Assembly (NCBI RefSeq): GCF_021209385.1
Contig: NZ_JAJOIL010000028.1
Span: 124,001 to 188,000, forward strand
Length of the DNA: 64,000 nucleotides
Source of the DNA: Seleniivibrio sp.
GTDB lineage: Bacteria; Chrysiogenota; Deferribacteres; Deferribacterales; Geovibrionaceae
Reading direction: 5' to 3'
Shown: positions 1 to 64,000 of the stretch, piece after piece
Layout: each line of letters begins with the position of its first letter
Numbering within the stretch: position 1 is the stretch's first letter
Made by a program: the position numbers and the translations under genes
Notes under the pieces: generated by a model
Seen by the model: the letters and a program-made list of their open reading frames with translations, nothing else
The model's database searches: none
What the model was told of the DNA's origin: nothing

Positions 1-449
1 AACTGCCAGTTCTTTTCCTGTTTTGTTTTATAAGCTTCATAGCTGTACTGACCGAAAAAGAAACCGTCCAGAAACGCAGCGGAATACTGCGGGTCTTTTT
101 TGTCCATATAAACGTCTTCAAACGCTATCATGGAAAACGAAGATATTCTGTCTTTTTTCAAGAGTTTAGCGAACGACGCACCAAGCTCCATGTAATATCT
201 GAGATCCTGCGGATCCTTGGAAATATTTACCAGATATATCTTTTTAAGTTTTCTGCCTATCTCCACATAAAAAGCGGAGAACTCCTTTTCATCATATGAA
301 AAGTAGTCCGAACCTATCATCTCGTTGATCGCGTCTTCTATTTTTTTCCCAGTAAGGGACTTGAGCGGGCGCATGTTACGGTAAACGGGAATGAGTATCG
401 CGTCTTTTTTGGAATTGAGCGCTGTTTTCTTTCTGCATGATATTTTCAT
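1..449 (-). CDS. pepA: Leucyl aminopeptidase (M17), N-terminal part, cut by window edge
   Basis: An open frame runs from an ATG at 449 off the left edge of the window (149 codons visible, no stop). The SD-like AGAGG sits about 9 bases upstream of the ATG. The visible part resembles the N-terminal macro-like domain of M17 leucyl aminopeptidases; its end (AAFLDGFFFGQYSYEAYK) matches the family pattern E/DG-LLG-Y-F--YK that precedes the catalytic domain. The metal-binding catalytic half lies outside the window, so activity cannot be judged. The family is cytosolic and releases N-terminal residues from peptides. It is transcribed away from the tRNA gene. Confidence 0.7.
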   Translation of the reverse strand, partial: MKISCRKKTALNSKKDAILIPVYRNMRPLKSLTGKKIEDAINEMIGSDYFSYDEKEFSAFYVEIGRKLKKIYLVNISKDPQDLRYYMELGASFAKLLKKDRISSFSMIAFEDVYMDKKDPQYSAAFLDGFFFGQYSYEAYKTKQEKNWQ

Positions 450-671
450 GACAACTAACCTCTGGAACCTTTTTATATGTACACATATTAAGCAGCTTTT
501 TGCGCATAAATTCAAGTGCAAAACAGCCAATATGAGTATTTTTATCCTTTATTTTTAACCGTTTTAGTGATGTTTTCACTCAATTTCATTCGTAAAGCCT
601 CTTTCAGAGACCATTTCCATATTGCGGATACTGTCCGTAAAAATAAATTTAAAATAAATTCAAATTCATCA

Positions 672-700
672 TTGACACATTATAGTAAAACTGGTAATCT
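672..700 (+). promoter_or_regulatory. Sigma-70 promoter of the initiator tRNA gene
   Basis: TTGACA (672-677), a 17-base spacer and TAATCT (695-700) lie 13 bases upstream of the mature tRNA 5' end. The -35 and spacing are consensus and the -10 is near consensus. The rest of 450-671 shows no supportable gene. Confidence 0.75.
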
Positions 701-713
701 TCGTTTCCCTTGA

Positions 714-790
<77 letters not shown>

Positions 791-799
791 AAAAACAAT

Positions 800-821
800 G
801 CCCACCTTTGGTGGGCTTTTT
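800..821 (+). terminator. Rho-independent terminator of tRNA-fMet
   Basis: Perfect 7-bp stem GCCCACC/GGTGGGC with a 3-base loop, followed directly by TTTTT, 9 bases after the tRNA CCA end. Confidence 0.9.
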
Positions 822-855
822 GTTTTGGTGATTGACATTATAACGGGGGTTGATG

Positions 856-1734
856 ATGTCGGATGTCCTTTTTTATCTTATGATGGTTCTCGCCATGGTA
901 AGCTGGGGTGAATCATGGGTTTCCGCTAAGGTCGTCGCAAAGATGGCATCACCGGAAGTTCTGATGTTCTGGCGTTTTTTTCTCACGTTCATATCGTACA
1001 TTCCTGTCATGATCTACCTTAAACAGACATTTTCCATCAGCCGCAAAGGGATACTGTTCACCTTCATCTGTTCGGTGGTTCTGCTGCTTTATAATGAAAT
1101 GTTCTTCACTGGGCTTATATACGGCATGGCGAGCGTTGGCGGGATACTTGTAACAACACTTATTCCTGTCGTCACTTTCCTTCTTGTGAGCGTGTTGACT
1201 CTAAAAGCACCATCACTTAAAGACTCTTTCGGGCTTGTACTCGGCGCTTGCGGCGCAATGGTCATCATCAGGATATGGGACACAGACATTGAAAAATTGT
1301 TTCTCAGCGGTAACATATATTTCCTGACGGCGGCGTTTCTCTGGGCAGTGCTGACATATCTCGGAGCCTTCGTAAAAAAATATACGAATGTATTCACATA
1401 CAGCTTTTACCTTTATCTTTTCACCACAGGGCTGATCGCCCTGACCATAATGGCAAAAGGCTTAAGCTATTCCGTTCCCCACACATCCATATTCTGGGGC
1501 AACATGACTCTTCTGGCGGTGGGAGCAACAACTTTCGGCTCGACCCTGTTTTTCATTGCCGCGGCAAGGCTCGGCTCCCAGAAAACAAGCTCGTTTGTCT
1601 ACCTTGTACCGGTGAACGCGCTGGGACTCAGCTGGTTTTTCCTTGGCGAGCAGATACACGTCAACACCGTAATCGGCGGTCTGCTCGTATTCATAGCTGT
1701 CTACATTATCAATAAAAAGGTTAAAAAGGCTTAA
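856..1734 (+). CDS. EamA (DMT superfamily) transporter
   Basis: About 292 residues with ten predicted membrane helices arranged as two EamA repeats (roughly 5-140 and 150-290), the usual size and layout of drug/metabolite exporters of the RhaT/EamA type. TTG (850), ATG (853) and ATG (856) are all in frame; the GGGGG at 845-849 best fits the ATG at 856. The substrate cannot be read from sequence. The gene converges on glgA, and the two stop codons overlap by 4 bases with no terminator between them. Confidence 0.85.
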   Translation: MSDVLFYLMMVLAMVSWGESWVSAKVVAKMASPEVLMFWRFFLTFISYIPVMIYLKQTFSISRKGILFTFICSVVLLLYNEMFFTGLIYGMASVGGILVTTLIPVVTFLLVSVLTLKAPSLKDSFGLVLGACGAMVIIRIWDTDIEKLFLSGNIYFLTAAFLWAVLTYLGAFVKKYTNVFTYSFYLYLFTTGLIALTIMAKGLSYSVPHTSIFWGNMTLLAVGATTFGSTLFFIAAARLGSQKTSSFVYLVPVNALGLSWFFLGEQIHVNTVIGGLLVFIAVYIINKKVKKA

Positions 1735-3194
1735 AGATACAGTCCCTTGCCTGTAACCGCTTCGTAAAGATGCATATATGCATCAGCCGACCGTTTCCAG
1801 CCGAAATCCTGCTTCATAGCTCTTTTCCGCATCAGTTCTATATGCTGCGGGCGGTCATAATAGGTGCTGACAGCCCAGCCGATCGTATCAAAAAGCGCTT
1901 CCGCGCTGATAGCCCAGAATTTAAATCCGGTTCCGCCGCCTGTGGATTCGTCATAGTTTTCCACAGTATCATCAAGACCGCCTGTGGCGCGGACGACCGG
2001 AAGCGTGCCGTATGCAAGGCTGTACATCTGGTTAAGTCCGCAAGGCTCATAGAGAGAAGGCATAACGAAAAAGTCACACCCTGCCTCAACAAGATGGGCA
2101 AGCTCTTCGCTGTACCCGATATAAGACCCCATCTCTCCGGGATATCTGGCGGGCAGACTGCCGAAGAATTCCTCGTATTCCTGTTCGCCTGAACCGACGA
2201 CTACAAACTGGCAAACCATCTCATTCATGGCGCGTATACAGGCGTCTTTCATAAGGTAAAGCCCCTTCTGATCCACAAAACGTCCGACAAACCCGAAAAG
2301 AGCAATTCCGGCATCCTGTTTAAGCCCGAACCTCTTCTGAAGTTCAAGCTTATTCTTAGTTTTCGTCTTGAGTGTCTTTGCGTCGTACGGATAGGGAATG
2401 TAAGTATCTTTTTTTGGGTTCCATACGTTTGTATCAATGCCGTTCAGTATACCCACAAGGTCGCCTCCGCGGGCATTCAGCAGTTCATGCAGTCCTGACG
2501 AACCTATGGGGCCGCGTATTTCAGTGGCATAGGTTGGGCTTACTGTGGTTATCTTGTCTGCAAAGGCAAGCCCGCCTTTCAGAAGGTTCACACCGCCGTA
2601 GTTTTCAAAGGCTCCTGAATGAAAATCCTCTTTTTCTATTCCTGCGTATTCCATGAACTCGCTGCCGAAGATTCCCTGATAACCTATATTGTGAATGGTG
2701 ATTATGCTCTTTGTCTGGTCAAAGAAAGGGTCGTTCCACTTCTTAATATAATATGGTATAAGCGCCGTCTGCCAGTCGTTGACATGGGCTATGTCCGGTC
2801 TGAAATCAAGGTCTTTAGCTGTCTGCAATGCAGCACGGCAGAGGAAGGAAAAACGGAAAGGGTTGTCGCCGTATTCTCCTGCCTTTGTATGATATATACC
2901 TGTCCTGTTGAAATATTTATCAAACTCAACAAAATAGAAGTCAACGTTGTCGTATTTCGTGTGATAAAGCGCGTAGAATTCCTCGCAGTTGCCCATATGC
3001 ACACAACAGCCGCCTGCGGCAGGTTTTATCCCGTATTTCTCTCTGTCAACTGACGAATAGAGGGGGGAAACGACTATGACATTGTTGTCATGGGACAACG
3101 CGGCAGGCAGAGACCCTGCGACGTCACCAAGTCCGCCCGTTTTTGAAAAAGGGGCAACTTCGCTGGATACGAATAATATGTTAAATCCTGACAT
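1731..3194 (-). CDS. glgA: Glycogen synthase (ADP-glucose type, GT5)
   Basis: 487 residues, normal for bacterial GlgA. The ADP-glucose-binding KTGGL motif is at residues 18-22, followed by the GT5 catalytic N domain. The C-terminal GT1 domain has the nucleotide-sugar loop PSLYEPCGLNQ, with the conserved glutamate and Cys-Gly-Leu. It adds glucosyl units from ADP-glucose to the growing alpha-1,4-glucan in the cytosol. No other glg gene is nearby, so it appears to be transcribed singly or with something beyond mntP. The start is the only sensible Met; upstream is a short gap before mntP. Confidence 0.95.
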   Translation of the reverse strand: MSGFNILFVSSEVAPFSKTGGLGDVAGSLPAALSHDNNVIVVSPLYSSVDREKYGIKPAAGGCCVHMGNCEEFYALYHTKYDNVDFYFVEFDKYFNRTGIYHTKAGEYGDNPFRFSFLCRAALQTAKDLDFRPDIAHVNDWQTALIPYYIKKWNDPFFDQTKSIITIHNIGYQGIFGSEFMEYAGIEKEDFHSGAFENYGGVNLLKGGLAFADKITTVSPTYATEIRGPIGSSGLHELLNARGGDLVGILNGIDTNVWNPKKDTYIPYPYDAKTLKTKTKNKLELQKRFGLKQDAGIALFGFVGRFVDQKGLYLMKDACIRAMNEMVCQFVVVGSGEQEYEEFFGSLPARYPGEMGSYIGYSEELAHLVEAGCDFFVMPSLYEPCGLNQMYSLAYGTLPVVRATGGLDDTVENYDESTGGGTGFKFWAISAEALFDTIGWAVSTYYDRPQHIELMRKRAMKQDFGWKRSADAYMHLYEAVTGKGLYL

Positions 3195-3253
3195 AGATAT
3201 ACCTCATATCAGATTTTACATCGTATGAGCGGGCGTGTCCAATGATTAAATGA

Positions 3254-3796
3254 TTACAGGACGAATCTGATACCTATGATTCCAAGAATAAGCGCTCCGA
3301 AATATTCTGCATAATGCCCGATATACCCGCGACTGCGTTTGCCGATAAAAACGCCCAGAAAACTCATCAGCATGCACACTATGCCTATAACGCAGGATGC
3401 AGCCACAATTCCGCCGTCCCAGAGAGCAAGCGAAATTCCGGCACCAAGAGCATCCATACTGGTCGCCAGCGAAAGCATCAGAAGAGCGAGACCCACAGTT
3501 GGGTCACTCATATAAACCTTACACGCCTTATTCTTATAAGCTTCACGAGCCATGTGAAAAGCCACATAAAAAAGAAATGCTGCCGCCAGATATTTTATAT
3601 TGCCTGTATATTTCATAAGGATGCGTCCGGCATATGCCCCGAGGACAGGCATGAGAAACTGGAAAAAGCCGAAGGCTGCTCCAAGACGCATATAGTTTGA
3701 TGGCTTATTATATTTCATTCCGACGCAGATACAGACGCAGAAAGCGTCGATGCTCATCGCAAGAGCTATGCCGAAAATATCTAAAAAAGTTATCAT
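3254..3796 (-). CDS. mntP: Manganese efflux pump MntP
   Basis: 180 residues, six predicted membrane helices in two inverted halves, each with the family acidic signature (SIDAF near residue 15 and SMDALGAG near 112). Length and motifs match MntP/YebN, which exports Mn(II) across the inner membrane. No yybP-ykoY riboswitch-like structure is apparent in the short upstream gap (3797-3888). An imperfect palindrome TGATTTCA...TGAATCA at about 3810-3830 could be an operator, but this is only a guess. Confidence 0.9.
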   Translation of the reverse strand: MITFLDIFGIALAMSIDAFCVCICVGMKYNKPSNYMRLGAAFGFFQFLMPVLGAYAGRILMKYTGNIKYLAAAFLFYVAFHMAREAYKNKACKVYMSDPTVGLALLMLSLATSMDALGAGISLALWDGGIVAASCVIGIVCMLMSFLGVFIGKRSRGYIGHYAEYFGALILGIIGIRFVL

Positions 3797-3888
3797 TTAA
3801 CACCGTATGATTTCAATCGACTGAATCATATATATAGCAGATCAAAAAAACAAGTCTCTATCCGTATAAAAAATACTCTTAAATATAA

Positions 3889-4533
3889 TCAGGACAGACC
3901 GTCGGGAGTAAGGTATTTTATCTGCGCGCCCATTTTGTTGACAAAGTCCAGATCGTGGGAAACTATCAGCATGCTTTTGTCTATTGATGCAAGTATCTGA
4001 GCCAGCTGGTTTACGGACTTTTCGTCAAGTCCGGCGGACGGCTCGTCCAGAAGAAGTATGTCAGGTTTCATAACCAGTACGGAAGCAAGGGTTACAAGTT
4101 TCTTTTCACCGCCGGAAAGATGCAGGGTTATCCTGTCGCGAAGATGCGGAATACCCAGTTCCGCAAGTATTGCCTCCGCCTGTGCCTGTGCCTCTGCGGG
4201 TTTCATGCGGCTGTTCAGAAGCCCGAACGCCACCTCTTCAATAACTGTCGGCGCTATTATCTGGTCGTCGCTGTCCTGAAAAACAAATCCGATATGTCCG
4301 CGTGCCTTCTTAAAATCATCTTCGGTAATTAGTTCGTGGTGAAATATTTCTATTGTACCGGACTGAACACGGCAAAGACCGACGATAGCCTTAAGCAGGG
4401 TGGTCTTGCCAGCTCCGTTGGGTCCCATGACAGCTATTTTATCTTTATGACCGACACTCAGCGTAACGTTTTTAAAAAGCGTATCGCCGTTTCTGGACAG
4501 TGAAAGATTTTTCAGAGTTATGGAACAGCTCAC
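3889..4533 (-). CDS. nikO: Nickel ECF transporter, ATPase component NikO
   Basis: 214-residue ABC ATPase of the CbiO/NikO type. Walker A GPNGAGKTT lies near residue 37, the signature LSGGEKK near 139, and Walker B ILLLDEPSAGLD follows, with the switch histidine in SHDLDF. The C-terminal extension found in many CbiO proteins is absent. Its start overlaps the nikQ stop by 4 bases, so the two are translationally coupled. It powers the NikM/NikQ membrane core. Nickel rather than cobalt is inferred from the NikK and NikL partners upstream. Confidence 0.9.
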   Translation of the reverse strand: MSCSITLKNLSLSRNGDTLFKNVTLSVGHKDKIAVMGPNGAGKTTLLKAIVGLCRVQSGTIEIFHHELITEDDFKKARGHIGFVFQDSDDQIIAPTVIEEVAFGLLNSRMKPAEAQAQAEAILAELGIPHLRDRITLHLSGGEKKLVTLASVLVMKPDILLLDEPSAGLDEKSVNQLAQILASIDKSMLIVSHDLDFVNKMGAQIKYLTPDGLS

Positions 4534-5186
4534 ACAAGCCCCCCGTATATAAGAATGAACTGAAACACAAGAAGCGCCGCAGCAACAACATCCGCAGGAA
4601 AGAAGGGGCGGAAGTTGAACGGATACAGTCTGCCGGAAAAACCGCGCATCTTCATAGCCTGTGTGAGCGCCTGCGCCCTGTCCATGCTCCGCACAAGGAG
4701 CATACCAAGCAGATATGCAAGTGTTCTGTAGGTAAATGCATCAGTTTTCGGGCGAAAATTTCTGACCTTCAGCGAATTCCGCATCTTCTCGTATTCGTTT
4801 CCGATTATTTCTATGTATTTTACTGCGAAAAACAGCAGAACCGTAAATTTATGCGGCAGCCTTAGGGTATAAAAGCCGTAATAAAAATCAGTTGAGTTCA
4901 TTCCGCAGAACATTGCCGCCGTCGCGCATACTATCAGATTATAGCGCAGGAAGATAAGAAGCGCGTGCCGGGCATCGTCCCCGAAAAGATATACCGTTGC
5001 GCAAATGAATAAGATCATAAGGTTAAGCTTTAATATGCGGAAAAAATACTCCGGCAGAAAGTTGATCCGAAGAAGCATTACTCCGGCTGCAAAAACAGCA
5101 TCCGCAGGTATTATCTGCTGCCGGAAAGCAACCATGCACGAGTAGACCGCCGCGCAGAATATACAGGCTGCCGGAGAAAACCTCAT
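4530..5186 (-). CDS. nikQ: Nickel ECF transporter, T component NikQ
   Basis: 218 residues, about five membrane helices. The C-terminal cytoplasmic coupling region contains the Arg motif typical of CbiQ/NikQ (AMKMRGFSG), where T components contact the ATPases. It overlaps both neighbours by 4 bases (nikL upstream, nikO downstream), as expected for a tightly coupled ECF operon. Confidence 0.88.
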   Translation of the reverse strand: MRFSPAACIFCAAVYSCMVAFRQQIIPADAVFAAGVMLLRINFLPEYFFRILKLNLMILFICATVYLFGDDARHALLIFLRYNLIVCATAAMFCGMNSTDFYYGFYTLRLPHKFTVLLFFAVKYIEIIGNEYEKMRNSLKVRNFRPKTDAFTYRTLAYLLGMLLVRSMDRAQALTQAMKMRGFSGRLYPFNFRPFFPADVVAAALLVFQFILIYGGLV

Positions 5187-5698
5187 TTTTTCTTAACTAT
5201 CATGGCAATTCCGAAAATACCCAGAATATAGCCTATCCCTGCTATTATCATATCGAGATGGCTTCTGCCCTTGTCAATCTCAGCCTTAAGTTCTGCCGTC
5301 TGTTTTGAAAGCTCCTCTCTGATAAGCTGCCTTATCTGTGCGGTATCAACAGACGTTGATTGAACAGGTTCTTCGTTTACCGTTTCAGTTTCCGCGGAAG
5401 ATGTGATGGTCTGCTCCCCTCTGTGTCCCATGCCGCCGTCGACGACAATTTTCATCTCAGCAGGCAGCTTGCCGTTTCGGGAGAACTCGCCGTCGTTGCT
5501 GAGTTTGCCCTCGGCAAAGACTTTTCCTTCGGCATCAAATACCTGAAACGCACATTCGCGGCAGGGCGTACCGTCCGCAAAATATGAATTCACGGTAAGA
5601 ACGTTATTCTCCGCAAATGCGAGAATATTCAGTTTATGAGCGAACGCAGTTGAAAAAGAGAGCAGTGTCAGTATTACAATAAAAATTTTAGTTTTCAT
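5183..5698 (-). CDS. nikL: Nickel ECF transporter accessory protein NikL
   Basis: 171 residues. Signal peptide at 1-20 with cleavage predicted after AFA, leaving a mature N-terminus beginning with His. A beta-rich periplasmic domain carries a CREC pair (about residues 45-50). A low-complexity linker and a coiled segment (QIRQLIREELSKQTAELK) lead to one C-terminal membrane helix ending KKK. This topology matches NikL, which replaces NikN in NikKMLQO transporters. It overlaps nikM by 11 bases and nikQ by 4. Family assignment rests on topology and context more than on motifs. Confidence 0.78.
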   Translation of the reverse strand: MKTKIFIVILTLLSFSTAFAHKLNILAFAENNVLTVNSYFADGTPCRECAFQVFDAEGKVFAEGKLSNDGEFSRNGKLPAEMKIVVDGGMGHRGEQTITSSAETETVNEEPVQSTSVDTAQIRQLIREELSKQTAELKAEIDKGRSHLDMIIAGIGYILGIFGIAMIVKKK

Positions 5699-6296
5699 AT
5701 TCGGTTCTCAAAAAGTCAGGGTAGACTTTATTTAAAAAATTAAACAGATACATCGAAACTATCCCCTCGATGATAATAACTGGGATATGCATCAGAAATA
5801 TCGCCTTCGCGGTATCATACAGCCTGCTCCCGCTTAATGCAAGCACTGCCGAAAGCAGGACAGCGGACAGCAGAACAGGCACGCCTCCCGTCAGGAAGAA
5901 CAGCGCCCACCTTTTTTTCCCTGCGGTTTTCATGCCGAGCCTGAACAGGTAATAACCCGCGAGAGCAGGAAGCGCCATGACAAGGATATTCGTGCCGAGG
6001 GTCGTAAAACCGCCGAACTGGAACATAAGCGCCTGCAAAACCAGCGCAACCATTATTGCCGGAAAGGCACATACACCAAGTACCGCCCCCACAAGCCCGT
6101 TCAGCACCAAATGCACGCTTGTGGGACCCACAGGAATATGTATGAATGACCCCACGAAAAAAAGGCTGGACATGAGAGCCGTCTTCGCCAGCATCTCTGT
6201 CTTCATTTTATAAAACCCGAAAACTGTAAGAGCGGCTCCTGCCGCCCCTGTTGAAATCAGAACAGGGGCGGACAGTACGCCTTCGGATATATGCAT
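5688..6296 (-). CDS. nikM: Nickel ECF transporter substrate-binding membrane protein NikM
   Basis: 202 residues, about seven membrane helices, CbiM/NikM family. It begins MHISEGVLS; in NikM/CbiM the N-terminal Met1-His2 and a later histidine bind the metal, and both N-terminal residues are present (as is the internal HLVLNG segment). The start codon follows the nikK stop with no gap or overlap. It forms the S component of the ECF complex in the inner membrane. Confidence 0.93.
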   Translation of the reverse strand: MHISEGVLSAPVLISTGAAGAALTVFGFYKMKTEMLAKTALMSSLFFVGSFIHIPVGPTSVHLVLNGLVGAVLGVCAFPAIMVALVLQALMFQFGGFTTLGTNILVMALPALAGYYLFRLGMKTAGKKRWALFFLTGGVPVLLSAVLLSAVLALSGSRLYDTAKAIFLMHIPVIIIEGIVSMYLFNFLNKVYPDFLRTEYEN

Positions 6297-7052
6297 TTAT
6301 TTGTCACCGTAAGTTTTTACCCATATCAGAGCACCAAGTTCCACAGGATACTGTTTGCCGGCTTTTTTAATCTTAACATCATCCTCGATAAGCGCCGCGA
6401 AACCCCACCAGCCCACAAAAGGCATTGCATAGGTGAAAACACCGTTGCTGTCAGCTTTCACAACCTGAGTGATGTGTGTATCAGTGGGCGCTTTTATTTT
6501 AGACCCTGCGTTGTAAAATTCAACCTCAACTTCTGCACCGGAAACAGGTTTTCCTTTATAAAGAACTTTTCCGGTGAAAACGTTTCCTTTGTAAAGCCCG
6601 TAGGGACGTGTCAGCGGTACAATTTCCGCTTTAAGACCCACAGGTGTATCCCAGCCCGCTTCCATACCGAAGCCGTTTACGACTGTTTTGGTTATGTGCT
6701 GGATAAAGGTAGCCTCTGCCGGTTCAAAGTAATAATCCGGCGTTACGACAAAAATATGGTCGCCGGGCTTTTTCATCTGATAAGTGAAGTTCCATGCGGT
6801 TTTACCGCTCAGTTTGGTTTGTTTGATGGTTCCCATCAGGTTCTCTTTTTTACCGTCATGATAAACGTCAACTGCCTTGGGTTTAACCATCTCCATAACA
6901 GGTCCCTGCTCAAAAGGGTGAGTGAAAAGCATGTCAAATTTGATGTTGCGGTTCTGCTGTGTTGCCACGTCAGTGTTTGGCATCAGCACCTGAAAATGTG
7001 CGTTGGCATAAAAAGCCGTCATAAGAAGCATGAAAGTGAGTAACTTTTTCAT
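6297..7052 (-). CDS. nikK: Periplasmic nickel transporter component NikK (DUF4198)
   Basis: 251 residues from the ATG at 7052, chosen because GGGAGGT lies 4-9 bases upstream and a clean signal peptide follows (MKKLLTFMLLMTAFYANA, then HFQVLMP). The mature N-terminal His, the repeated FEP/HPFEQGP-like segments and beta-sandwich character match the DUF4198 proteins called NikK. In-frame sequence further upstream lacks a ribosome-binding site and does not look coding. It is the first gene of the nik operon and probably delivers periplasmic nickel to NikM. No NikR-like palindrome was recognised in 7053-7200. Confidence 0.85.
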   Translation of the reverse strand: MKKLLTFMLLMTAFYANAHFQVLMPNTDVATQQNRNIKFDMLFTHPFEQGPVMEMVKPKAVDVYHDGKKENLMGTIKQTKLSGKTAWNFTYQMKKPGDHIFVVTPDYYFEPAEATFIQHITKTVVNGFGMEAGWDTPVGLKAEIVPLTRPYGLYKGNVFTGKVLYKGKPVSGAEVEVEFYNAGSKIKAPTDTHITQVVKADSNGVFTYAMPFVGWWGFAALIEDDVKIKKAGKQYPVELGALIWVKTYGDK

Positions 7053-7200
7053 AAGACCTCCCAAATTTAATGAAATGATTCCAGATAGTAGCACAACAAG
7101 AGTAATATTAAAATATAAAAAGTAAGACAAAATTATTCTCTGAACTATTAAAGCCGACAGGTGTCTGTTGCTTAAATAAATTTTATAAGAGGATGTTAAC

Positions 7201-7560
7201 ATGCGCATGAGAACAATCATTCTTGGTGGACTGGCTGTACTCTCCATTTTTAACTTCGCCTTCGCACAGTACATAGGTCCAAATGCAGTAAAAACCTATT
7301 CCACAGTGGAGGAAGTGATCAAAAAACCGGTTGACGGTGCGGAAGTTTCTTTTCAGGGATATCTTCTTAAAAAAGTCGGCAACAAGAAATATATCTTCTC
7401 CGACGGAACAGGAGAGATACGCGTGGATATTGACAACGATATATTCCCTAACGTTGCTGTGGGAGCAAAAACAAAAGTCGAGGTAAAAGGGGAAATTGAA
7501 AAGGATTTCCTTGAATCGCCCGAAATAGACGTTGACATAATTCAGGTCATGGAAAAATAA
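7201..7560 (+). CDS. YgiW/YdeI-type periplasmic OB-fold stress protein
   Basis: 119 residues with a signal peptide cleaved after AFA, and a single small OB-fold containing the family pattern V-FQGYLLKKVGNKKYIFSDGTGEI. Length and pattern match the YgiW/YdeI (BOF) family of periplasmic stress-tolerance proteins, some of which bind cationic or small ligands. Transcribed divergently from nikK across 148 A+T-rich bases. AGAGG lies 8 bases before the ATG, and a terminator follows immediately after the stop. Confidence 0.85.
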   Translation: MRMRTIILGGLAVLSIFNFAFAQYIGPNAVKTYSTVEEVIKKPVDGAEVSFQGYLLKKVGNKKYIFSDGTGEIRVDIDNDIFPNVAVGAKTKVEVKGEIEKDFLESPEIDVDIIQVMEK

Positions 7561-7580
7561 GAGGGAGCCTCGGCTCCCTC
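7561..7580. terminator. Bidirectional terminator between convergent genes
   Basis: A 9-bp perfect inverted repeat GAGGGAGCC/GGCTCCCTC starts right after the plus-strand stop. Read on the minus strand it is followed by TTATTTTTC, a good terminator for the glycan operon ending at 7584; on the plus strand the downstream tract is A+T-rich. Confidence 0.8.
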
Positions 7581-7583
7581 GCA

Positions 7584-8474
7584 TTATTTATTAAAAAGTG
7601 AAAAATAATCCACTCTTTCAAATACTTCCAGTTTACCGCCTGCTGTGGCGTTGCGTATCTTTCCGCCTGAACGTTCAAAAAATTTGCCAGCCTTGGCGTA
7701 TCCCTGCTCCATCCTGTCCACCATGGGGTCGTGCCAGCGTTTGCCCTTCCCGAAATAATCGGGGTGGAAATGGTTGGGATCGTCCCCTGTGGAGGTTATC
7801 TTAAGGCCCTCTACCTCCGCTTCCTGCGGAATTATATAGTGATGGTCGAAACCTATGAGGTAAAGCTCGCGAATGCCGAAGAAATATGCAAGCTGCATGC
7901 ATACGTATGTCACAGAACCGCCTGTGAAAACCTGACGAGCTGCATTGGTGGAGAAATACGGGAAATCGGGATAGTTGTCATATCTCATGCGGACGTTCAG
8001 CCAGTTAGTGCAGTCGTCCGGTTTCAGACAGTAGCGCAGATAGTTTCCGAACCACTTCTGAGTTCCTTTAAGCCTGTTTATCTCGTCTGCCCTGTCCTCC
8101 GCAACAAAGTTGTCCTCAACAACATAGTGCGTAGGCAGAAAGCCCATCTTCTCGTAGTTCAGATATATGCTGTTTACACCGATAGTCACTTCGTCTTTCA
8201 GAAGCGTCAGATCCAGTTGATTAAGACTGGGACCGTTGCCTATCAGAAACGCTCTTTTGCCCTTGTGGGCGTTTTGATATTTCAGGATGTTGCGGTGATT
8301 CTCGGTCAGCCCTATGCCCCGCCCCGCCATCTTATATCCGAAGGTCTCCACCACAAGCTCCATAGCAGACGAATCATATTTGTCCTTGTATGGTCTGGTG
8401 TAGCCGTCGATAAGTTTCGAGCGTATCTTTCTGTAAGCTCTGTAAGGCACCGAATTCTTAATGAGTTCTTTCAT
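7584..8474 (-). CDS. DUF115 / MptE-like glycan-associated protein
   Basis: 296 residues. The DUF115 nucleotide-binding signature FLIGNGPSLNQ lies at residues 76-86, followed by the usual TIGVNSIYL and the later YVCMQLAYFFGIRELYLIGFDHHY segment. The fold is shared by MptE pterin kinases and by bacterial glycosyl- or phospho-transferases in surface-polysaccharide loci. The location at the distal end of the minus-strand glycan operon, overlapping the next glycosyltransferase by 4 bases, favours a role in glycan synthesis or modification. Substrate unknown. Confidence 0.75.
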   Translation of the reverse strand: MKELIKNSVPYRAYRKIRSKLIDGYTRPYKDKYDSSAMELVVETFGYKMAGRGIGLTENHRNILKYQNAHKGKRAFLIGNGPSLNQLDLTLLKDEVTIGVNSIYLNYEKMGFLPTHYVVEDNFVAEDRADEINRLKGTQKWFGNYLRYCLKPDDCTNWLNVRMRYDNYPDFPYFSTNAARQVFTGGSVTYVCMQLAYFFGIRELYLIGFDHHYIIPQEAEVEGLKITSTGDDPNHFHPDYFGKGKRWHDPMVDRMEQGYAKAGKFFERSGGKIRNATAGGKLEVFERVDYFSLFNK

Positions 8475-9676
8475 CTGTCACCCTTGATTTCCTGATATAT
8501 CCGTTCATAGTTAGCCGCCATAGTATCTTCGCCGAAAAACTCTTCGACAAACGGACGGCAGTTCTTTTTAATACTTTTTATTTCGTCTCTGTTTTCATAC
8601 AGATATTTTATCTTTTCCGAGAGCTGTTTAATGTCGTACGGGTCGAAAATCCAGCCTGTACGCCCCTCTATAACCATTTCGGGTATGCCGCCTGTTGCCG
8701 CACCAAGGACAGGCGTTGAACAAGCGAGGCTCTCCAGTACAGTGTTGGGCAGGTTATCAACTATCGACGGAATACAGAACACATCCGCACAGCTGTAATA
8801 TCTGCTGATAGCATCCGTGCCTGAAACTGAACCCTTTATGACAAGTCTGGGGTCGCGTTTATCCGTTTTCGCCACACTGCCGATGACAACCACCTGCATA
8901 TCAAGTTCCGGAACCATTTTGACCGCTTCTATCACCGCATCAATGTTCTTGCGCTTCCATGCCCCTGTTCCGGCAAGGAACAGCAAAGTAAATTTGTCGG
9001 GACTGATGCCGACGTACTCGCATGCTTCCGCCTTTTCAATATTTCCTATGGACGAAAGCGGGATGCCGTTATTCACCGTTACTGCTTTTTTGCGCCCCTT
9101 AAGAACGTCTTCTGCAAGATCTGTCAGCCATTGAGAGGGCGGAGTAAAAGTAACATTAGCCGCCTTATTACCAGCGATATCTTCGGGTCTGTAAAGGTGT
9201 CTGCGCCACGGTTCGATGGGGCAATAGGTTATCTCCTCACCGTCCAGCGCTTTTATTTTATAGTTATAGCCGTACAGTGCGAACTGGTCGTGCATTGTCC
9301 AGACGACAGGAAACTCACTTGCAAGTTTTGCTATCTGTTTCTGTGTAAAATAGCAGTTGTGCAGATGAACCACGTCAGGCCTGAACTGTCTGACACGGCT
9401 TAAGAAAACCGAAAATATCAGATTTCTGTATACCTCTGTGCGGGTGTATCTTGCCATTGTGCGGGCAAGCCTGTAGATTACCTTTTTAGGCAGAGAATAG
9501 CTTCTGCCGAGGTGCCACGGGCGGATGCCTGTATTTTTATATAACGAGTAATCACTCTTCTGTTTCTCGAAAACGTACATGACCTCGTGGGTCTTCGCCG
9601 CAGCAGCGGCAAGCCGGAATGCAGCTATGGAAGCACCGCAGCCGTAGTCGTTCTCACTGTATAAGATGAGCCTCAA
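8471..9676 (-). CDS. Glycosyltransferase, GT4-like
   Basis: 401 residues, GT-B fold. The N-terminal acceptor domain has a glycine-rich loop (ENDYGCGASIAAFRLA) and VHLHNC; the C-terminal donor domain has FLAGTGAWKRKN and the GT4 E-x7-E region PSIVDNLPNTVLESLACS. Probably adds a sugar to the cell-surface glycan on the cytoplasmic side of the membrane. Overlaps both neighbours by 4 bases. Donor and linkage cannot be predicted. Confidence 0.88.
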   Translation of the reverse strand: MRLILYSENDYGCGASIAAFRLAAAAAKTHEVMYVFEKQKSDYSLYKNTGIRPWHLGRSYSLPKKVIYRLARTMARYTRTEVYRNLIFSVFLSRVRQFRPDVVHLHNCYFTQKQIAKLASEFPVVWTMHDQFALYGYNYKIKALDGEEITYCPIEPWRRHLYRPEDIAGNKAANVTFTPPSQWLTDLAEDVLKGRKKAVTVNNGIPLSSIGNIEKAEACEYVGISPDKFTLLFLAGTGAWKRKNIDAVIEAVKMVPELDMQVVVIGSVAKTDKRDPRLVIKGSVSGTDAISRYYSCADVFCIPSIVDNLPNTVLESLACSTPVLGAATGGIPEMVIEGRTGWIFDPYDIKQLSEKIKYLYENRDEIKSIKKNCRPFVEEFFGEDTMAANYERIYQEIKGDR

Positions 9677-10959
9677 CCAAAATACCTCTTGTAATATTTC
9701 GCGAACACCTCACGCAAATTGCGGTAGGTGTCAATTTTGCCACGGACACTTGTATATGGTGTTTTGAAGTGTTCGTCAAGGGCATGCATAAGTTCCGAGG
9801 CAACTTTCTTCTCCTGCTCATGCCAGCGGCGGGCGGTGTCTCCTCTTTCCTTCTCTGCTTCGTTCCATCTGGCGAACTTCTCCGCCTCTTCCTTCTCGTG
9901 ATCGTGCCAGCGATGAACCGTCGCAAGCTCGTCTTTCAGGTTGTTGCGGATGGTGCTGAAATTCTCTATCCCCTCTTTCAGAAACCCGCGTGAGAAGGTC
10001 AGTTTTTCCAAATACGCCATTATATCCGAATAATTTACAGATGTATCGACTACAGCCGGATTTTCACAGGGTCTGAAAACCGCTTCCGCCTTTTCATTGG
10101 CTGTCAGAGTTTCAAACCCGCCCTCTGCAAGGATTGCGGTGAGAGAAGTGCGGTTGAAGTTATACATGTGTGCATGGATAACATATTCAAGAAAGTCAAA
10201 ATTGTAAGTGGCAATGTTGCCTATATTGCAGAGCCCCGGCACCTCTATATAAAGAAGTCCATGAGGTTTAATCAGTTTTTTTATTTTCGACATCTCGGCT
10301 TTAAGGTCTGTGAAATGCTCGAAAACATGGCTCAGTATGAGCACGTCATACGTCCCGCCCTGCACAACCATAGTGTCCAGATCCCCGTACACAATGTTTA
10401 TGCCAGCCATACGGCACTCTTCAATGCAGTCTGTGCTGTATTCCGTTCCTGTGGCTGTTACGGTCACACCATCTTTCGCTGCCTCTGCGGTGAACTCTTT
10501 GAGAACATTGCCTGTTCCGGCACCGACTTCAAGAACCGAAAGCTCTTTGTTGTCCGTCAGATAAGGTTTCAACATACGATATATCTTATTTCCCTGCCAC
10601 AGACGGAAAAGCGCCTGCTGGTCGTGAACGTGCAGATGTCCGTAGTTCAGAACGTGGTAAAATTTGTCGTAGTATTCCGGAAGAGCGGATGAAGCTATCC
10701 GAGGCGAAGTCATAACCAATCCGCACCTTTTGCAGATGAGGGAACCGAAAGGAAGCCCGAAACGGTCTATTTCCGCTATTTTTTCAAGCTCTCCACAACC
10801 GCACTGGCAGGAATTTACCTCTTCGGTCTTTATCTTACCGTTTTTTATGTATTCCAGAAAAAGAAGACGCTGCTGTTCTGCGTTTTCGTTCAGCTTTCTT
10901 GGTATTCGGTCTTTTTCAAGAAGGATGTTTCGGAACTGCGGAAAGTTGATGTCACTCAT
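9673..10959 (-). CDS. SAM-dependent methyltransferase with C-terminal Trp/Glu-Lys helical repeats, possible glycan chain terminator
   Basis: 428 residues. An N-terminal Cys cluster (C51, C53, C55, C76, C79) looks like a zinc site, as in C-methyltransferases and related glycan enzymes. The SAM-binding motif EVGAGTG is at 144-150, with HVFEHF in the core. Residues about 345-390 contain three imperfect 14-residue repeats, each RW-x4-EK, predicted to be a charged helix or coiled coil. Immediately downstream of wzt in the operon. The combination of methyltransferase, coiled coil and Wzt carrying a carbohydrate-binding domain recalls WbdD, which caps and measures O-antigen chains, but no kinase domain is present, so this is only an analogy. 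Confidence 0.8.
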   Translation of the reverse strand: MSDINFPQFRNILLEKDRIPRKLNENAEQQRLLFLEYIKNGKIKTEEVNSCQCGCGELEKIAEIDRFGLPFGSLICKRCGLVMTSPRIASSALPEYYDKFYHVLNYGHLHVHDQQALFRLWQGNKIYRMLKPYLTDNKELSVLEVGAGTGNVLKEFTAEAAKDGVTVTATGTEYSTDCIEECRMAGINIVYGDLDTMVVQGGTYDVLILSHVFEHFTDLKAEMSKIKKLIKPHGLLYIEVPGLCNIGNIATYNFDFLEYVIHAHMYNFNRTSLTAILAEGGFETLTANEKAEAVFRPCENPAVVDTSVNYSDIMAYLEKLTFSRGFLKEGIENFSTIRNNLKDELATVHRWHDHEKEEAEKFARWNEAEKERGDTARRWHEQEKKVASELMHALDEHFKTPYTSVRGKIDTYRNLREVFAKYYKRYFG

Positions 10960-12124
10960 ATGTCTCCCATTTCTGACCGATAGTCACAAAACCGAAAACC
11001 CTCTCCTGCGGAGCAACGCAGAAGCCGCCGTTAAGCTGTCTGTACAGAAACTCCCTTCCGTCAACAACCGCTATCACAGAAACATAATGCCCCGGGTTGA
11101 AAACGCATGGGATCCTTAAGCTACCTTTTACCACATTATTTGTATTAGAAAAATGGAATTTTGAGGTATCTGTATTAAAGGCTGTCACCAGTGTTCCTTC
11201 AGAAGTATACAAAGGGATACCTATTATCAGGTTTTTCGGCTCGAAATGCAGACGAAACGAGAAGCTGAAAACCATCTCCTCACCAAGCCTGTATTCCTCT
11301 TTGTCCCAGAAATGGGTGACGTCCGATATCTTACCGTCGTTGTGGTAAATGTCCCCGTAAAACGGTCGCACAGGTTCCGACTTACCTTCCGGTTTCTGGC
11401 TGGAAAGATACAGTTCTATCGCCTCGTCGGGATTGCCGTAGAAAACAGCCTGCCCTTTCTGTATGACCATAACCCTGTCACAAAACATCTTGACATCATT
11501 CATGGAGTGGGAAACGAATATTACAGACATCCGCTCCCTCATGGAATTTATCTTAGCAAGGCACTTCTGGCGGAATACGAAATCACCGACTGCCAGCACC
11601 TCATCCAGTATCAGTATGTCAGGTTCAACCGATGTTGCTATGCCGAACCCGAGACGGGATTTCATCCCGCTGCTGTAAGTTTTCACAGGCTGGTTTATGT
11701 GATCCTTCAGCTCTGCGAACCTGATTACCTCATCCGATTTCACTTTCAGCATGTCGCCCGAAAAACCGTTTATCTTAAGGTTGAGAATTATATTCTCCAT
11801 ACCCGTAAGCTCCGGTTTCAAACCCGACGTGACTTCAAGTATCGCCGCCACCCGTCCGCGTTTATACACTGCACCAGACGTAGGCTGGATAACTCCTGCG
11901 ATTATCTTAAGCAGGGTGGATTTGCCGTGACCGTTGCGCCCTATAATGCCAAGGGTCTCGCCTCGCTTAAGCTCAAGGGAAACGTTTTTAAGAGCATGAA
12001 ATTCCCTGTGGCGAGGTCTGCCGGTTATGCTGAAAACCTCAAGAACACGGTCGAAAGGTTTATCGTACAGCCTGTATGTCTTGCTTATGTTCTCCGCACG
12101 GACAACCGTAACTTTATTGGACAT
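10952..12124 (-). CDS. wzt: Polysaccharide ABC exporter ATPase (Wzt) with C-terminal glycan-binding domain
   Basis: 390 residues from the ATG at 12124 (GGAGG 7 bases upstream; an in-frame TTG one codon earlier is less likely). ABC domain: Walker A GRNGHGKST near residue 61, signature YSSGMKSR, Walker B ILILDEVLAVGD. Residues about 255-390 form a separate beta-rich domain like the Wzt C-terminal domain, which in E. coli O8/O9a recognises the modified non-reducing end of the glycan. Starts one base inside the wzm stop. Implies ABC-dependent, not Wzy-dependent, export of the glycan. Confidence 0.92.
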   Translation of the reverse strand: MSNKVTVVRAENISKTYRLYDKPFDRVLEVFSITGRPRHREFHALKNVSLELKRGETLGIIGRNGHGKSTLLKIIAGVIQPTSGAVYKRGRVAAILEVTSGLKPELTGMENIILNLKINGFSGDMLKVKSDEVIRFAELKDHINQPVKTYSSGMKSRLGFGIATSVEPDILILDEVLAVGDFVFRQKCLAKINSMRERMSVIFVSHSMNDVKMFCDRVMVIQKGQAVFYGNPDEAIELYLSSQKPEGKSEPVRPFYGDIYHNDGKISDVTHFWDKEEYRLGEEMVFSFSFRLHFEPKNLIIGIPLYTSEGTLVTAFNTDTSKFHFSNTNNVVKGSLRIPCVFNPGHYVSVIAVVDGREFLYRQLNGGFCVAPQERVFGFVTIGQKWETYE

Positions 12125-12936
12125 CAAAGAACCTCCGCGAAGTGGGGACGGAGTTTTTTGAAAACAACAACGCCAATGAGCAGAAAAACAAATGCAAAGA
12201 CAATGAAAAACGCCAAAGGACGCGGATATTCAAAGAACCACCTGTGGTAGATGAAAGTATTTCTATAGCCCTCAACAATGTAGACCATCGGATTTATGTA
12301 CAGGAATATACGGTATTTTTCAGGGACGGAAGAAGCCTGCCAGAAGATGGGAGTAACCCAGAAACCGGTTTGCAGGATAACACTTATCACCTGACTCATG
12401 TCTTTGGTAAACACCCTGATAGCTCCTGTAAACCAGCCCAAACCAAGCGTTATTATGAATATACAAAAAAGATAGAACGGAAGCTGGAGCCAGTATATCG
12501 TCGGGTAATAGCCTTTATAAACGGCTATTGCCGCTATTATCAGCAGAAAAATAAGGTGCAGATAGAAAGAGGAGATTATCTTAACCAGCGGCAGGATGCT
12601 TACGCGGAAATCCACCTTTTTTACCAGATGTCTGTTATTCACAACGGCGTTCATGCCACCTGTAACGCAGTCTGCGAAATACGCCCATGGCGCATAACCG
12701 CTTACCAGATAAAGGATAAAAGGCACATGATCACTTCCGACACGCTTGAAACCCACAGAAAAAACAAGCCACATGGTTGCAACAAACAGCAGTGGACGGA
12801 AAAGCGCCCAGAGCAGACCGAGATATGACCCAAGGTATTGCTGGCGGAAATCGTCCACAGAAAGCGCAAGAACAAGAGCGCGCTCCCTGTAGATGTTCAT
12901 AATGAATTCTATCGATCCTTTAATTATGCCGGACAA
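12124..12936 (-). CDS. wzm: Polysaccharide ABC exporter permease (Wzm)
   Basis: 270 residues, six membrane helices, ABC-2 type permease. The N-terminal amphipathic stretch and YLGSYLGLLWALFRPLL segment are typical of Wzm/KpsM. The frame opens with TTG at 12936, which has GGAG six bases upstream; an ATG at 12900 is the alternative, with poorer spacing. Pairs with Wzt to move undecaprenyl-linked glycan across the inner membrane. Confidence 0.88.
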   Translation of the reverse strand: MSGIIKGSIEFIMNIYRERALVLALSVDDFRQQYLGSYLGLLWALFRPLLFVATMWLVFSVGFKRVGSDHVPFILYLVSGYAPWAYFADCVTGGMNAVVNNRHLVKKVDFRVSILPLVKIISSFYLHLIFLLIIAAIAVYKGYYPTIYWLQLPFYLFCIFIITLGLGWFTGAIRVFTKDMSQVISVILQTGFWVTPIFWQASSVPEKYRIFLYINPMVYIVEGYRNTFIYHRWFFEYPRPLAFFIVFAFVFLLIGVVVFKKLRPHFAEVL

Positions 12937-12947
12937 ATCTTTCTCCG

Positions 12948-13581
12948 TCAGCCGATGTATTCTTTTTCAAATGCTTTGTAGTCATCAATGTAGTAATCAG
13001 AAAATGCACGAAGGCGCTCGCCGTTGTATCCGCAGAAAATCAGTCCATTGTGTTTCGCAGCGTCATAGTCAGCCTGCGAATCACCAATCATTGCAACCTG
13101 ATATCTGTCGTATCCGTTCTCTTTTATGATGTCATGCACGACGTCGTTCTTCGGAGCCGGAGACCCGTATATGGAAACGAAATACTGTGTCAGATCAAGA
13201 CATTTACAGATGTAGCGCAACTCTTTCTGTTCAGTTCCGGAAGCAACATGCATAGGAATATGCATGTAATGACGCTTTATGAAATCCAGTGTATCGTGGA
13301 TTATATATTTTTTATCAGTGAGTTCGGCAAGCATCAGCTTTGAATACCCTTCTGCATATTCGTTAACTGCTTCTTCGGAAATGCTTTGCCCCAGGATATT
13401 CTCAAACATATGGCGTATCTTCACAAATCTTGATACGCCGCCGTTTTTTTTTATGAAACTCAACAAGTTTGTCCACGGCTGTCTTATCAAAATCAGCGAA
13501 AAGAAGTTCATAGCCTCTGTCTTTAATTGGCATTGAATCAATCACAACGCCGTCGAAATCGAAAATTATACTCTGTATCAT
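12948..13581 (-). pseudogene. HAD-family phosphatase split by a frameshift in an A9 tract
   Basis: Start ATG at 13581 overlaps the upstream cyclase stop (ATGA). Residues 1-43 contain HAD motif I (FDFDGVVIDS, D8 and D10). At 13444-13452 a run of nine A (minus strand) throws the frame out and a stop follows within about 15 codons. With eight A the frame continues as HKKNGGVSRFVKIRHMFEN through motif II (VASGT), motif III (APKND) and motif IV (GDSQADYDAA) to the stop at 12948, giving a normal 210-residue beta-phosphoglucomutase-like phosphatase. It may be broken, phase variable, rescued by slippage on A9, or a sequencing error. Probably dephosphorylates a sugar-acid intermediate of the locus. 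Confidence 0.85.
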
Positions 13582-14237
13582 TCTGTTTCTCCCACAACAG
13601 TACAGGGCAGTCCGTCAGTATCGTCCACCCTCAAAGGCAATATAATAAGCCTACTTATCATATTAAGCCCTTCATAATCAAGTTTCATATCCTCCAAAAG
13701 TATCAGAGGTTTTTCAGGGTTCAGAAAAGCCTTGTGCGCCTTTCTTCCCTCCGGTCTGTTCTGAAAAGAGGACACAGACAGAGTGTCCATTCCGAACAGC
13801 CTTACGTTTTTGTATTTATTTCGTATGTAATCAGCAATAGATTCGTGAAAGCCGTAGTTTTTATCTGCATTGTCCTCGTCAAACCTGTCAAATCCCGTCC
13901 GCACTATTATACAGTCAAATCCTCTGTCTTCGATGTTATCAAGCTTGCTGACAAGTTCGTTCCCTACCACATAATCAGCCGGCTCAACATCGACGAACAG
14001 CGGTTTTGAAAAGAACCAGAAATCCGCATCGAAAGAAGAGATATCCTGACCGTCTGCAAAAAAATGCAGAGGCATGTCAAGATGCGTTCCCGTATGCACA
14101 CTCATGCTCAGGCGGGTATTGTTCGCCGTGTCTCCGTTTGAAATATCAGAGATTCGGTCAAGCTCCACCTGTTTTCTTCCGCCGTAAGCAGGTGTTTCAG
14201 TATTTATAGTGTGAGAAAGAAATACCCTTTTAATCAC
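13578..14237 (-). CDS. Cyclase-family metal-dependent hydrolase (kynurenine-formamidase-like)
   Basis: 219 residues. The family metal motif H-T-GTH-D-P-H is present (VHTGTHLDMPLHF, residues 47-59), as is a C-terminal region ending PLRVDDTDGLPCTVVGE. PF04199 members hydrolyse amides or lactones, the best known being N-formylkynurenine. Tryptophan breakdown makes no sense here; placement between an epimerase and a HAD phosphatase suggests opening or closing a sugar-acid lactone or amide. That is inference. Overlaps both neighbours. Confidence 0.8.
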   Translation of the reverse strand: MIKRVFLSHTINTETPAYGGRKQVELDRISDISNGDTANNTRLSMSVHTGTHLDMPLHFFADGQDISSFDADFWFFSKPLFVDVEPADYVVGNELVSKLDNIEDRGFDCIIVRTGFDRFDEDNADKNYGFHESIADYIRNKYKNVRLFGMDTLSVSSFQNRPEGRKAHKAFLNPEKPLILLEDMKLDYEGLNMISRLIILPLRVDDTDGLPCTVVGETE

Positions 14238-15132
14238 CGTTCTCCTTGCGGTTTATCTCTCTGTCGTGTATCTCGCGGATACAGTCAAGAATCCCCTGCC
14301 CCATGTCTATAAACGGGTTCGGCACCAGCTTTTTGCATACGCTGGGGTGGAACGAATAGGGGGTGAGTTTATAATGGTGGTCGTTCACCTCTTTGTTGAG
14401 GACGATCTCGACATCATTGCCAAGAATTTCCTTTATCATGGTGAAAAGATCAACCCTCGGCATCCGTTCGATACCTGTGAGGATTATGTGACCGTTGGCA
14501 AATTTGCCGTCTTCGATTATATCAACCGACATGGTGGCGGCATCCTGTGCGTGGATATACTCGCGCACCTCCTGCCCGTCCCTGTCGTGAACTATCTTTT
14601 TCTCTGTTATGGCACTTTTCAGCACTGAATAAAGATAGTTGTTGCCGTATGCCCGCTCGCCGTATACGGAACCGTAGCGGATTATAGTAAATTCCAGCCC
14701 GAAAGCCCTGTAATATTCCTCTGTCAGCTTTTCCGATGCAAGTTTGCTCACACCGTAGAATGAGCCTCTGTCACTCAGGGCATAAGCGCTTGAAGCGTAA
14801 ACATATCTTTTGATATTCTTGTCTCTGCATCCTTCAAGGATATTGAGGTTGCCGACAATGTTTGTTTCGATTGTCGCAACAGGCATGGTTACAGCCTGAT
14901 CAAGATTTGCCATACCTGCGAAGTTATAAACATAAGAGACTTCGGGAGTAATAAGCCTGCTCACCATCTCTCTGTCCATTATATTACATTCAACAAAATC
15001 GCATCTGTCAGGCAGATATTCGCTCTTTCTGAGATCCGCCGCAGTGACACGGTATCCGCGTTTCAGCAGTTCCTCAACGACATAGCAGCCTAAGAATCCG
15101 GCTCCGCCGAAAACAACGACACTCTCATTCAT
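14230..15132 (-). CDS. NAD-dependent sugar epimerase/dehydratase (extended SDR)
   Basis: 300 residues from the ATG at 15132, chosen because GAGGT lies about 8 bases upstream; an ATG at 15147 lacks a ribosome-binding site. Rossmann motif GGAGFLG at residues 9-15, then NFAG, and the catalytic YGVSK (Tyr-x3-Lys). Acts on a nucleotide- or acid-linked sugar; substrate unknown. Translationally coupled to the D-2-hydroxyacid dehydrogenase upstream and the cyclase downstream. Confidence 0.85.
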   Translation of the reverse strand: MNESVVVFGGAGFLGCYVVEELLKRGYRVTAADLRKSEYLPDRCDFVECNIMDREMVSRLITPEVSYVYNFAGMANLDQAVTMPVATIETNIVGNLNILEGCRDKNIKRYVYASSAYALSDRGSFYGVSKLASEKLTEEYYRAFGLEFTIIRYGSVYGERAYGNNYLYSVLKSAITEKKIVHDRDGQEVREYIHAQDAATMSVDIIEDGKFANGHIILTGIERMPRVDLFTMIKEILGNDVEIVLNKEVNDHHYKLTPYSFHPSVCKKLVPNPFIDMGQGILDCIREIHDREINRKENGD

Positions 15133-16078
15133 TTGAAAAGACCTCATTTTTAAGGTTTTTACCCGTCAGAAAGCGTACCGCCTCCTCAACGGACTGAACC
15201 TCCATATCTGTACGGCTGGCAGTTGTCGCCGCACCCATGTGGCATGTGAAGAGCATGTTGTCAAGCTCCAGCAGCTTGCCTTTGTAGGGTTCGTCAACGA
15301 AAACATCCGCCGCTGAACCGGCTATCACGCCGTTTTTCAGAGCATCGTAAAGATCGGTTTCATTAACTATGCCGCCGCGCGCAGTATTAATGAGAAAAGC
15401 ATGCTTCTGCATCATGTTAAGTTCTTTAGCGGTGATAAAGTTCCTTGTGTCCTTTTTCAGCGGCAGGTTTATGCTCACGATGTCGCTGTTTTTAAGAACC
15501 GTCTCTTTATCTGTATAGGTTATGCGCTCGTTGCGCCCGAATATGATGTCGGGGTTTGTGTCGTGCGCAAGAATGTTCACGTTGAAACCTGAAAGCATAT
15601 GCGCAAGACTTTTGCCGATGCGCCCCATGCCGAATATGCCTATGGTGCGGCTGTGAAGAAGCAGCCCCATGTGCCTTGCCCATCCGCCGTTTCGCATCAG
15701 CTTGTCGCTGGATGTTATTTTGCGTGCGAGATCAAGCATCATACCGATGCAGAGTTCCGCAACCGCAGTTGTGGGAGCTTCGGGGGTGTACGCCACGCGC
15801 ACGCCGTATTTTTTGCAGAGTTCAAAATCCACACCGTCAAGCCCAACGCCGACGCGTGAGATGAGCTTAAGATTGGGTGCGTTCTTAAAAACTTCTTCCG
15901 TTATGTTCTCGGTTCCCGCGACAAGAACGGTGGCATCTTTGATATCCTCCGCAAGTTCAGCAGAGGTAAGCTTACGCCCTCTTTGGTTTTCGCGGTATTC
16001 TATGCCGTTCTCTTCCAGTAGCTGTCTGGGAACTGGGGACGTTCCGAAAAACGGGTGTGTCGAGATAAAAACCTTCAT
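15125..16078 (-). CDS. D-2-hydroxyacid dehydrogenase (phosphoglycerate-dehydrogenase-like)
   Basis: 317 residues. NAD-binding G-x-G-x2-G (IFGMGRIGKSL) in the middle, and the catalytic Arg (INTARGGIVNE), Glu (DVFVDEP) and His (CHMGAATTAS) all visible. No ACT domain, so not a regulated serine-pathway SerA. The position between an HpcH/HpaI aldolase and an epimerase suggests reduction of a 2-keto acid or oxidation of a 2-hydroxy acid in making a glycan precursor. Overlaps the aldolase stop by 4 bases. Confidence 0.87.
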   Translation of the reverse strand: MKVFISTHPFFGTSPVPRQLLEENGIEYRENQRGRKLTSAELAEDIKDATVLVAGTENITEEVFKNAPNLKLISRVGVGLDGVDFELCKKYGVRVAYTPEAPTTAVAELCIGMMLDLARKITSSDKLMRNGGWARHMGLLLHSRTIGIFGMGRIGKSLAHMLSGFNVNILAHDTNPDIIFGRNERITYTDKETVLKNSDIVSINLPLKKDTRNFITAKELNMMQKHAFLINTARGGIVNETDLYDALKNGVIAGSAADVFVDEPYKGKLLELDNMLFTCHMGAATTASRTDMEVQSVEEAVRFLTGKNLKNEVFSNE

Positions 16079-16830
16079 GCTTTGTGCCTGCCCATCTCTT
16101 CCCTTGCTTTCTGTCCGAGGAAAAGGAAGTCCAGACTGAACGCAAGGAAGGTATATCCGAGGTCTATCTTCTCTTTCAGTTTTTCGTATTCCGGCTGGAT
16201 AACGTGGAAGCCTAGAGGAAAGTTAGCCGCCTTACATGCTTTTTCAACTGCAAGGAGCGCCTCTTTAACTTCGGGGCGGTCATACTCGCCCGGCACGTTC
16301 ATTGAGCCTGAAAGATCGTAGGGTCCTATGATGATCCCGTCGATCCCTGGTGTGGTTATGATATCGTTTATGTTGCGCACAGAGTCAATATGCTCAACCT
16401 GCGCAATGATAACTGATTCGTCTTTAAGCCATTCTTTATATTCGTCGAAGCCGATTCCGTATTTCTGTGCGCGTGCCAGTCCTACGCCGCGTTTGCCCAC
16501 AGGCGGGTATTTTGCGAAACGAACTGCCTGCTCTGCATCCTCGCGGCTGTTCACCATGGGAACGATGATGCCGTCGGCACCCGCATCCATTATGCGTTTG
16601 ATAACAACCTCTTCGTTTTTGCCGACGCGGACAAGGGCTTTCATTCCTGCCGCCTGAATGTGTCCGATGAGGTTCTGCGCCGCCGCAAGCTCTATTACGC
16701 TGTGTTCAAGGTCGATAGTGAGCCACTCGAATCCCGCAGTCGCCATTATTTCAATGACCGACTGGTGACCTATCGTCACCCATGAACCGAGTGTGAGTTC
16801 GTTGTTTTTCAGCTTCTGTTTAAGAGACAT
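16075..16830 (-). CDS. HpcH/HpaI class II aldolase family protein
   Basis: 251 residues, the normal length. Conserved elements are present: TIDLEHSVIEL (catalytic His region), VRVGKNE (Arg), DGIIVPMVNSREDA, VEHIDSV (Glu metal ligand) and GIIIGPYDLSGSMN (Asp metal ligand). The family makes or cleaves 4-hydroxy-2-keto acids from pyruvate (or a related ketoacid) and an aldehyde using a divalent metal. In a glycan locus with a CMP-sugar-acid synthetase and no NeuB-type gene, synthesis of a 2-keto acid sugar is the attractive reading. Overlaps its upstream neighbour by 11 bases. Confidence 0.87.
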   Translation of the reverse strand: MSLKQKLKNNELTLGSWVTIGHQSVIEIMATAGFEWLTIDLEHSVIELAAAQNLIGHIQAAGMKALVRVGKNEEVVIKRIMDAGADGIIVPMVNSREDAEQAVRFAKYPPVGKRGVGLARAQKYGIGFDEYKEWLKDESVIIAQVEHIDSVRNINDIITTPGIDGIIIGPYDLSGSMNVPGEYDRPEVKEALLAVEKACKAANFPLGFHVIQPEYEKLKEKIDLGYTFLAFSLDFLFLGQKAREEMGRHKA

Positions 16831-17902
16831 TTTCTACTCCGTTGTATCTTTTCGAGATACTTAGCAGGTTTGACCCGTTAAGTGATATGTATTTTCTGCC
16901 CCGCGCCTCGCCGTATGCGAAGAGGGCTTCCATCTGTTCATCATGCCCGTTCTGATATTGTACATAATTTCTGTCGCGGAAAAAAGAGGGATGTGCGTCC
17001 ACAACCTTCTGCATCAGACCTTCGTACTGGACAAGGCTGTTGTGTTTCCAGAACATTTTGTCGTCAGGACTTCTGCCGTTGGCACCGAGAATGTATATTT
17101 CATCCGCAAGTGCTGACGCCGCCGGAAGCATCAAATAGGTTAAAATATTGTCGGTGACGTAGACGGAAAGTCCGTCTGCCGAGGGGAAATTGAATCCACC
17201 GTTTCTGCCTATGCCTATAATTTTATCCGATATCTGCGGATAATGCGCAAGCATCAGGGCGACCATATTGTCGGGCATCATAATGTACACGCCGTATTTT
17301 TCTATAGTCTTAAGCACGTCGCGGCGGAATGTCGCGGAATATTCATTCCAGCTGAAATGATACACAGGGTCAGCGAAACAGAGGATGTCGGGCTTTGCCC
17401 ATTCGAGAAACTCATCGTTTTTCACCACACTGTTGCATATCACTTTTATCATATCTTTTGTTTCAGGATGCTTTTCATAGTCAGAAAATGACGCACCTGT
17501 AAGAAAACAGCACGCCTGTTTTCTACTTTTGAGTTTTTCAGCCATAGCCGCAAAATTCTTTTGAGACAGTTTTGAATAATCTTTTCCCGAATAGGCACCG
17601 TAGAGATAGCTCCAAGCGGTACAGCCTTCGGTTGAATAGAAATTGTCATCAACAACGGCGCATTTGTGGAGCCTGAAAAGATTTAAAAATATAAGCCGCC
17701 AATCGGTTATCACATATAAATCTGCTTTGCTCTGAACGATTTCAAAGGTATCGGGAAGGTACCACTCAACCTTTTTCTGAAAATCCGCATCTCTGCCGCC
17801 GATGATGCCTATTTTGCGGACGTTATGCGGTGTGCCGAAAGCGATTTTACAGAGTTTGCGGAACAGTCTGAAAAAGAACCAGACCGCGCGGCGAAAATTC
17901 AT
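16820..17902 (-). CDS. Uncharacterised glycan-locus protein, DUF115/sialyltransferase-like character
   Basis: 360 residues, no confident family. N-terminal basic amphipathic helix (RRAVWFFFRLFRKLCK), then a Rossmann-like start (KIGIIGGRDADF). The centre has FLTGASFSDYE, then VICNSVVKNDEFLEW and ILCFADPVYHFSW, spaced like the nucleotide-binding loops of DUF115 and bacterial sialyltransferase-like proteins; a later segment EIYILGANGRSPDDKMFWKH resembles their C-terminal part. Located between the cytidylyltransferase and the aldolase, overlapping both, so it may transfer the CMP-activated product. Inference only. Confidence 0.5.
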   Translation of the reverse strand: MNFRRAVWFFFRLFRKLCKIAFGTPHNVRKIGIIGGRDADFQKKVEWYLPDTFEIVQSKADLYVITDWRLIFLNLFRLHKCAVVDDNFYSTEGCTAWSYLYGAYSGKDYSKLSQKNFAAMAEKLKSRKQACCFLTGASFSDYEKHPETKDMIKVICNSVVKNDEFLEWAKPDILCFADPVYHFSWNEYSATFRRDVLKTIEKYGVYIMMPDNMVALMLAHYPQISDKIIGIGRNGGFNFPSADGLSVYVTDNILTYLMLPAASALADEIYILGANGRSPDDKMFWKHNSLVQYEGLMQKVVDAHPSFFRDRNYVQYQNGHDEQMEALFAYGEARGRKYISLNGSNLLSISKRYNGVENVS

Positions 17903-18570
17903 CCGTTCTTCCTTTTTATGTAAAGGAGTTCCGCCAGTTCAAAATCTTCCGGCTCGTCAATGTCCACAGCTTCCAGTTTGTTCATCTCGCACATGGCAGG
18001 TTTAAGCCCGATGCGTTTGTTGCCTGACGCCGCGAATGACGCTTTGCTGAATACGAAAAAGTTGCTGTTCTCCTCATAAACAGGCGGCAGATCCTGTGTG
18101 CGCAGAAGCTCTGCGGGGTTGTGGTTCACCGGTTTGCCGTCCGCCCAGTAAAGGCGGGTCTGCAATCTGGTAACGGAAAAAGATGAATCATATTTATCAA
18201 GATTTGCAAAATAATCTTCTATAGCTTTGTCGATGGTTTCGGGTTTCACCAGCGGGTTTGTGCTGTGTGTCTGTAAAAAATGCTCGCCGTCCAACTTGGA
18301 AAGGTCATAGCCTATGATGTCGTTCATAGCTACGAAATCCCCCTGAATCTCCACGGGTCGGTCGATTATCTGAACGCGGTCAAAGTTTTTCAGCGCATCG
18401 TTCTTTATTATTTCGCTGTCGGTGTTTATGACAACCTTGTCTATATTTTTGCACTGTAAAAGAACGCTCATCACCGCATGGTAAAGCGGCTTCCCAGCGA
18501 AATCGCGCATGTTCTTGTTTTTAACTCTTTCGGAATTTCCCTTCATTGGGAGCAGTGCAGTCACCTTCAT
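17899..18570 (-). CDS. Acylneuraminate/KDO-type cytidylyltransferase
   Basis: 223 residues from the ATG at 18570, where the family N-terminus MKVTALLPMKGNSERVKNKN begins (compare the P-loop-like ARGGSKRIPxKN of CMP-sugar synthetases). The 83 in-frame codons further upstream read as non-coding. Conserved HSTNPLVKPETI and VDIDEPEDFELAE (metal-binding Asp) are present. Makes a CMP-activated 2-keto sugar acid from CTP. First gene of the minus-strand operon, with a weak SD (GGGTG). The substrate need not be sialic acid: no neuB or neuC homologue is visible in the window. Confidence 0.85.
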   Translation of the reverse strand: MKVTALLPMKGNSERVKNKNMRDFAGKPLYHAVMSVLLQCKNIDKVVINTDSEIIKNDALKNFDRVQIIDRPVEIQGDFVAMNDIIGYDLSKLDGEHFLQTHSTNPLVKPETIDKAIEDYFANLDKYDSSFSVTRLQTRLYWADGKPVNHNPAELLRTQDLPPVYEENSNFFVFSKASFAASGNKRIGLKPAMCEMNKLEAVDIDEPEDFELAELLYIKRKNG

Positions 18571-18688
18571 TTTGTCACCCGTATTAAACGTTTTAATGTG
18601 TAATAATCCCCCTTTTATGGAACTGCAACAGATTTTTATTGATATTTGACATAAACAGGCGGAATATACCGTTTCTGCGAGGTGCAAA

Positions 18689-19201
18689 ATGGCGATAATC
18701 ACTGTTCTTGACGAATTGATAAAGAATTGTCCCGAAGAAACCATAAAAAAATATCTGCTGACACTCAAAGATGAAAACTCTGAAACTGTACGCAGGATAA
18801 AGGCTTTTAAGCCTGCCACTTTTGAAAGATTTCAGATAACCAACGATATATTCGCCATTGAGCAGTCATTTGAAACCAAAGACAGACATCTTTGTTTTTT
18901 CGAGTCGCATAAAAGCTACGTTGACATCCAGATAATGCTGGGTGGGCGGGAACAGATGGAGCTTTGCCGCATAGAAAAACTTGAAACCGACGTTCCTTAC
19001 GACGCAGAAAAAGACCTTATAAAATATAAAATATCAGACAGGGCATCAAAACTGGCGTTTGAAAAATATGACTGCGCCGTGTATTTCCCCGAAGACGCAC
19101 ACCTTTGCGTGGCAAAACTCGGTGAAACCTCTACAGTTTACAAGACCGTTTTGAAAGTACCCGTAAGTTATAAGGATTTCTTCGCGGCTATAGTTTCATA
19201 G
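18689..19201 (+). CDS. YhcH/YjgK/YiaL (DUF386) family protein
   Basis: 170 residues, beta-barrel cupin-like family. The E-x-H-x2-YxDI-Q signature (FESHKSYVDIQIML) and YFPEDAHLC near the C-terminus are present, giving the probable metal-binding His/Glu/His set. Some members (NanQ) are sialic-acid anomerases; others sit with sugar-acid genes. Transcribed divergently from the cytidylyltransferase, which fits a role in handling a keto-sugar anomer. Its 3' end overlaps the converging glycosyltransferase by 34 bases. Confidence 0.85.
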   Translation: MAIITVLDELIKNCPEETIKKYLLTLKDENSETVRRIKAFKPATFERFQITNDIFAIEQSFETKDRHLCFFESHKSYVDIQIMLGGREQMELCRIEKLETDVPYDAEKDLIKYKISDRASKLAFEKYDCAVYFPEDAHLCVAKLGETSTVYKTVLKVPVSYKDFFAAIVS

Positions 19202-20247
19202 AAAGCTTTAGTTTCTGTAAAGCACCTGTTCCATGAGAACTTTGCTGAATGAGCAAATCCCTTTTCAACAAGCTCTGTGCGCCTCTGCACGGCACTCTCC
19301 ATAGCTGTCGCAAAACCTTCCTGCGTCATATCACGAACCAGTATCCCCGCATCACCCGCCGCTTCCGGCAGTGATGAAGAATCTGACGCGACGACAGGGC
19401 ATCCGCACCGCATCGCCTCAAGAACCGGAAGCCCGAAACCTTCATAAAGCGAAGGATAAAGCAGGCAGTCCGCCGCAGAAAAAATTTCTTTTATCTGTTC
19501 GTTGGTCATATATCCGAAAACTCTGTATCTGTCTTTAAGTTCTTTATCAAGAAGTGTCCGTTCGTCACCGGAAATCGGTTTTCCGCCTGTAACAAGGAGA
19601 AAATGCCCGCTCAACGCGCACGCTTTCACTGCGGTATCAAAATTCTTGTATCCGCTGCGCTCGCCCATGAACACTGCGTATCTGTCTGCTTTCAGCCCGA
19701 ATCCAGCAAATATCTCTTCTCGGCTCTTATCTGACGGCTTGAAATCATCACCGACGCCGTTGTGGATAACCGTTACTTTATCAGGATCGGTTTCAGGGAA
19801 AAATCGCAGAAGGTCTTTTTTCGTATTCTCCGATATGCAGATAACACCGTCCGCACGCTGAACCGCGGCGCGTTTCTGTGCCGTATGCACAACCCGTTTC
19901 AATCCACGCACATAAAGCTCGTATGTGAAATCGTGTACCGTAACTATCTTAGCCGCTGAAACGTCTGTACAGTCTCTGTAATAGCTGGAATGAAATACCG
20001 AACCCTTTCCAAGCCGAATACGGACAGGCAGATATCTGCTGATTTTAACGCGGATTCTGCTGTCGTTGATGATATTTTTCATATCAAGAGTTTCTCGGAA
20101 TTTATTTTCACACGGAAACGGAGGCTCAATGAAGGTGATGCGGCAGCCCTCATCTTTTATAAAGCGGGATGCAAGCTCCTGCCAATAACGGGATATGCCG
20201 CCGGAGCGCTGGAGCCAGAAAACAATATTGTCATAGAATATATTCAT
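19168..20247 (-). CDS. Glycosyltransferase family 4
   Basis: 359 residues from the ATG at 20247 (an in-frame ATG at 20262 is possible; neither has a strong SD). GT-B fold: N-terminal QRSGGISRYW acceptor loop; C-terminal FMGERSGYKN and the E-x7-E donor site PSLYEGFGLPVLEAMRCG. Typical of mannosyl/rhamnosyl transferases of O-antigen synthesis. Faces away from the plus-strand block and may have its own promoter. Confidence 0.9.
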   Translation of the reverse strand: MNIFYDNIVFWLQRSGGISRYWQELASRFIKDEGCRITFIEPPFPCENKFRETLDMKNIINDSRIRVKISRYLPVRIRLGKGSVFHSSYYRDCTDVSAAKIVTVHDFTYELYVRGLKRVVHTAQKRAAVQRADGVICISENTKKDLLRFFPETDPDKVTVIHNGVGDDFKPSDKSREEIFAGFGLKADRYAVFMGERSGYKNFDTAVKACALSGHFLLVTGGKPISGDERTLLDKELKDRYRVFGYMTNEQIKEIFSAADCLLYPSLYEGFGLPVLEAMRCGCPVVASDSSSLPEAAGDAGILVRDMTQEGFATAMESAVQRRTELVEKGFAHSAKFSWNRCFTETKAFYETIAAKKSL

Positions 20248-20317
20248 ACCCGATATTAACATATCCTCACGAAACAGTTAAGATTTTTGTGCCGCCGCTC
20301 ATAAGCTTTAAATGAAA

Positions 20318-20346
20318 TTGACATGCAGGTCTGTTTCGTTTAAATA
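20318..20346 (+). promoter_or_regulatory. Sigma-70-like promoter for the plus-strand glycan genes
   Basis: TTGACA (20318-20323), 17-base spacer, TAAATA (20341-20346), about 30 bases before the GTG start at 20377. Confidence 0.55.
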
Positions 20347-20376
20347 TATCGGATTACACTTTAATCAGGTATCTGA

Positions 20377-21534
20377 GTGAAAAACAAAACTGTTGTCAAA
20401 AAATCTGACTGTGTTCTAGTTGCCGGAGCGACAGGACTTGTGGGTTCAGCCATCGTAAGGTCGCTTGCCGAACGCGGATATACGAACATAGTAGGCACTT
20501 ATTACAAAACAAAGCCCGCCTCCGTTTATAAAAACTATCTGAAGGATTATCAGAAAAGAATAAAAAGCGGTCAGCTCCGCATGATAAAATGCGACCTGAC
20601 AAACCAGAGCCAGACAATATCGCTTTTCAAAAAAGTACAGCCGGATTTCGTTTTCAACTCCGCGGCACGCGTCGGCGGCATATATGCCAACAACACATAC
20701 AGAGCTGAGTTCATCTATGAAAACCTGCGCATGCAGAACAACATAATCCACTATGCCTATGAATTCGGCGTCAAGAAACTGCTCTTTCTCGGCAGCAGCT
20801 GTATCTATCCGAAAAATGCAGAACAGCCCATAAACGAAGATCAGCTTCTCAAGGGCGAACTGGAATATACCAACGAACCCTACGCACTTGCGAAAATAGC
20901 AGGTATCAGACTTTGCGAAAGCTATTACCTGCAATACGGGTGTAACTTTATATCCGTTATGCCCACAAATCTTTACGGCTACAACGACAATTACGATCTG
21001 AAAGGTTCCCATGTCATCCCCGCGCTCATCAGAAAAACGTATCTGGCGGCTCTCTTTGAAAAAGGAGATATGGACGCAATAGCGCACAATCTGAAAAACG
21101 ACTGCGGTGATGAGGAACACATCGACTGCCTGAAAAGCATAGGCATCGAAAAACAGAACGAAAAAACCGTCCTGAACCTCTGGGGAACAGGCAACCCCCT
21201 TCGCGAATTCATGCATGTTGACGACATGGCGGACGCTTCCTGCTTCCTGATGGAAAACGTCGATGCATGGGACATGGATGACGGTTCCGGCACCTACAGA
21301 AACGCACACATCAACATCGGCTCCGGCGATGAAGTTTCCATAAAGACCCTTTCTAAAATGGTTGCGGAGGTTGTCGGCTACAGCGGCGAACTTCGTTTCA
21401 ACCCCGAAATGCCCGACGGCACCCCCAGAAAGCTTCTGGACTGTGCCAGACTGCACTCTCTGGGATTCAGACACCGCATCCCGCTGCACGACGGACTGAA
21501 ATCCGCCTTTAACGATTATCTGAGTCGTCAGTAA
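20377..21534 (+). CDS. fcl: GDP-L-fucose synthase-like SDR enzyme
   Basis: 385 residues from a GTG start. Rossmann motif GATGLVG near residue 18; NSAARVGGI; the GDP-fucose synthase signature SSCIYPKNAEQPINE; catalytic YALAK (Tyr-x3-Lys); and TNLYGYNDNYDL. About 60-70 residues longer than typical Fcl because of an insertion after the RKTYLAALFEKGD segment (about residues 225-265, with two Cys) and a longer N-terminal half. Normally a 3,5-epimerase/4-reductase on GDP-4-keto-6-deoxymannose. The required GMD dehydratase is not in this window, so the exact GDP-sugar product is uncertain. Confidence 0.82.
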   Translation: MKNKTVVKKSDCVLVAGATGLVGSAIVRSLAERGYTNIVGTYYKTKPASVYKNYLKDYQKRIKSGQLRMIKCDLTNQSQTISLFKKVQPDFVFNSAARVGGIYANNTYRAEFIYENLRMQNNIIHYAYEFGVKKLLFLGSSCIYPKNAEQPINEDQLLKGELEYTNEPYALAKIAGIRLCESYYLQYGCNFISVMPTNLYGYNDNYDLKGSHVIPALIRKTYLAALFEKGDMDAIAHNLKNDCGDEEHIDCLKSIGIEKQNEKTVLNLWGTGNPLREFMHVDDMADASCFLMENVDAWDMDDGSGTYRNAHINIGSGDEVSIKTLSKMVAEVVGYSGELRFNPEMPDGTPRKLLDCARLHSLGFRHRIPLHDGLKSAFNDYLSRQ

Positions 21535-22310
21535 TGAAAAAAGTGTCAATCGTTACCATAGTAAAGAACGATTCGGCAGGGCTTGAAAAAACAATCAAAA
21601 GTGTTAAAGCACAGACATTTGAGGACTATGAATTCATAGTTGCCGACGGCGGTTCGGATGAACCCGTTCTGTCTGCTGCCGAAAAGAACAAAAGCGTGAT
21701 TGACCTCTTCCTGAAAGGTCCCGACAAGGGTATTTACGACGGAATGAACAAAGGTATTGCGGCGGCGCAGGGAACATATATTATTTTCATGAATGCAGGT
21801 GATGCTTTCGCCTCGTCCGACGCGCTGAAAGAAGTGTTCGCCGCTGTTAAAGGCGAACCGGACGTGATATACGGAGACTACAGAGTGGACTACGGATATG
21901 CGGAAAACCTTTTAAAAGGCAGACCCGTAAAAGATATCTGGAAAGGGATGCTGACTTCCCACCAAAGCACGCTTGTAAAAACGGCGCTCATGAAAAAACA
22001 CCCGTTCAGCCTGAACATCCGAATAGGTGCGGATTTCGACAGGATTTTTCATCTTTACAGCCTCGGAGCGAAGTTTGCATACGTTCCCGTGGTTATTTCC
22101 GTCACAGAACCGGGCGGCGTTTCCGACAGAAAACGTGTTCATGTGTTCAAAGACCATCTGGCAACGCTGAAATCACACGGCGAAGCAGGATTTTTCAGAA
22201 AAATATATTACGCATACATAATAATGGACGCCTTTCTGAGGCTCACCGCAAAAAGACTTCTTCCGCGGGAAACTGTCAGAAGATTTATCGCGTCAAGAGC
22301 GGAGAAATGA
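21534..22310 (+). CDS. Glycosyltransferase family 2
   Basis: 258 residues, GT-A fold. VTIVKNDSAGLEKTIKSV at the N-terminus, nucleotide-binding ADGGSDEP and GIYDGMNKG, a late IGADFDRI element, and a predicted C-terminal amphipathic helix. Starts on the last base of the fcl-like stop codon (TAATG) and overlaps the acyltransferase start by 4 bases: a coupled operon. Confidence 0.9.
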   Translation: MKKVSIVTIVKNDSAGLEKTIKSVKAQTFEDYEFIVADGGSDEPVLSAAEKNKSVIDLFLKGPDKGIYDGMNKGIAAAQGTYIIFMNAGDAFASSDALKEVFAAVKGEPDVIYGDYRVDYGYAENLLKGRPVKDIWKGMLTSHQSTLVKTALMKKHPFSLNIRIGADFDRIFHLYSLGAKFAYVPVVISVTEPGGVSDRKRVHVFKDHLATLKSHGEAGFFRKIYYAYIIMDAFLRLTAKRLLPRETVRRFIASRAEK

Positions 22311-24228
22311 GCCTAAAATACAGAAGCGACATAGACGGACTGCGCACAATCGCCGTTATGCCCGTTATATTTTACCACGCAGGAATGACCCTGTTCTCCG
22401 GCGGCTACGTCGGTGTGGATATCTTTTTCGTGATATCAGGCTATCTGATAACTTCCATCATTGTACGCGAATTGGACGAAGACAGATTTACTATTGCCAA
22501 CTTCTATGTCAGAAGGGTGAAACGCATCTTCCCCGCGCTCTATTTTCTGCTGGCGTTCACGTTCGTACTTTCCTTCTTTTCGCTCATGCCTACACACTTT
22601 GAAGGATTCGGAAAAAGCGTGGTCTCAACCGTACTCTTCGGTTCAAACATCCTTTTCTGGCGGGAAAGCGGCTATTTTGACGCGCAGGCGGAGACAAAAC
22701 CACTGCTCCACACATGGTCGCTGGGTGTCGAGGAGCAGTTTTACATATTTTTCCCTGTTATGCTGATGCTTATTGCCAGATACGGCGGTAAAAAATATGT
22801 CCGTTTGCTCTTACACTATTCGTACTGTCTTTCGGGCTTTCAGTCTGGGGTACAAAGAACTATCCCGAAGCGGCGTTTTATCTTATCCCCTTCCGCACAT
22901 GGGAACTGATGCTTGGTGCGCTCATAGCCCTTGGCTTTTTCCCGAAAACCGAAAAAATACTCAATCTGAATCTCATGTCGCTGACAGGATTTATAATGAT
23001 CTGCGTCAGCATCTTCACCTATAAACCCTCAACGCCCTTTCCAGGCTATGCGGCTCTTCTGCCGTGTGTCGGTACGGCGCTGATAATTATGGCTCAGGGC
23101 GGATTCATAAATCAGCTCCTCAGCCTTAAACCTGTTGTAACAATCGGGCTTCTGTCATATTCACTCTATCTCTGGCACTGGCCTCTGTTCGCACTTCGCA
23201 ATTACTGGGAGAGTGCGAATATTCCCGAATTTTACAAATCGGATTACTTCCTGATATTTCTGACTTTCGCATTCGCTTCCTTCTCTTATTACATTGTCGA
23301 AAAGCCGCTTCGCATTAAGAAGATACAAAATAAAAAGCTTTTCTTCCGCTACACCTACGTCGTAATGGCTGCCGGGTGTCTGGTGGGAACACTTGCAATT
23401 GTAACAAACGGCATACCCCAGAGAATACCGGAAGATGTGGCAAGGCTGGCATACGTTCCCAACAGTAAATTCAAAACCAAAGAGTGCTACGAACTGCCTG
23501 CAGAAGCCATTAAGGCGAATAAATACTGCGGTATGGGCAAAGCGGACGCAAAACCGGAATTTGCCTTATGGGGTGACTCGCATGCGCTCGCGCTGTCCGA
23601 CGGCATCGACAAGCTGGCGAAAGAGACAGGTACCGGCGGAGTTTTCATGTCTACATCCGCCTGCCCGCCACTACTGGGACTTGCGGGAACAAACCGCGCA
23701 AAGGCGAACGCATGTATAGAGACAAACCTTGCCGTGGGGGAGGCGCTCGCTGAAAACAGACATATCAAAAAAGTCATTCTGGTTTGCAGATGGCAGAAAT
23801 ATACGGATACTCCCCAAAGAGTGGAAGAATTCCGTCAGGCACTTGACAGAACACTTGAAAGACTTAAAGGCAAAGATATCTACTTTGTGCTGGATAATGC
23901 GGAAGCAAATTTTGACGTTCCCAGAGAGCTTGCAAAGAACGCCCTTCTAAAAGCGTATCTTCCTGCGCTGGCATCGTCCTCTGAACTCAGGATTCCTGAC
24001 GAAACCTATGAAAAAGAGAACTCGCCCCTTCTGACACTGCTCCAATACTACGAAGATATGGACAGGTTCACCGTCGTTCCGCTTTATAAAGCGCTCTGCG
24101 AAGAGGACGGATGCATTACCGAGCACGACGGAAGGGCATTGTATTACGACGACGACCACCTTTCGGTGTACGGTGCGCAGTATGCAGTTCTTAAAGATAA
24201 AGAGATAACAGCAGAGATGGTGAAATGA
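22307..24228 (+). pseudogene. OafA-type acyltransferase with SGNH domain, copy 1, frameshifted
   Basis: Reads as an acyltransferase-3 membrane domain fused to a C-terminal SGNH domain. Frame 1 covers 22307 to about 22805 (RSDIDGLRTIAV, DIFFVISGY, HTWSLGVEEQF), then goes out of frame and stops at 22909; the other frame continues to 24228 with LWGDSHA (SGNH block I) and DDDHLS (block V). Comparison with copy 2 at 24225 shows exactly one base missing: GTTTGCTC here against GTTTCGCTC there (about 22803-22810). Restored length about 640 residues. Would O-acetylate the exported glycan. Could be inactive, or the base may be an assembly error. Confidence 0.88.
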
Positions 24229-26198
24229 GCCTGAAATACAGAAGCGACATAGACGGACTGCGCACTCTGGCAGTTATGCCCGTCATTTTTTATCACGCGG
24301 GAATGACCCTCTTTTCGGGAGGCTATGTAGGTGTGGATATTTTCTTCGTTATATCAGGCTATCTGATAACCTCCATAATAGTCCGCGAACTGGATGAAGG
24401 CAGATTCACCATCGCAAACTTTTACGTCAGAAGGGTGAAACGTATTTTCCCCGCACTCTATTTCCTGCTGGCGTTCACGTTCGTACTTTCCTTCTTCTCG
24501 CTGATGCCTGCACATTTTGAGGGATTCGGCAAGAGCGTGGTCTCCACGGTGCTTTTCGGCTCAAACATTCTGTTCTGGCGGGAAAGCGGTTATTTTGACG
24601 CGCAGGCGGAAACAAAACCACTTCTTCATACATGGTCGCTGGGTGTTGAGGAACAGTTTTACATCTTTTTCCCCGTTATGCTGATGCTCATTGCCCGATA
24701 CGGCAGTAAAAAATACGTCCGTTTCGCTCTTACACTTTTCGTACTGTCATTCGGGCTTTCCGTCTGGGGTACAAAGAACTATCCTGAGGCGGCATTTTAT
24801 CTTATCCCTTTCCGTACATGGGAACTGATGCTTGGAGCGCTCATCGCTCTGGGCTTTTTCCCGAAAACCGATAAACCTGTATATCTCCACGCAATGTCAG
24901 TTACAGGTTTTCTGATGCTGTGCGCAAGTGTGTTCATGTTTGAAACTACGACGCCCTTTCCCGGCTATGCGGCTCTTCTGCCGTGTGTCGGTACTGCACT
25001 TATAATCATGGCGCAGGGGGGTATTGTAAACCGCGTACTCAGCCTTAAACCTTTTGTATGGATAGGACTTCTGTCGTATTCCCTCTACCTCTGGCACTGG
25101 CCTCTGTTCGCCCTTCGCAACTACTGGGAGAGCATACATATTCCCGAATTTTACAAATCCGATGTATTTATTATATTTTTAACCTTCGCTTTCTCTTCGT
25201 TTTCATACTATGTAGTTGAAAAGCCGCTCCGCGTTAAAAAGATACAGAACAAAAAAGTATTTTTCCGCTATACATATGCAGTTATGGCAGCCGGATGCAT
25301 CATCGGCGGCTATGTGATCGTTAAGAACGGACTCCCCTCAAGGATTCCTCCTCAGGCGGCAAAGTACGCAAAAACAGAGAAAGGGGCTTTCGAGATACCG
25401 CAATGTTTCGGCATGGCTCCCGAAAAGATAACGCTGGACGGACTCTGCATAATGGGTGACAAAAAAGTGAAACCTTCCTATATCCTCTGGGGCGATTCAC
25501 ACGCACTTGTCCTTGCAGACGGATTTGACGAATACGGAAAATCCCACGGATTGTCGGGTATTCTCGCTTCAAAGGCGGCATGTGCGCCTCTGCAGGGGGT
25601 TACACGCTCCACTAAGCCGAAAAACTTTAACTGCGTTGAATTCAACGACAGAATGATAGAACTCATACAGTCGTCAGCTATAAAGAACGTGCTTATCAAT
25701 GCCAGATGGCGGGCGGCATCCGCCGGGGATGCACCTCATTTTTACATAAAAGACAACGAAACGGTTAAATCCTCCAAAGAGGAAAACTATAATGTGCTTG
25801 GAAGAGGACTTGCACGGACTCTGGACGCTATGAAAGGAAAGAACGTGTATTTTCTGATGGATAACCCTGACTTTCCGTATGATGTGCCCAGAGAACTCGC
25901 GAAGCTCAGCGTATTGCAGAAATATCTGCCGGCTTTGGCAGAAAACTCAAATGTCGGCATCTCGCGCGGAGAATATGAACAGGGCAATGAAAAAGTGCGG
26001 GAGATACTTAAAGAGCTGTCCGGAAGATACACTTTCGCAACTGCGGAACTGGCAGACGGACTTTGTCCCGAAAAACACTGCATTGGCGAGAAAAACGGAG
26101 TGTCACTGTACATGGACGACAACCATCTTTCCCACGCAGGAGCGGTTTTAGCGACAGAAGGTATCGCACCTATGATTTCTAAAATAGCGTTTCAATAA
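24225..26198 (+). CDS. OafA-type acyltransferase with SGNH domain, copy 2, intact
   Basis: 657 residues. N-terminal acyltransferase-3 domain with about ten membrane helices and the catalytic-region motifs RSDIDGLRTLAV, FYHAG and DIFFVISGYLITS; an extra helix; then a periplasmic SGNH domain with block I LWGDSHALVL and block V DDNHLSHAG. Such two-domain enzymes transfer acetyl groups from the cytoplasm to surface sugars. Starts 4 bases inside copy 1. The membrane halves of the two copies are almost identical, whereas the SGNH halves diverge strongly, suggesting different acceptor specificity. Confidence 0.93.
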   Translation: MSLKYRSDIDGLRTLAVMPVIFYHAGMTLFSGGYVGVDIFFVISGYLITSIIVRELDEGRFTIANFYVRRVKRIFPALYFLLAFTFVLSFFSLMPAHFEGFGKSVVSTVLFGSNILFWRESGYFDAQAETKPLLHTWSLGVEEQFYIFFPVMLMLIARYGSKKYVRFALTLFVLSFGLSVWGTKNYPEAAFYLIPFRTWELMLGALIALGFFPKTDKPVYLHAMSVTGFLMLCASVFMFETTTPFPGYAALLPCVGTALIIMAQGGIVNRVLSLKPFVWIGLLSYSLYLWHWPLFALRNYWESIHIPEFYKSDVFIIFLTFAFSSFSYYVVEKPLRVKKIQNKKVFFRYTYAVMAAGCIIGGYVIVKNGLPSRIPPQAAKYAKTEKGAFEIPQCFGMAPEKITLDGLCIMGDKKVKPSYILWGDSHALVLADGFDEYGKSHGLSGILASKAACAPLQGVTRSTKPKNFNCVEFNDRMIELIQSSAIKNVLINARWRAASAGDAPHFYIKDNETVKSSKEENYNVLGRGLARTLDAMKGKNVYFLMDNPDFPYDVPRELAKLSVLQKYLPALAENSNVGISRGEYEQGNEKVREILKELSGRYTFATAELADGLCPEKHCIGEKNGVSLYMDDNHLSHAGAVLATEGIAPMISKIAFQ

Positions 26199-26204
26199 AA
26201 TATC

Positions 26205-26232
26205 TTGAAATTGTTTCGCGTTAGAGTATAAG
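26205..26232 (+). promoter_or_regulatory. Possible sigma-70 promoter before the glycosyltransferase at 26281
   Basis: TTGAAA (26205-26210), 16-base spacer, TATAAG (26227-26232) in the 82-base gap. Confidence 0.4.
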
Positions 26233-26280
26233 GAATGTGTCGCAATGTCTCAAATTTTGTAATATCCGGTGTAAAGGGAA

Positions 26281-27120
26281 ATGAAAGTCAGTGTAATCAC
26301 TGTTGTTAAAAACAACGAAAAGACTATCAGGCAGGCGATTGAGTCTGCTATCAGTCAGCGAAATGTCGATCTTGAGTACATCGTCATAGACGGAAAGTCC
26401 ACTGACAAAACCCTCAGGATAATCAAAGAGTACAAAAACAGAATTTCAGTTCTCATATCTGAGAAAGATAAAAATCTGTACCATGCACTTAACAAGGCTG
26501 TCAAACTTGCCACAGGCGATATCATTGCGATACTCCACTCCGATGATGTTTATGCCAGCGACACAGTGCTTTCAGACGTTGTGAAATGCTTTGAAGAGAC
26601 AAACTGTTCAACAGTTTACGGCGACCTTGCAATTGTCCGCCATGACGATTCCGACAGACTTGTCAGATACTGGAAAAGCGGCAGATTCAGCAAAACTAAA
26701 CTATATATGGGCTGGATGCCTCCGCACCCCTCCTTTTTTGTTAAGCGTGACCTTTATCACAAATACGGACTTTTTGATACAAATTTCAAAATATCAGCAG
26801 ACTATGACCTCATCCTTCGCATCATGAACAATGAAGGCGAAAAATCATGCTATCTGCCCAAGCTGCTCGTCAAAATGAGAGCGGGCGGAGCCAGCAACAA
26901 TACACCGAAAAACCTCATCAGAAAGATGAAAGACGACTATCAGGTAGTAAAAAAACACAGGCTGGGCGGTCTTTTCACAGTTGTCATGAAAAAGATAATC
27001 AAGATGCACCAGTATCTTGTGCCTGACGCTGTGTTCCCTTTCAGAAAGATACCAACAGATGTTTTTGCGCAAACCCATATGGCAAAGGCAAGCTTTGTCA
27101 CTGAAAAAACTGTCAGATAG
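26281..27120 (+). CDS. Glycosyltransferase family 2
   Basis: 279 residues, GT-A fold. VITVVKNNEKTIRQAIESA at the start, nucleotide-binding VIDGKSTDKT, the DxD-like LHSDDVY, and the acceptor-region ISADYDLILRIM. Separated by 82 bases from the acyltransferase and ending 1 base before the converging WecA-like gene. Likely the last transferase of the plus-strand block. Confidence 0.9.
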   Translation: MKVSVITVVKNNEKTIRQAIESAISQRNVDLEYIVIDGKSTDKTLRIIKEYKNRISVLISEKDKNLYHALNKAVKLATGDIIAILHSDDVYASDTVLSDVVKCFEETNCSTVYGDLAIVRHDDSDRLVRYWKSGRFSKTKLYMGWMPPHPSFFVKRDLYHKYGLFDTNFKISADYDLILRIMNNEGEKSCYLPKLLVKMRAGGASNNTPKNLIRKMKDDYQVVKKHRLGGLFTVVMKKIIKMHQYLVPDAVFPFRKIPTDVFAQTHMAKASFVTEKTVR

Positions 27121-27121
27121 A

Positions 27122-28693
27122 TTAGATTATATCTTTTATGCCTTCAGGTTTTTTGTGTGCAATAATATACATAAATGCTGTTTTGAAAGGAATATAGAAA
27201 AGCAGGCTGACAGCAATCACCGTAACATAATCCCATATACCTCTCTTACTTAGAACTCCCGTAGCTATCACCATGAAAAAATTCAGCAGGTCGAATGGAA
27301 CAAATATCCGTGTCATGCGGAACACCCGCGGAAACATCAGCACAGTTATAACTGTACCGCAGATTCCAAGAACAGCAAGCCCATCTTTTTCTGCGAAAAA
27401 TGCCGCAGCAAAGAACAGCCAGTAGGCTCCTGTACACGAAAAAAACAGTTCACCCACACTGTTGACCCTGTAAACAAGAAGCACTGAAAATATTATACAG
27501 AACAACAGAACTGCCATAAGCCCAATCCGGTGGTAAGCTCCGGTTCTGTAGAAAAAGAACATCGAAAAAAAAGCACAGAAAAATAATACACCGATGCTTA
27601 TCTTCAAACCCAGCGCACTGGACTTCATCTGTGCGATACACGCAAGTCTGCGCTCTTGAAGCATCCTGCTGTTAATATCTCCTATCAGTTTGCCGATGTC
27701 TGCAAAGTTGAGCAGTTTTATCATAAGCAGAAATAGGTAAAGTATTACAACAGCGAGAAGCACCATATAAAGCTTCTGGTCACGGAAGAATATAAGCGCC
27801 ACTGCGGAAAGAATTATCGAAAGAGCATAGAATATCATAAGTGTCTGTCCGGCGCTGAGGTTCAGATCCAGCAGTTTATGGTGAAGATGTTCCCTGTCTG
27901 CCTTCATAGGGTTCTGAAAGCGCAGAAGCCTTCTGATTATTGCCAGAAAAGTATCGAACAGGGGAATGAGTATAAAAAGAGTTGGCATAAGAACCGACAT
28001 TATCGTGTTGGTTTTAAATGAAGATGACAGTGAGATAACAGCAATATTAAAACCAAGAAACAGGCTGCCGGTATCGCCCATAAAAACTGAAGCTTTCGGC
28101 AGATTATAACGCAAAAAACCAAGTATTCCCCCAAGAAATGCCAGAGATATCATATAATTCATATTTTTATCAGCGAATGACGCCACCATCAGCGAACCGA
28201 ACGCCATAAACGATATACCGCCTGCAAGCCCGTCAACCCCATCAATAAGATTGACCGCGTTTGTCACAAGCGCTATCCAGAAATATGTCAGCAGAATCAT
28301 TACAATATCATTGTTAAGCCATGTCAGCCAGGGAACGGAGAACTCAAACCGTACTCCCATAAAAAAGATAACGACAGTTGCCGCAAGAACCTGAAAAAGA
28401 AGTTTGAGGATAGGAGATGCCCCTCTACTGTCGTCATAAACACCTATAAATATTATGAAAAAATTAGCTAGCGCCAGATACAGATATTCCAAATCAGGCT
28501 TGCAGAACACGAGAACGGAAATAAATACACCCGATATTATACCCATTCCACCGAGTCTCGGTGTGTGTCCGGAATGTATCTTCCTTTCGTCGGGAATATC
28601 TATAATGCCAAGCCTCACAGCCATATCAGTAAACAGAGGAACCGTCAGGGTACTTACCAGAAAAGAGAAGAGAAGAATGTTTAAATTGTTCAT
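27122..28693 (-). CDS. WecA/TagO-family undecaprenyl-phosphate sugar-1-phosphate transferase with extra C-terminal membrane domain
   Basis: 523 residues; residues 1 to about 350 are a normal polyprenyl-phosphate N-acetylhexosamine-1-phosphate transferase with eleven or so helices. Asp-rich cytoplasmic loops are visible: YDDSRGA near residue 87, NLIDGVDGLAGG near 147, FMGDTGSL near 200, and the His-rich loop DREHLHHKLLDL. The extra 150-170 residues add about five helices with no known motif. Initiates glycan synthesis on undecaprenyl phosphate, which suits the ABC-exported glycan next door. Confidence 0.87.
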   Translation of the reverse strand: MNNLNILLFSFLVSTLTVPLFTDMAVRLGIIDIPDERKIHSGHTPRLGGMGIISGVFISVLVFCKPDLEYLYLALANFFIIFIGVYDDSRGASPILKLLFQVLAATVVIFFMGVRFEFSVPWLTWLNNDIVMILLTYFWIALVTNAVNLIDGVDGLAGGISFMAFGSLMVASFADKNMNYMISLAFLGGILGFLRYNLPKASVFMGDTGSLFLGFNIAVISLSSSFKTNTIMSVLMPTLFILIPLFDTFLAIIRRLLRFQNPMKADREHLHHKLLDLNLSAGQTLMIFYALSIILSAVALIFFRDQKLYMVLLAVVILYLFLLMIKLLNFADIGKLIGDINSRMLQERRLACIAQMKSSALGLKISIGVLFFCAFFSMFFFYRTGAYHRIGLMAVLLFCIIFSVLLVYRVNSVGELFFSCTGAYWLFFAAAFFAEKDGLAVLGICGTVITVLMFPRVFRMTRIFVPFDLLNFFMVIATGVLSKRGIWDYVTVIAVSLLFYIPFKTAFMYIIAHKKPEGIKDII

Positions 28694-28760
28694 ACCTGTC
28701 CGTAGATATTGAAAAACTTAAACAATAATACCGCTTTATATATGCTTTGTACAGTAGATT

Positions 28761-29651
28761 TCAGGAAATTCCAAACTGAGCTTTTACTTTGGAGCTTCTG
28801 GAGACATATCCCATTATGTTGTAAACAAGCTGTGCCGCTGTAAAATCCGCGCTGTGCAGACCGTCCATAGGTGCATATTCCAGAACATCAAACCCAATAC
28901 AGATACGCTGTCTGACAATGCTGTCAATGAGCCGCATGGACTGATACCATGTCAATCCGCCGGGTACAGGAGTGCCTGTGGCGGGCATAATTGATGAATC
29001 AAGCGCATCTATATCGAATGTAATGAAAACTTTTTCAGGAAAATCATCCGGCAGGCGAAAAGCATCTGTGCCGTCGCGGTCAACATCCTCAGCATCCATA
29101 AACGGAATGTTGTAATGAAGACGGGTCTGGTGTTCTTCCAGACAATAGCTTCTGGTGCCGATTTGATATATCGGTATGCCCTTGTCTATCGTGCGTTTCA
29201 TAACACAGGCATGGCTGTATTTCGATCCTTCATAACTATCGCGCAGGTCAGCATGTGCATCAAACTGAACAACGCCGAACTCTTTGCCGTATTTCGCTAT
29301 AAGAGCGTCAATCACTCCGTTGGTAACGGTATGTTCGCCGCCCAGAACAACGGGCATCTTCCCGCAGATCATGCATTTAAGGACAGCATCCTTTATATTT
29401 GTCAGCGCCTCTTCATGGCCGCCTGAGCAGTCCACAGGCTCGTATGTACAGATGCCGTACTGAGCGGGAGTGCTTTTCCCGTCGAAAACCTCAAGCTGGC
29501 ACGATGCTGAAAGTATGGCGTCCGGTCCTGCAGCAGTTCCTGAACCGTATGACACGGATTTTTCGTAAGGCACGGGAATAACGTGAAAAAGTGCCTCTTC
29601 CGGTTTTGACTGGGGAACGTCATCCCCGTGGAAAGTTATAAATTCGCTCAT
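28761..29651 (-). CDS. speB: Agmatinase (ureohydrolase)
   Basis: 296 residues. The manganese-binding ureohydrolase motifs are complete: VVLGGEHTVT, VQFDAHADLRD, SHACVMKR and FDIDALDSSIMP. Agmatinase (agmatine to putrescine and urea) rather than arginase is supported by speA in the same operon. Last gene of the operon; its start overlaps the nspC stop by 4 bases. Confidence 0.93.
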   Translation of the reverse strand: MSEFITFHGDDVPQSKPEEALFHVIPVPYEKSVSYGSGTAAGPDAILSASCQLEVFDGKSTPAQYGICTYEPVDCSGGHEEALTNIKDAVLKCMICGKMPVVLGGEHTVTNGVIDALIAKYGKEFGVVQFDAHADLRDSYEGSKYSHACVMKRTIDKGIPIYQIGTRSYCLEEHQTRLHYNIPFMDAEDVDRDGTDAFRLPDDFPEKVFITFDIDALDSSIMPATGTPVPGGLTWYQSMRLIDSIVRQRICIGFDVLEYAPMDGLHSADFTAAQLVYNIMGYVSRSSKVKAQFGIS

Positions 29652-30817
29652 GACAACCTGTTTTTATAATCTTCGTATCCGAACCTGCGCACCACTTCCA
29701 GCGTTCCTTTTTCAAGACTGAAAACTGTGATGTCCGGCAGTTCGACACCGTTGAAATTAGTATTTTTTACAAACGAGTAAAGCGCCATATCCGTAAAAAC
29801 TAATCTGTCACCGATCTTTGGTTTTTCAGGGAAAGAATATGTACCTATGAAATCTCCGGCAAGGCAGGAGATACAGCCTATTTTACAGTCATTGGCAAAT
29901 TCCCCAGCCTGCCCGGCACCTATAAGCACCGGACGGTAAGGCATGGCAAGCACGTCTGGCATATGGGTTTCAGCGGAAGAATCCGCAATGGCAATATCCA
30001 CTCCGTTGTGTATAACATCAAGAACCTGAGTGACAAACACTCCGGCATTAAGAACAACCGCCTCGCCCGGCTCCAGATACACCTGTATGCCGTTATGTCT
30101 TTTGCGGAAATCAGATATTGTCTCACAGAGCAGTTCAACATCGTAATCCGAACGGGTGATGTGGTGTCCGCCGCCGAAATTTATCCATTTCATCTGCGGG
30201 ATAAGATGTCCGTAGCGCTTTTCAAAACCCGCCAGAACACGGGTCAGAACATCGGAGTTCTGTTCGCACATGGCATGAAAATGAAGCCCGCTGATACCTG
30301 TCAGGTCAACACCTTCCAGATCTTCGGGGTTAACGCCGAACCTTGACCCAGGCAGACACGGATTATAAAGATCCACCTCAACTTCGGCATGCCCGGGGTT
30401 GACACGCAGACCGACTTCAATATTTCTGCCGGAAGCAGCGATAGCCTCTCTGTGTGCGTGCCACTGGCTGACAGAGTTGAAAACTATATGGTCGCTGAAC
30501 GCAATAGTGCACTCCATCTGTTTTTTGGTGAAAGCCGGCGAATAAGTATGCACCTCACGTCCGAACTCTTCGCGCCCCATCTGCGCTTCTATGGGTCCGC
30601 TGGCACATACTCCCTGCAGATAACGCGATATCAGCGGAAACACCTTTGGCAGAGCAAATGCTTTCATGGCAAGGAGTATTCTAGCCCCAGTGCGTTTCTG
30701 CACGCTGTCCAGAAGTTCGCAGTTGCGGCGTATCACATCCTCGCTTATCAGATAACAGGGAGTATCCACCCTGTCTGTGATATCTTTCGGAAAATCCGAT
30801 ATAGTAAGTTGACTCAT
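29648..30817 (-). CDS. nspC: Carboxynorspermidine/carboxyspermidine decarboxylase
   Basis: 389 residues, fold-III PLP decarboxylase. PLP lysine in LAMKAFALPKV near residue 51, phosphate-binding NFGGGHHIT, and C-terminal GCISCLAGDFIG, containing the catalytic Cys and Asp at the active-site dimer interface. Decarboxylates carboxyspermidine or carboxynorspermidine to the triamine. Two bases separate it from the upstream dehydrogenase stop. Confidence 0.92.
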   Translation of the reverse strand: MSQLTISDFPKDITDRVDTPCYLISEDVIRRNCELLDSVQKRTGARILLAMKAFALPKVFPLISRYLQGVCASGPIEAQMGREEFGREVHTYSPAFTKKQMECTIAFSDHIVFNSVSQWHAHREAIAASGRNIEVGLRVNPGHAEVEVDLYNPCLPGSRFGVNPEDLEGVDLTGISGLHFHAMCEQNSDVLTRVLAGFEKRYGHLIPQMKWINFGGGHHITRSDYDVELLCETISDFRKRHNGIQVYLEPGEAVVLNAGVFVTQVLDVIHNGVDIAIADSSAETHMPDVLAMPYRPVLIGAGQAGEFANDCKIGCISCLAGDFIGTYSFPEKPKIGDRLVFTDMALYSFVKNTNFNGVELPDITVFSLEKGTLEVVRRFGYEDYKNRLS

Positions 30818-30819
30818 TA

Positions 30820-32037
30820 CTACGCGGGAAGCTCGCCGTCAAAGTCCACAACCTGCCAAGGCAGACCGCATTTGTTCAGCTCATCCATAAAAACGTCGGG
30901 GTCGAGCTGTTCAACGTTGAAAACGCCTTCACCCTTCCAAACGCCTTTCAGCATCATCATAGCGCCTATCATGGCGGGCACGCCTGTTGTATATGAAACA
31001 GCCTGAGCCTGAACCTCAAGATAGCACTCCGCGTGGTCGCATACGTTATAAATGTATTTTTTAAATCTTTTTCCGTCTTTTTCTCCGTCAAATACGCAGC
31101 CGATAACAGCTTTCCCCGTATAGTTTGTCCCCAGACTGCCCGGATCGGGAAGGAGTGCCTTGAGAAACTGAAGAGGAATTATTTTAACGCCGTTGTATTC
31201 AACTTCATCGATACGGGTCATGCCCACGTTCTCAAGAACCTTGAGGTGTGTTATGTAGTTCTGGGAGAACGTCATCCAGAAGCGTATCTGTTTCAGACCT
31301 TTGATGTGTTTAACAAGTGACTCCATCTCTTCATGATAGAGCAGATAGCTCTCCTTTACACCCGCCTGAGGGTAGTCGAAGGGAAAATGGATACATTTGT
31401 CGTCAAGGATAGCGGGGGTCTCAACCCATTGTCCGTTTTTCCAGTGACGGACAACCTGCGTAACCTCGCGGATATTGATTTCAGGGTTAAAGTTTGTTGC
31501 AAATGGATGACCGTGATCACCCGCGTTGCAGTCGAGTATATCTATGGTTTCGATGCTGTCATATATGTGTTTCTGTGCGTAAGCGCAGAAGATGTTTGTA
31601 ACACCTGGGTCGAACCCGCAGCCGAGAACAGCCATAAGCCCTTTATCTTTGAATTTGTCCTGATAAGCCCACTGCCATGAGTACTCAAAGTGCGCAGTAT
31701 CCTTGGGTTCATAGTTTGCGGTATCCATGTAGTTAACATCGGTTTCAAGACACGCGTCCATTATGGTAAGATCCTGATAGGGAAGCGCCACGTTAAGCAC
31801 AAGTTCGGGCTTGACGATGTTTATCACCCTTACAAGGTCAGCAACGTCATCTGCATCCACAGCGTAAGTTGTAACGTTCACTCCGTAAAGATCTTTCACC
31901 TCTTTTGCTATCTGGTCGCACTTGGATTTTGTGCGGCTTGCAAGATGGATATCCGAAAATACGTCAGTGTGCTGTGCGCATTTTTTAACAACTACGTTTC
32001 CGACGCCGCCGGCGCCTATTATAAGAATTTTTGACAT
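30820..32037 (-). CDS. Carboxy(nor)spermidine dehydrogenase/synthase (saccharopine-dehydrogenase family)
   Basis: 405 residues. Rossmann start ILIIGAGGVGNVVVKK, then LVLNVALPYQDLTIMDACL and ALGTNYTG-like lobes typical of the LYS1-family carboxyspermidine dehydrogenases. Condenses putrescine (or diaminopropane) with aspartate semialdehyde using NADPH. Together with NspC it replaces the SpeD/SpeE (S-adenosylmethionine) route. Diaminopropane-forming genes are absent here while agmatinase is present, so spermidine via carboxyspermidine is the more likely product. Confidence 0.9.
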   Translation of the reverse strand: MSKILIIGAGGVGNVVVKKCAQHTDVFSDIHLASRTKSKCDQIAKEVKDLYGVNVTTYAVDADDVADLVRVINIVKPELVLNVALPYQDLTIMDACLETDVNYMDTANYEPKDTAHFEYSWQWAYQDKFKDKGLMAVLGCGFDPGVTNIFCAYAQKHIYDSIETIDILDCNAGDHGHPFATNFNPEINIREVTQVVRHWKNGQWVETPAILDDKCIHFPFDYPQAGVKESYLLYHEEMESLVKHIKGLKQIRFWMTFSQNYITHLKVLENVGMTRIDEVEYNGVKIIPLQFLKALLPDPGSLGTNYTGKAVIGCVFDGEKDGKRFKKYIYNVCDHAECYLEVQAQAVSYTTGVPAMIGAMMMLKGVWKGEGVFNVEQLDPDVFMDELNKCGLPWQVVDFDGELPA

Positions 32038-32061
32038 AATATTCGCTCCTCTGAAAATTTT

Positions 32062-32147
32062 CTCCCCCTCTTACAAAAGGGAATTTTAGGGGGATTTACA
32101 TTATTCTATTCAAAATCCACCCCGACCCTCCTTTTCAAAGGAGGGAG
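32062..32147. repeat. Composite inverted-repeat element in the polyamine operon
   Basis: The 115-base gap between speA and the dehydrogenase holds an 86-base element bounded by CTCCC and GGGAG. Each half contains its own hairpin (CCCTCTTACAAAAGGG; CCCTCCTTTTCAAAGGAGGG), and GGGGGATTT pairs with AAATCCACCCC across the centre. It looks like a small intergenic palindromic repeat (REP/MITE-like) that could attenuate or protect the operon mRNA. Only one copy was seen in this window. Confidence 0.6.
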
Positions 32148-32152
32148 CAAGA

Positions 32153-34078
32153 TCAGTCTTTCTCGAAATATGTATAGCCTCGCAGACCTTCGTCGAAACC
32201 GTTGAGAATGTCCTTGCGTTCTTTACCTGAGATGAAACCCTGCTGGACAGCATCTTCCGCTATCTTTTTAAGTCTGTGCTTCATCGCTTTAACGTCGTAT
32301 TCCACATACGAAAGCACGTCCGCCACAGAATCCCCTTCAAGCTCTCTCACAACCTGATACGAGCCGTCCAGATGCACATTGATAGACACCACATTTGTGT
32401 CGCCGAACAGGTTGTGCAGGTCGCCCAGCGTCTCCTGATATGCACCGACAAGGAACACGCCGAGGTAATACTCGTCGCTGTCCTTCAGGTCATGCAGAAG
32501 TATCGCGTTCTTGTCATGTGAATAGTCAGGGAAATTATCTATTTTGCCGTCACAGTCGCAGGTTATGTCCGAAATTATAGCCGGACGGGTAGGGGCTTCA
32601 TTCAGCCTGTGGATAGGCATAACAGGGAATATCTGGTTTATAGCCCAGACGTCCGGAAGCGACTGGAACAGTGAAAAGTTTCCATAGTATATATCGTAAA
32701 GCAGCTTATCTATGTCCTGAACGTCCTTAGGAACGTGGGTCATAGTTCTCGCTGTTGATGAAATCTTCATAAGTATGTGACGCACGAGGTTTTCAGCCAT
32801 AGCACGCTGGCGAAGGGTTATCTGACCGTGTTTGAAAAGCTGTTTCGCCTGATTTCTGTAAAACAGGGCATCGTTACAGCTCTCCTGTATGCTTCTTGGG
32901 GATACATCGTTGTACGTCACCAGAAGGTTGTCAAGCAGACCGCCGTTGCATTTCGGAAGCTCTTCAGGTATCGGGTGCGGCACAAATGTTGACACATCCA
33001 AAACATTGAACAGCAACACCGAATAGTAAGCGACAGTTACACGACCTGACTCTGTAATTATGGTCGGATGAGGGATGCCTTTTTTACCTATTACGTTAAT
33101 TATGGATTCCACAACGTCGTAGCAGTATTCCTCAACAGAGTAGTTACGGCTTGAATGGTAGTTGGTGCTTGAACCGTCGTAATCCACCGCAAGACCGCCG
33201 CCGAAATCTATGAAGCCCATGGGCGCGCCCTCGTTAACCAGTTCTTCGTATATTCGGCACGCTTCCAGAGCGCCCGCGCGGATATCGCGGATGTTGGGAA
33301 TCTGCGAACCTATATGATAATGGAGGAGTTTAAGGCAATCCAGCTTATTCTCCTCTTTAAGTCTGTCAAGAACGTCTACCATCTGGCTGATGTTCAGTCC
33401 GAAAACGCTGTTGTCACCGCCGGATTCCGACCACTGACCCTCAGCCTGTGTTGAGAGCTTGCCGCGCAGACCGAGAAGGGGGCGGACTTTAAGCTTTTTC
33501 GCACGTTCAAGGATAAGGTCAACCTCGCCCGGCACCTCTATGACAAAGAAACACTGATACCCCATTTTGACCGCGTTCAGTCCGAGGTCAATGAACTCCT
33601 CGTCTTTGTAGCCGTTGCAGATGAGACACGCGTCACGGTTTTGCAGCATGCTTATCGCCGCAAGAAGTTCCGGTTTGCTTCCGGCCTCAAGTCCATGGTT
33701 GAACTCTTTGCCGAACTCGGATATCGCCTCGATAACCTGTTCCTGCTGGTTCACCTTAATAGGGAAAACTCCCTTATATTGTCCCTGATAACCGGTTTCG
33801 TCTATCACCTTGCGGAATGTCTGGTGCAGAAGTTTTATCTGTGAACCCAGAATATTCTCGATACGCAGGATGACAGGCATGCTCATGCCGCGTTCCTCAA
33901 TCTCCTGAACAATATCATAAAGGCTGATACGCGCTCCGTTGTCCTTCCCGAAAGGAGTAACAGTCACATCTCCAAGCGGATTTATTGAAAAATAATCCGC
34001 ACCCCATTTGTTGATTCCGTACAGTTCTTCGGAATCCTGTATGGTCCAGTTTTTACATTTTTCAGGATCACGCCACAT
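32153..34078 (-). CDS. speA: Biosynthetic arginine decarboxylase
   Basis: 641 residues from the ATG at 34078, supported by GGGAG 8 bases upstream and by the family N-terminus (WTIQDSEELYGINKWG); 17 further in-frame codons upstream are unlikely to be translated. Fold-III PLP enzyme: the lysine lies in VFPIKVNQQ, then LEAGSKPELLAA, KLLHYHIGSQI and FGGGLAVDYDG, and a C-terminal ESCNDALFY containing the active-site Cys. Makes agmatine from arginine. First gene of the operon. Confidence 0.95.
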   Translation of the reverse strand: MWRDPEKCKNWTIQDSEELYGINKWGADYFSINPLGDVTVTPFGKDNGARISLYDIVQEIEERGMSMPVILRIENILGSQIKLLHQTFRKVIDETGYQGQYKGVFPIKVNQQEQVIEAISEFGKEFNHGLEAGSKPELLAAISMLQNRDACLICNGYKDEEFIDLGLNAVKMGYQCFFVIEVPGEVDLILERAKKLKVRPLLGLRGKLSTQAEGQWSESGGDNSVFGLNISQMVDVLDRLKEENKLDCLKLLHYHIGSQIPNIRDIRAGALEACRIYEELVNEGAPMGFIDFGGGLAVDYDGSSTNYHSSRNYSVEEYCYDVVESIINVIGKKGIPHPTIITESGRVTVAYYSVLLFNVLDVSTFVPHPIPEELPKCNGGLLDNLLVTYNDVSPRSIQESCNDALFYRNQAKQLFKHGQITLRQRAMAENLVRHILMKISSTARTMTHVPKDVQDIDKLLYDIYYGNFSLFQSLPDVWAINQIFPVMPIHRLNEAPTRPAIISDITCDCDGKIDNFPDYSHDKNAILLHDLKDSDEYYLGVFLVGAYQETLGDLHNLFGDTNVVSINVHLDGSYQVVRELEGDSVADVLSYVEYDVKAMKHRLKKIAEDAVQQGFISGKERKDILNGFDEGLRGYTYFEKD

Positions 34079-34457
34079 TAGCAAACTCCCGCAGTTTATC
34101 TTAGGACAGGAAAATCTACGGAAAAACATTCAGGATGTCAACATAATACTATAGCCCAAACGTTATTTTTCATCATAATTATAACATTGCAGTCTAAAAA
34201 ATGCAAAAACGCAGGAAAATATATGATTACCCGACTTATCACATTAACATATTCATAATAAAGATATTATACAGGAGTTTTACAGTTTTATGACATCAAA
34301 TATATCTTATTTTTACAGAATATACTGCCATTTTGCTAAAAAAACTGCCGATTCCTGATTATTAATATCAGGCTTTACAGAAACTGTGTAGAATTTGCAC
34401 AGCAGACGGCAAATTTTACCAATGTAAATTTTTGGCACTGTGGTGTATTATTCCCTT
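34079..34457. other. A+T-rich divergent intergenic region between speA and the histidine kinase
   Basis: 379 bases must hold both promoters. Visible structure: a perfect 6-bp palindrome with 7-base loop, CCTGAT/ATCAGG, at 34354-34372 (possible operator). A 21-codon reading frame from an ATG at about 34290 follows an AGGAG, but the spacing is too long to support it. No recognised riboswitch, terminator or gene. Confidence 0.5.
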
Positions 34458-35723
34458 ATGAACAACACAACAGTAAAAAAACTGAAAAACCTGCTTATAG
34501 CCGCACTGATCCTGAACCTTCTGGTGATATTCGCCCAGATATACAATACAGTCTCGACGCTTAAGAGTGCGAGAAACTCGCTGGCACTGACAGGATTTGC
34601 GGCACTTACAACCTTTGAAGGCGGAAGAAGAGCCATGATGGCACTTAATCCGGAATTTGCACCCCGCTTCAAAGCATTTTTAAGAGAAACCGCCGGCACT
34701 TCAGCTGTGCGCTCCATATATCTTTTCGACAAGGGAGGAAATGTACTGCTGAACACCGGCGACATTGAACTGCCGAATTTTCCAATAGGAAACAGGCTGG
34801 TTGCACAAACGTCGGAAGGGATTCTGGTCATAAAACCTATGATATCACATCATCTCGGCATGGGGATGGGAAGAGGAATGGGCAGAATGATGTCAGAAAC
34901 AGGACCGGAGCCGGAACCTATACAGAGTCCCATCGCTTTCGCCGGAGCTCTGGTTGACGATTCAAACCTTAAGAACCTGCGCACGTCACAGTTCAGCTTT
35001 CTCGGCAGTGTCATACTGCTTCAGATACTTCTAGGCACAGTATTCTTCTACAGCTTCCGCATGTCAAAACAGCACTCGGAACAGACACGTCTGCTGGAGC
35101 TGGCTGAACGTGAAGCGGAGATGGGTAAAATGTCCCTTGTTATGGCACACGAACTTAAAAACCCGCTGAGCTCCGTTAAAGGTCTTATCGAATTTTCCGC
35201 AAAAAAAAGCGAAGGAACCACTAAAGATATAGCGGAAAGATGCGTGGAAGAGCTCTCCAGACTGGACAGAATAGTAAACGATTTCCTTACATACGGCAGA
35301 GACATCACAATTGAAAAAAGTGAAGTGTCAGTTACAGAGCTTGCAAAGCGCACGGCTGAACTTTTGCAGGCGGATGCCGGGATTAAGGGCATCACCATAG
35401 ACGTGACCGGAAAACACCATGCTATACAGGCGGACAGCGCAAAGATGATGCAGGTGCTTTTCAATCTCCTGCTGAACGCTGTTCAGGCTGCACCCGAAAA
35501 CAGCACAGTGTCAGTGAATTTCACAGGGCACTCGCTCACAGTTTCCAATGAAATAACCGGACATATCGCCGATGCGGACAAAATAGGCACTCCGTTCTAC
35601 ACTACAAAGACAGTCGGAACAGGACTTGGCATTGCTATAATAAAAAGAATACTCGCCCTCCACGGGTTCGGCTTTACCATACACGCGGACGAGAAATTCA
35701 TCGCGGAGATAACATTCTCATGA
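34458..35723 (+). CDS. Membrane sensor histidine kinase with Met/His/Gly-rich periplasmic loop
   Basis: 421 residues from the ATG at 34458 (a GTG at 34440 is possible; neither has a good SD). Membrane helix about 9-30; periplasmic domain to about 178 containing an unusual HHLGMGMGRGMGRMM segment; second helix about 180-200. HisKA has the phospho-His at residue 231 (MAHELKNPLSSVKG). The HATPase has the N box (LFNLLLNAVQAAPE) and G box (GTGLGIAIIKR). Resembles ZraS/NtrB kinases. Overlaps the sigma-54 regulator by 4 bases, so they form a pair. The Met/His loop suggests sensing of copper, silver or another soft metal; this is inference. Confidence 0.9.
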   Translation: MNNTTVKKLKNLLIAALILNLLVIFAQIYNTVSTLKSARNSLALTGFAALTTFEGGRRAMMALNPEFAPRFKAFLRETAGTSAVRSIYLFDKGGNVLLNTGDIELPNFPIGNRLVAQTSEGILVIKPMISHHLGMGMGRGMGRMMSETGPEPEPIQSPIAFAGALVDDSNLKNLRTSQFSFLGSVILLQILLGTVFFYSFRMSKQHSEQTRLLELAEREAEMGKMSLVMAHELKNPLSSVKGLIEFSAKKSEGTTKDIAERCVEELSRLDRIVNDFLTYGRDITIEKSEVSVTELAKRTAELLQADAGIKGITIDVTGKHHAIQADSAKMMQVLFNLLLNAVQAAPENSTVSVNFTGHSLTVSNEITGHIADADKIGTPFYTTKTVGTGLGIAIIKRILALHGFGFTIHADEKFIAEITFS

Positions 35724-37018
35724 ACATACTAATTGTTGACGACGAGCAGAACCACAGACTGATGCTTAAGCTGCATCTGGAAGATGCCGGACACACAACA
35801 AATGAGGCGGCTAACGGCATGGAAGCACTGTCTCTGATGGAAAAGATTTCATTCGACGCTGTGCTTCTCGACATGAAGATGGACATAATGGACGGAATAA
35901 CAACTCTGGGTATGATGCGCCAGCGTGGAATAGAGACCCCTGTGATCATAATAACCGCTTTTTCCACTGTAAAAACCGCAGTAGAGGCTATGAAGCTGGG
36001 AGCAGCAGACTATCTTACAAAACCTGTGGATATACAGGCGTTATTTGAGGCACTCACCAACTGCACAACATCAAATGCAGCCTGCGAATATGCACCTGTT
36101 GAAGGCTATGTCTTCGGTGGTGTATATTCCGCAACAGGACTCGGATGCGTAATAAACCATCTTAAACTGGTTGCACCGACGGATGCGACCGTTCTTGTTC
36201 TCGGCGAATCCGGAACAGGAAAGGAACTGGTAGCAAGATCGGTACACGACAACTCCCGCCGCAAAGATAAACCATACCTTGCTATAAACTGCGCCGCGCT
36301 TAGCGAGAACATTATCGAAAGCGAACTTTTCGGACATGTGAAAGGAGCTTTCACTACTGCTGTCAAAGACAAAGCTGGGCTTTTTGAAGCGGCAGACGGC
36401 GGAACGCTGTTTCTGGACGAGATTGGCGAACTTTCGCAGACTGTTCAGGCGAAACTTCTGAGAGTTCTGCAGGAAGGCACTTTCGAGCGCGTAGGCGACA
36501 CAAAGACAATCAAAACCGATGTACGCATCATCGCCGCTACAAATAAGAACCTTAAGAAACTCTCTGAAACAGGAAATTTCCGCGAAGACCTTTATTTCCG
36601 TCTGGCAGTGTTTCCTGTGGAGATTCCTCCGCTGCGAGACAGAAAAGAGGAGCTTCCGGCTCTGGTGAAATTCTTCATAGAAAAACACTCAAAGCGTTTC
36701 GGCAAACTTGTAAAATCAGCAGACGACGCATACCTGCGGGCACTTAAGAACTATTCGTTCCCAGGAAACATAAGGGAACTTGAGAACCTTGTGGAGCGAA
36801 GCATGATACTGACTACTTCACAAAAACTGGAAGCATCAACACTGCCGCCTTTGGGAACAAAACAGGCAGCCGGACTGAGCATTCGTGACAATGAACGTGA
36901 ATTAATTGTGAAAGCTTTGCAAAAAACCGGCGGAAATAAATCTAAAGCTGCGGAAATTCTTGAAATATCACGCAGAACACTCCATAATAAACTGAAAGAA
37001 TTTGATATTGAGGATTAA
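35720..37018 (+). CDS. Sigma-54-dependent response regulator (NtrC/ZraR type)
   Basis: 432 residues: receiver (phospho-Asp D51, in LLDMKMD), AAA+ domain with Walker A GESGTGKE at 162-169 and Walker B TLFLDEIGEL, and a C-terminal Fis-type helix-turn-helix (NKSKAAEILEISRRTLHNKL). The sigma-54-contacting GAFTGA loop reads GAFTTA (209-214), a substitution at the fifth position. Activates sigma-54 promoters after phosphorylation by the adjacent kinase. No convincing -24/-12 promoter was found next to the outer-membrane gene. Confidence 0.93.
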   Translation: MNILIVDDEQNHRLMLKLHLEDAGHTTNEAANGMEALSLMEKISFDAVLLDMKMDIMDGITTLGMMRQRGIETPVIIITAFSTVKTAVEAMKLGAADYLTKPVDIQALFEALTNCTTSNAACEYAPVEGYVFGGVYSATGLGCVINHLKLVAPTDATVLVLGESGTGKELVARSVHDNSRRKDKPYLAINCAALSENIIESELFGHVKGAFTTAVKDKAGLFEAADGGTLFLDEIGELSQTVQAKLLRVLQEGTFERVGDTKTIKTDVRIIAATNKNLKKLSETGNFREDLYFRLAVFPVEIPPLRDRKEELPALVKFFIEKHSKRFGKLVKSADDAYLRALKNYSFPGNIRELENLVERSMILTTSQKLEASTLPPLGTKQAAGLSIRDNERELIVKALQKTGGNKSKAAEILEISRRTLHNKLKEFDIED

Positions 37019-37933
37019 ATGAAACTTATTGCCACTTTGCTCTGCCTGCTGTTCGCCTTTTCGGCGTTTGCAGAAGATAAGATATCCGGCTATATATCCG
37101 GCGGTGTCATTGTAATTAACTCTGACGATAAACTTATCCCCGACGGCGAAGCAAAAGACGTACACTTCGATACACTGTCGAAGATAGGCGCCATGATCAC
37201 AGGCGAAGTCAATTATAAACCAGACGGGCATACAAGATTCCACTTTGGCGTTCCCATGCAGGAACTTTCACCGAAATTTGAACTGGGCGTGGCAAGAGAA
37301 TTTGATAACAAAACCAAAGCCGATTTCTCAATCGTTCTGAACCCGATGGAAAAAACGTGGCAAAACCCATATATCGACAGAAGACACGAGACCGATGCCG
37401 AAAGCTACGGACTAGAGCTTAAACTCAGAAGAATAGCCGGAACGGGATTCTTTACCGAAATGTCCGTTACGAAGCATAATGTAAGCAATGACAAAGCGGA
37501 AGATGTTTATTCATCACTCGGAAGAAACGGATATGACAGTGAACTCAAAGCCGGATACGCCTTTCCTCTTAAAGAACGCATGTTTGCTGATATATTTGGT
37601 AAATATGTCGTAGGTGACAGAGACGGAGACGCTGAATCATTCAAAAGCTACGGAACCGGAATAAAAATTACGGCATTTACCAAAGACAAAAACCTTCTCG
37701 TTTTCCTGCTTGCTCTGGACAGAGTGGAATTTAACTCCGACAACCCCTATTTCAACGATACACGCGAAGAAACATCATACGGAGCCATGGCGCTTTACAG
37801 ACTTAACGACGCGTTCGGCTTCAAAGACAAGTTTATCTCTTTCTCCGGCGGATACGGTGCGCGCGAGGCAAATATCGAATTCTTTGACGCGGAATCGTTT
37901 TTTGCAGGCATAGGAGCCGGACTTAACTTTTAG
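37019..37933 (+). CDS. Outer-membrane beta-barrel-like protein (DUF2860-like)
   Basis: 304 residues, signal peptide cleaved after FAFSAFA. The mature part is a chain of alternating amphipathic beta-strands rich in aromatic girdle residues and ends GAGLNF, with the terminal Phe expected of outer-membrane barrels. It resembles the Vibrio-type DUF2860 proteins, tentatively. Its ATG follows the regulator stop with no gap, so it is probably co-transcribed and part of the same envelope response. Confidence 0.7.
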   Translation: MKLIATLLCLLFAFSAFAEDKISGYISGGVIVINSDDKLIPDGEAKDVHFDTLSKIGAMITGEVNYKPDGHTRFHFGVPMQELSPKFELGVAREFDNKTKADFSIVLNPMEKTWQNPYIDRRHETDAESYGLELKLRRIAGTGFFTEMSVTKHNVSNDKAEDVYSSLGRNGYDSELKAGYAFPLKERMFADIFGKYVVGDRDGDAESFKSYGTGIKITAFTKDKNLLVFLLALDRVEFNSDNPYFNDTREETSYGAMALYRLNDAFGFKDKFISFSGGYGAREANIEFFDAESFFAGIGAGLNF

Positions 37934-38000
37934 CCTTTTCCTTCTGTACAAAAAGACCTTTCAGGTGTAAATTTAACTATCATACACACCGAGGTTCTTT

Positions 38001-39401
38001 ATGAAGAATATTCTTATTCTCGGAGGCGGCTTCGGCGGCCTTACTGCTGTTTCTTTTTTCAGAACACACATAAAATCGGGCAAGGTTTCCGTTACTCTCA
38101 TAGACAAAAACAACTATTCACTATTCACACCCATGCTGGCAGAGGTTGTCAGCGGGAATGTCAAACCTGAAAATATAGTCTTCCCTCTCAGAGAGATATG
38201 CGTGAAAAACGGCGTACGTTTCATTAAAGACGAAGTTCAGAACATCGACACCATAGCCAACAAAGTTACCTGCGAAAACGGCGAATACCCGTTCGACTAC
38301 CTTATTGTCGCAACAGGAAGCCGCACCAATTTCCGCGGTAACGTTTCTGCAATGAAAAATGCTTTTGAATTCAAAAATATCACGGACGCGATACACATAA
38401 AGTACCTGATAATAGACTTCCTTGAAAAAGCAAGCACACTCACTGACCCCGAAGAGAAGAAGCGCCTGCTCTCTTTCTCCATCATAGGCGGCGGCATTAC
38501 AGGTGTTGAACTCGCCAGCGAAATGAACGACTATATCCGTGCAAAGATAAAGAAAGAATACAGTACCATCATGGCAGACGAATACGACATAACCATCTTT
38601 GAATACAGCAAAACTGTTCTACCCGCCATTGACCCTTCTCAAGCGGAAAAAGCACAGGAAATACTTATTAAAAACGGCATAAACGTCATAAACGGAGCAT
38701 CTGTGGACGAGGTAGGGCTGGACTGCATAACCTACAAAAAAGATGGTCAGCAGTATACCAAAAGCTCATCAGTCACCGTATGGACAGCCGGTGTTGAAGG
38801 TCAGGAATATCTGAAAGAGATGGGCGGCGACACAACGCCGGACAGCAGACTGAAAATAACAAGATCGCTCAATCCGCAGGCTCTGGATGCTCCCCATGTT
38901 TTTGTCATAGGCGACAGCTGCGCATATGAGTTTAAAGGCAAATTCCTGCCGCCTGTCGCACCTTTGGCTATGCAGCAGGCGGTTATGGCAGTAAAGAATA
39001 TAATGCGCCTTATAAACGGCAAAGAGCCAGTGGACTTCACCTATCTGCACTTCGGATATCTTGTCTCTCTCGGCAAGAACAACTCTGTGGTAAACCTTTT
39101 CGGAATCAAGATGCGGGGTGCGCTGGCGTATTATATATGGAAAGGCGCATATTTATTCAAAATAGGCATGTTCAAGAAACAGGTGGCAGTATTTTTCGAC
39201 TGGGTAATGTCGTTCTGCTTCGGCAACGAATCGGTTCTGATTATCGATCAGGACAACTGCACAAACTGTATTTTGCAGAAGAACCACAAAAACGACAAAG
39301 AAAATGCTGCTGTAGAATGTGTTGCATGTATTCTTTGTATTACATATAATACTTATATGAGGTGCAACGATGCTCACAGTAAGATTGCCGGAAGAGATTG
39401 A
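38001..39401 (+). CDS. NDH-2-like FAD-dependent NAD(P)H dehydrogenase with unusual Cys-rich tail
   Basis: 466 residues. FAD motif ILGGGFGGLTA (residues 5-15), NADH motif SIIGGGITGVELASE (about 158), second FAD motif VFVIGDSCAY, then PPVAPLAMQQA, and C-terminal hydrophobic membrane-anchoring helices. Transfers electrons from NADH to quinone without proton pumping. The last 45 or so residues carry seven Cys (NCTNC, CVACILC, MRC) and are read from DNA that includes the promoter and start of the toxin-antitoxin module, so this tail is probably acquired or accidental. GAGG lies 7 bases before the ATG. Confidence 0.85.
   Translation: MKNILILGGGFGGLTAVSFFRTHIKSGKVSVTLIDKNNYSLFTPMLAEVVSGNVKPENIVFPLREICVKNGVRFIKDEVQNIDTIANKVTCENGEYPFDYLIVATGSRTNFRGNVSAMKNAFEFKNITDAIHIKYLIIDFLEKASTLTDPEEKKRLLSFSIIGGGITGVELASEMNDYIRAKIKKEYSTIMADEYDITIFEYSKTVLPAIDPSQAEKAQEILIKNGINVINGASVDEVGLDCITYKKDGQQYTKSSSVTVWTAGVEGQEYLKEMGGDTTPDSRLKITRSLNPQALDAPHVFVIGDSCAYEFKGKFLPPVAPLAMQQAVMAVKNIMRLINGKEPVDFTYLHFGYLVSLGKNNSVVNLFGIKMRGALAYYIWKGAYLFKIGMFKKQVAVFFDWVMSFCFGNESVLIIDQDNCTNCILQKNHKNDKENAAVECVACILCITYNTYMRCNDAHSKIAGRD
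39322..39350 (+). promoter_or_regulatory. Sigma-70 promoter of the toxin-antitoxin module
   Basis: TTGCAT (39322-39327), 17-base spacer, consensus TATAAT (39345-39350); 19 bases before the antitoxin ATG. Lies inside the 3' end of the NDH-2 reading frame. Confidence 0.75.
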
Positions 39402-39588
39402 GACACGTCTTAATGAGCTTTCCGAAAAAACAGGAAGACCAAAAAGCTATTACATCAGGGAGGCAGTAGAAAACTATCTTGAAGACATGGAAGACCTTTA
39501 CCACGCCGAAACCGTGTACAGACGTGTACTCGAAGGCAAAGAAGAGGTTTCCGCACTTGAAGATATAGAGAAACGCCTTGGCTTATAA
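39370..39588 (+). CDS. Ribbon-helix-helix antitoxin (RelB-like)
   Basis: 72 residues. The N-terminal beta-strand MLTVRLPEEIETRLNEL and SYYIREAVENYLEDMED form a ribbon-helix-helix DNA-binding domain; the acidic C-terminus would bind the toxin. AGGTG lies 6 bases upstream of the ATG. Overlaps the toxin start by 11 bases. Expected to repress its own promoter at 39322-39350. Confidence 0.88.
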   Translation: MLTVRLPEEIETRLNELSEKTGRPKSYYIREAVENYLEDMEDLYHAETVYRRVLEGKEEVSALEDIEKRLGL

Positions 39589-39844
39589 AATTCTTTTCAC
39601 CAAAACAGCAGAAAAGGAACTTTCTAAGCTTGATAAACAATCTGCTATCAGAATTATTAACTTTTTAAAATCACGCCTTTCTTTTTCAGATAATCCAAAA
39701 TCTTTAGGCAAACAGCTCACAGGAGAACTATGCCACTACTGGCGATTTAGAGTAGGCGATTACCGTATCATCTGCGATATTCAGGATGATAAACTTGTTA
39801 TCCTTGCTCTCAGAATAGGACACAGGAAAGAAGTTTATAAGTAG
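39578..39844 (+). CDS. RelE/ParE-superfamily toxin
   Basis: 88 residues from a TTG start inside the antitoxin's last codons (no ATG is available). Typical RelE fold pattern: YKILFTKTAEKELSKLDK, then LTGELCHYWRFRVGDYRIICDI and a C-terminal IGHRKEVY with the basic/aromatic residues expected of ribosome-dependent mRNA endonucleases. The weak start codon may keep toxin below antitoxin. Confidence 0.9.
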   Translation: MAYKILFTKTAEKELSKLDKQSAIRIINFLKSRLSFSDNPKSLGKQLTGELCHYWRFRVGDYRIICDIQDDKLVILALRIGHRKEVYK

Positions 39845-39870
39845 ATTAAGTATTTTATAAATTTTGTTCG

Positions 39871-39879
39871 TGGTATAAT
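39871..39879 (+). promoter_or_regulatory. Extended -10 promoter upstream of the PH-domain gene
   Basis: TGG followed by TATAAT (39874-39879) forms an extended -10 element; no clear -35. GAGGT lies 5 bases before the ATG at 39906. Confidence 0.45.
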
Positions 39880-39905
39880 ACCCTAAACGTTAAACGAGGT
39901 AAACG

Positions 39906-40387
39906 ATGGGTTATATCGATGAGGCATTAACAAATGACGAACATGTTATTTTTACTGGCAAAGTAAGCCGTAAATCATTCATTACTAATTATTTACTCGG
40001 ATTATTCTTTCTTCTTATTTCTTTAGGTAGTTTTTCTGGTGAATCATTTTCTGGTACAAAAGAATATAGTGCAGCTTTCTTTTTTCTATTTCTTGGCATT
40101 TATCCTTTTATCTATGCAGTAATTTCAATAAAAACCACTGAAATTGGATTAACTAACAAACGATTCATAGCAAATACGGCGTAATAAGTAGAAAAACCAT
40201 TGAAATTGGCATAAAAAAAATCGAAAGCATACAAGTAAACCAAAGCCTTCTTGGAAGAGCACTCAATTATGGTTCAATAATAATATCTGGAGCGGGTAAT
40301 CCACAAGGTGTAGTAAAAAATATTTCTGCACCAATGAAATTCAAAAGGATGCTTCAAGAATACCTGGATAAAATAGAATCCGTGTAA
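39906..40387 (+). pseudogene. Bacterial PH-domain (bPH2) membrane protein, frameshifted
   Basis: First frame (39906-40184): a cytoplasmic start, two membrane helices, then TTEIGLTNKRFIA, after which it stops. The following frame reads YGVISRKTIEIGIKKIESIQV, then GRALNYGSIIISGAG and a terminal EYLDK to a stop at 40385-40387. This is the second half of a YdbT/bPH2 domain, whose hallmark is TNKR-I-K-G-I--K. A single A missing from the AAA at about 40173 explains the break. Intact length would be about 160 residues. Function unknown; A+T-rich like the neighbouring island but outside its att site. Confidence 0.85.
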
Positions 40388-40436
40388 GTATTTTCGTCAA
40401 AACTTTGTAATCAAAAAATTAGATAAAATAAATAAA

Positions 40437-40464
40437 AGCCGAACCCGCAAAGGTTCGGCTTTTT
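40437..40464 (+). terminator. Rho-independent terminator
   Basis: Perfect 9-bp stem AGCCGAACC/GGTTCGGCT with 6-base loop, followed by TTTT. Lies between the PH-domain gene and the island end. Confidence 0.85.
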
Positions 40465-40471
40465 CACTTGT

Positions 40472-40489
40472 ATGGCGGTGCAGGGAATT
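40472..40489. repeat. attachment repeat distal to the integrase (att, tRNA 3'-end copy)
   Basis: ATGGCGGTGCAGGGAATT is identical to the tRNA-Met 3' end at 46799-46816; the match resumes after one mismatch with AAACC. This is the expected duplicated target left by tRNA-site integration. Confidence 0.88.
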
Positions 40490-40513
40490 AAACCACGACT
40501 ACAAGATACTTGT

Positions 40514-40580
40514 AAATAACAATTTCAAAAACCGCACATTCGTTTTATACCGTCAAAAATACCGTCAAATTAGTTTTCTG
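40514..40580. repeat. Island-end repeat, copy A
   Basis: 67 bases matching 41430-41484 (copy B) closely: AAATAACAAT-TC-AAAAACCGCA...TACCGTCA...TTTTCTG. Copy A contains two TACCGTCA boxes 12 bases apart; copy B has one. Confidence 0.75.
40548..40568 (+). repeat. Paired integrase-arm-like boxes, distal end
   Basis: TACCGTCAA at 40548-40556 and 40560-40568, a 12-base period. The same pair with the same period occurs at the other island end (46664-46684). Probable arm-type integrase or excisionase binding sites. Confidence 0.6.
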
Positions 40581-40689
40581 AACTCTCTTCTAGTTTGCTT
40601 ATGATTGTGCTTATCGAAACATTAAGACCCTTGGCAAGTTTTTCTAATGTTGCTAAAGTAGGTGAAGAGGGATTATTGCTTTCTAACTT
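40570..40689 (-). pseudogene. Remnant of an XRE-family helix-turn-helix regulator
   Basis: A 39-codon open stretch closed at both ends by stops and without a start. It encodes KLESNNPSSPTLATLEKLAK and continues GLNVSISTIISKLEE to a natural stop. This is the C-terminal half of an XRE repressor domain (the -PS--TLEKLAKAL-V- pattern), the N-terminal half being lost. Probably the residue of the immunity or control gene of an earlier element. Confidence 0.75.
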
Positions 40690-40725
40690 CTATAACTAAT
40701 AAGCCGACCAAAAGGTTGGCTTAAT

Positions 40726-41289
40726 TTAAAAATCCTTCAAATCCTTCTTTTCATTCTCATCTTCTTCAGCTTGTTCATATTCCTTGCTTATATATTCTAC
40801 AACACATTTAATGTCAAAATTCTCACCATAAAGTCCCAAAATTAGTTTTGTACTATTTGTTTCCCAATTTGTAAAATATGACAAATGTCCTACAGAAATA
40901 GCAACACCCCAATTTTGATAATTATCTTTAAATAAATCATTTTCCCAATATTCGTTCTCTGTTATCGGCTTACCATATTTTTTTATTAAAACGCCCTTCA
41001 AATCATCATAATCGTCAATATATCTATTTTTGTTACTATGCTCCTCTGTCACACCATACTTAGCACGTACAAGCTTATTTTGCGTAAAAATATACATAAT
41101 TATCACATTTTTTCCCAATATCTTACTGGAGTAAACAATAAGCTCATTGCTTTCTTTATATAATTTTGCTTTTTCTGATTTCTTTACTTCTGCTTTACTC
41201 ATTCCCCAATTTACATTCCTGAAATCATATTCCTTGGCATAAACGCACAATGATGACATCATTAATACGAAAAGTAATAGTGACTTCAT
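40726..41289 (-). CDS. Secreted protein of unknown function (island cargo)
   Basis: 187 residues from the ATG at 41289, chosen for AAGGAG 8 bases upstream and for the signal peptide that follows (MKSLLLFVLMMSSLCVYA). Mature part starts KEYDFRNVNWGMSKAEVKKSE, has a KKYGKPITENEYW segment near the middle and an acidic, lysine-rich tail. The FRNVNWGMS-EVK start with later LI-KYG-P is a pattern found in small uncharacterised periplasmic proteins; no function is known to me. Single gene between two island repeats. Confidence 0.7.
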   Translation of the reverse strand: MKSLLLFVLMMSSLCVYAKEYDFRNVNWGMSKAEVKKSEKAKLYKESNELIVYSSKILGKNVIIMYIFTQNKLVRAKYGVTEEHSNKNRYIDDYDDLKGVLIKKYGKPITENEYWENDLFKDNYQNWGVAISVGHLSYFTNWETNSTKLILGLYGENFDIKCVVEYISKEYEQAEEDENEKKDLKDF

Positions 41290-41398
41290 ATCAGCTTCTC
41301 CTTGTAAATAATTTCTAGCAGATTTTATGCATGTATCATATAACAATTATAATACATAAACACGTAATGCTATTATACCATTTTTATATTTAGACAAA

Positions 41399-41429
41399 AA
41401 AAGGCTTAGCGGTTTCACTATAAGCCTTT
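41399..41429. terminator. Hairpin between cargo genes
   Basis: AAGGCTTA...TAAGCCTT forms an 8-bp perfect stem with a 12-base loop, preceded by an A run; on the minus strand it is followed by T residues, so it can terminate the cargo transcript starting near 41837. It resembles the hairpin next to the tRNA at 46754-46784. Confidence 0.6.
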
Positions 41430-41484
41430 AAATAACAATATCAAAAACCGCAATTTCGTTCTATACCGTCAGATTAATTTTCTG
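41430..41484. repeat. Island-end repeat, copy B
   Basis: 55 bases nearly identical to 40514-40580 but with one TACCGTCA box (41464-41471) instead of two and without a tRNA-like core. It lies inside the island, suggesting a former island end. Confidence 0.7.
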
Positions 41485-41837
41485 CTAGTCTCTGTTTAGA
41501 ATGAATCCACAAGAATTACATTTAAATACTTTTTTCTTAGCAATTAAAAGCCAACCAATTAAACCACCAACAAGAGACGACATACCTATAAATATAGCAA
41601 TACCTGCTCCTATTGTTGCTCCTACGATTTCAGCATCGCTCTGTGATGTTGTCATAACTTCTGAATGAGTTGAGCCTGTTGTAAAAATAAAATCAAAGCA
41701 AATAATACTCCAAACATAGAAGGTGTTATAATTATATAACCAATTAGTCTGGTAATAAAATTGAACTTATGAATTTTCGTTGAAGCCATGCTCTTCTCAC
41801 TTCCACATGCAGAGCAATTGATATTAGTTGTTGCCAT
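41485..41837 (-). pseudogene. Two-helix, double zinc-ribbon membrane protein, probable frameshift (island cargo)
   Basis: Starts at ATG 41837 (GAGGT upstream): MATTNINCSACGSEK, then a membrane helix, stopping at 41652. A second frame beginning ATG 41655 (ATGA overlap) gives GATIGAGIAIFIGMSSLVGG (helix), WLLIAKKKVFKCNSCGF and a stop at 41485. If one T were restored to the T5 run near 41680 the two halves join through a Thr/Ser-rich loop (TTGSTHSEVMTTSQSDAE) into one 117-residue protein with CxxC at each end. The fused reading is more natural, but two coupled 61- and 56-residue proteins cannot be excluded. Function unknown. Confidence 0.65.
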
Positions 41838-42017
41838 AGTACACCTCTTTTTTAATATTACATCGTATGTCATGCACTACAAAACTATTTAATATTCTAT
41901 TTCCATAGTTTCTTAGATGTCGCCAACTTGAAAAGAAACTTGCATAATCCCAAAAGAATACTCTCAATAACAGATTTTTTAGCCATATTAGAATCTCACA
42001 TATAGAATGCATGCCTT

Positions 42018-42407
42018 TTAATTAATAGTTGTATTTAATGTTGATGTACCAGGATTTGCGGTCATATTATATGACTCAACAGTTTCACCATTAAAAACAA
42101 TGACTAAACTCTTATGGTCAACTTGGGCAGTTCCATTATATGTAAACAGAAATCCTTTTGCATGTGACTGAACATTCATATACATATACATCCACGTTTC
42201 TTTCTCTACACCATTAATAACATTTCTTGATTTTGAATAGGGTGTCCCAAAGATTGATAAAATCTCCGATTTTGTCGTTTGGTTTTGCTTGATTTGATTA
42301 ACCGCTGAAACATCAAAATCGTTTCCAGATTGGCTACTCATAGAAACACATCCAAATATTGTAGTCATTAACACAATAACAAAAAACAATTTTAATAATT
42401 TACTCAT
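42018..42407 (-). CDS. Small lipoprotein, BamE/SmpA-like (island cargo)
   Basis: 129 residues from the ATG at 42407 (AAGGAG 7 bases upstream). Lipobox MTTIFGC with Cys at about residue 19, then a Ser-rich linker and DVSAVNQIKQNQTTKSEILSIFGTP, the helix-helix-FG-P pattern of the SmpA/OmlA (BamE) fold, followed by ETWMYMYMN. Likely sits in the outer or inner membrane facing the periplasm. On mobile elements such lipoproteins can alter envelope properties, for example superinfection exclusion; that is inference. Upstream, 41838-42017 shows no supportable gene. Confidence 0.75.
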   Translation of the reverse strand: MSKLLKLFFVIVLMTTIFGCVSMSSQSGNDFDVSAVNQIKQNQTTKSEILSIFGTPYSKSRNVINGVEKETWMYMYMNVQSHAKGFLFTYNGTAQVDHKSLVIVFNGETVESYNMTANPGTSTLNTTIN

Positions 42408-42513
42408 ATTCAACTCCTTGATATATTGCAACCCGTGATGTATACTAATCCATATTTAGAAATAATAAAATAAGAATCTCTAGCTAACAGAGGCTACGGC
42501 ATAGGAGTTTAGA

Positions 42514-43113
42514 ATGAAACAAATAGCCTTAATCTTTTATCTATTACTTTTCACAGTGGTTTCTTATGCTGGTGAAGTCCCATATAGGGTTTATGACCCT
42601 GTTGCAGAAGGATATATTTGGCTTTCTGGCAGTACTAGCTTTCGGATGGAGCAAGATTTTAGGATAACAGTTGGAAAAGAAGGCATCTATTTTGTCAGAG
42701 AGGATAGTGACATCCCTCTATTGCGTCATCGATTAGATATAACATCAGACTTGCCTAAGATAAGAGCGGCATTAGAAAAATCTTTAAATTGGTATGAAAT
42801 AAATATTAAACATAAATATGAGTTCAAAAAGCCATTGTATTCACGTGAATATATCAAAATGGATTACATTGGACAAAAGCACACAAATGATTATGTTGAA
42901 GTGACCTTAAAAACTAATGACATGGCATATAATGAAAGAGGATTTGTAACGTTGTCACTAACAAAGAAACAGATTAAAGAGTTATTAAATGCTCTCACTG
43001 ATAGTAATATTGCAATTGTGAAAAGGAAAGTTGTTATCAGAATAAATAAGAATAAACAAATCGAGCGTGCTACTATGAAAGAAAAGCAGGATATTGATAA
43101 TACTTTTAAATAA
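42514..43113 (+). CDS. Secreted protein of unknown function (island cargo)
   Basis: 199 residues with a signal peptide cleaved after VVSYA. Mature sequence begins GEVPYRVYDPVAEGYIWLSG and ends in a highly basic stretch (KRKVVIRINKNKQIERATMK). No recognised domain. AGGAG lies 7 bases before the ATG. Transcribed divergently from the lipoprotein gene across 106 bases, so the two may share a control region. Confidence 0.7.
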   Translation: MKQIALIFYLLLFTVVSYAGEVPYRVYDPVAEGYIWLSGSTSFRMEQDFRITVGKEGIYFVREDSDIPLLRHRLDITSDLPKIRAALEKSLNWYEINIKHKYEFKKPLYSREYIKMDYIGQKHTNDYVEVTLKTNDMAYNERGFVTLSLTKKQIKELLNALTDSNIAIVKRKVVIRINKNKQIERATMKEKQDIDNTFK

Positions 43114-43601
43114 GTAGATGCAAATCAAAATGCGTAAATAAAGAGTATAGAGAATATAACTAATGTGGACAACGTCAAGCCCCCCCTGCAAGAGGAGTTT
43201 GACAACTACTGTTTAATTGGCTTAATAATGCCAATTCTCAACATGTCCGCCGAAGTTTTCAGCCCAAAAGTGGTTTATGTGGTATCAGCTCATAATCAGA
43301 CTAATCTAGTGTTTTTGATTATATGTGAGATTCATAGTATAGAGTTGATAGGGTGAGTAGACTCGCTCGCTCTGCTCGCTCGGGTATTATTAAGTGGCAT
43401 TGAATAATATTCAGTGTTGCTTGACTAATTTTCTGGCTGGTATAGCAATTTCAATCATTCAAGCAGGGCGGTTACTCATTATGTTTTAACCATCCTCCTT
43501 CTATAAGAAATATAGTGGTGGATGGTATTATCCACCAACTATATCTCTATTTTCGCCCTTACAAGCCAACACAACTGGCTGGTGGCTGGACGGTTAGATG
43601 G
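43114..43601. other. Non-coding part of the island, possible replication/control region
   Basis: 488 bases without a convincing gene. It holds a short hairpin (TTGGC/GCCAA, about 43217-43234), a CTCGCTCG-type direct repeat at about 43358-43382, a large hairpin at 43510-43544 and a GGCTGG-rich stretch near 43575-43590. It lies directly downstream of the RepA-like gene; an iteron-free origin is possible but unproven. Confidence 0.4.
43510..43544. terminator. Large hairpin between convergent island genes
   Basis: ATATAG-TGGTGGAT / ATCCACCA-ACTATAT: 14 pairs with a single bulge and a 6-base loop, T-rich on the minus-strand side (TTTCTTATAG). Suits termination of the helicase operon. Confidence 0.6.
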
Positions 43602-44753
43602 TTAACACTTTTTTTCCCACGGGTGAAGGGTGTAGTACTTAGCCAATCCATTCTTACTACCGTTTTCAGGTGGGCATGTTTTCTCTGCAAATCCTATAAA
43701 TATTGCTGATTCAAATGCATGTCCGTACTTATGCTTACTATAATTAGCACCAGCAGGTCGTATACTGTTTGTGTTATCTTTTACATTTGTTAGGGTTACA
43801 GGCTTTCCTAGCCACTCTTTACGCCACCAATCGTATATCTCGGTGTATCTCTGCTCATGTTGAGAACGTTCGTCTGAGGATGGATAACGCTCTTCTGGCA
43901 CGCCATTATCTGTAATCTCCAGCCATGTCGTTTCATGCTGAGCAGAGTAGTTGTGCTTAGCGTGCGTGACTTTCACAAACCTGCCAGCCTTTATAGCTTC
44001 CTTAATCTCGGGTTCGAGAAAATCATTCACTTCACTAGGTTTAACTCTTTCCAGCAGTATAACTGATCTAGCGTTGTCCGTAATAGAAGATGCTCCCCTA
44101 GCAGCATGAAGCTGATTAGAATTGTTTTTAGGCACATGGTGAATAAGTACCACTGAACATCCAGCTTTACTTGCTAACCGTTCATACGCTACCAGTAGTG
44201 CTCCCATCTGAGCGTTACTGTTCTCATCAAGGCTATGTGAACGCACCATTGTATCAATAAACAGACATCTGATGTTGTTTAGCTTGAGATACACTGCCAG
44301 ATCATCAACGATGGATGATATTTCAACTTCTCCATTGAAGTTATTAGCAAAGTGGGTGGGTAATCCATATCTATCAATCAATATGAACTTGTCACTAATC
44401 TCCTGTATGCGTGATTTAACATCATTAGGCATTCTGTTGATCAGATTATACAATCTCTGTCTTATTGGTGGCTGAGGGTCTTCCAGTGACATATAAGCCA
44501 CCTTCTCACCGTTTGTCTCAGCATTCAGTATTTCCAAACCTAGACAAGTGTGTATACCCATCTTCATTGCGAGGTATGATTTACCTACACCTCCATGAGC
44601 AACAAGCATCGTTACTGCTCCTATCGGTGCAAGTGGATTGATAGCAAAATCTACCTTAGGTGGTTCTTCTGTCAGCCATTTTAGCGGGATGTTTATCCCT
44701 GTGAATGTCTCTTTTTCCTGATGGTATTCATATTCTGTAATTATATTATTCAT
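43602..44753 (-). CDS. RepA-like hexameric helicase / AAA_25 ATPase
   Basis: 383 residues from the ATG at 44753, which has GGAG six bases upstream (an ATG two codons earlier abuts the SD). RecA-fold motor: Walker A AHGGVGKSYLAM, then MSLEDPQPPIRQRL, Walker B CLFIDTMVRSHS, and the sensor VVLIHHVPKNN with ARGASSITDNARS. This is the RSF1010 RepA pattern of plasmid and satellite helicases. A C-terminal region with WWRKEWLG may bind DNA or partner proteins. Probably drives replication of the excised element; no primase is fused or adjacent. Confidence 0.85.
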   Translation of the reverse strand: MNNIITEYEYHQEKETFTGINIPLKWLTEEPPKVDFAINPLAPIGAVTMLVAHGGVGKSYLAMKMGIHTCLGLEILNAETNGEKVAYMSLEDPQPPIRQRLYNLINRMPNDVKSRIQEISDKFILIDRYGLPTHFANNFNGEVEISSIVDDLAVYLKLNNIRCLFIDTMVRSHSLDENSNAQMGALLVAYERLASKAGCSVVLIHHVPKNNSNQLHAARGASSITDNARSVILLERVKPSEVNDFLEPEIKEAIKAGRFVKVTHAKHNYSAQHETTWLEITDNGVPEERYPSSDERSQHEQRYTEIYDWWRKEWLGKPVTLTNVKDNTNSIRPAGANYSKHKYGHAFESAIFIGFAEKTCPPENGSKNGLAKYYTLHPWEKKC

Positions 44754-44946
44754 AATCATCTCCGTTATTATTATTGAAAAAATTATATTTTAAGTTATTT
44801 TTAAACATGAGCCTTAATTGACTCATAAGCTTATGAAGGGTAGACGGGTTAGCCACCAAGCATACGCCTATCTGCCCTTTTTTAGTGTCTGAAGCCGGAC
44901 TATTTGACTTCTGACCGCACGTTAAACACTGGTTATTCATAACCAC
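44746..44946 (-). CDS. Small CxxC protein between AlpA and the helicase
   Basis: 66 residues from a GTG at 44946, favoured because GGAGG lies 6 bases upstream (an ATG at 44940 is too far away). N-terminal NNQCLTCGQKS is a possible half zinc finger; the rest is a basic helix followed by an Asn-rich end. Overlaps the alpA stop and the helicase start, so it is translated in the same operon. No family recognised. Confidence 0.55.
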   Translation of the reverse strand: MVMNNQCLTCGQKSNSPASDTKKGQIGVCLVANPSTLHKLMSQLRLMFKNNLKYNFFNNNNGDDYE

Positions 44947-45167
44947 TATTCACCTCCTTTCCTGCTTTCAGATATACGTTCTTCGATGAAGGCTGTTATA
45001 TCAGCCTCCAGCCACCCAATCGCCCTTACGCTAATTTGAATGCTCTTTGGAAATTTACGTTTCTTCATTAGGTCATAGATTGTTGACCTAGCCAGACCAG
45101 TGAGTTTTTCAACTTCAGGTCGTCTGATAATTCGTTGACTGTTCAGGTTCTGAATATCGTTCTTCAT
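44946..45167 (-). CDS. AlpA-family excisionase/transcriptional regulator
   Basis: 73 residues, MerR-like winged helix: IIRRPEVEKLTGLARSTIYDLMKKRKFPKSI, then IGWLEADITAFIEERI. This is the standard AlpA/P4 Vis pattern; relatives control integrase expression and excision. GGAG lies 6-7 bases before the ATG. Two palindromes upstream (45185-45198 and 45266-45284) are candidate operators. Confidence 0.92.
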   Translation of the reverse strand: MKNDIQNLNSQRIIRRPEVEKLTGLARSTIYDLMKKRKFPKSIQISVRAIGWLEADITAFIEERISESRKGGE

Positions 45168-45184
45168 TGCTTGCTCCTTAATTT

Positions 45185-45284
45185 TAGATAAGTATCTATA
45201 TATAACGTTCGTGGATATTAATCAAGGGAAGAATTTTTAAAAAGTATAATATCGACAGTATTTTAGATACTATATTATAGTATC
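45185..45284. promoter_or_regulatory. Twin operator-like palindromes between alpA and the integrase
   Basis: TAGATA-AG-TATCTA (45185-45198) and GATACTAT-ATT-ATAGTATC (45266-45284), each preceded by TTT, share the half-site GATA/TATC. They sit in the 199-base gap that should hold the alpA-operon promoter. Confidence 0.6.
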
Positions 45285-45366
45285 ATTCAGCAGTCATATT
45301 ACATTGTAGTATGTATGGTGTGGTAATTGATGTTTTAGGGGGGATAAAGTTGAGTTCAGTTTAACA

Positions 45367-46557
45367 TTAGGGCTTGTTAAGTTTTAGACCATCCAGATAA
45401 TCTGCCCATTCCTGCATCATAACTGTTCTTTTATCCAGATATTCCGCATGGTTATAAGCACCCTTTACTTTATTTCGCTCAACGTGGGCTAACTGCATTT
45501 CTATTATAGCGCTCTCATAACCTTTTTCGTGCAACAATGTTGAAGCCATTGCTCGGAATCCGTGGGCGGTCATTTCTTCTTTTGTATATCCCATGCGCCT
45601 AAGAGCAGAAAGTATTGTAACATTGCTCATTGGTCTTTCTTTTGACCGAGCATTAGGAAACACATATTTCCATTGTCCTGTTAATGGCTGAATCTCTTTC
45701 AAAATAGAAACCGCCTGCTTAGAAAGCGGTATGATGTGCGGTCTTCTCATCTTCATTTTTTCGGCTGGAATCTTCCACAGTCCTGCATGTAAATCTATTT
45801 CAGACCATTCTGCCTGCCTGAGTTCGCCAGGACGCAACATAACATAAGGAGTCAGCCTCAAGGCACATTTAGTAACAATATCGCCTGTATAGCTGTCTAT
45901 AGCCCTCATAAGCCCGCCTATCTCGTCAGTCTCAGTTATTGTTGCCATATTCTTAGATACTCTTGCTGTCAAAGCTCCTTTGAGGTCATGGCTAATATTC
46001 CTTTCCGCTCTTCCAGTGGCGATAGCGAAAGAATAAACCTCGCCAACAATATTTTTAGTTCTGTGTGCAACATCAATAGAGCCTCTTTCTTCTATTAGTC
46101 TAAGAACAGATAATAACTCCTGAGCTGTTATATTTTTTACTGGTCTATCACCAATATAAGGAAAGATATTTTTCTCTAATGCTCTCCATTTCCTCTGAGC
46201 ATGGCTTTCAATCCATTTTGGTTTGTTGACAGCGTGCCACTCGGTAGCCACATCTTTAAACCTGTTACTCGCTTCACAGTATATATTATATTTCTTAGCC
46301 TTCTTTAACTCATTAGGGTCAATACCTTCCGAAATCAGCTTTCTTGCCTCATCTCGCTTTTCTCTGGCTTCTTTAAGTGATATTTCAGGATAAGAGCCTA
46401 TTACATAGGTTTTCCTTTTATTTGCATAGCGGTAGTCTAGACGAAAGGTTTTACCGCCTGCTTCGGATACATAGATATACATGCTTTTTTCATCTTGAAT
46501 CTTATAGCCTTTGTCTTTTGCTTTAGCAGTTCTTATGGCGGTATCAGTTGTTCCCAT
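45367..46557 (-). CDS. Tyrosine integrase, P4 type
   Basis: 396 residues. N-terminal DUF4102 arm-binding domain (YIYVSEAGGKTFRLDYRY, then YPEISLKEAREKRDEARKLI), SAM-like core-binding domain, and catalytic domain with Arg (LRPGELRQAEW), Lys region, HGFRAMAST (His-x2-Arg) and the nucleophile Tyr in YNHAEYLDKR. All catalytic residues appear intact. Reads away from the tRNA-Met it targets, the standard arrangement for tRNA-site islands. Confidence 0.95.
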   Translation of the reverse strand: MGTTDTAIRTAKAKDKGYKIQDEKSMYIYVSEAGGKTFRLDYRYANKRKTYVIGSYPEISLKEAREKRDEARKLISEGIDPNELKKAKKYNIYCEASNRFKDVATEWHAVNKPKWIESHAQRKWRALEKNIFPYIGDRPVKNITAQELLSVLRLIEERGSIDVAHRTKNIVGEVYSFAIATGRAERNISHDLKGALTARVSKNMATITETDEIGGLMRAIDSYTGDIVTKCALRLTPYVMLRPGELRQAEWSEIDLHAGLWKIPAEKMKMRRPHIIPLSKQAVSILKEIQPLTGQWKYVFPNARSKERPMSNVTILSALRRMGYTKEEMTAHGFRAMASTLLHEKGYESAIIEMQLAHVERNKVKGAYNHAEYLDKRTVMMQEWADYLDGLKLNKP

Positions 46558-46663
46558 GACGGTATAACCTCATCAGAATATTATAAGCAATAACACTATA
46601 ACTGATTGTATAAAAAGATATTTTACTGGTCATGGCGGTATAGCTTATATAATGATTATATCG

Positions 46664-46684
46664 TACCGTCAATCATACCGTCAA
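46664..46684 (+). repeat. Paired integrase-arm-like boxes, tRNA-proximal end
   Basis: TACCGTCAA at 46664-46672 and 46676-46684, 12-base period, identical in sequence and spacing to 40548-40568. Located between the integrase start and the att core. Confidence 0.6.
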
Positions 46685-46752
46685 GAAAAGTTGGCTTTCG
46701 TTGGATTTGTCTGGAACTCTAAAGAGTTGAAACCCCCTCCAAATGGGCATTA

Positions 46753-46784
46753 AAAAAGGCTTCGCAGATTTCTCTGGAAGCCCT
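46753..46784 (-). terminator. Terminator downstream of tRNA-Met, brought by the island
   Basis: On the minus strand GGCTTC...GAAGCC followed by TTTTTT. It lies just inside the island and ends tRNA transcription before the integrase gene. Confidence 0.7.
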
Positions 46785-46798
46785 TAAACTTCGATTAA

Positions 46799-46816
46799 AT
46801 GGCGGTGCAGGGAATT
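46799..46816. repeat. attachment repeat at the tRNA 3' end
   Basis: ATGGCGGTGCAGGGAATT, the tRNA-Met T-arm and acceptor 3' side; exact copy at 40472-40489. Integration therefore regenerated an intact tRNA. Confidence 0.88.
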
Positions 46817-46873
46817 GAACCCCGGACACTGCGGATATGAGCCGCATGCTCTAACCATCTGAGCTACACCGCC
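46800..46873 (-). tRNA. tRNA-Met (CAT), probably elongator
   Basis: 74-base cloverleaf: acceptor GGCGGTG/CACCGCC, D arm AGCTCAGATGGTTAGAGC, anticodon stem TGCGG/CCGCA around loop CTCATAT (CAT), T arm CGGGGTTCAATTCCCTG (one mismatch). CCA is not encoded. G1-C72 pairs normally, unlike the initiator at 714. A lysidine-type tRNA-Ile2 also has CAT, but the overall sequence looks like elongator Met. Confidence 0.88.
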
Positions 46874-46889
46874 GTAAGATAGGGATGTT

Positions 46890-46918
46890 TATATACCCTA
46901 TCTTTTTATCACAGTCAA
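46890..46918 (-). promoter_or_regulatory. Sigma-70 promoter of tRNA-Met
   Basis: On the minus strand TTGACT (46913-46918), 17-base spacer, TATATA (46890-46895), 16 bases before the tRNA 5' end. It is embedded in an inverted repeat AGATAGGG/CCCTATCT (46877-46904) that may also end transcripts between the two genes. Confidence 0.7.
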
Positions 46919-46925
46919 TAAGTTT

Positions 46926-48044
46926 TTAATTCGCAAGAACAAAGTCTTTATTCTTTATTTCAACAATGACGAAAGAATCCTTTGAAAGCCCTGTGTGGTC
47001 GCCGGGCGTCATATTGAATTCACCAGCTATGCCGATCATCTTTTTAATTTTTTCAAGCTCTCCGGCAAGTTTATCGCCGCCTGTGTGCGCTTTGCTGTAA
47101 GCAGTTTTGAACAGCATGAAAGCGTCATATGCGTGTCCGCCGAAAGCAGATACCGGTGATTTGAAATTGCCTTCAAAATCGTTCTTATATTTCACGAGCG
47201 TCTTTTTGAATTTATCGCTGTCGGGAAGCTGGTCAGCAACAACGATTCTGCCAGCTGTGAGTTTTATGCCGTTTGCCGCATCTCCCGCAAGCTCAATAAA
47301 CTTCATGGACGCAACGCCCTGTGTCATATAAAGATCGCCCATGCCGAGCTGCTGGGCATTTCTGGCGATGATGGCAGGAGCCGCACCAGCCGCCCAACAG
47401 ATGACGGCATCATACTTCTTCCCTTTGATGTTAGAAAGCTGGGAGGTCATATCCTTGTCTTTGTCGCGGAATTTCTCGTCCGCAACAATGTTCATTCCGT
47501 ATTTCTTTGCGATATCAAGAACCGCGTCTCTGCCTGTTGAGCCGTAACCGCTCTGTTCAGTGATAAGCGCTATGTTCTTTTTCTTTTTAGACGCAAGGTA
47601 TTCCAGCAGTTTTTCAGCAACCTGAGTGTCTGACTGGGGAGTTTTATATACATATTTGTTAACCGGAGTAACGATATCAAGGCTGGCAGCGCATGATATC
47701 AGCGGGAGTTTATATCTTGCCGCAAGATTTTTGATAGCCAGAGCAGAGCCTGTTCTGGACGGTCCCAAAACAGCGACAACCTTGTCGACAGTTGCAAGTC
47801 TTTTGAAAGAGTTTATGGTGATGTTCTCGTCACCCTGCGTATCATAGATAAAAAGTTTTATCTTTTCGCCGTTGATTCCGCCCTGTTTGTTCACTTCTTC
47901 AACAAGCATCTCAAGGGTCTGCTTTTCAGGCATCCCGAGGAAGCTTGTCGGTCCTGTAACGGAAAAAAGACCGCCAAGCCTTATCTCCGCGTGCGCCACG
48001 GCACAGATGAGCAGCGCGAGCATAATAAAAGATATCTTTCTCAT
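46926..48044 (-). CDS. ABC transporter periplasmic binding protein, branched-chain amino-acid type
   Basis: 372 residues from the ATG at 48044 (AAGGAG 8 bases upstream; a GTG at 48053 is less likely). Signal peptide to about residue 19 (AVAHA), then IRLGGLFSVTGPTSFLG, the Leu/Ile/Val-binding-protein (Peripla_BP_6) start, ending in PVSAFGGHAYDAF. No transporter membrane or ATPase genes adjoin it, so it works with distant partners or is an orphan receptor. The actual ligand may be an amino acid, an aromatic acid or another small organic acid. Confidence 0.9.
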   Translation of the reverse strand: MRKISFIMLALLICAVAHAEIRLGGLFSVTGPTSFLGMPEKQTLEMLVEEVNKQGGINGEKIKLFIYDTQGDENITINSFKRLATVDKVVAVLGPSRTGSALAIKNLAARYKLPLISCAASLDIVTPVNKYVYKTPQSDTQVAEKLLEYLASKKKKNIALITEQSGYGSTGRDAVLDIAKKYGMNIVADEKFRDKDKDMTSQLSNIKGKKYDAVICWAAGAAPAIIARNAQQLGMGDLYMTQGVASMKFIELAGDAANGIKLTAGRIVVADQLPDSDKFKKTLVKYKNDFEGNFKSPVSAFGGHAYDAFMLFKTAYSKAHTGGDKLAGELEKIKKMIGIAGEFNMTPGDHTGLSKDSFVIVEIKNKDFVLAN

Positions 48045-48171
48045 TAATCTCACTCCTTGGAAAACGTCGGTCGTTGATTATATCAGATGTCATGATAATT
48101 TCAAATGTTTTGTCAGACTAATTATAGGCTTTATTGGTAACAAAATAGTTATAATTACAACTAAAATTATG

Positions 48172-48198
48172 TAAAGTTTGTGATTAAAATGTCGATAT
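48172..48198 (+). promoter_or_regulatory. Flagellar sigma-28 (FliA) promoter
   Basis: TAAAGTTT (48172-48179), exactly 11 bases, then GTCGATAT (48191-48198). The consensus is TAAAGTTT-N11-GCCGATAA: 8/8 in the -35 and 6/8 in the -10. The promoter ends 19 bases before the YjfB-like ATG. Confidence 0.78.
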
Positions 48199-48217
48199 AA
48201 AAACACAGGAGATTTAT

Positions 48218-48424
48218 ATGGACCTGTCATCAATAGCTGCAGCCGCCAGCGATATGAAAGCGGCCGAAACACAATATGCTGCCAACATAAAAGTCATGAA
48301 AATGGCTATGGATACTCAGAAAGCAGGACTTTCCGTTCTGGCTCCTCTTGATTCCGCAGCAGCAGGTGTCAGCCGTGCCGCAGACGGTACTGGCAAAGGC
48401 ACGCTTCTCGACATTATGGCGTAA
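48218..48424 (+). CDS. YjfB-like putative motility protein
   Basis: 68 residues, family PF14070-like: MDLSSIAAAASDMKAAETQY, then KVMKMAMDTQKAG and a flexible Ala/Gly-rich second half ending TLLDIMA. Members are small, predicted helical and associated with flagellar regulons, with no known biochemical role. AGGAG sits 6 bases before the ATG. First gene behind the sigma-28 promoter. Its last six residues match the ends of the next two proteins. Confidence 0.8.
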   Translation: MDLSSIAAAASDMKAAETQYAANIKVMKMAMDTQKAGLSVLAPLDSAAAGVSRAADGTGKGTLLDIMA

Positions 48425-48520
48425 AAGTGACATCTCCTAATGATATATACAGAGATCAATTACTCGCTAAACATATTGTTTATATAAATCATTACGATAT
48501 GCTGATTAGCGGAGGACTTA

Positions 48521-48748
48521 ATGCGCATAACATCAGCCTCAACCCTTAACAATCCTGTTATAAACCAGGCTTCAAATACCAGAACCGCCTCTAAAACGCA
48601 ATCCGATGGAGGATTCTTTCAGGCTGTCGAAGATTTTTTTCAACCCATATGGCCTTTTCCGCCTGAAAAATCAGAAGAATCCGAATCAGCACTGGAGTCT
48701 TTTACAGAGGATGCAATAAAGACAGCATCCATAAATATTCTTGCATAG
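48521..48748 (+). CDS. Small tail-tagged protein A, unknown
   Basis: 75 residues, no signal peptide. N-terminus MRITSASTLNNPVINQ, a Ser/Thr/Asn-rich disordered stretch, an aromatic/Pro patch (GGFFQAVEDFFQPIWPFPP), an acidic helix and the ending ASINILA. GGAGG lies 6 bases upstream of the ATG. It shares both the N-terminal M-x-IT-x-A-x-S pattern and the C-terminal tail with the following protein. No homologue recognised. Confidence 0.65.
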   Translation: MRITSASTLNNPVINQASNTRTASKTQSDGGFFQAVEDFFQPIWPFPPEKSEESESALESFTEDAIKTASINILA

Positions 48749-48763
48749 TTTTTGAGGGAAGAA

Positions 48764-49036
48764 ATGTCAATAACACCTGCACGCAGCAGTCTCACAAGTT
48801 CTGCACAACAGATAAAAAGTGACGTAAAATCTGCACAAAGACAGATTAAGAATGATGTTAAGAATGCAGTCTCGGACGTGAAAAGTAATGTCAAAAGCGC
48901 CGTTTCCGATGTTAAAAGCAACATAAAAGCTGCAAAAACAGAAATCAAAGACAACGCCGAGGACGCTGTTGAAGACGTTAAGAGTACAACTCTCGGAGAC
49001 ATAGCAAAGGCGCTAGGACTGGATATATTTGCCTGA
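48764..49036 (+). CDS. Small tail-tagged protein B with 11-residue amphipathic repeats
   Basis: 90 residues from the ATG at 48764 (GAGGG 4-5 bases upstream; an in-frame TTG at 48752 is unlikely). N-terminus MSITPARSSLTSSAQQ, then repeated units of the type I/V-KSDVKSA, IKNDVKNAV, SDVKSNVKSAV and SDVKSNIKAA, a long Lys/Asp amphipathic helix like apolipoprotein or LEA repeats, ending ALGLDIFA. Starts 15 bases after protein A. No signal peptide. Ends directly against the converging DHOD-like gene. Confidence 0.7.
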   Translation: MSITPARSSLTSSAQQIKSDVKSAQRQIKNDVKNAVSDVKSNVKSAVSDVKSNIKAAKTEIKDNAEDAVEDVKSTTLGDIAKALGLDIFA

Positions 49037-50017
49037 TTACCTGATGATGCTTCCGTCGGCTATTTTTATGTACTGAACACGCTCAAGAGTCTGGAACTGT
49101 CTGATCTTTTTGCGCAGAACAAGCCCCACAGCGTCCTCAAGGTTCATCTCATGCCTGTCAAGCCACTCTGAAAGCCCCTGATTCAGCTCAGTTACGGCAG
49201 AAAATCCTTTTTTATAGAGCATAGATGCGACCTGAACAGTTGATGCGCCGGCAAGAACGTACTGTGTCAGAACGTCGGCGTTATGAACGCCAGTTGAAGC
49301 GGAAATATCTATAGAAGATTCTTTAGCAACAGCCGCAACCCAGCGTATAACATTATATGCTTCACTCTCCTGCGAAAAATAATGCACGGGTTCAAGCTCC
49401 AGCGTATCGGTATTTATCTTCATCTGATAGTATCTGTTAAAAAGCGTCACAGCTTTTGCGCCCGCGCTATGCAGTCTGCGCACCATATAGGGTACTGCGG
49501 TGACATTCTGCCCTATCTTCACGGAAACGGGTATGCTGACTGTCTCTTTGACCTCATGAACCACTTCAAAGTATCTGGATTCCACTTCCTGCGAAGAGAT
49601 TCCGGCGTCAAAAGGCATAAAGGATATATTCAGTTCGATGCCGTGCGCTCCGGCTTCCTCGATGGATTTCGCATATTCCGTCCACCATTTCCCGCCTTCG
49701 CAGTTCACGCTTGCGATAACGGGTACTGAGACCGCTTTAACAGCTTTTCGCACAAGTTCGAGGTATTCGCCGGCACCGTAAACCATAGCGGCGTCAGCGT
49801 TCATATAATCGTATGCCTCACTGTGGAAGGATGTATCTATATCAAGCCCGCTGTCCTGACGGATCTCCTCTTCAAAGAGCGATTTGAGGATAACTGCGCC
49901 TGCGCCTGCCTCTTCCGCCTTTTTCAGATTATCGACGTCCTTGGTCAGCGTGCTGCTTGCTGTTATAACTGGGCTTTTCAGTTTCATTCCCATATAGGTT
50001 GTGCTGATGTCGGGCAT
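49037..50017 (-). CDS. Dihydroorotate dehydrogenase-like flavoprotein
   Basis: 326 residues, FMN TIM barrel. SPVITASSTLTKDVDNL at the start, HGIELNIS, SVKIGQN (Lys), TLFNRYYQ, and the phosphate-binding ASTGVHNADV and GASTVQVASMLY. Belongs to the DHOD-like group that often lacks the catalytic base of true PyrD and is found beside central redox genes; pyrimidine synthesis is not shown. Nine bases downstream of ftsK, same strand. Confidence 0.85.
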   Translation of the reverse strand: MPDISTTYMGMKLKSPVITASSTLTKDVDNLKKAEEAGAGAVILKSLFEEEIRQDSGLDIDTSFHSEAYDYMNADAAMVYGAGEYLELVRKAVKAVSVPVIASVNCEGGKWWTEYAKSIEEAGAHGIELNISFMPFDAGISSQEVESRYFEVVHEVKETVSIPVSVKIGQNVTAVPYMVRRLHSAGAKAVTLFNRYYQMKINTDTLELEPVHYFSQESEAYNVIRWVAAVAKESSIDISASTGVHNADVLTQYVLAGASTVQVASMLYKKGFSAVTELNQGLSEWLDRHEMNLEDAVGLVLRKKIRQFQTLERVQYIKIADGSIIR

Positions 50018-50026
50018 ATTGGTCTC

Positions 50027-52318
50027 CTAGTCCTTAATGAGCAGTTCTCTGGGCTTGGAAGTACCGTCGCTGGGAGCCACGATACCCTGTTTTTCCATTA
50101 TCTCAACAATGCGCGCGGCTCTGTTATAGCCTATCCGCAGATATCTCTGTACCATGGATATGGAGGCGAAACCTTTCTGGCGCACCAGTTCAAGTGCTTC
50201 CTGATATTTCTCATCCATTTCGCTGTCGTCGACATCCTCAGCGTCAAGACTCTGCTCGCGCACAAGATCCATGTTGTATTCCGGCTTGCCGATGCTTTTA
50301 AGGTGTTCAACTATTCTGCCCACCTCTTCATCCGAAACAAAACATCCGTGTACGCGTGTGCAGTCGCTCATGCCCGGCGGAATGAAAAGGCTGTCACCTT
50401 TGCCGAGAAGCACTTCAGCACCGCCGGTGTCCAGAATGGTTCTGGAATCTATCTTGGACGAAACACGGAACGACAGACGTGCCGGCATGTTCGCTTTTAT
50501 GATACCTGTAATGACATTGACAGATGGGCGCTGTGTCGCGAGAACAAGGTGTATGCCCACCGCACGCGCCATCTGGGCAATACGGATGATGGACTGTTCA
50601 ACCTCTTTTCCGGAAACCAGCATAAGATCCGCGAACTCGTCCACGATAACCACCAGATAGGGCATTTTGGGCAGTTCGGGGTCGTTTTCCGCCCTCATGT
50701 TATATGAATCTATGTTGCGCACCTTAAGTGACGCAAGAGCTGAGTATCTGTTCTCCATCTCTTCAACAACGTTCTTAAGGACGTTCGCCGCCTTGCGAGG
50801 GTCTGTGACAACCGGTGCGGCAAGGTGTGGGATATCGTCGTAAACTGAAAGCTCAACCATCTTCGGGTCGACCATTATAAATTTCACTTTGTCGGGCGAG
50901 GCTTTAAATATTATTGAACATATAAGCGTATTCACTGCCACGGATTTACCGCTGCCTGTTGTTCCCGCCACCAGAAGGTGGGGCATGGTGGCGAGGTCAC
51001 TGACATAGCCTTTTCCTGCTATGTCCTTCCCCATTGCGAAAGTAAGAGGCGAGGGGCTGTTGGCATATTCTCTCGATTTAAGAAGTTCGCTGAGAGATAC
51101 CATCGCGCGGTATTTATTGGGAAGCTCTATACCCACAACGGATTTGCCGGGGATAGGAGCTATTATGCGCACGCTGACCGCTGACATTGCCAGAGCAAGG
51201 TCGTCGGTCAGATTTGCTATCTTGTTTATCTTAACGCCGGGTGCTGGCTCAAACTCGTACTGAGTAACCACTGGTCCCGGCTGAATTTCGCGTATCTTAC
51301 CGTTAACGCCAAAATCTGCAAGTTTGGAGAGCAGAAGCTCGCCCTTAATTTTCATCTCTTCGGGAGATTCGGCGCGGCTGTCCTTCTTCGCCTCGTCCAG
51401 AAGGGAAAGAGGCACGGTGTAGTTTCCTATGACCTGTTCCATGGTGACGGGTTCTTTTATATTCACATGGTTGAACGGCTCTTTAACTTTCGGCTTATTC
51501 ACCGCTATACTTTCAAGGTTTCCCAGTTCCTCTTCAACCTTCGGAACTGTCTGAACGGCAGGTTTTTCAGGCACCGCAACCTTTGATGGAGGAGTATAAA
51601 CATCTTCCTTATCAGCACCCACAGATCTGTTAAGACTGCCTATGGGAGAATTTTCGTCAACGGGCATATTCTTAACAGGCATGAAATCGCCGTAGTCAGG
51701 CTCTTCATCCTCCGTTACAACACGGCTGGAACCTTCCTTTCTCTTCAGTTCGGGTATCTTCGGCAGGTTAATCCCGTCGCGGATGAAGCTGATTATAACC
51801 CTCGGAAAGAGCGCCAGAAGTGTCAGCAGTATCAGGAAAATACAGACGATAACCCCGCCTACCCGCCCCACAAGTGACGAAAACAGGTCAGCGGAAAAAA
51901 GTCCCCAGAGACCGCCTGTGGGTTTCTGGGAAAATATGAAATCCGTACCGCCCAAAAAGCCGGACAGAGTTGAAAGCAGGTAAAGCAGGATAAGAAACAG
52001 GATAAAACGGAAAATCGTGCGTTTCCATTTCATTGCCTTGTTTTTACGGTGCAGATGTGCGCTGTACGCCAGCCAGATGAGTACGCTGGGAAGCAGAAAC
52101 GTCGTCCAGCCGAAAAAAGTCGCAAGGATATCGCTGATATAGGCTCCCGTCTTGCCGAACAGGTTTGAAACGTTCTGTTCATAGTTTGAAAAGACTATGA
52201 AGGTGTAACCAGGGTCGGATTCCGAATGGGAATAGATGGCAAGAGCGGCAAAGACCGTCAGAAAAGCGATCGCAAGAAAAACAATGTCGGCTCGGATGCT
52301 TTTGGTTTCTATATCCAT
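50027..52318 (-). CDS. ftsK: DNA translocase FtsK/SpoIIIE
   Basis: 763 residues from the ATG at 52318, which overlaps the uppP stop by 10 bases; the frame extends to a TTG at 52348 but that is less likely. Four to five N-terminal membrane helices, a short charged linker, then the RecA-like motor with Walker A AGTTGSGKSVAVN and Walker B LVVIVDEFADLM, and a C-terminal winged-helix gamma domain (SISMVQRYLRIGYNRAARI) that reads KOPS sites. Pumps chromosome-terminus DNA through the division septum. The linker is short compared with E. coli FtsK. Confidence 0.96.
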   Translation of the reverse strand: MDIETKSIRADIVFLAIAFLTVFAALAIYSHSESDPGYTFIVFSNYEQNVSNLFGKTGAYISDILATFFGWTTFLLPSVLIWLAYSAHLHRKNKAMKWKRTIFRFILFLILLYLLSTLSGFLGGTDFIFSQKPTGGLWGLFSADLFSSLVGRVGGVIVCIFLILLTLLALFPRVIISFIRDGINLPKIPELKRKEGSSRVVTEDEEPDYGDFMPVKNMPVDENSPIGSLNRSVGADKEDVYTPPSKVAVPEKPAVQTVPKVEEELGNLESIAVNKPKVKEPFNHVNIKEPVTMEQVIGNYTVPLSLLDEAKKDSRAESPEEMKIKGELLLSKLADFGVNGKIREIQPGPVVTQYEFEPAPGVKINKIANLTDDLALAMSAVSVRIIAPIPGKSVVGIELPNKYRAMVSLSELLKSREYANSPSPLTFAMGKDIAGKGYVSDLATMPHLLVAGTTGSGKSVAVNTLICSIIFKASPDKVKFIMVDPKMVELSVYDDIPHLAAPVVTDPRKAANVLKNVVEEMENRYSALASLKVRNIDSYNMRAENDPELPKMPYLVVIVDEFADLMLVSGKEVEQSIIRIAQMARAVGIHLVLATQRPSVNVITGIIKANMPARLSFRVSSKIDSRTILDTGGAEVLLGKGDSLFIPPGMSDCTRVHGCFVSDEEVGRIVEHLKSIGKPEYNMDLVREQSLDAEDVDDSEMDEKYQEALELVRQKGFASISMVQRYLRIGYNRAARIVEIMEKQGIVAPSDGTSKPRELLIKD

Positions 52319-53100
52319 ACTATTGATATGATTCCCACTATGAGGCAATACAGAGCAAAAGCCCTGAGATTTGCCCGTTTTATAAAGTATACCATAATAT
52401 TTATGGCAAAAAGTCCCGTTATGAACGCCGCTATCATCCCGACGATATACATCGGGATATGTGCAGACGGCACTGCGTCAAGGTGCCTTGACTGCAGAAT
52501 TATAGCTCCTATTATCGCCGGAATTGACATAAGAAATGTAAATTCTCCCATTTCCGAACGTTTTATACCGAGAAAAAGTCCTGCTGCCGTTGTCGAACCC
52601 GCTCTGGAAATCCCCGGAAGTACGGCGATGCCCTGAACAATACCGATAATAAAGGCTGTTCCGGCTGATATCAGTTTCTGCCCGTGGAATCTGTCGGAAA
52701 AGAGCAGAAGTACCGATGTCACTATCAGAAAATATCCGACAAACGTAGGCGTGGCAAACATCCCCTCGACACTCTTTTCAAGCGACAGTCCTATAATGCC
52801 TGTAGGGATGGTGGCAATGATTATTCCCCAGAAAAATCTTTTATTCTCGAAGTAAATAACCTTATAGCTGCTGTTCACCAGCCCCAGCGGGCTGATTATA
52901 AGCTCGAATATTCTGTGGCGGAAATAGACAAAAACAGCGCCCAGTGTGGCGCCGTGCAGCAGAGTGTCATAAAGCATCCCGGGCTGCTGAAAGTCTTTCA
53001 TAAGTGCCTGTGCAAGAACAAGGTGTCCCGAACTGCTGACCGGAAGGAATTCCGTCAGCCCCTGAACGATACCTAAAATAATGGCATCAAAATAACTCAT
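52309..53100 (-). CDS. uppP: Undecaprenyl-diphosphatase UppP/BacA
   Basis: 263 residues, eight or so membrane helices. The two family motifs are intact: GLTEFLPVSSSGHLVL (residues 15-30) and PGISRAGSTTAAGL, with catalytic Glu, Ser, His and Arg. Recycles the lipid carrier used by peptidoglycan and the glycan locus. Its start abuts the rnj stop. Confidence 0.96.
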   Translation of the reverse strand: MSYFDAIILGIVQGLTEFLPVSSSGHLVLAQALMKDFQQPGMLYDTLLHGATLGAVFVYFRHRIFELIISPLGLVNSSYKVIYFENKRFFWGIIIATIPTGIIGLSLEKSVEGMFATPTFVGYFLIVTSVLLLFSDRFHGQKLISAGTAFIIGIVQGIAVLPGISRAGSTTAAGLFLGIKRSEMGEFTFLMSIPAIIGAIILQSRHLDAVPSAHIPMYIVGMIAAFITGLFAINIMVYFIKRANLRAFALYCLIVGIISIVWI

Positions 53101-54738
53101 TTATTTCTCCGTAACAACCGGGATTACCAGCGGTCTTCTGTCCAGTGTCTTTTTGAAATACCGCTTCGTCAGGCGTCTGAGTCCGTCCTTAATCTCCGTG
53201 TTGTCATAATCTTCCGCATTAATAAATTCATGCATATGTTCCGTCAGAAACTCCTGAAGTCTTGCCAGATTCTTTTCATCCGGCTTAAAGCCCGCAGTTT
53301 CCACCACCGGAGGCAGTTCAAACGTGCCGTCGGGGTTTTTCCGCATAACAACGGTAACGGCTCCGTCGCGGCTCAGGTGTTTGCGCTCGCGTACGGATTC
53401 CTCGTCCATGGAAAAATGACCGCGCAGGTCGATGAATATCTTACTGGCGGGAACCTTGTCCCTGCGTTCAAATTCGCCCCGATGGAACTTTATTCTGTCG
53501 CCGTCCTCAAGCATCAGCACGTTTTCGTTGTCCAGCATGGACATGCTTTTAAGCATCCTTTTCATGGTGATAAGGTGCATCGGCTCGCCGTGTATTGGGA
53601 TGACGTATTTCGGGCGGGTGAAGTTCACCATCAGCTTAATCTCTTCCTGAGATGCGTGACCGGAAACGTGTATCCGGTTCTTGCCGATGTCAACAACTGT
53701 ACCGCCTGACTTGTATATCATATTTACCAGATTTATCAGATTCTTTTCATTGCCCGGAATAACCCGAGCGGATATCACGAAAAGGTCGCCATCCTTAACG
53801 GAGAGGTCTTTTCTTTCGCCGGAAACCACTCTGTAAAGGGTGCTGTTCGTCTCTCCCTGACAACCTGTGATTATAAAGCATATTTTGTCGGGATCCATCC
53901 GCTTTGCAGTTTTAAGATCAACTATCATGTCGGTCGGCAGTGCGATATGCCCCAGATCCGCCGCAATGGACACGTTTCTGTCCAGAGCCGCACCTTCCAG
54001 AACAACCTTGCGTCCGCATTCGCGTGCAATGTCAAAAACCTGCTTGAACCTGTCGACGTTTGACGAAAATGTCGTGAAAAATATCCGTCCGGTTGCGTTG
54101 CGGAATATTTTTGAAAGATCGCTGCGGATAGATGATTCGGAATAGGTGAATCCTTCCCTCTCGGCATTAGTGGAATCTATCAGCAGAGCTGTAAGTCCCT
54201 GTTCTGCAAGCACTGTGAAATCAGCAGGACAAAAAGGTTCGCCGCCCACAGGGGTCTGGTCTATCTTGAAATCGGAACAGTGGAGCGCAGAGAAATCTTC
54301 CGTGACGATATGCAGAGCATAGGTATCGCTGATGGAATGGGTTACTGGTATGAAAGTAATCGAGAAACACCCTGCCTGTACAGTCTGTCTGGGATCGATG
54401 AAATTGAGGTCAAAGGGACAGTGTCTGGCGCGCCCTTTTGCGGCCAGAATACCAAGCGACAGCCTTCCTCCGTACACGGGCAGATCAAATTTACGCAGAA
54501 GTATCGGCACGGCGCCAACATGGTCTTCGTGTCCGTGGGTTATAAAAACCCCTTTCAGCTTATGCTTTATCTGCTCGATATAATCAAAGCCCGGGACAAC
54601 GTAGTCTATACCGGGAAAGCTGCTATCTGCGAACATTACTCCGCAGTCAACAATAATAGCGGAACTTTCGGTCTCGTAGACATACATATTCATGCCTATC
54701 TCGCCGACACCGCCTAAAATTGAAATAGAACAAGACAT
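53101..54738 (-). CDS. rnj: Ribonuclease J
   Basis: 545 residues, metallo-beta-lactamase/beta-CASP nuclease. Zinc motif THGHEDHVGAVP near residue 70, VTHSISD, and the beta-CASP motifs (HVSGHASQEE, PIHGEPMHL); C-terminal RNase J domain with DLRGHFSMDEE. 5'-to-3' exo- and endonuclease in mRNA decay. First gene of the rnj-uppP-ftsK set. Confidence 0.94.
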   Translation of the reverse strand: MSCSISILGGVGEIGMNMYVYETESSAIIVDCGVMFADSSFPGIDYVVPGFDYIEQIKHKLKGVFITHGHEDHVGAVPILLRKFDLPVYGGRLSLGILAAKGRARHCPFDLNFIDPRQTVQAGCFSITFIPVTHSISDTYALHIVTEDFSALHCSDFKIDQTPVGGEPFCPADFTVLAEQGLTALLIDSTNAEREGFTYSESSIRSDLSKIFRNATGRIFFTTFSSNVDRFKQVFDIARECGRKVVLEGAALDRNVSIAADLGHIALPTDMIVDLKTAKRMDPDKICFIITGCQGETNSTLYRVVSGERKDLSVKDGDLFVISARVIPGNEKNLINLVNMIYKSGGTVVDIGKNRIHVSGHASQEEIKLMVNFTRPKYVIPIHGEPMHLITMKRMLKSMSMLDNENVLMLEDGDRIKFHRGEFERRDKVPASKIFIDLRGHFSMDEESVRERKHLSRDGAVTVVMRKNPDGTFELPPVVETAGFKPDEKNLARLQEFLTEHMHEFINAEDYDNTEIKDGLRRLTKRYFKKTLDRRPLVIPVVTEK

Positions 54739-54785
54739 AAGAGTATATTAATGAAGTCCTGAAGAAAATACAAGCAAGTTAAACA

Positions 54786-55970
54786 TCAGACGATGAATAT
54801 CTTCCCGTCAATATTTCTTCCAAACCTCTGGCTATGCCCGATACGCCAGAAGACACGGGAAATATCTGTTATATCGGTATCGTCATCAAACACAAATATT
54901 TTTGAAAACCTGCCGTAAAAGGGGTCATTTTTAAGTCTTTTCAGCAGAATATCGTTAATTCCGTCCGCAAGGACAAAGCAGAGCCGCCCGTATACGCCCA
55001 CTTCCGGATGCCGTATGTCCCGCACTGCGGAATAGCTCTCACGAAAACGGTAGAAATTGACACGAGCAGCAGCCTGACCAAGATACACGTTCTCCATAGG
55101 CGGAATATCCGTTATCATTGTCTGCAAAAAACCGCCGCGCATCATCTGCACGGATTTTATATTCAGCACTGGAAAATCCTTCGGCTCGGTGAAGCGTCCG
55201 GTGTGATTCAGAAACCTGCCGCCCTTGGCGCGCTCCGCACCGACAGTCCCGTGGATTATAACACGGGTATCAGACGGAACAGGGAAACCGGAAGTGCGTA
55301 TATACTTTACATCGCCAAGACGGGAAGCAAGCCGCAAAGCGTCCGTGTCATATGGAAAACTGCATGCGCATGTGAACACCAGAAACGGCGAACAGCCCAC
55401 CGCGATAGTGACGGGAATGTCTCCGTGTGCTTCTGCTATGGATTTTGCCAGTCCGCTTTTGTCAGCGCAGTGGATAACAGCACGCTTTTCGCCGATGGGT
55501 TCGATGCGGTAGATTCCGCCATGGTATATGCCGCTGTGTTCGTTTATGACGCATCCAAGGTTTATGGAACCTGACGTATCGCCATCATGGAATTTGCAGA
55601 GCGGGAGGTCTTCAAGCCCTTTAAGAGTGTCGTATGCCCTGGGATCTGTAAAAGAAAGCTGTGAAATATCCCGCGATTGACGGTTTGCGCGCTCGGCAAG
55701 TGTGTCCGCGGACATGCCCCATGCCGCTTCAAGACGCTCCATTGACGCGAAGGCATTTATAAGCAGAGGAAACTTTGAACCTGCAACACAGGCAAAAAAA
55801 GGCGGTTCACTGTTCATACAGCCGCTTTTTGCCAGTTTTGAAAGCTCTTCCCCGCTGCGTTCCCCCTCAAGAAAGGGTATCTCTGTGTATTTCAGGTAAA
55901 AATCAAAATCGGGTATAACGTCCTCCTGACGGCATACCCGATTATACACATAAAAAAAAGGAGAACGCAC
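54786..55970 (-). CDS. UbiD-family decarboxylase, short form
   Basis: 394 residues, shorter than the usual 450-500. UbiD-like order: LLINAFASMERLEAAWG (compare NLFGS-ERM--ALG), ITIAVGCSP-type segment (VTIAVGCSPFLVF), DALRLASRLGDVKYIRTSGFPVP, RGGRFLNHTGRF and PEVGVYGRLCFVLADGIND. It would use prenylated FMN to decarboxylate an aromatic or polyprenyl acid, possibly in menaquinone synthesis given ubiE about 2 kb away. The GTG start at 55970 lacks a clear SD; an AGGAGG occurs about 25 codons inside, so the true start may be later. Confidence 0.7.
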   Translation of the reverse strand: MRSPFFYVYNRVCRQEDVIPDFDFYLKYTEIPFLEGERSGEELSKLAKSGCMNSEPPFFACVAGSKFPLLINAFASMERLEAAWGMSADTLAERANRQSRDISQLSFTDPRAYDTLKGLEDLPLCKFHDGDTSGSINLGCVINEHSGIYHGGIYRIEPIGEKRAVIHCADKSGLAKSIAEAHGDIPVTIAVGCSPFLVFTCACSFPYDTDALRLASRLGDVKYIRTSGFPVPSDTRVIIHGTVGAERAKGGRFLNHTGRFTEPKDFPVLNIKSVQMMRGGFLQTMITDIPPMENVYLGQAAARVNFYRFRESYSAVRDIRHPEVGVYGRLCFVLADGINDILLKRLKNDPFYGRFSKIFVFDDDTDITDISRVFWRIGHSQRFGRNIDGKIFIV

Positions 55971-55972
55971 CT

Positions 55973-58015
55973 TTATTCTGTGCGGAACTCGTTGGCAAGT
56001 GCCATAAGCTCCGAAGAATCTTTCTGGAGCTGAGCCACAGTGTCGTTCACATTTGAAACGGCAACGAAGCTCTGTTTTATACTGTCGGTAACGTTTTCAA
56101 GCCGCGCGCCTATCTCGTTCATAGATCTTGTCTGCTCCATAACTGATGAGGACATGCTCGAATTGGCACCTTTAATCTGATCCATGGCATTGATGATCCC
56201 GTCGAAAGTAACCTTCGCATCGGTGATGGTGCTTACGCCCACCGTAACCGTTTCAGCCGCCTCTTTCATTGTGGAGTTCACCGTCTGGGTTTCAGACTGA
56301 AGGGTGGAGATTATCTTGCCTATTTCCGTTGTAGCAGACTGGGTTTTCTCCGCCAGCTTGCGCACCTCGTCGGCAACAACCGCAAATCCTCTGCCTGCCT
56401 CCCCTGCTCTTGCAGCTTCAATGGCAGCGTTCAGCGCAAGGAGGTTAGTCTGGTCTGCAATATCGCTGATGACGCTTATGATATTTCCTATCTCCCCTGA
56501 AGATTCGGAAAGCCTGTCAACTGTGGCGGAAAGTTCATCCACCTGAGTGTTTATATCCTGTATGGCGCTGAGCGACCTGTCCAGCTTAACTCCGCCGTCT
56601 CTGGTCTTGGATATTGTTTCGTCTGTCTGAACGGAGATATTGCCCAGACTGTTCTCAACAGCGTCCGCCTGCTCCCGAACGGCGGAAAGCTCTGAACTGA
56701 TACCGGTTATCTCTTCGGTCTGTATGCGAAAAGTAGCCGCGAATTCCTCCATTGTGGAGGCGAGTTCGCTGTTTATGCTTGAAAGGTCTGTGGTACTCTC
56801 TTTAACCCTTACGATTATCCTTTGCAGATTCTCGACAAAGGTATTCATGTATGCCGCAAGCTGACCTACCTCGTCGGTTCTGTCCAGCGTGATCCGTTTG
56901 GTCAGATCTCTCTCATCGGTCATTTTATCGCGCAGGAATATAAGGTCTTTCGCAAGTATCCCTGTGACTATTATAACCGTGAGCAGAAGGGTTATTATCG
57001 CTCCAACATGTATGAATGCAAGACCCTTGATAACTTTTTGCTGATACACAAGGAATTCACTTTCATATGAGCCTGTGGCAACGACCCAGCCCAGCTTATC
57101 AAGAGTGAAATATTTCAGAAGCTTAACTGCGGGTTCGCCGTCTTTAAGATCGCTGTACTCTATCTCGCCATTTTTTTCCTCTATCATCTTTTTGATATAA
57201 GCAAGCCCTTCGGTGTCTTTATCCTCAAGCCCGTTCTGACCCTGTTTCTGAGGGTGAACAAGATAGTTGCCTTCTGTATCGATTATAAACGGGAATCCGG
57301 TCTCAGCGACCTTCATCTTTGAGAACGAATTTCTTATTGAGTCAAGAAGTACGTCTTCCGATATCCCTACATAAAGCACGCCGATAACATCGCCGCCTGA
57401 TTTTATGGGTTCATATACAGTCCAGTACCATTTACCGACAACGTTAGCCCTGCCTCTGTATGTTTCACCGGACATCACTGTCTGATAAACAACGGAATCA
57501 CGCGGAATAAAAGTACCCACCGCGCGGGTGCCGTCTTTTTTCATAACGTTCGTGGAAACACGCAGGAGCCCCTTGTCTATAACCTGAAATATTGTAGCGG
57601 TCAGTCCTTTGATATCCGCGCGTTTTGCCGCTGCATCAACGGGTGTAAAGTTGCCGTAGATATCCTCGCCGTCATACATCATGGCGGGGATAGTCACGGA
57701 ATATTCGTCGCCGCTCTTCTGATCCACAGCTTTAACGGTTTTTGTGTTCGCGCTGTCGATGGAAAATTCAGATTTCATATAAAGAAGGGTGCGGAACGTT
57801 GAAAAGTTTGATCTGACAAGTTCAATTGACTGTGCATAAAAAAGATTAACGGTTTCGCCCAAAACCGCTGTGTTTTCCTCAAGCGATGCTCTTGATTCGA
57901 GAAGCATCTCTTTTTTCACTTTTTCTCCCGTCGTATAGGCGAGAATAAGGAAAATGAGTATCAGTGGAATGCCGAAATACAGCGAGTATTTCGCTCTGAT
58001 GCTTTTAATCTTCAT
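55973..58015 (-). CDS. Methyl-accepting chemotaxis protein with periplasmic Cache domain
   Basis: 680 residues. Membrane helix about 10-30; periplasmic Cache_3-Cache_2-like sensor to about 330 ([36 protein letters not shown]); second helix about 335-358; HAMP-like segment; then a methyl-accepting coiled coil with the conserved hairpin tip [19 protein letters not shown]. Probably senses a small carboxylate. Transcribed alone. No sigma-28 promoter was recognised upstream. Confidence 0.93.
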
Positions 58016-58118
58016 CTTTCCCCCAAAACCAATAGAATCTAATCGTTAGTGTATTTGTGTATGAAAAAATATAGAGTGTACAAACATTAATTCAATAAAA
58101 AATTAACATAATGAATCA

Positions 58119-58802
58119 TTATTTTTTTATGCAAATTGTGGCATCGCAGATACCAAAGCTCATCGGATTGAATTGAGCTTCAGAAAATCCTGCATCAAGA
58201 ATCATTTGTCGGTATACATCCTTTTTAGGAAATTTGTAAACCGAATCGGGAAGATATTCATATGCTTTTCTGTTTCCGGAGATGATACCGCCGATGAAAG
58301 GGAGTATCTTCGTAAAATAAAGCCTGTAAAGTCTGCTGAAAATCGGTCCTTCCGGCTGTGAAAACTCAAGTATGCAGAGCTTTCCGCCGTCTTTAAGCAC
58401 TCTGTGCATCTCTTTCAGACCTTTCGGCTTGTCGGTCACATTCCTGAAACCGAATGATATGGTAATCCTGTCGAAACTGTTGTCGGCAAACGGCAGGCAG
58501 TGGGCATCCGCCACACTGAACGAACCTTTCGGGAATTTCTGTTTACCTATCAGCATCATGTTATAGCTGAAATCGCCGCCCACAAGGTTAACGCCCAAAA
58601 CCCTTCTGTCCATCTCTATCATCATGTCGGCTGTTCCGCACGCAAGGTCGAGAACTGTCTGACCGCCTGCGATACCCGCCAGTTTAATAGCTTTTTTCCG
58701 CCAGCGCACGTCGGTACGGAAACTCAGAACCCTGTTCAGAAGATCGTACCTTCCGGCAATATTGTCAAACATCTGCTGTATTTCTTTTGATTTCTGTTCC
58801 AA
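58119..58802 (-). CDS. ubiE: Demethylmenaquinone methyltransferase UbiE/MenG
   Basis: 227 residues. SAM motif VLDLACGTADMM, ISFGFRNVTDKPKGL and the family C-terminus. The N-terminal MFDNIAGRYDLLNRVLSF is the UbiE signature. Performs the last C-methylation of menaquinone. Eleven bases downstream of the SpoIIE-type phosphatase stop. Confidence 0.93.
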   Translation of the reverse strand: MEQKSKEIQQMFDNIAGRYDLLNRVLSFRTDVRWRKKAIKLAGIAGGQTVLDLACGTADMMIEMDRRVLGVNLVGGDFSYNMMLIGKQKFPKGSFSVADAHCLPFADNSFDRITISFGFRNVTDKPKGLKEMHRVLKDGGKLCILEFSQPEGPIFSRLYRLYFTKILPFIGGIISGNRKAYEYLPDSVYKFPKKDVYRQMILDAGFSEAQFNPMSFGICDATICIKK

Positions 58803-58813
58803 GAAAAAACCCC

Positions 58814-60379
58814 TTAAATCCTTATGATCATGCAGGTGAAATCATCCTTCTGCATATCTCTGTCCAATACCATATCCTCGTAAAGAACATCAAGTATATT
58901 ATCAGCACCGGAATTTGCAAGCTGTTTGACCTTCTTCATAAGATTATCTTCGGTCATATATTCAATCAGACCATCGGTATAGAGAAACAGCGTGTCGCCT
59001 TTTAAAAGCGGTTCACTCTTCACCGTGTATTTCTCCTCCATCAGCCCGATAGGAAGAAAGTCTGAAACTATTGTTTTATCACCGCTCTCCGAAAGGTGCA
59101 TGATCGGCTCGTGTCCGCAAGAGATGTAGCGAAGACTGAGGTCTTTTTTATCTATGAAGCCGAAAAAAGCCGTGATGAATCTGTCGCCGAAATTTTTACC
59201 CAGCAGGAAGCTGTTCAGTGTTCCCGCCAGTTTGTCCAGCGCGACATCCCTGTCGAAAAGATCGGCATTCTCTGTGAAAACGCTGAGTACTACAGTAAAA
59301 ACGGCTGCGGAATAACCTTTCCCGCAAACATCGGCAATGCAGAAAAAAAGCCCTTCCGGCGTTTCTTTCACAGTCATATAATCGCCGCCGGCAGCGCGTG
59401 CCGGATGGTTTATACCGCGCAGGGATATTCCGCAGTCTGCCGAAACGGATTTGGATACAAACTTGTTCAGTATCTCGCCTGTTGCGGACATTTCTGATTC
59501 CTGAATTTTCAGTTTTGTCATTTTCTGATGATACATTGCGTTTTCAACAGCAGTTGAGACGATGGACGAAACCAGTTCTGAAAATTCCTTATCCGGTATT
59601 ATGTCAAAATGTATATTGAAAAGCAGAATGCGGATGTTCTTTGTCTCTTCATAGATAAAAAATATATTCTCAATGTTGAATTTGGAACAGTCTATCCGGT
59701 CCTCGATAAATTCCGTGTAGTCTACACCCATCACATAGGAATAAGCGCCCTGTTCGCCGATGCGGATGTTGTTCCGCACGTCGCCCTCTTCCAGCCCGAA
59801 GCCTATGAACTCGCTGTTATGAAGAACACAGCCCGCCTCTGCGGAAAAGACGTCCATAAAGAATGTGAGTGCAAGCGCCACAACCTCGTCAAGCTCAACA
59901 GCTCGCAGTATCCTGCTGCTCTGCTTAACAAATTCGATCTTCTTCTGGTAATCCACATATACGTTTATGTTCTTTTCACGGGCGATAAGCTCCGCAAGCC
60001 GCTGTCCTATATAGTCGCTGAAAGCGATGAGTTCCGCGAATATTTTATATTCCGGTGCCTCATGAAAACTGACTGCGCAGTATACAGTTCCCATATGACT
60101 GAAAAACACGGTACCGTAAACTTCTATCTTTTCGTCGAAAAATTCGAGGGTATGGCGTTCCTTTGAATTTCCGGTGCCGTCGAACCCAAGATCGTGTATG
60201 TCGTATTTCCCTTCCGCATTTCTATGCGCGCCTGTCACGGGCGTACAGATACTCATATCTATCTGCCATATGGTAAAAGGCGCAAAGCATGCGCTATCCA
60301 GATACTCACGCATCCCGTGATAAAAATCCTGAATACCGTTGGCAAAAAGAGCGTCGAGAAGCTTTTTAGGAAATATCAT
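58814..60379 (-). CDS. SpoIIE/RsbU-type PP2C phosphatase with GAF-like sensor
   Basis: 521 residues from the ATG at 60379 (a GGCGG SD just upstream; the longer frame overlaps the HDOD gene extensively). N-terminal 1-320 looks like one or two GAF-type sensor modules; the C-terminal PPM domain has AARAAGGDYMTV, FFCIADVCGKGYSAAVF (metal Asp) and DTLFLYTDGLIE. Probably dephosphorylates an anti-sigma antagonist-type partner or a receiver. Overlaps the HDOD gene by 14 bases. Confidence 0.88.
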   Translation of the reverse strand: MIFPKKLLDALFANGIQDFYHGMREYLDSACFAPFTIWQIDMSICTPVTGAHRNAEGKYDIHDLGFDGTGNSKERHTLEFFDEKIEVYGTVFFSHMGTVYCAVSFHEAPEYKIFAELIAFSDYIGQRLAELIAREKNINVYVDYQKKIEFVKQSSRILRAVELDEVVALALTFFMDVFSAEAGCVLHNSEFIGFGLEEGDVRNNIRIGEQGAYSYVMGVDYTEFIEDRIDCSKFNIENIFFIYEETKNIRILLFNIHFDIIPDKEFSELVSSIVSTAVENAMYHQKMTKLKIQESEMSATGEILNKFVSKSVSADCGISLRGINHPARAAGGDYMTVKETPEGLFFCIADVCGKGYSAAVFTVVLSVFTENADLFDRDVALDKLAGTLNSFLLGKNFGDRFITAFFGFIDKKDLSLRYISCGHEPIMHLSESGDKTIVSDFLPIGLMEEKYTVKSEPLLKGDTLFLYTDGLIEYMTEDNLMKKVKQLANSGADNILDVLYEDMVLDRDMQKDDFTCMIIRI

Positions 60380-61463
60380 TATCCGCCTTCTCCGAATCCA
60401 GCACAGGGTCAACCGCCTCGTGCAGTTTTTCAAGTGGCAGCCCCAGTGCAAGCGCACAGTCGGAAATTGTGTCCTCAAGCGCCTCCGTGTCGTCTATGTT
60501 CTTGTGCATCTGGTTGGCAAAATACAGCACGCGGCTGAAAGTGTCCTTGCCAAGCTGATGGTGATAGCGTACTGATTCGGCTATGCTCTTAACCACTGCC
60601 CATTTGGTAAGTACCAGCTCGCCAACGGCGCAGTGGTCGGTTCCGAGCTGATTGCGCTCATCTTCAATTGTGACCGCCTCCTTAACAAGAAAGTCCACAA
60701 TAACGGTCTTGCCCATATCGTGCATAAGACCTGCCAGATAAAGCGCGTCCTCGTCTTCGCCCACCAGCTTCGCGATAGCCTCGCAAAGTCTTGCAACGGC
60801 AAATCCGTGCTGCCATATTTTCTGACCTGTTGTTTTCAGCAGGCTGAAATTTTTATTGTAAAAAGACTCGGTTGAAACAGCCAGCGCAAGATTCTTGACG
60901 GTATTAAGTCCCAGAAGCACCGTCGCTCTGTCGATACTGGATATCTCCTGACGCACACCGTAGAAAGGGGAATTCACCAGTTTTATGATGCGGGAACTGA
61001 GTCCCTGATCTTTCTTAATCTGGTCAACAAAATCCTTGATCTTCGTCTTATCGTTGCGCGTAAGCCTTACCAGTTCCCTCGCAAGAGCAGGCAGAGGCGG
61101 GATATTCTCAGCTTTCGCTATTATTTTGGCTTTCAGTGTATCAAACTCGCTGCCGTTGGCTGTGGACGTCTGAACCTTTCCGCTGAACATTTTTTTAACC
61201 ACTTCTTCCGGTTTCAGAGGAGGGAAAAATATCCCGGAAATTTTGAAATCCGTAAGCGCGTCAAGGAGCTGCCTGTCTTTTTTTGTGATGTAGAAAAATG
61301 TGGGAACAGAGAACTTCTTCGGCAGACGGAAAAGGGTGGACGCCTCAGCTATTTCGATGACGCAGAGATCCGCGTTCTTCTCAGAAGTTATCTCCCCGTG
61401 TCCGGCGATGGCGGACTGAAACAGGTTTCTGCTCTCCTGCGAGCCTATGAAAAGAACACGCAT
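60366..61463 (-). CDS. HDOD-domain signalling protein
   Basis: 365 residues. Residues 1-95 resemble a degenerate receiver (IGSQESRNL, IEIAEAST). HDOD domain about 115-310: LPALARELVRLTR, QIKKDQGLSSRIIKLVNSPFYG, RATVLLGLNTVKNLAL and LAGLMHDMGKTVI. HDOD proteins are regulators linked to motility, biofilm and cyclic-di-GMP, with no conserved catalytic HD pair. The ATG shares one base with the end of the receiver gene. Confidence 0.88.
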   Translation of the reverse strand: MRVLFIGSQESRNLFQSAIAGHGEITSEKNADLCVIEIAEASTLFRLPKKFSVPTFFYITKKDRQLLDALTDFKISGIFFPPLKPEEVVKKMFSGKVQTSTANGSEFDTLKAKIIAKAENIPPLPALARELVRLTRNDKTKIKDFVDQIKKDQGLSSRIIKLVNSPFYGVRQEISSIDRATVLLGLNTVKNLALAVSTESFYNKNFSLLKTTGQKIWQHGFAVARLCEAIAKLVGEDEDALYLAGLMHDMGKTVIVDFLVKEAVTIEDERNQLGTDHCAVGELVLTKWAVVKSIAESVRYHHQLGKDTFSRVLYFANQMHKNIDDTEALEDTISDCALALGLPLEKLHEAVDPVLDSEKADNDIS

Positions 61464-61822
61464 CACGACCTGCTTTTTATTATGTCGATCAGCTCTTTGG
61501 GACTGAACGGCTTTGTCAGATATTCATCTGCACCCGCGTCCCTGCCTTTTTTAATATCGTCGGATTCTGCCATGGCTGTCAGCAGAACGACTGGTATGGA
61601 AGCAAGTTCGGGAACGGACTTTATTTCGGCGCACGCCTCAAGTCCGGTCTTTTCCGGCATCATGACGTCAAGCACGATGACGTCCGGCACCAGCTCCTTT
61701 GCCATTTCCACCGCCTGTTGACCGTTTCCTGCCTCATAAACATCAAAACCACTCTTCTTCAGATGAAGCGCCACCACTTTGCGAAGGCGAAGCTCATCAT
61801 CGGCAATTAATACTCTCATCAT
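61463..61822 (-). CDS. Stand-alone CheY-like receiver
   Basis: 119 residues. Acidic pocket D8-D9, phospho-Asp D52 (VLDVMMP), Thr (LLTAMAE) and Lys in LTKPFSP. Two consecutive ATGs; either could be used. Overlaps the upstream kinase-like gene by 26 bases. Lacks an output domain, so it signals through a partner, perhaps the HDOD protein or phosphatase downstream. Confidence 0.92.
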   Translation of the reverse strand: MMRVLIADDELRLRKVVALHLKKSGFDVYEAGNGQQAVEMAKELVPDVIVLDVMMPEKTGLEACAEIKSVPELASIPVVLLTAMAESDDIKKGRDAGADEYLTKPFSPKELIDIIKSRS

Positions 61823-62384
61823 GGAACCTCAAAATAATGGATGTTTTATCATAGCTCATCACTATACCGGTTCTCTCAAAAATCTCCGCAAAAATGGCAA
61901 ATATGGGCTGTATCTCATTATAACCCTTATCGGGCAGAATATATATTTTGTTCTCGTCGTGGGTCACCTTAAGTTCCGCTGCAGACGACGAAAGCGCTTC
62001 CTGCAAAAGGATCTGAAACAGGCTTTTAAAAGAGTACGCATCACAGCTCACGCTTACGCCTTTCAGATGACTGTTTACAGCTGCACCCTCCTGCGACACT
62101 GCATTTTTGATATAAAGCCCTGTGAGAAGAGCTATATCCACATCTTCAAGCTCTATGTCGTGCGGTTTCCCAAGCACATGGTTGAAACAAACGCTCATCC
62201 CTCTGTCATAAAGGTCAAGCAAATAACCGGACTCCATTATCATATCGGTCATGGACTTGTCTGTAAGCCCTTCCGCAACTACATCCAGCATGGCAACGAC
62301 AACAGACGTACATGTCCTGATATGGTGGGAGAAATACCGATATGTAACGTCCAGACGACGTTCAATATCCTCAGGTGAAGACAT
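61797..62384 (-). CDS. Degenerate histidine-kinase-like / phosphotransferase protein
   Basis: 195 residues from the ATG at 62384 (GGGGGT upstream). Residues 1-60 contain DVTYRYFSHHIRTCTSVVVAM, which resembles a DHp helix with H box (F-H-IRT); the remainder looks like an HATPase fold that has lost the N and G boxes. This combination is known for ChpT-type phosphotransferases, dimeric pseudo-kinases that pass phosphate to receivers. Overlap with the CheY-like gene supports that pairing. Assignment is by pattern and context only. Confidence 0.55.
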   Translation of the reverse strand: MSSPEDIERRLDVTYRYFSHHIRTCTSVVVAMLDVVAEGLTDKSMTDMIMESGYLLDLYDRGMSVCFNHVLGKPHDIELEDVDIALLTGLYIKNAVSQEGAAVNSHLKGVSVSCDAYSFKSLFQILLQEALSSSAAELKVTHDENKIYILPDKGYNEIQPIFAIFAEIFERTGIVMSYDKTSIILRFHDESINCR

Positions 62385-62476
62385 CCGAGCTACCCCCGAT
62401 TTCTTGGAATTAAAATCATAAAAAGATTTTACACGAATTTTCAGTAAAATGCTCGAAATATTTACTAAGACAGAAT

Positions 62477-62501
62477 GTGCGGGCAGGTTTAATGCCCGCA
62501 C
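62477..62501. terminator. Terminator after metQ
   Basis: Perfect 9-bp stem GTGCGGGCA/TGCCCGCAC, 7-base loop, T-rich on the minus strand (ATTCTGTCTT), 18 bases beyond the metQ stop. Confidence 0.75.
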
Positions 62502-62518
62502 GATAAGAATTATGTGTA

Positions 62519-63367
62519 CTAATTCGTGATGAGGGTCTGGGCAGGAAGGATTGAACCCTTATACTTTTCCTCTATAAACTTTTTGACATCTTCGGAAACG
62601 AGAACGTCTGCAAGTTTTTTAAGAGCGGGATCGTTCACCCTGTCAGATTTCACAACAAGAATGTTTGCATACGGAGAATCGGAATCCTCTATAAAGAGAG
62701 CATCCTTTGAAGGATTGAGACCGCCCTCAAGAGCATAGTTTGTATTTATAACAGCTATGTCCACATCCTGAAGCGCGCGGGGAAGCTGTGCGGCATCAAG
62801 TGTTTTAACAGTCAGCTTTTTTGGGTTATCCACTATATCCTGAACTGTCGCCTGTATTCCGACCCCTTCGTTCAGTTTCAGAAGCCCTGCCTTTTCAAGA
62901 AGCACAAGTGCGCGTCCTGCGTTTGAAGGATCGTTGGGAATTGCGATAACCGCTTTGTCCTTTATCTCTTCAACTGATTTCACTTTTGACGAATAAAGAC
63001 CGATAGGCTCGATATGCACTTTTGCAACAGCGACAAGACTAAGTCCATGGTCTTCGTTGAAAGAATCGAGATACGGCATGTGCTGGAAGTAGTTAGCATC
63101 CAGATCACCTTTGTCCAGCGCAAGGTTCGGCTGAACGTAGTCAGTGAACTGCACTATCTCAAGATCAACACCTTCTTTCGCCAGAATAGGTTTCACAAAC
63201 TCCAGAATCTCCGCATGGGGAACGGGAGTTGCGCCCACTTTTATTACCACGGGGGCATCCTGTTTCGGTTCCGCCGCAGCCTCCTCTTTTTTGGGTTTTG
63301 AGCATCCTGAAATAAGCAGAACACTGAAAACCGCAACAATGAGTGCCGTAATACTTCTTTTTCTCAT
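62519..63367 (-). CDS. metQ: Methionine ABC transporter lipoprotein MetQ (NlpA family)
   Basis: 282 residues. Signal peptide and lipobox LLISGC, then VIKVGATPVPHAEILEFVKP, the NlpA/MetQ start, with YFQHMPYLDSF and AVIAIPNDPSNAGRAL. Binds methionine in the periplasm for MetNI. 17 bases after the metI stop in the same operon. Confidence 0.93.
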   Translation of the reverse strand: MRKRSITALIVAVFSVLLISGCSKPKKEEAAAEPKQDAPVVIKVGATPVPHAEILEFVKPILAKEGVDLEIVQFTDYVQPNLALDKGDLDANYFQHMPYLDSFNEDHGLSLVAVAKVHIEPIGLYSSKVKSVEEIKDKAVIAIPNDPSNAGRALVLLEKAGLLKLNEGVGIQATVQDIVDNPKKLTVKTLDAAQLPRALQDVDIAVINTNYALEGGLNPSKDALFIEDSDSPYANILVVKSDRVNDPALKKLADVLVSEDVKKFIEEKYKGSILPAQTLITN

Positions 63368-63384
63368 ATAAACCTCCGTCTATA

Positions 63385-64000
63385 TTATCTTTTTGTATGC
63401 ATTGCGCTGACCGCAAGTCTGGTACCGAGGGTCTGAACCGCCTGAACGAATACAACAAGCACAGCAACGGTGATTATCATCACGTCGGTACGGAAACGGT
63501 TATATCCGTACTGGATGGCAAGGTCGCCGAGACCGCCGCCACCCACTGCACCCGCCATAGCGGTGTAGCCGATAACATTGATTATTGTGATTGCCGCGCC
63601 GAGAATAAGTGATGACTTCGCCTCCGGCAGCAGTACCTTATAAATTATCTGAAAAGGGGACGCGCCCATGGACTGCGCCGCCTCTATGACCCCGTGGGGT
63701 ATCTCTTTCAGGGAGGATTCCACAACCCTCGCCACAAAAGGAGCCGCCGCCACAACCAGCGGAACTACCGCCGCAGTTGTGCCTATCGACGTGCCGATTA
63801 CCATTCTGGTGAACGGTATCAGCGCCACCATAAGGACGATGAAGGGGGCGGAACGCAGGATGTTGATAATAGTTCCCAGCGTCCTCTCCACCCATGGCGC
63901 AGGCACAATATGCCCCTTTGATGTCACAACAAGCAGTATCCCCAGCGGAAGCCCTATCACATAGGACATAACTGCGGAAGCCGCCACCATATATAAAGTT
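63385..64000 (-). CDS. metI: Methionine ABC transporter permease MetI, 5' end beyond the window
   Basis: At least 205 codons; the frame stays open to the window end (TLYMVAAS, the usual first helix of MetI), so the true start is outside. Five membrane helices and the EAA loop (EAAQSMGASPFQIIYKVLLPEA) that docks MetN. MetN is expected just beyond the window. Confidence 0.93.
   Translation of the reverse strand, partial: TLYMVAASAVMSYVIGLPLGILLVVTSKGHIVPAPWVERTLGTIINILRSAPFIVLMVALIPFTRMVIGTSIGTTAAVVPLVVAAAPFVARVVESSLKEIPHGVIEAAQSMGASPFQIIYKVLLPEAKSSLILGAAITIINVIGYTAMAGAVGGGGLGDLAIQYGYNRFRTDVMIITVAVLVVFVQAVQTLGTRLAVSAMHTKR

What the first reader, a model, noticed from the sequence alone, without database searches (positions are those of the whole stretch)
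48172..49036. Sigma-28-driven cassette of three tiny proteins sharing one C-terminal tail
A near-consensus FliA promoter (TAAAGTTT, 11-base spacer, GTCGATAT) precedes three consecutive genes of 68, 75 and 90 residues. Their bodies are unrelated, but all three end alike: TLLDIMA, ASINILA, GLDIFA, i.e. [LI]-[DN]-I-[MLF]-A at the extreme C-terminus. The second and third also share the start M-x-IT-x-A-x-S. Conserved ends around a variable, signal-peptide-free middle is how flagellar axial and export substrates look. I infer an undescribed set of small flagellar-regulon proteins, possibly exported by the flagellar type III system or docked on one common partner by the tail.
Basis: partly seen in the sequence, partly recalled or inferred. 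Interest (0 to 1): 0.8.

Follow-up and report, generated by a model that had tools for sequence, protein, structure and literature searches.

The report
Small flagellar-regulon proteins sharing a tail
Behind a promoter used for late flagellar genes lie three tiny genes, one a known but unexplained motility protein (YjfB) and two new ones, whose proteins all end in the same five-residue tail; the tail recurs on other unrelated small proteins of this bacterial group, which suggests a shared docking or sorting signal.

Summary
The three genes are where stated, and the FliA (sigma-28) site at 48172-48198 is the only full match to its pattern in the 2.9-Mb genome. Comparable sites, all with an 11-base spacer, lie upstream of 15 YjfB-family orthologs; 14 beat shuffled sequence. 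ORF1 is not undescribed: it is a Pfam YjfB_motility protein (PF14070), and the tail is that family's C-terminus. ORF2 and ORF3 match no family and were found only here and in a Seleniivibrio woodruffii MAG, in the same order, with coding-type substitution and conserved tails. A tail profile built only from YjfB proteins of other genera scores ORF2 and ORF3 as unlikely chance, and also picks out EF-hand-like small proteins of this genus that start M-S-[IV]-S. The tail proteins contain no cysteine (0 of 2720 residues; window genes 1.4%), like this genus's flagellins. Best explanation: a sigma-28-controlled set of small proteins carrying one YjfB-type C-terminal docking tail, probably substrates of the flagellar export machine. 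Docking, partner and export are inferred, not shown.

The parts
48172..48198 (+). FliA (sigma-28) promoter TAAAGTTT-N11-GTCGATAT, 19 bases before ORF1
   Evidence: only full match to the pattern in the genome; 14 of 16 consensus positions, 0 of 500 shuffles; comparable site upstream of 15 orthologs
48218..48424 (+). ORF1, YjfB_motility family protein, 68 aa; tail LDIMA at 48407-48421
   Evidence: PF14070 E 3.9e-7, 30.5 bits over cut-off 27; orthologs in all 12 genomes of the family
48474..48500 (+). possible second FliA-like site TATTGTTT-N11-TACGATAT, 20 bases before ORF2
   Evidence: 11 of 16, 31 of 500 shuffles; site at the same distance in G002, TAACGTTA-N11-TCCGATAT, 12 of 16, 5 of 500; weak
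48521..48748 (+). ORF2, 75 aa, no known family; tail INILA at 48731-48745
   Evidence: 88% identical ortholog in G002 only; 23 of 33 base differences at third codon positions
48764..49036 (+). ORF3, 90 aa, K/D-rich helical protein, no known family; tail LDIFA at 49019-49033
   Evidence: 68% identical ortholog in G002 only; 38 of 67 base differences at third codon positions
49041..49059 (+). terminator-like hairpin after ORF3
   Evidence: consensus scan, 2 sites found against 1.1 in shuffles; weak

Best explanation
This is a late flagellar (sigma-28/FliA) locus. Its first gene encodes the YjfB-family motility protein; the next two encode lineage-specific small proteins that carry the YjfB-type C-terminal tail, hydrophobic-[DN]-hydrophobic-x-A-COOH. 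Most likely the tail is a short docking signal read by one common flagellar partner, so that unrelated bodies (YjfB helix, K/D-rich helix, acidic linker, EF-hand) are handled by the same machinery when sigma-28 is active, most probably as substrates of the flagellar type III export apparatus. Shown: that the genes are real, the conserved FliA site before ORF1, the family of ORF1, non-random sharing of the tail. Inferred: docking, the identity of the partner, export.
For: PF14070 match. FliA site with an 11-base spacer in 15 orthologs, 14 of them reached by at most 6 of 500 shuffles. Published neighbourhood of YjfB with sigma-28, FapA and FlgV (PMC11607428). A tail profile from YjfB proteins outside the genus gives p = 2.7e-4 for ORF3, 1.8e-3 for ORF2, 4.7e-5 and 2.3e-4 for the two EF-hand-like proteins of this genome; among 364 background C-termini of longer ORFs the top scorers are those same EF-hand-like proteins. 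Tails conserved in G002. No cysteine in 35 tail proteins, 2720 residues, against 1.37% in window genes, matching flagellin and FlgL pieces of the genus with 2 in about 6600 residues. FlgL of this genome starts MRITTN, ORF2 starts MRITSA.
Against: No direct evidence of export, of a partner or of transcription. YjfB lacks the MxI[ST] start of the others. ORF2's tail taken alone is only moderately unusual. FliA sites of the EF-hand-like genes are weak or odd in spacing, except in G007. Low cysteine can also reflect Ala/Ser/Lys-rich composition and shared ancestry.
Confidence: 0.5

Rival explanations
1. The tail docks these proteins on a cytoplasmic flagellar or polar partner, such as a PDZ-like domain that reads C-termini or the export gate, and none is exported. 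They act as assembly or number regulators.
For: C-terminus [IVLT]-x-[AV]-COOH resembles C-terminal peptide ligands in general (own knowledge); YjfB is neighbour to FlgV, a basal-body protein that modulates filament assembly (PMC11607428).
Against: Absence of cysteine and EF-hand loops fit an extracytoplasmic place better.
Confidence: 0.27
2. The tail is a degradation signal (ClpXP or C-terminal processing protease) that gives short-lived flagellar proteins quick turnover.
For: The hydrophobic end with a final alanine resembles LAA-type degrons (own knowledge).
Against: A conserved D or N at position -4 is not part of that degron type; the tail is kept across phyla in YjfB.
Confidence: 0.08
3. 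The shared tail of ORF2 and ORF3 is coincidence; only YjfB is a flagellar-regulon gene.
For: The motif is short; ORF2's tail alone has p 0.0018; ORF2 and ORF3 are confined to two genomes.
Against: Three tails in a row, kept in a second genome, and the same tail on unrelated EF-hand-like proteins.
Confidence: 0.12

Closest known systems
YjfB_motility (Pfam PF14070; Bacillus subtilis YjfB)
   Same: ORF1 is a member: profile match over cut-off, sigma-28-type promoter, small size, tail [ILVF]-D-x-x-A
   Different: ORF2 and ORF3 share only the tail and have unrelated bodies
Campylobacter jejuni Feds (flagellar coexpressed determinants) and FlaC
   Same: small non-structural proteins controlled with late flagellar genes; FlaC is secreted through the flagellum (PMC8306008)
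   Different: no homology tested; FlaC resembles flagellin ends, which these do not; analogy only
Flagellar axial proteins (flagellin, FlgL)
   Same: conserved ends around a variable middle, no cysteine; MRIT start in FlgL and ORF2
   Different: far smaller, a different C-terminus, no profile match to flagellin families
Bacterial EF-hand proteins
   Same: the short and long EF-hand-like tail proteins have one EF-hand loop
   Different: below Pfam cut-offs and carrying a YjfB-type tail; not part of this window

Membership tests
YjfB_motility PF14070 (ORF1) | profile match above the curated cut-off | tested here: met
   30.5 bits against 27
YjfB_motility PF14070 (ORF1) | expression under sigma-28/sigma-D | tested here: inconclusive
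   conserved FliA-type site by sequence; no transcript data
YjfB_motility PF14070 (ORF2, ORF3) | profile match | tested here: not met
   no PF14070 match for either
Flagellar type III export substrates | export dependent on FlhA/FliI | not testable with these tools
   needs an export assay
Flagellar type III export substrates | compositional likeness to axial proteins (no cysteine) | tested here: met
   0 of 2720 residues; flagellin and FlgL pieces 2 of about 6600; suggestive only
Campylobacter Feds | sequence homology to FedA-D | not tested
   Fed sequences were not fetched; named as an analogy

The most novel reading that the evidence does not exclude
The C-terminal pentapeptide of YjfB is a portable address that docks or sends unrelated sigma-28-controlled small proteins to the flagellar export machine, a substrate or client class not described before.
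Probability: 0.3. Interest if true: 0.75.

Novelty: new variant of a known kind. Interest (0 to 1): 0.52.

Why it matters
YjfB is found beside flagellar genes in many bacteria, yet its function is unknown. Reuse of its extreme C-terminus on unrelated sigma-28-type small proteins points to the tail as the working part and gives a direct bait for finding its partner. If the tail is an export or docking address, it would define a new class of flagellar substrates or clients.

Tried and rejected
Known small flagellar families for ORF2 and ORF3: no profile match. Apolipoprotein, SF-assemblin and Ag473 hits to ORF3: far below cut-offs, helical K/D composition. ORF2 and ORF3 as widespread genes: no credible match outside G002 in 60 genomes. 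A solved structure for the YjfB profile: none credible. AlphaFold model of ORF1: one long helix and a short tail helix, mean pLDDT 64, too weak for a fold search. An EF-hand paralog next to the long EF-hand gene ends YNGYA or YNAYA and does not score as carrying the tail. The relaxed pattern AAAG-N14-GNCGATA gives more control than true hits in G000, so no genome-wide promoter claim rests on it. Papers on cysteine depletion in flagellar substrates: nothing citable found. A paper on B. subtilis sigma-D naming yjfB: not found in the library.

Full report
Where it is. The window lies in a 2.9-Mb, 42-contig genome (G000). The three genes sit between a periplasmic-binding-protein gene (46926-48053, minus) and a convergent dihydroorotate-dehydrogenase-like gene (49037-50017, minus).

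Observation. The promoter TAAAGTTT-N11-GTCGATAT is the only full match to the degenerate FliA pattern in this genome; G002 has TAAAGTTT-N11-GCCGATAT at the orthologous place.

ORF1 is YjfB. ORF1 matches Pfam PF14070 YjfB_motility above its curated cut-off. Matches to the family were found in all 12 genomes of the taxonomic family searched and thinly beyond; of 14 named control genomes only Bacillus subtilis has one. Published neighbourhood work places YjfB, 'an uncharacterized small protein', beside sigma-28, FapA and FlgV (PMC11607428).

The promoter is conserved. Scoring DNA upstream of the orthologs against TAAAGTTT-N11-GCCGATAA found a best site with an 11-base spacer in 15 orthologs from several genera, 18-26 bases before the start except in G005 (41). 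Fourteen score 12 to 15 of 16 and are reached by at most 6 of 500 shuffles; the G011 site (10 of 16) is no better than chance. In the two tested genomes of another family of the order (G012, G019) there is no such site and yjfB follows directly behind another gene. A matching site also lies roughly 250 bases upstream of a flagellin gene of this genome on contig C10.

ORF2 and ORF3 are real but narrow. Only G002 of 60 genomes has both, in the same order. Between the two genomes 23 of 33 base differences in ORF2 and 38 of 67 in ORF3 fall at third codon positions, and the tails are kept: INILA in both, LDIFA against LDLFA. In G001, G003 and G004 YjfB is followed directly by the convergent gene, so ORF2 and ORF3 were gained or lost within the genus. 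ORF2 has a weak FliA-like site 20 bases before its start in both genomes.

The tail. YjfB proteins outside the genus end [ILVF]-D-[ILVFA]-x-[AVG]. A profile of those tails alone gives ORF3 p = 2.7e-4 and ORF2 p = 1.8e-3 against random peptides of genome composition. The DNA pattern for tail plus stop has 38 hits in 13 genomes, against 28 for the reversed control. Of the hits read out, nearly all lie in frames without a start or too short to be genes. The well-supported genes are ORF1-3, two genes of the G002 locus, the G003 YjfB and one EF-hand-like protein; three open frames of 52-65 codons are of uncertain status, and four hits were not read. Following the tail led to a short group (101-108 aa, ends VDIIA, IDIFA, IDIFV) and a long group (134-145 aa, ends IDTYA, VDMYA, more loosely VNTYA and VNATA) of EF-hand-like proteins that start M-[SN]-[IV]-S. 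Their EF-hand loop is recognisable but below Pfam cut-offs. The long group has a GGCGATAT element conserved in three genomes, and in G007 a good FliA site; sites of the short group are weak.

How it most likely works. The bodies differ while the end is kept, so the end is probably what a common partner reads. The 35 proteins counted, 2720 residues, contain no cysteine, against 1.37% in window genes; flagellin and FlgL pieces of the genus hold two in about 6600 residues. EF-hand loops on proteins without an evident signal peptide also fit an extracytoplasmic place (inference). Flagellar type III export is therefore the likeliest route, but this step is inferred. The rivals are docking without export, a degron, and chance for ORF2 and ORF3.

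Limits. The proteins counted for cysteine are related, so they are not independent trials. The tail profile was built on 15 distinct tails. Nothing here shows a transcript, a partner or export.

Noticed in passing
43602-46873: Probable integrated mobile element: tyrosine integrase (45367-46557), AlpA-type regulator (44946-45167) and an AAA_25 ATPase (43602-44759), with the integrase next to a tRNA-Met gene at 46800-46873.
   Followed up: partly
L123:1488 and L121:1473 on the minus strand (G012, G019): In another family of the order yjfB lies directly behind a gene for a roughly 110-residue protein ending DPNKVLRFYPFE; the G012 copy matches no Pfam family.
   Followed up: partly
L157:1411-1812 (G000 contig C5), next to L153:1501-1911: A second EF-hand-like gene lies just upstream of the long EF-hand tail gene, also in G002 and G003; it starts M-I-[VI]-T-P-A-N-S and ends YNGYA, YNAYA or YNTYG, not the YjfB tail.
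   Followed up: partly
G000 contig C10:929-953: A FliA-type site TAAAGTTATCAATATTTCTGCCGATA lies roughly 250 bases upstream of a flagellin start, implying a long untranslated leader if used.
   Followed up: no
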